The position numbers were made by a program, and so were the translations under genes. A stretch of 9,193 nt of DNA from Candidatus Mcinerneyibacteriota bacterium. Its GTDB lineage: Bacteria > AUK180 > JAQVHJ01. Of the stretch, positions 1-9,193 are shown in pieces. The stretch covers positions 1-9,193 of the forward strand of contig DAOVMD010000092.1 of assembly GCA_030630935.1 (NCBI GenBank), in the 5' to 3' direction. Each line of letters opens with the position of its first letter. Position 1 is the stretch's first letter. Under the pieces are notes generated by a model. It did no database searches. It saw only the letters and a program-made list of their open reading frames with translations, and was not told the DNA's origin.

Positions 1-303
1 ACTCCAATTTTTATAATATTAATTATCTAATGTAAAAATAAGTAATCTTTTTAAAAATTGAAAAAAATACACAATTAATAAAATTATTATTTTAAAAATA
101 ATAAGATTATTTTAAAATATTTCCTTAATTCACTGACATTGCCTTCGCCCCTACTTTGTTTGGCAAACAACTCCTTTGTCTTCGAATGAAATTTCTATAA
201 AAATAAATATCGCTCTGAACTAAAGCAATGTAATATATAATGCAAATCAATCTTCATTTTTCATTCTTACTTGAGTAGTCATCGCTGCGTAATAGGTCAG
301 TAC
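1..303. other. Non-coding AT-rich region with repeat fragments
   Basis: I see no gene here. The stretch lies downstream of the lipoprotein gene that ends at 309. It contains a 12-bp direct repeat ATTATTTTAAAA (86-97 and 106-117). An A/T-only stem TTATTAT/ATAATAA (84-90 with 98-104) could act as a very weak terminator, but it has no GC and no clear T-run, so I do not call one. Positions 152-190 are a diverged copy of 7758-7796. Positions 237-273 (ATAATGCAAATCA through CTTACTTG) resemble 8924-8974. Both fragments tie this end of the window to the repeat mosaic further right. Confidence 0.6.
152..190. repeat. 39-bp dispersed repeat, copy 1 (TTGTTT hairpin)
   Basis: Aligned without gaps to 7758-7796, 33 of 39 bases are identical. 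The core is a hairpin, TTGTTT (156-161), loop GGC, AAACAA (165-170); the other copy has the same stem and loop AGC. It is preceded by CCCCTA, which also follows the GGGTTAAC hairpin near 8145. This suggests a truncated piece of the same composite repeat. Confidence 0.7.
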
Positions 304-308
304 CTAAT

Positions 309-1466
309 CTAATCTAATTTTAAAAAACTAAAACGTTTTAATTTATTGCCCGAATAAACCTTTGTGATAATTGGCCAATTAAAGTTAGTTGACCAAATCT
401 GTGAAATTAGTAATTCTCTCTGGGATTCTGGTTTTCGTTTAATATAAAAATTTGCAATAAAAATGATTCCCAAACCTCTTTCTTTTTGAATTTTTAAAAG
501 GTCGTCACAAATTCCTTTCTTTATTAAATTGAACTCTATTATTTCATTTTTATTATTTTTAGTAGATTCATAAACCTTAAAAGTTTTTAAAAATTCAGTT
601 CTATAAATATCTTCATTTAGTTTGTTAAAATCAATTAATCTTATTTCTTGTATATAAATACTACTAGGTATTTTAACCAAAGGATATTTATCTTCTATTT
701 CTCTTATTTTATTATGTATATCATCATGAATTTTGTTAGCTTCATCGTTAGTTAAATTAGATAGCTCTGGATATTTCTTTTTAAGTTTATCTACTTCTAC
801 AGGAGGAAATCTATAAGAACTTTGGATAATATCCAATGCGTCTCTTTTATTATAAAGTTCTTTAACTATTAACTTATCATTCCCTGATAATTTTGTTTCA
901 TATTTATAAGTAAGAATTTCTATTTCAGAATATTTCTGTTGAAGATTTGCGGGATATATTGGTGGTCTTAATGGAATTTTATCGTAAATAAATGGATGTT
1001 GAGAACCAAATTGTTCAATATTCCATTCTTCATTTTCTTTTGTATCTAATCTATAAAATTTATAGCTATCGTTATTAAAAAAAGCTCGGAATAATATTTT
1101 TTTTCCTTTTTCCCCATTTATTATCATAGTGATACAATTCCTGATTCTATTAATATATTTTTCTTTATTTTGGTGTTTTTCTTTTACCCTTATTCTTTTA
1201 GGATGTATAATACTGTATTTTATATTAAAATAAGCTATTCCGACAGGATTTTCAATCTCTGAGGAACCACTAATTGTTATTATGGGTTCAAGAATATTTA
1301 CTGTCCAGAATTCACCTTCCTGCCAATCAGGGTACCAAGCTTTTAAATCTTTATTATTCTCATATGTTCTTATGTATTCATTTTCAAATATTACCTTTGG
1401 TTTTGAACAACCAAAGTTAAGCAATAAAAAAATTAATACAATCCATAAAAAATATTTCTTCTTCAT
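309..1466 (-). CDS. Putative lipoprotein of unknown function
   Basis: This is a 385-residue secreted lipoprotein that I do not recognise. Residues 2-4 are KKK, residues 5-16 are hydrophobic, and Cys20 follows LNFG. That is an acceptable though not ideal lipobox, because Asn is at -3. The mature part is charged and mixed alpha/beta, with a helical stretch around 224-262. No catalytic motif is visible. The open frame extends upstream to an ATG at 1514, but I choose the ATG at 1466. It gives a proper signal peptide and has GAAGG seven bases upstream, and the 1514 codon lies inside the promoter spacer, so it cannot be on the mRNA. The gene appears monocistronic, about 300 bp and several hairpins beyond the cyclase operon. 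The TAG stop falls in three tandem CTAAT units (plus strand 304-318). The gene call is secure; the function is unknown. Confidence 0.85.
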   Translation of the reverse strand: MKKKYFLWIVLIFLLLNFGCSKPKVIFENEYIRTYENNKDLKAWYPDWQEGEFWTVNILEPIITISGSSEIENPVGIAYFNIKYSIIHPKRIRVKEKHQNKEKYINRIRNCITMIINGEKGKKILFRAFFNNDSYKFYRLDTKENEEWNIEQFGSQHPFIYDKIPLRPPIYPANLQQKYSEIEILTYKYETKLSGNDKLIVKELYNKRDALDIIQSSYRFPPVEVDKLKKKYPELSNLTNDEANKIHDDIHNKIREIEDKYPLVKIPSSIYIQEIRLIDFNKLNEDIYRTEFLKTFKVYESTKNNKNEIIEFNLIKKGICDDLLKIQKERGLGIIFIANFYIKRKPESQRELLISQIWSTNFNWPIITKVYSGNKLKRFSFLKLD

Positions 1467-1504
1467 ATTCAAACCTTCATTTTTCCACTTATATTTTGAT
1501 TTGT

Positions 1505-1533
1505 AGTTTATCATATATCCATATGATTGTCAA
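1505..1533 (-). promoter_or_regulatory. Sigma70-type promoter with spacer palindrome
   Basis: On the minus strand, a perfect -35 box TTGACA (1528-1533) and a -10 box TAAACT (1505-1510, 4 of 6) are 17 bp apart. Transcription would start near 1498, leaving a leader of about 32 nt before the lipoprotein start at 1466. The spacer is filled by an 18-bp palindrome, ATCATAT-N4-ATATGAT (1510-1527). Its position between the boxes is where a repressor or a spacer-distorting activator could bind. The promoter is well supported by sequence; the operator is inferred. Confidence 0.7.
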
Positions 1534-1580
1534 GAATTTTTAACTGCAGGATTTTATTCATTTTTTATTAATATGGAATG

Positions 1581-1609
1581 CATCAAGAAAATCTCTGATT
1601 TTCCTGATG
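1581..1609. repeat. 29-bp hairpin with TCT loop
   Basis: CATCA (1581-1585) pairs with TGATG (1605-1609). After one A/C mismatch, GAAAATC (1587-1593) pairs with GATTTTC (1597-1603) across a 3-base loop. This gives 12 pairs in all. It lies between two minus-strand genes and has no adjacent T-run, so a terminator role is possible but not shown. Confidence 0.65.
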
Positions 1610-1683
1610 TAGAGGAATTTATTCCTTTTATATTTCGTAGACAGTTTACCACATAGGGTAAACCTGCACAGCCCGGGTAATGT

Positions 1684-1712
1684 CATTGCGAGCAGAGCTA
1701 AAGCTCTTTCTA
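1684..1712. repeat. REP-like fragment plus TAAA-loop hairpin
   Basis: CATTGCGAGC is followed by AGAGC-TAAA-GCTCT (1694-1707) and then TTTCTA. The 19-base string from AGAGC to TTTCTA recurs at 7687-7705 with a single change in the loop (TAAA to TGAA). In both places it lies beside an ATTGC/GCAAT palindrome word. This indicates one composite repeat family present in both intergenic regions. Confidence 0.65.
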
Positions 1713-1764
1713 TTTTAATATGGGTGCCGGCCCATTACTTTTTTCATTATTTATTCTCCTTCTA

Positions 1765-2694
1765 TTAATCTTTCATAAATTTTAGAATGAGAATCGCTTT
1801 ATCTTTCAATTGTTGTCTATTTTCATTTTCTTTAATATCAATAAGTAATTTTCGTAATTTTTCAATCCTATTTCCTGCTTTAATTCCCTTATCATGAGAA
1901 AAGAAATATAATGCTCCCATTACCTGCTTTTCTGAATATTTATCATGATTTTCTAAAATCTCTAACATTTTTTCATATAAAAGTGGTGCAACACTTAAAA
2001 AAAACCAAAATGATTTTCCTGTTAATCTAAATAGCTCATCATCTTTTTTAACTTGATCAAATATTTTATAAATTTTTTCTTTTCTATTTTCACAAAATAT
2101 CCACGCTTTGAAAGAAGAGTACCTAATCTCCATTTCATTATTATTATTTATTATATGAGAAATTAAAGTATCCGCAATTTGTAGTTTATCTTCTTCCTTA
2201 AATTGTTTTTGTCCATTATGTATGTCCATTAATAAAAGGCTAAGTTCAGGTAGCCAAAGAACTTTTAAAATATCATTATCTTCATTGATAATTGGCATTA
2301 TCTTTTTTACTACGATTTCCTCACTTGTTAAATTCTTTTTCCACTCAAAAATAATGTATGTTTTAACCGAATATAGAATTGCAAATTTAGTTGAATAATC
2401 ATCTGTTTTATACAAGTCAATTTCTCCATTAAAATATTTATCATCTAAATCTTTTGATAATTCCTTTTGAACTTCTACAAATTCTTCATCGGTAAGATTA
2501 TATGATTTAATTTTCTTTTTATGATCAAAATTTCTTTTCCTTTTTATAGATTTATTTATATCCTCAATAAATTTATCCACTTTTTTCTTTTTAGCATTTT
2601 GAGTATTCAATTTCTCTTGCTTAGCACAACCATTAAAGAAAAGCAATAAGGTTAAACTTATAATTGTTAAAAGATATAATGATGTTCTTCTCAT
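1765..2694 (-). CDS. Putative helical lipoprotein, unrecognised
   Basis: A 309-residue protein with a clear lipoprotein signal: Arg2-Arg3, a hydrophobic core at residues 6-20, then N-G-Cys23. The mature chain is Lys/Glu-rich and almost entirely predicted helix. From about 103 to 305 it has successive amphipathic helices that could be HEAT- or TPR-like, though no repeat consensus is clear. There is no catalytic motif. The start is fixed by a strong AAGGAGA ribosome-binding site seven bases upstream. The gene begins 38 bp after the cyclase stop codon on the same strand and is probably the last gene of that operon. Anchored in the outer membrane or the periplasmic face, it could be a partner of the operon's membrane protein. 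That role is inferred from position only. Confidence 0.85.
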   Translation of the reverse strand: MRRTSLYLLTIISLTLLLFFNGCAKQEKLNTQNAKKKKVDKFIEDINKSIKRKRNFDHKKKIKSYNLTDEEFVEVQKELSKDLDDKYFNGEIDLYKTDDYSTKFAILYSVKTYIIFEWKKNLTSEEIVVKKIMPIINEDNDILKVLWLPELSLLLMDIHNGQKQFKEEDKLQIADTLISHIINNNNEMEIRYSSFKAWIFCENRKEKIYKIFDQVKKDDELFRLTGKSFWFFLSVAPLLYEKMLEILENHDKYSEKQVMGALYFFSHDKGIKAGNRIEKLRKLLIDIKENENRQQLKDKAILILKFMKD

Positions 2695-2720
2695 TTTTTC
2701 TCTCCTTTTCTCTGTGCTCT

Positions 2721-2733
2721 ACAGCGTAGCTGT
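2721..2733 (-). promoter_or_regulatory. Short hairpin at cyclase stop codon
   Basis: ACAGC-GTA-GCTGT is a 5-pair hairpin with a 3-base loop. It overlaps the first base of the cyclase TAA stop (plus-strand TTA, 2733-2735) and lies about 14 bases upstream of the next gene's ribosome-binding site. It could tune translation or RNA decay between the two cistrons, or simply be another of the mini-palindromes in this genome. Confidence 0.35.
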
Positions 2734-5700
2734 TATATCCGTTTCAAAAGTTCTTCCGCATTTTTGAGCCAACTAGCTTTATGTTTTCTACCTACTTTAA
2801 TTGACTGTGTCAAATATTTCAATGCTTCTTTTTTCTTATTAAGTGTATTTAATGCCTGAGCCATTCCAAATTGTGTTCTTGCGGTTTCGACATGTTCTTT
2901 GCCTAATATTTTTAAACGAATTTTAAGAGCTTTTTCAAAGAACTCCAATGCCTTATCGGGTTTACCGATTTTCAAATAAGCAGAACCAAAACCCTGATAA
3001 GAATATGAAATATAATGATGTTCAGAACCAAGCGCCTTAAGATTTATTTCATAAGCTTTTTGATAATTCTTCAATGCATTATTATAAGATTCTATATAGA
3101 GATAGGTATCCCCGATATTTATGTAATCTACTCCTACATAAGGATGTTCTGAACCAAATACCTTCAAATTTATTTTTAACGATTTCTGAAAATATTTTAA
3201 TGCTTTATCATACTCCCGTTTAAAAGAATGAACTTCTCCCAGGTTGCTGTAACTAAATGCTAAGTCAGGGTGATCTTTATTAAAAACCTTCAATTTAATA
3301 TCTAATGACTTTCGATGAAACATTAATGCTTGATCATAATCTCCTTTTTCTGAATATATGATTCCTATATTGTTATAATTTGCTGCAACTTCAGGATGCT
3401 CCGGACCAAATACTTTCAATTTGATATTTAATGCTTTATTTTGAAAGGTTAATGCCTTATCATAATCACCTTTGTCATCATATACAATCCCTATGTTCAT
3501 ATAGGTTTTTCCAATAAAGGGATGGCTTGAACCAAATACTTTTAAATCTATTTCCAATGCTTTTTGAAAGTACTTTAGGGCATTTTTAAAATATCCTTTA
3601 TCATAATATACATTACCAAGACCAAGGTAACTGTTTGATACTTCGCAATGTTCCGGACCAAAAAACTTTATTCGATTCTTTATCGCTTTTTGAAAATATT
3701 CAAGTGCCTGGTTATAATCTCCTATTTCGCGATATAAAGCACCAATTGCATGATAAGAACGCCCAATTAATTTCTTATCGATTATTTTTATCGAATTTAA
3801 AAGTGCTTCTACTTTTTTCTTTATACTTTTAGCTTTCTTATACTCTCCTTTCGATTCTAATAATAAACTCTTCTGTAAAAGGAATCTTAATAGAAGTTCA
3901 CCCTTGAGAAGGTTCTTTGCTTTCGTTTCCAATTCAGTGACTATCTTAAATCCCTCATCATATTTTGCAAGTGTATTTTTTATATTAATAAGTTGAATAT
4001 AATTATTTATTCCGATTTCGGAATCAAAAATCATATCTCCCGCAATCTCCACCCATTCCTCGTATAATAATTCTGCTTTTGAATAATTACCGGAATCATC
4101 TGCTTTTTCCGCAAATATCTGGAGATATTTTAAAACCTTCTCTTTTTCCTTCCCTAACCTGAAATGATAAATTAAAATTTCGAGATAGTTATCAAGGTTA
4201 TTTAAGGATAACTTTTCTACTATTTCACCAATATGTTTATGGTACCAGGTTCGCTCGGTTTTCAATATGGATTCATAGACCGAGTCCTTTATAATTATAT
4301 GCTTGAACATATAATCATCCTCAGCTTCGGAAACAACATTAATAATATTCTCTGTTATTTTTCTGATTAGATCTTTCTTCTCTATCATTTTTAGTCCAGT
4401 CCGTAATTTTGCACCATACTCTATCAGGTTCTCAATTATATTAATTGTAAATTCTGAACCAATTACGGATGCTATCTCAAGAATGTGTTTCAGGTCTAAA
4501 TCTAATTTATCTACTTTTGATAATATCAGCTCATTTAATTTCAAAGGTATAGTATCAATATCTCCGCCTTTTAACTTAGCCAGGTTCTTTTCAATCAAGA
4601 TCATATCACCGTTTAGTAAAAGACTTGAAAGTTCCTCAATATAAAATGGGTTTCCCTCACTTCGTTCAAGAACCAGTTTTTTTAGAGATAAATCAATCTT
4701 ATCCGATTTCAAAATATATTTTATTAGGTCAAGTCCATCCTCTTCTGTTAAACATGATAAATTTAGTTGATGATAATTTTTTAGTTTCAAAAATTCTTCA
4801 AATTCAAATCCGGGTCTGAATAAAAGAAGAATAAGGATTTTGGTTTGTTCAATCTGCTGAGCTAATTTCCGACAGAATTCCAATGTTGCATTATCCGACC
4901 AATGAAGATCCTCAAATACTAAAACAAGCGGATAAGTCATTGATATCCTCTTGAATAATAGAATCAGTAATCGGTTTAAAATATAATACCTGTCTTCTGC
5001 TTTCATCTTTTCTACGCGTAGTTTCTCTTTTTCACTCAGCTCAGCTGAGAAAATAAATTTTATAAGTGGTGAAATGCTGATTATGGATTTATCCTTTAAT
5101 GATTTAATATAGGTATCAATCTTTTTTGTTACTTCTTCCTTTGAGTCGGTCTCAGAAAAACCTATTAATTTACGTAAAATCTGTTTTACTGTCCAGTAAT
5201 CAGAATCCTTAAGATAATCTATACCCCTTCCTTCTAGAATTTTGATATCTTTTTTCTTTCCTTTAGATTTCTTTCTTAAGATTTCTGATTTGAATTCATA
5301 AATTAATTTTGATTTTCCTATCCCGGCTTCTCCTACTATTGATACTACCTGACCTTTTCCTGAATTGACATTGTTAAAAATTCTAATTAACTTTTTTAAT
5401 TCTTCTTCCCGACCGAAAAGAGGGATCTCTGTAATCCTTCGTGTTAAATATCTCGATTTAACTGATACAGGTCTATACGGAGTTACCGGCTTTTTCTTTC
5501 CTTTAACCTTAATTGGCTTTAATACTTTATACTTTATCTCTGCTCGTGTCTCATTATAAATCTTTTCACTTACAAAAATCTCACCTCGACCTGCAGCGGA
5601 TTCAAGGCGTTGGGCAAGATTGACAGTATCTCCCATTACGGTATAATCCATCTTCTGATCCGAACCAACTCCACCAGCCATAACTTTACCATAATTAATT

Positions 5701-6155
5701 CCGATGGATAATTCAAGGTCTTCAAATTCAGTCATGACCTTCATCAAATCAATTGCGCATAATACTGCTCTCAGGGGATCATCCTCATGTGTTACAGGTG
5801 CTCCGAATAATATCATTACACAATCACCAATAAACTTATCAATATAACCTTCATAATTATAGATAACATCTGATAAACCCTGAAATATCATATTCATCCT
5901 TTCTGTTACTTCCTCAGGATCAAGCTCCTCGCTCATTGCTGTGAAACCGGAGACATCTGCAAAGATAACGGCAACATTCCGACGTGAACCCTTAAGCTGC
6001 TTGGCGCCGGATTGAACCTTCTTAGTGAGCTCATCAGGCATTGATGGAACATTACGAGGAACTTCTTCAGTTGTTCCATCTGAGAGCTTAATTCCGCAGC
6101 CGCTGCAGAACCTGGCATTCTCTAAATTCTCAAATCCGCATTTTTTACATTTCAT
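2733..6155 (-). CDS. Zinc-ribbon class III adenylate cyclase-ATPase-TPR protein
   Basis: Predicted soluble 1140-residue cyclase making cAMP from ATP. Residues 1-21 form a zinc ribbon (Cys3, Cys6, Cys17, Cys20). The catalytic domain spans roughly 57-235: metal-binding Asp67 in FADVSGFT and Asp111 in KFIGD, purine-recognising Lys107 and Thr172, then Asn179 and Arg183 in the VNLAQRLE motif. The Asp67-Asp111 spacing of 44 matches canonical class III enzymes, and the Lys/Thr pair marks class IIIb, whose studied members respond to bicarbonate. An AAA/STAND-type ATPase follows, with Walker A GEAGIGKS (275-282), Walker B ending FEDLHW (414-419) and an EGNPFYIEEL motif near 500. From about 680 come helical repeats, ending in seven 42-residue kinesin-light-chain-like TPR units. 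It is the middle gene of a probable operon, 44 bp behind a membrane protein. Its ribosome-binding site is weak (GGAA about 14 bases upstream), so translation may depend on the upstream gene. Cyclase activity is very likely; the signal sensed is unknown. Confidence 0.93.
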   Translation of the reverse strand: MKCKKCGFENLENARFCSGCGIKLSDGTTEEVPRNVPSMPDELTKKVQSGAKQLKGSRRNVAVIFADVSGFTAMSEELDPEEVTERMNMIFQGLSDVIYNYEGYIDKFIGDCVMILFGAPVTHEDDPLRAVLCAIDLMKVMTEFEDLELSIGINYGKVMAGGVGSDQKMDYTVMGDTVNLAQRLESAAGRGEIFVSEKIYNETRAEIKYKVLKPIKVKGKKKPVTPYRPVSVKSRYLTRRITEIPLFGREEELKKLIRIFNNVNSGKGQVVSIVGEAGIGKSKLIYEFKSEILRKKSKGKKKDIKILEGRGIDYLKDSDYWTVKQILRKLIGFSETDSKEEVTKKIDTYIKSLKDKSIISISPLIKFIFSAELSEKEKLRVEKMKAEDRYYILNRLLILLFKRISMTYPLVLVFEDLHWSDNATLEFCRKLAQQIEQTKILILLLFRPGFEFEEFLKLKNYHQLNLSCLTEEDGLDLIKYILKSDKIDLSLKKLVLERSEGNPFYIEELSSLLLNGDMILIEKNLAKLKGGDIDTIPLKLNELILSKVDKLDLDLKHILEIASVIGSEFTINIIENLIEYGAKLRTGLKMIEKKDLIRKITENIINVVSEAEDDYMFKHIIIKDSVYESILKTERTWYHKHIGEIVEKLSLNNLDNYLEILIYHFRLGKEKEKVLKYLQIFAEKADDSGNYSKAELLYEEWVEIAGDMIFDSEIGINNYIQLINIKNTLAKYDEGFKIVTELETKAKNLLKGELLLRFLLQKSLLLESKGEYKKAKSIKKKVEALLNSIKIIDKKLIGRSYHAIGALYREIGDYNQALEYFQKAIKNRIKFFGPEHCEVSNSYLGLGNVYYDKGYFKNALKYFQKALEIDLKVFGSSHPFIGKTYMNIGIVYDDKGDYDKALTFQNKALNIKLKVFGPEHPEVAANYNNIGIIYSEKGDYDQALMFHRKSLDIKLKVFNKDHPDLAFSYSNLGEVHSFKREYDKALKYFQKSLKINLKVFGSEHPYVGVDYINIGDTYLYIESYNNALKNYQKAYEINLKALGSEHHYISYSYQGFGSAYLKIGKPDKALEFFEKALKIRLKILGKEHVETARTQFGMAQALNTLNKKKEALKYLTQSIKVGRKHKASWLKNAEELLKRI
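2796..3776 (-). repeat. 126-bp tandem coding repeats (TPR units)
   Basis: The C-terminal part of the cyclase gene is an internal tandem repeat with an exact 42-codon period. The turn residue after the F/L-phenylalanine or leucine falls at residues 833, 875, 917, 959, 1001, 1043 and 1085 (G, except N at 959). At the DNA level the plus-strand word CCAAATACT recurs at 3532 and 3406, exactly 126 bp apart, with related words in the other units. Each unit carries the pattern FG.EHP ... Y.N.G..Y...G.Y..AL, typical of TPR_12/kinesin-light-chain TPRs, which usually form protein-binding superhelices. Confidence 0.85.
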
Positions 6156-6199
6156 ATTAACTTAAATTCCAAATTTTTTAATTCAATAAACATAATTTG

Positions 6200-7228
6200 T
6201 TAAACATTACTACTAATTTTATTAGCAACAGATTTTCGTTTAAGTTGTTGTTTTATATACCTTGCAAGAATAAGTGTAAAGATCGGAAAACTTATAAAAA
6301 TACACCAAAGTGATGATACTAACCAAATAACATACCATTCAAGTCCTTCAATACCGGCACTGTCATAGAAAAAATACTGACCACGAATGAATGTAATTTT
6401 ATTCTCAGTACCAAGTTCTCTAAAGACACATTCATAATAAGCATAATGATCATTGCTTATTTGCCGGCTAGTAGCTCCTACAATAATAAGACGTTCGTTA
6501 TTTTTATCAATCGCATCAACAATTATACCCATTAACAGATCTGAGTCATCATAAATTTCATCTGGTTTTACAAGAAAATCGGATTTGGAAATTAGAAAAA
6601 ATAAATTGGATAAATTACCAATTTCAGGTTCGGGGTTAGCTGGAAGAAGGTTTTTCTTTTTCAGATAAATCAGGATTCTTTCCTCCAGACAGTAATATGA
6701 ATCTTTCTCCCCCCAGGAAATCCTTTCTTCAATTTTATAATCAGGATTGAAATAAAACTTATATGAACCTGAATTATCCGGTTTAGTTATTATTGGTATT
6801 ACAAAATTAACCTGAACAATCTCTGTAACCTCTGAAAGAATTGATGGACGTTTAAAATAATAATTCCAAAGTTTTTTTGAAACTATTATTGAGAAAATAA
6901 ATGTCATAGAAATAATAATACCGACCAGAAGTAAATATTTAAGAAATGGACGTTGAGAGTGCGTAACTTTCGTTATTACTTTATAAAGGATCACAGCTAA
7001 TAAATAACAAATAAGAAGATTTAAAATTAGAATAGCCCAATTAATGTGAATAGATTTTTCATAATTTTTTTCAATAATTGTTATAGAACCAAACCCAATA
7101 AATGTTTTACTCTCATCAGTAATAGTATGATATGTAGGAATAGTAAATAATAACTGAAACATAAGCATCAGTAGAAATAACATTATTACCAAACCGGTTG
7201 GCTTTATATTTTTCAATATTGATTTCAT
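6200..7228 (-). CDS. Four-helix membrane protein with periplasmic domain
   Basis: A 342-residue protein that I do not recognise. Hydrophobic segments lie at about 12-30, 62-86, 96-117 and 298-325. Positive residues at the N-terminus, at 83-97 and at the C-terminus (KQQLKRK) place both ends in the cytoplasm. That puts residues 118-297, a mixed alpha/beta domain of about 180 residues, in the periplasm. The layout suits an envelope sensor, but no known sensor fold or catalytic motif is visible. It is the first gene after a strong promoter and sits 44 bp ahead of the cyclase, so it is the natural candidate to feed a signal to it. The ribosome-binding site AGGAGA is unusually close to the ATG (three bases after GGAG), which may lower initiation. 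Function is inferred from context only. Confidence 0.85.
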   Translation of the reverse strand: MKSILKNIKPTGLVIMLFLLMLMFQLLFTIPTYHTITDESKTFIGFGSITIIEKNYEKSIHINWAILILNLLICYLLAVILYKVITKVTHSQRPFLKYLLLVGIIISMTFIFSIIVSKKLWNYYFKRPSILSEVTEIVQVNFVIPIITKPDNSGSYKFYFNPDYKIEERISWGEKDSYYCLEERILIYLKKKNLLPANPEPEIGNLSNLFFLISKSDFLVKPDEIYDDSDLLMGIIVDAIDKNNERLIIVGATSRQISNDHYAYYECVFRELGTENKITFIRGQYFFYDSAGIEGLEWYVIWLVSSLWCIFISFPIFTLILARYIKQQLKRKSVANKISSNV

Positions 7229-7261
7229 CGTCTCCTAATACATATTTAACTCTTCAACAAT

Positions 7262-7290
7262 ATTTTAACATATCAATTAGCATTTGTCAA
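7262..7290 (-). promoter_or_regulatory. Sigma70-type promoter of the cyclase operon
   Basis: On the minus strand, a perfect -35 TTGACA (7285-7290), a 17-bp spacer and a -10 TAAAAT (7262-7267, 5 of 6) lie upstream of the membrane-protein gene. The start site would be near 7255, giving a leader of about 27 nt. A 13-bp palindrome, CATTTG-T-CAAATG (7281-7293), overlaps the -35 box and could be an operator for a repressor. No other convincing promoter is visible before the next two genes, which supports one three-gene transcript. Confidence 0.75.
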
Positions 7291-7301
7291 ATGTTAGTTT
7301 T

Positions 7302-7321
7302 CCTAGGGTTAAAACCCCAGG
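7302..7321. repeat. TAAA-loop hairpin at edge of repeat mosaic
   Basis: CCT-A-GGGT-TAAA-ACCC-C-AGG forms a 7-pair hairpin with one A/C mismatch. It marks the left edge of the repeat mosaic that fills 7300-8240, just upstream of the operon promoter. It shares its T-R-A-A loop with five other hairpins in the window. Confidence 0.6.
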
Positions 7322-7341
7322 CTACGAATCATTTTTATAGA

Positions 7342-7513
7342 AATCGTAAACGATTAAAAAAAAGAGTAATTTTATTTTTCAGTTCGGGTTCGGGTTTGTG
7401 TTTGAGGCATTATTCGTAAGACACCCCACGTCAGGGGAGCAAACTCGAACTGATTACTCAAACTGAAGTTTTCGAGAGAAAACTTTTGGGGGACGGTGCT
7501 CCCATTTTGTCCC
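7342..7513 (+). repeat. Structured intergenic element, copy A
   Basis: Successive parts are AATCG-TAAA-CGATT (7342-7355), TTATTTTTCAGT (7372-7383), four hexamers GTNNGN (7382-7405), and a CCCC/GGGG hairpin (7424-7427 with 7434-7437). Complementary words CAAAC, TCGAAC, TGATTAC and TCAAAC follow (7440-7463), then an 8-pair hairpin AAGTTTTC-GAGA-GAAAACTT (7466-7485) and GGTGCTCCC (7495-7503). CAGTTCGGGTT (7380-7390) pairs with AACTCGAACTG (7442-7452). GGGAGCA (7435-7441) can pair with TGCTCCC (7497-7503). Positions 7461-7513 match copy B at 49 of 53 bases with an exact 500-bp offset. Plus orientation is chosen because only that strand gives a GNRA loop. I know no named RNA family that fits. It may be a mobile palindromic element or a non-coding RNA. 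Confidence 0.7.
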
Positions 7514-7591
7514 GTTATTATGTTTACTTCAGATGCTTAAGTTACATTTACTCAGAATGCATCTATTTTACGGAGGTAAACATAATGGGAC
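7509..7591. repeat. 83-bp nested inverted repeat
   Basis: GTCCC (7509-7513) and, after a 3-base bulge, ATTATGTTTAC (7517-7527) pair with GTAAACATAAT (7576-7586) and GGGAC (7587-7591). Inside, AGATGC (7531-7536) pairs with GCATCT (7559-7564). The right arm's GGGAC can instead form a local hairpin GGGAC-TGAA-GTCCC (7587-7600). The left arm begins within the 3' end of element copy A. Confidence 0.65.
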
Positions 7592-7622
7592 TGAAGTCCC
7601 AGAGTGTTTTCTCAATCTTTAT

Positions 7623-7675
7623 CCCCGGATGAGATTGCCGCGTCGCTTCGCTTCTCGCAATTACATTATCCGGGG
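7623..7675. repeat. 53-bp REP-like palindrome
   Basis: CCCCGGAT (7623-7630) pairs perfectly with ATCCGGGG (7668-7675), and inside it ATTGC (7634-7638) pairs with GCAAT (7657-7661). The centre carries CGCTTCGCT, the reverse complement of the AGCGAAGCG word found at 8221 and 8978. This resembles the REP-type palindromes, with an ATTGC...GCAAT core around GCTTCGC, that are scattered through many bacterial genomes. Confidence 0.7.
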
Positions 7676-7686
7676 CTCTTCGCATT

Positions 7687-7705
7687 AGAGCTGAAGCTCT
7701 TTCTA
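7687..7705. repeat. TGAA-loop hairpin, second copy of 1694-1712
   Basis: AGAGC-TGAA-GCTCT followed by TTTCTA matches 1694-1712 at 18 of 19 bases, the single difference lying in the loop. On the plus strand it reads like a short hairpin followed by a T-rich tail, but a 5-pair stem is weak for a terminator. Confidence 0.65.
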
Positions 7706-7732
7706 CTTAAAAAGGCGAGGGTTAAGTTCAAT

Positions 7733-7796
7733 TGCTCAGGGTCAAGGCTCTTGACCCTATTTTGTTTAGCAAACAATTCCTTTGCTTTCAAATGAA
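7733..7796. repeat. Composite repeat: TGCTCAGGG hairpin plus TTGTTT hairpin
   Basis: GGGTCAAG-GCT-CTTGACCC (7739-7757) is a perfect 8-pair stem with a 3-base loop. It shares the lead TGCTCAGGGT with the hairpin at 8121. It is followed by TTGTTT-AGC-AAACAA (7762-7776) and the tail to 7796, the second copy of the 39-bp repeat at 152-190. Confidence 0.7.
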
Positions 7797-7804
7797 TATA
7801 TAAG

Positions 7805-8013
7805 AATCGTAAACGATTTTAAAAAGAAAAGATTTTATCTTATTTTTCAGTAAGAGTAAGAGTTCGAGTAAGAGGCGTTTGCAAAGGACTCCCCGTACAG
7901 GGGAGCACCCATGAACCACTATTTCGGGTTCAGGGCTAAAGAACTCTTACTTCTTACACGAACTGAAGTTTCCGAGAGGAAACTTTGGGGGGACGGTGCT
8001 CCCATTTTGTTCC
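7805..8013 (+). repeat. Structured intergenic element, copy B
   Basis: It has the same order of parts as copy A: AATCG-TAAA-CGATT (7805-7818), TTATTTTTCAGT (7840-7851), four GTNNGN hexamers (7850-7873), and hairpin CTCCCC-GTACA-GGGGAG (7889-7905). An extra hairpin TGAACC/GGTTCA follows (7912-7917 with 7927-7932). Then come complementary words ending in AAC or TAC (7941-7962), AAGTTTCC-GAGA-GGAAACTT (7966-7985) and GGTGCTCCC (7995-8003). GTAAGA plus GTAAGAGTTC (7850-7865) pair with GAACTCTTAC (7941-7950) plus TCTTAC (7952-7957): 16 pairs with one bulged T. GGGAGCACC (7901-7909) is perfectly complementary to GGTGCTCCC, which would make a pseudoknot with that stem or an alternative fold to the local hairpin. 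The repeat is certain; its function is unknown. Confidence 0.72.
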
Positions 8014-8031
8014 ATTTCACAATGTAAATAC

Positions 8032-8070
8032 TGTAATATAGGGGGAACAGTTTTTGAGTTCAATATTACA
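8032..8070. repeat. Hairpin downstream of element B
   Basis: TGTAATAT (8032-8039) pairs with ATATTACA (8063-8070), and inside it GAAC (8045-8048) pairs with GTTC (8058-8061). It sits just after copy B, as the nested inverted repeat at 7509-7591 sits just after copy A, but the sequences differ. Confidence 0.5.
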
Positions 8071-8119
8071 TAAGCAGCAATTATTTTCATAATAGTTTCT
8101 TTAGGGAGGATTTTTAATC

Positions 8120-8157
8120 ATGCTCAGGGTTAACGCCGTTAACCCCTACTAGAGCAT
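8120..8157. repeat. Nested hairpin with GGGTTAAC stem
   Basis: ATGCTC (8120-8125) pairs with GAGCAT (8152-8157) around a perfect 8-pair stem GGGTTAAC-GCC-GTTAACCC (8127-8145). It is the sister of the hairpin at 7739-7757. The two stems differ at two positions, and both are changed with their pairing partner. On the minus strand it lies about 80 bp downstream of the small lipoprotein gene but lacks an immediate T-run. Confidence 0.65.
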
Positions 8158-8215
8158 CACAATCTCTACTGCAAAATCAATTATCAATTAATAATTATCA
8201 ATCATAAATTTTAAA

Positions 8216-8233
8216 TGTGGAGCGAAGCGAAAC
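8216..8233. repeat. 18-bp exact repeat, copy 1
   Basis: The 18-base string TGTGGAGCGAAGCGAAAC occurs here and again at 8973-8990, so identical copies lie on both sides of the small lipoprotein gene in the same orientation. The AGCGAAGCG core is also the reverse complement of the centre of the palindrome at 7623-7675. Confidence 0.8.
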
Positions 8234-8238
8234 TATTA

Positions 8239-8637
8239 TTATTCATATTTAACTGTATCCGTGTCATAATAAAGTTTTTTCATTTTACTCTTTGGGTCTG
8301 TTGTCCCAACATGTAGCTCTGGATTGGGGCATTTAATTTTGAATTTTGATTTATTAACCGGATGCTTTTCATATATATATTTTTTCCCGGAGATAGGACA
8401 AGTAGGAATAATTTTGAGATATTTCTGTTCGATTAAAATCTCAATTGATTCAGGTAACTGACCAGGATTACTCGTCTTATAACTATATACAGCATTACCA
8501 ATAGTCCTGAGGTTTCCCTTACATTCTTCTAATTTCTCTAACTCCCCGAGATACTCTTCAGAATTCCCACCGCAAGACGACAACAAAAGAACTGATAAAC
8601 AGGTACAAAGGATTAGGAATAGTTTTAATTTTCTCAT
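8239..8637 (-). CDS. Small lipoprotein with pseudopilin-like domain
   Basis: A 132-residue predicted lipoprotein. Its signal has Arg2, Lys3, Lys5, a hydrophobic core at 6-19 and the canonical lipobox L-S-S-Cys22. Residues 39-90 (CKGNLRTIGNAV at 39-50, then Y.T...GQLPES..IL...YLK.IPTCP.SGK..Y.Y) resemble the globular part of GspG-like type II secretion pseudopilins and related type IV pilin-like proteins. The usual prepilin leader and long hydrophobic N-terminal helix are missing; a lipid anchor takes their place. Cys39, Cys80 and Cys103 could form a disulfide in the periplasm. The ribosome-binding site AAAGGAG lies six bases before the ATG and fixes the start. The gene stands alone, flanked by an exact 18-bp repeat on each side. 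The domain likeness is by eye; assembly into a pilus is unlikely without the N-terminal helix, and the true role is unknown. Confidence 0.85.
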   Translation of the reverse strand: MRKLKLFLILCTCLSVLLLSSCGGNSEEYLGELEKLEECKGNLRTIGNAVYSYKTSNPGQLPESIEILIEQKYLKIIPTCPISGKKYIYEKHPVNKSKFKIKCPNPELHVGTTDPKSKMKKLYYDTDTVKYE

Positions 8638-8664
8638 CTTTAGCTCCTTTTGAAATATGTGGTA

Positions 8665-8685
8665 CTGTGAATATTTTATTCACAG
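8665..8685 (-). promoter_or_regulatory. 21-bp palindrome upstream of small lipoprotein
   Basis: CTGTGAATA-TTT-TATTCACAG is a perfect 9-pair palindrome ending 28 bp before the lipoprotein start, just upstream of its ribosome-binding site. It could be an operator or a leader-RNA hairpin. It contains TGTGA and TCACA half-sites like those bound by CRP, but 9 bases apart instead of 6. A possible minus-strand promoter further upstream (CTGAAA, 16 bp, TATTAT) would place the palindrome in the leader. That promoter is weak and not claimed. Confidence 0.5.
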
Positions 8686-8840
8686 AAACCAGTTGTTTAT
8701 CGGATAATACGATATTTACAGGACTTTCAGCTTCCTCCTCCCCATTTTCCTGTCTTGATGGAGTTTACAAATAAAAAATTAACCACTGAACATCAAGAAC
8801 TACGTAGAGTTCCCGACTCCGCACTGATCACACCGCATCC

Positions 8841-8861
8841 TCAAGCAACTTTGTTGCTTGA
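8841..8861. repeat. 9-pair hairpin with TTT loop
   Basis: TCAAGCAAC (8841-8849), loop TTT, GTTGCTTGA (8853-8861) is a perfect inverted repeat. Like many others here it has a very tight 3-base loop. There is no adjacent T-run, so it does not look like a terminator. Confidence 0.65.
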
Positions 8862-8893
8862 ACAGAGAACAGATAACAGAGAACCGATAGCAG
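8860..8893. repeat. Short 7-bp tandem array
   Basis: Units GAACAGA, GAACAGA, TAACAGA and GAACCGA, and a partial TAGCAG, follow each other without gaps directly after the preceding hairpin. Such short decaying arrays usually reflect replication slippage. Confidence 0.6.
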
Positions 8894-8972
8894 TCGTTTT
8901 ATAGATATAAGCATTATACTCAATAATGCAAAATCATTCTTCACTCTTCATTATTCATTCTTATTTCTTACT

Positions 8973-8990
8973 TGTGGAGCGAAGCGAAAC
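8973..8990. repeat. 18-bp exact repeat, copy 2
   Basis: It is identical to 8216-8233 and in the same orientation, 757 bp away. It follows a CTTACTTG string that also ends the related left-end fragment at 266-273. Confidence 0.8.
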
Positions 8991-9118
8991 GATTCTATTC
9001 TTTTTCTTATCCCATATTATCATGCTTTCTAAATCTCCGCTTTAAATCTCTGTTAAAAACTATTGCTCCAAACCAAATCAGTGAAATATCTGTGGTTTTG
9101 TTTTTAAATTATTTTATT

Positions 9119-9140
9119 GAGACGTGCAATTGCATGTCTC
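9119..9140. repeat. 22-bp near-perfect palindrome
   Basis: GAGACGTGCAA faces TTGCATGTCTC. Ten of eleven positions pair canonically and the eleventh is a G/T wobble. It is followed by TAC. GAGAC...GTCTC palindromes of this kind are common dispersed intergenic repeats in bacterial genomes. Confidence 0.6.
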
Positions 9141-9193
9141 TACAATAACATTTGAACGCATGCAAAGCATGCATTGAACACTTGAACATTTGA

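Follow-up and report, generated by a model that had tools for sequence, protein, structure and literature searches.

The window analysed here, one entire 9,193-base contig, carries two copies of a core sequence, 115–150 nt long across its copies, that is probably a non-autonomous, structured mobile DNA repeat folding in a strand-specific manner and, we infer, mobilised by an enzyme. Repeats of this kind are familiar; the unusual and testable feature of this one is the exact junction that it makes with the 3′ ends of tRNA genes. Among the possibilities raised in a preliminary description of the window, that of a transposase-mobilised palindromic repeat fits best.

Two copies with their parts in the same order (copies A and B) had been claimed, and a check of the sequence found both. 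The 53-base modules shared at their 3′ sides (7461–7513 and 7961–8013) have exactly four differences (7472/7972, 7479/7979, 7487/7987 and 7511/8011), and two of these make up the compensatory change described earlier, in which T7472–A7479 of copy A becomes C7972–G7979 in copy B. However, what had been treated as a single unit spans a palindromic flank, the core and a RAYT-type REP, each repeated separately (Table 1), so that the shared 53-base module is real but in part a separate REP that also occurs alone. The AATCGTAAACGATT palindrome, or a near variant of it, also flanks other repeats in the genome, and the ATTATGTTTACTTC/GAGGTAAACATAAT tail recurs with other copies of the REP; the right end of the RAYT element carries it as well. 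Elsewhere in the window (2733–6155, minus strand) lies a 1140-aa protein with, as judged by eye, a zinc ribbon, an adenylate-cyclase-like domain, an ATPase and TPR repeats.

Table 1. Modules at and beside copies A and B, given as window positions unless another locus is named.
Feature	Position	Strand	Basis or remark
Acido-Lenti-1-like hairpin CCTAGGG...CCCCAGGCTA, module beside copy A	7302..7329	+	RF01687, 21.9 bits (gathering score 37)
Acido-Lenti-1 example, locus L110	406..451	-	
Acido-Lenti-1 example, locus L122	3811..3857	-	
Palindrome AATCGTAAACGATT, flanking module left of copy A, outside the core	7342..7355	.	sequence
Core, copy A, hexamer arms of the GGTTCG/GTTTG kind	7370..7485	+	model R1, 104.1 bits, E 5.2e-16
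Copy A 5′ arm of the long imperfect hairpin, CAG(TTCGGG)(TTCGGG)(TTTGTG)TTTGAG	7380..7409	+	sequence, folding, arm-swap test
Copy A P3 apical hairpin, CCCC-ACGTCA-GGGG	7424..7437	+	folding, consensus fold
Copy A 3′ arm, ending in CTG	7441..7465	+	alignment, consensus fold
Copy A P5 hairpin, AAGTTTTC-GAGA-GAAAACTT	7466..7485	+	covariation, loops
Copy A REP GGGACGGTGCTCCCATTTTGTCCC, separate module	7490..7513	+	same REP just upstream of a RAYT gene, inverted variant downstream
Inverted repeat ATTATGTTTACTTC / GAGGTAAACATAAT, tail after many REP copies	7517..7586	.	
Palindrome AATCGTAAACGATT, left of copy B	7805..7818	.	sequence
Core, copy B, hexamer arms of the AGTAAG kind	7838..7985	+	model R1, 91.9 bits, E 1.0e-13
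Copy B 5′ arm, tandem hexamers CAGTAAGAGTAAGAGTTCGAGTAAGAGGCG	7848..7877	+	sequence, folding (z -5.5)
Copy B P3 apical hairpin, CTCCCC-GTACA-GGGGAG	7889..7905	+	folding, consensus fold
Copy B P4, optional inserted hairpin ACCCATGAACC...GGTTCAGGGCTAAAG	7907..7941	+	missing from copy A
Copy B 3′ arm, AACTCTTACTTCTTACACGAACTG	7942..7965	+	alignment
Copy B P5 hairpin, AAGTTTCC-GAGA-GGAAACTT	7966..7985	+	covariation, loops
Copy B REP GGGACGGTGCTCCCATTTTGTTCC, separate module	7990..8013	+	

The source genome (G000; a 3.16-Mb assembly of 471 contigs, 80% complete) holds far more than two copies. A DNA search with the 3′ half of copy B hit 45 places in it, and a covariance model of the core (R1, built from 17 copies; match threshold E ≤ 0.1) gave 53 matches; the genome has about 55 copies in all. 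The same model search, which the preliminary description had suggested extending to relatives, gave 17 matches in the sole genome of the same family that was searched (G001; another genus, 72% complete). Both assemblies are incomplete, and contigs rich in repeats end at copies. The model had no matches in the 58 other genomes searched. No match was seen among the viral contigs searched either, and a phage origin was rejected on this ground. Two isolated matches in unrelated species, from a pattern scan of the genome collection, are regarded as chance. Given the 53 core matches in the genome and the covariation of the terminal hairpin over 26 distinct sequences (below), the resemblance between copies A and B is far beyond chance.

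All cores are laid out alike, with a T-rich leader first, followed by the hexamer-built 5′ arm, an apical hairpin (P3), an optional hairpin (P4), a 3′ arm and a terminal hairpin of 20 nt (P5). The arms form a long imperfect hairpin closed by CAG...CTG, and P3 is GC-rich. The 5′ arm consists of tandem hexamers whose copy number varies in 6-nt steps, and the arms fall into three families (AGTAAG, GTTCG/GTTTG and AGATCT/AGATTG hexamers) plus a form found in G001. In both genera, copies that are otherwise alike may have P4 or lack it.

The substitutions in P5 respect its pairing, as the comparison across 26 distinct sequences revealed. In this alignment, in which the triloop rows carry a hand-placed N in the loop, 98.6% of cells are paired (78% in shuffles), both sides have changed in six of the eight pairs, and the cells with changes on both sides number 46, compared with 16.5 in shuffles. 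On three of five measures (cells paired, cells changed on both sides and the covariation score) none of 500 shuffles reached the observed value, and controls with slid partners collapsed, giving nothing comparable to the real pairing. The covariation of P5 is thus strong and its compensatory changes go beyond chance. The loops have a polarity too: among the 67 counted, a few of which are misparsed damaged copies, 65 end in A on the plus strand, and the G...A form occurs in 42 on that strand and in one on the other. The folded plus strand proposed in the preliminary description is borne out by these two lines of evidence, but its GNRA tetraloop is not the rule, as three- and four-base loops interchange and include GGA, GAA, AGA, TGA, GATA, AAAA and TTTA. 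GNRA loops are typical of RNA, but DNA also forms stable G-N-A and G-N-N-A loops, and G-N-A triloops suit DNA as well as they suit RNA; the polarity thus fixes the strand and is compatible with either DNA or RNA as the molecule.

Covariation in the arms of the long hairpin is modest and weaker than that of P5. When arms were exchanged between types, the native combination proved the better pairing in 34 of 45 copies, a set in which the copies are related to each other and at least three from G001 are mislabelled. The effect was clear when the AGATCT and AGTAAG types were compared but did not show within the GTTTG type; type II arms paired no better with their own partners than with swapped ones. 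Because of the missing effect within the GTTTG type and the relatedness of the copies, we take this test as supporting evidence only.

As the preliminary description had anticipated, the core could be assigned to no known family: there was no Rfam match at the gathering score, which also leaves out the known riboswitches and sRNAs. A hammerhead ribozyme was rejected because there was no match to its core. The hexamer arms of copy A permit an HDV-like or other ribozyme pseudoknot because the hexamer repeats itself; this potential is not kept in other copies. By inspection, the arms contain no GTTRRRY/RYYYAAC and the copies are dispersed, which argues against integron attC sites; a retron or group II intron was rejected because neither genome yielded a reverse transcriptase.

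The copies lie between genes, with 66 of the 68 located in the two genomes being intergenic (neighbourhoods rest on longest-ORF calls). Over these 68 copies there was no consistent strand relation to, or distance from, the neighbouring genes, and none of the gene families compared beside cores was recurrent. Divergent neighbours outnumber convergent ones 10 to 3, with no useful strand bias, which speaks against a 3′-UTR or terminator element. These observations bear on the idea, also put forward in the preliminary description, that the element is a functional non-coding RNA. Such a structured RNA, a trans-acting sRNA or a cis-element read from the plus strand and present in many paralogous copies, would account for the covariation of P5, for GNRA-like loops confined to one strand and for an optional hairpin conserved across two genera. 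Nevertheless it is unlikely: orientation to and distance from genes are inconsistent, the loops are not strictly GNRA, the core is without an Rfam match and is carried by only two genera, and its copies decay, become truncated and are interrupted. An RNA role for the core is, in itself, possible.

Copies are also found inside one another. On one contig (C223) a core sits within the P3 apical loop of another core, and other modules interrupt P5 loops and both arms. Near-identical copies occur at many unlinked loci of G001, and the neighbourhoods of copies are mosaic. Small hairpin modules, several of them followed by CTAAAGA, were seen at varied positions in cores and in both orientations (L022, L013, L015, L017, L019 and L008); we read them as a separate layer of mobile mini-elements. 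Just to the left of many cores are tracts of seven-base repeats, (GAGAACA)n in G000 (window 8866–8897) and (GGTGAAC)n in G001, which are possibly another arm of a larger composite element. Very small dispersed repeats that nest are reportedly present in cyanobacteria (work cited in PMC3116915 and PMC4390886); the core resembles them in being small and nested, and differs in sequence and hosts.

The most specific feature of the cores is their position at tRNA genes, which were located by ARAGORN and an Rfam tRNA search. In eight copies P5 begins 0–1 nt past the encoded CCA, antisense to the tRNA. Five are in G000, behind Gln(ctg), Glu(ttc), Leu(gag), Glu(ctc) and Pro(ggg), the last with a decayed copy, and three in G001, behind Arg(ccg), Glu(ttc) and Gln(ctg). 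With random placement, 0.0007 such junctions would be expected, or 0.005 if only 15% of the genome is available; the pattern was noticed first and tested afterwards, but the excess is very large. Next to a ninth copy (C341:6008) lies an apparent tRNA-Glu remnant. At tRNA-Leu(gag) there are cores in G000, and the corresponding site in G001 is empty, with a normal terminator there; the three proteins encoded upstream are 58–72% identical across the genera, and the downstream gene is, by inspection, evidently orthologous. The Lys-Glu locus of a relative from the same class (G002) is likewise without a core. Cores stand behind Glu(ttc) and Gln(ctg) in each of the two genera, with arm types that differ between them, as expected from repeated independent insertion or strong turnover. 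A literature search for elements downstream of tRNA genes found no parallel.

Other repeats were seen at tRNA ends. At the orthologous tRNA-Pro(ggg) locus of G001 (L229 2820–2960, contig C401) a REP pair, and no core, lies a few bases past the CCA, so that tRNA ends may attract several kinds of repeat. Directly after a tRNA-Asn in the same genome (L209, contig C388) is a hairpin, ATTTTTGC-TTT-GCAAAAAT, then TGGCTC, by which the palindrome reaches into the GAGCCA at the end of the tRNA itself; a repeat arm of the AGAGAGC type comes next.

The exact 0–1-nt junction with the CCA at Gln, Glu, Leu, Arg and Pro genes, and the occurrence of cores after Glu(ttc) and Gln(ctg) in both genera, might be explained if the core were part of tRNA operons, serving 3′ processing or termination, with the dispersed copies as by-products. 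We find this quite improbable, because only 5 of 30 tRNA genes in G000 and 3 of 31 in G001 have a core at the 3′ end, the G001 tRNA-Leu has its normal terminator at the same place, and the cores at orthologous tRNA-Glu genes differ in arm type; moreover, the strand with the favourable loops is antisense to the tRNA, and in the tRNA sense no T-run follows the hairpin.

The second partner of the core is the Acido-Lenti-1 motif, listed by Weinberg et al. as probably RNA and not cis-regulatory (PMC2864571). Matches to RF01687 at E ≤ 0.05 number 71 in G000 and 53 in G001, part of them above the gathering score in both, and there are none in five other genomes of the class; in these two genomes Acido-Lenti-1 behaves as an interspersed repeat, and this distribution calls its status as an ordinary non-coding RNA family into question. 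Like the core, it is a hairpin element with multiple copies here (two hairpins in its case; RF01687; PMC2864571), but the two differ in sequence and fold and do not match each other. An Acido-Lenti-1 module adjoins 14 of the 17 cores of G001, directly after the core and on the opposite strand, with mostly 15 nt between the core and the end of the partial match. Two further cores abut tRNAs, so that P5 lies at a tRNA or Acido-Lenti-1 3′ end in 16 of 17 copies.

As both partners are RNA motifs, the junctions at their 3′ ends would be just as consistent with a step through RNA: the RNA of the element might be linked to structured-RNA 3′ ends (tRNA CCA, Acido-Lenti-1) when a reverse transcriptase switches templates end to end, and the product might then be inserted. 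The 16 of 17 G001 copies with P5 at the 3′ end of a tRNA or annotated RNA motif, and the several different tRNA partners, agree with such an RNA-mediated element, yet we hold it to be more doubtful still: no reverse transcriptase domain was found in either genome, both incomplete, the partner tRNAs are in intact operons rather than cDNA copies, and the loop polarity favours the opposite strand. Passive spread by recombination and palindrome slippage in a repeat-rich genome, with no dedicated mobility, is the least probable reading, for it would suit the variable number of hexamers in the arm and the mosaic neighbourhoods but not the exact tRNA and Acido-Lenti-1 junctions, the near-identical copies at unlinked loci or covariation in excess of shuffles.

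The third partner, with which P5 is joined as exactly as with tRNA 3′ ends and Acido-Lenti-1 modules, is the RAYT REP. The GGGACGGTGCTCCCATTTTGTCCC REP is found singly, in inverted pairs and flanking a RAYT gene on either side on contig C338 of G000. This gene (L032 1471–2343) encodes a 290-aa RAYT-type protein and has a GGGACGGTGCTCCC REP upstream (1362–1391) and the inverted variant downstream; we read the ensemble as a complete REPtron. Inverted REP pairs seen elsewhere (L024, L038) resemble REPINs of this RAYT. By contrast, no core was found at the RAYT loci of either genome, where a separate GGGACGG REP does flank one RAYT. Nor do transposase genes in the two genomes have cores at their ends; on contig C247 of G000 there is only a partial core, on one side of an IS200-like gene. 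The 3′ end of this Y1 gene (L036 740–1207, plus strand) runs into degenerate 25-base repeats, TACAAAGATATCGC..., and then into the 3′ half of a type III core.

The core was not classed as a RAYT REP, because it is absent from RAYT loci and has 115–150 nt with two or three hairpins rather than a single palindrome of 20–40 bp; published REPs measure 20–40 bp and are mainly downstream of genes (PMC3733652). It does share with REPs and REPINs, the GTAG-/CGTC-tagged palindromes that go with RAYT (TnpA_REP; PMC3733652, PMC3116915), the many intergenic copies, the strand-specific hairpin and the lack of a gene of its own in a genome that encodes RAYTs, and the REP joined to copies A and B is itself of the REP/RAYT kind and flanks a RAYT. 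However, the core is three to five times longer, has hexamer arms and abuts tRNA CCA ends, and it is not enriched downstream of genes as published REPs are (PMC3733652). On the complementary strand, the bases before P5 often read GTAGGGGYA or CGTCCCC, but these belong to variable flanks. Small, gene-less, structured and dispersed, with Y1-type transposases present in trans, the core also resembles MITEs and PATEs, the latter being non-autonomous IS200/IS605 elements with palindromic ends (PMC3119063); unlike for these, we found no recognisable left and right ends, cleavage motif, target tetranucleotide, parental IS or terminal inverted repeats.

Several of these findings count against a mobile DNA repeat: no enzyme gene with core ends was found, and neither a duplication nor a fixed target motif. 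Neither a target-site duplication nor a clean terminal motif could be established; on the left, nothing sharper than a T-rich tract bounds the core, no tetranucleotide is constant outside that tract or beyond the right-hand T of the core, and the two core ends (T-rich tract and P5) are not inverted repeats of each other. Y1_Tnp genes are encoded in both genomes. Because they are present in both, because such enzymes are known to act on one folded strand and because neither genome yielded a reverse transcriptase domain, Y1/HUH proteins are our leading candidates.

For a mobile DNA repeat of this type, the plus strand would fold as single-stranded DNA, for example during replication, and its hairpins would be recognised by an enzyme acting in trans, most plausibly a Y1/HUH protein of the RAYT or IS200 type. 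Insertion would then take place next to the 3′ foot of a stretch already forming hairpins, and a tRNA gene, whose stem is followed by an unpaired CCA, would be one such target. Selection at the level of spreading would keep the pairing as the sequence drifts, and copies A and B would be two old, diverged copies, each joined to a RAYT REP later or earlier. A further, tentative possibility is that the family inserts specifically behind tRNA CCA and other structured 3′ ends, recognising the folded target and not its sequence.

The core illustrates that a covarying motif may look like RNA and yet be a mobile DNA repeat, a point of relevance to Rfam families that, like Acido-Lenti-1, behave as interspersed repeats here. 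Insertion specifically behind folded 3′ ends would, if true, be a structure-targeted mode of insertion in bacteria. If the targeting of tRNA ends holds, these genomes would offer a clean system in which to ask whether folded single-stranded DNA, that of tRNA genes included, is a target of transposition.
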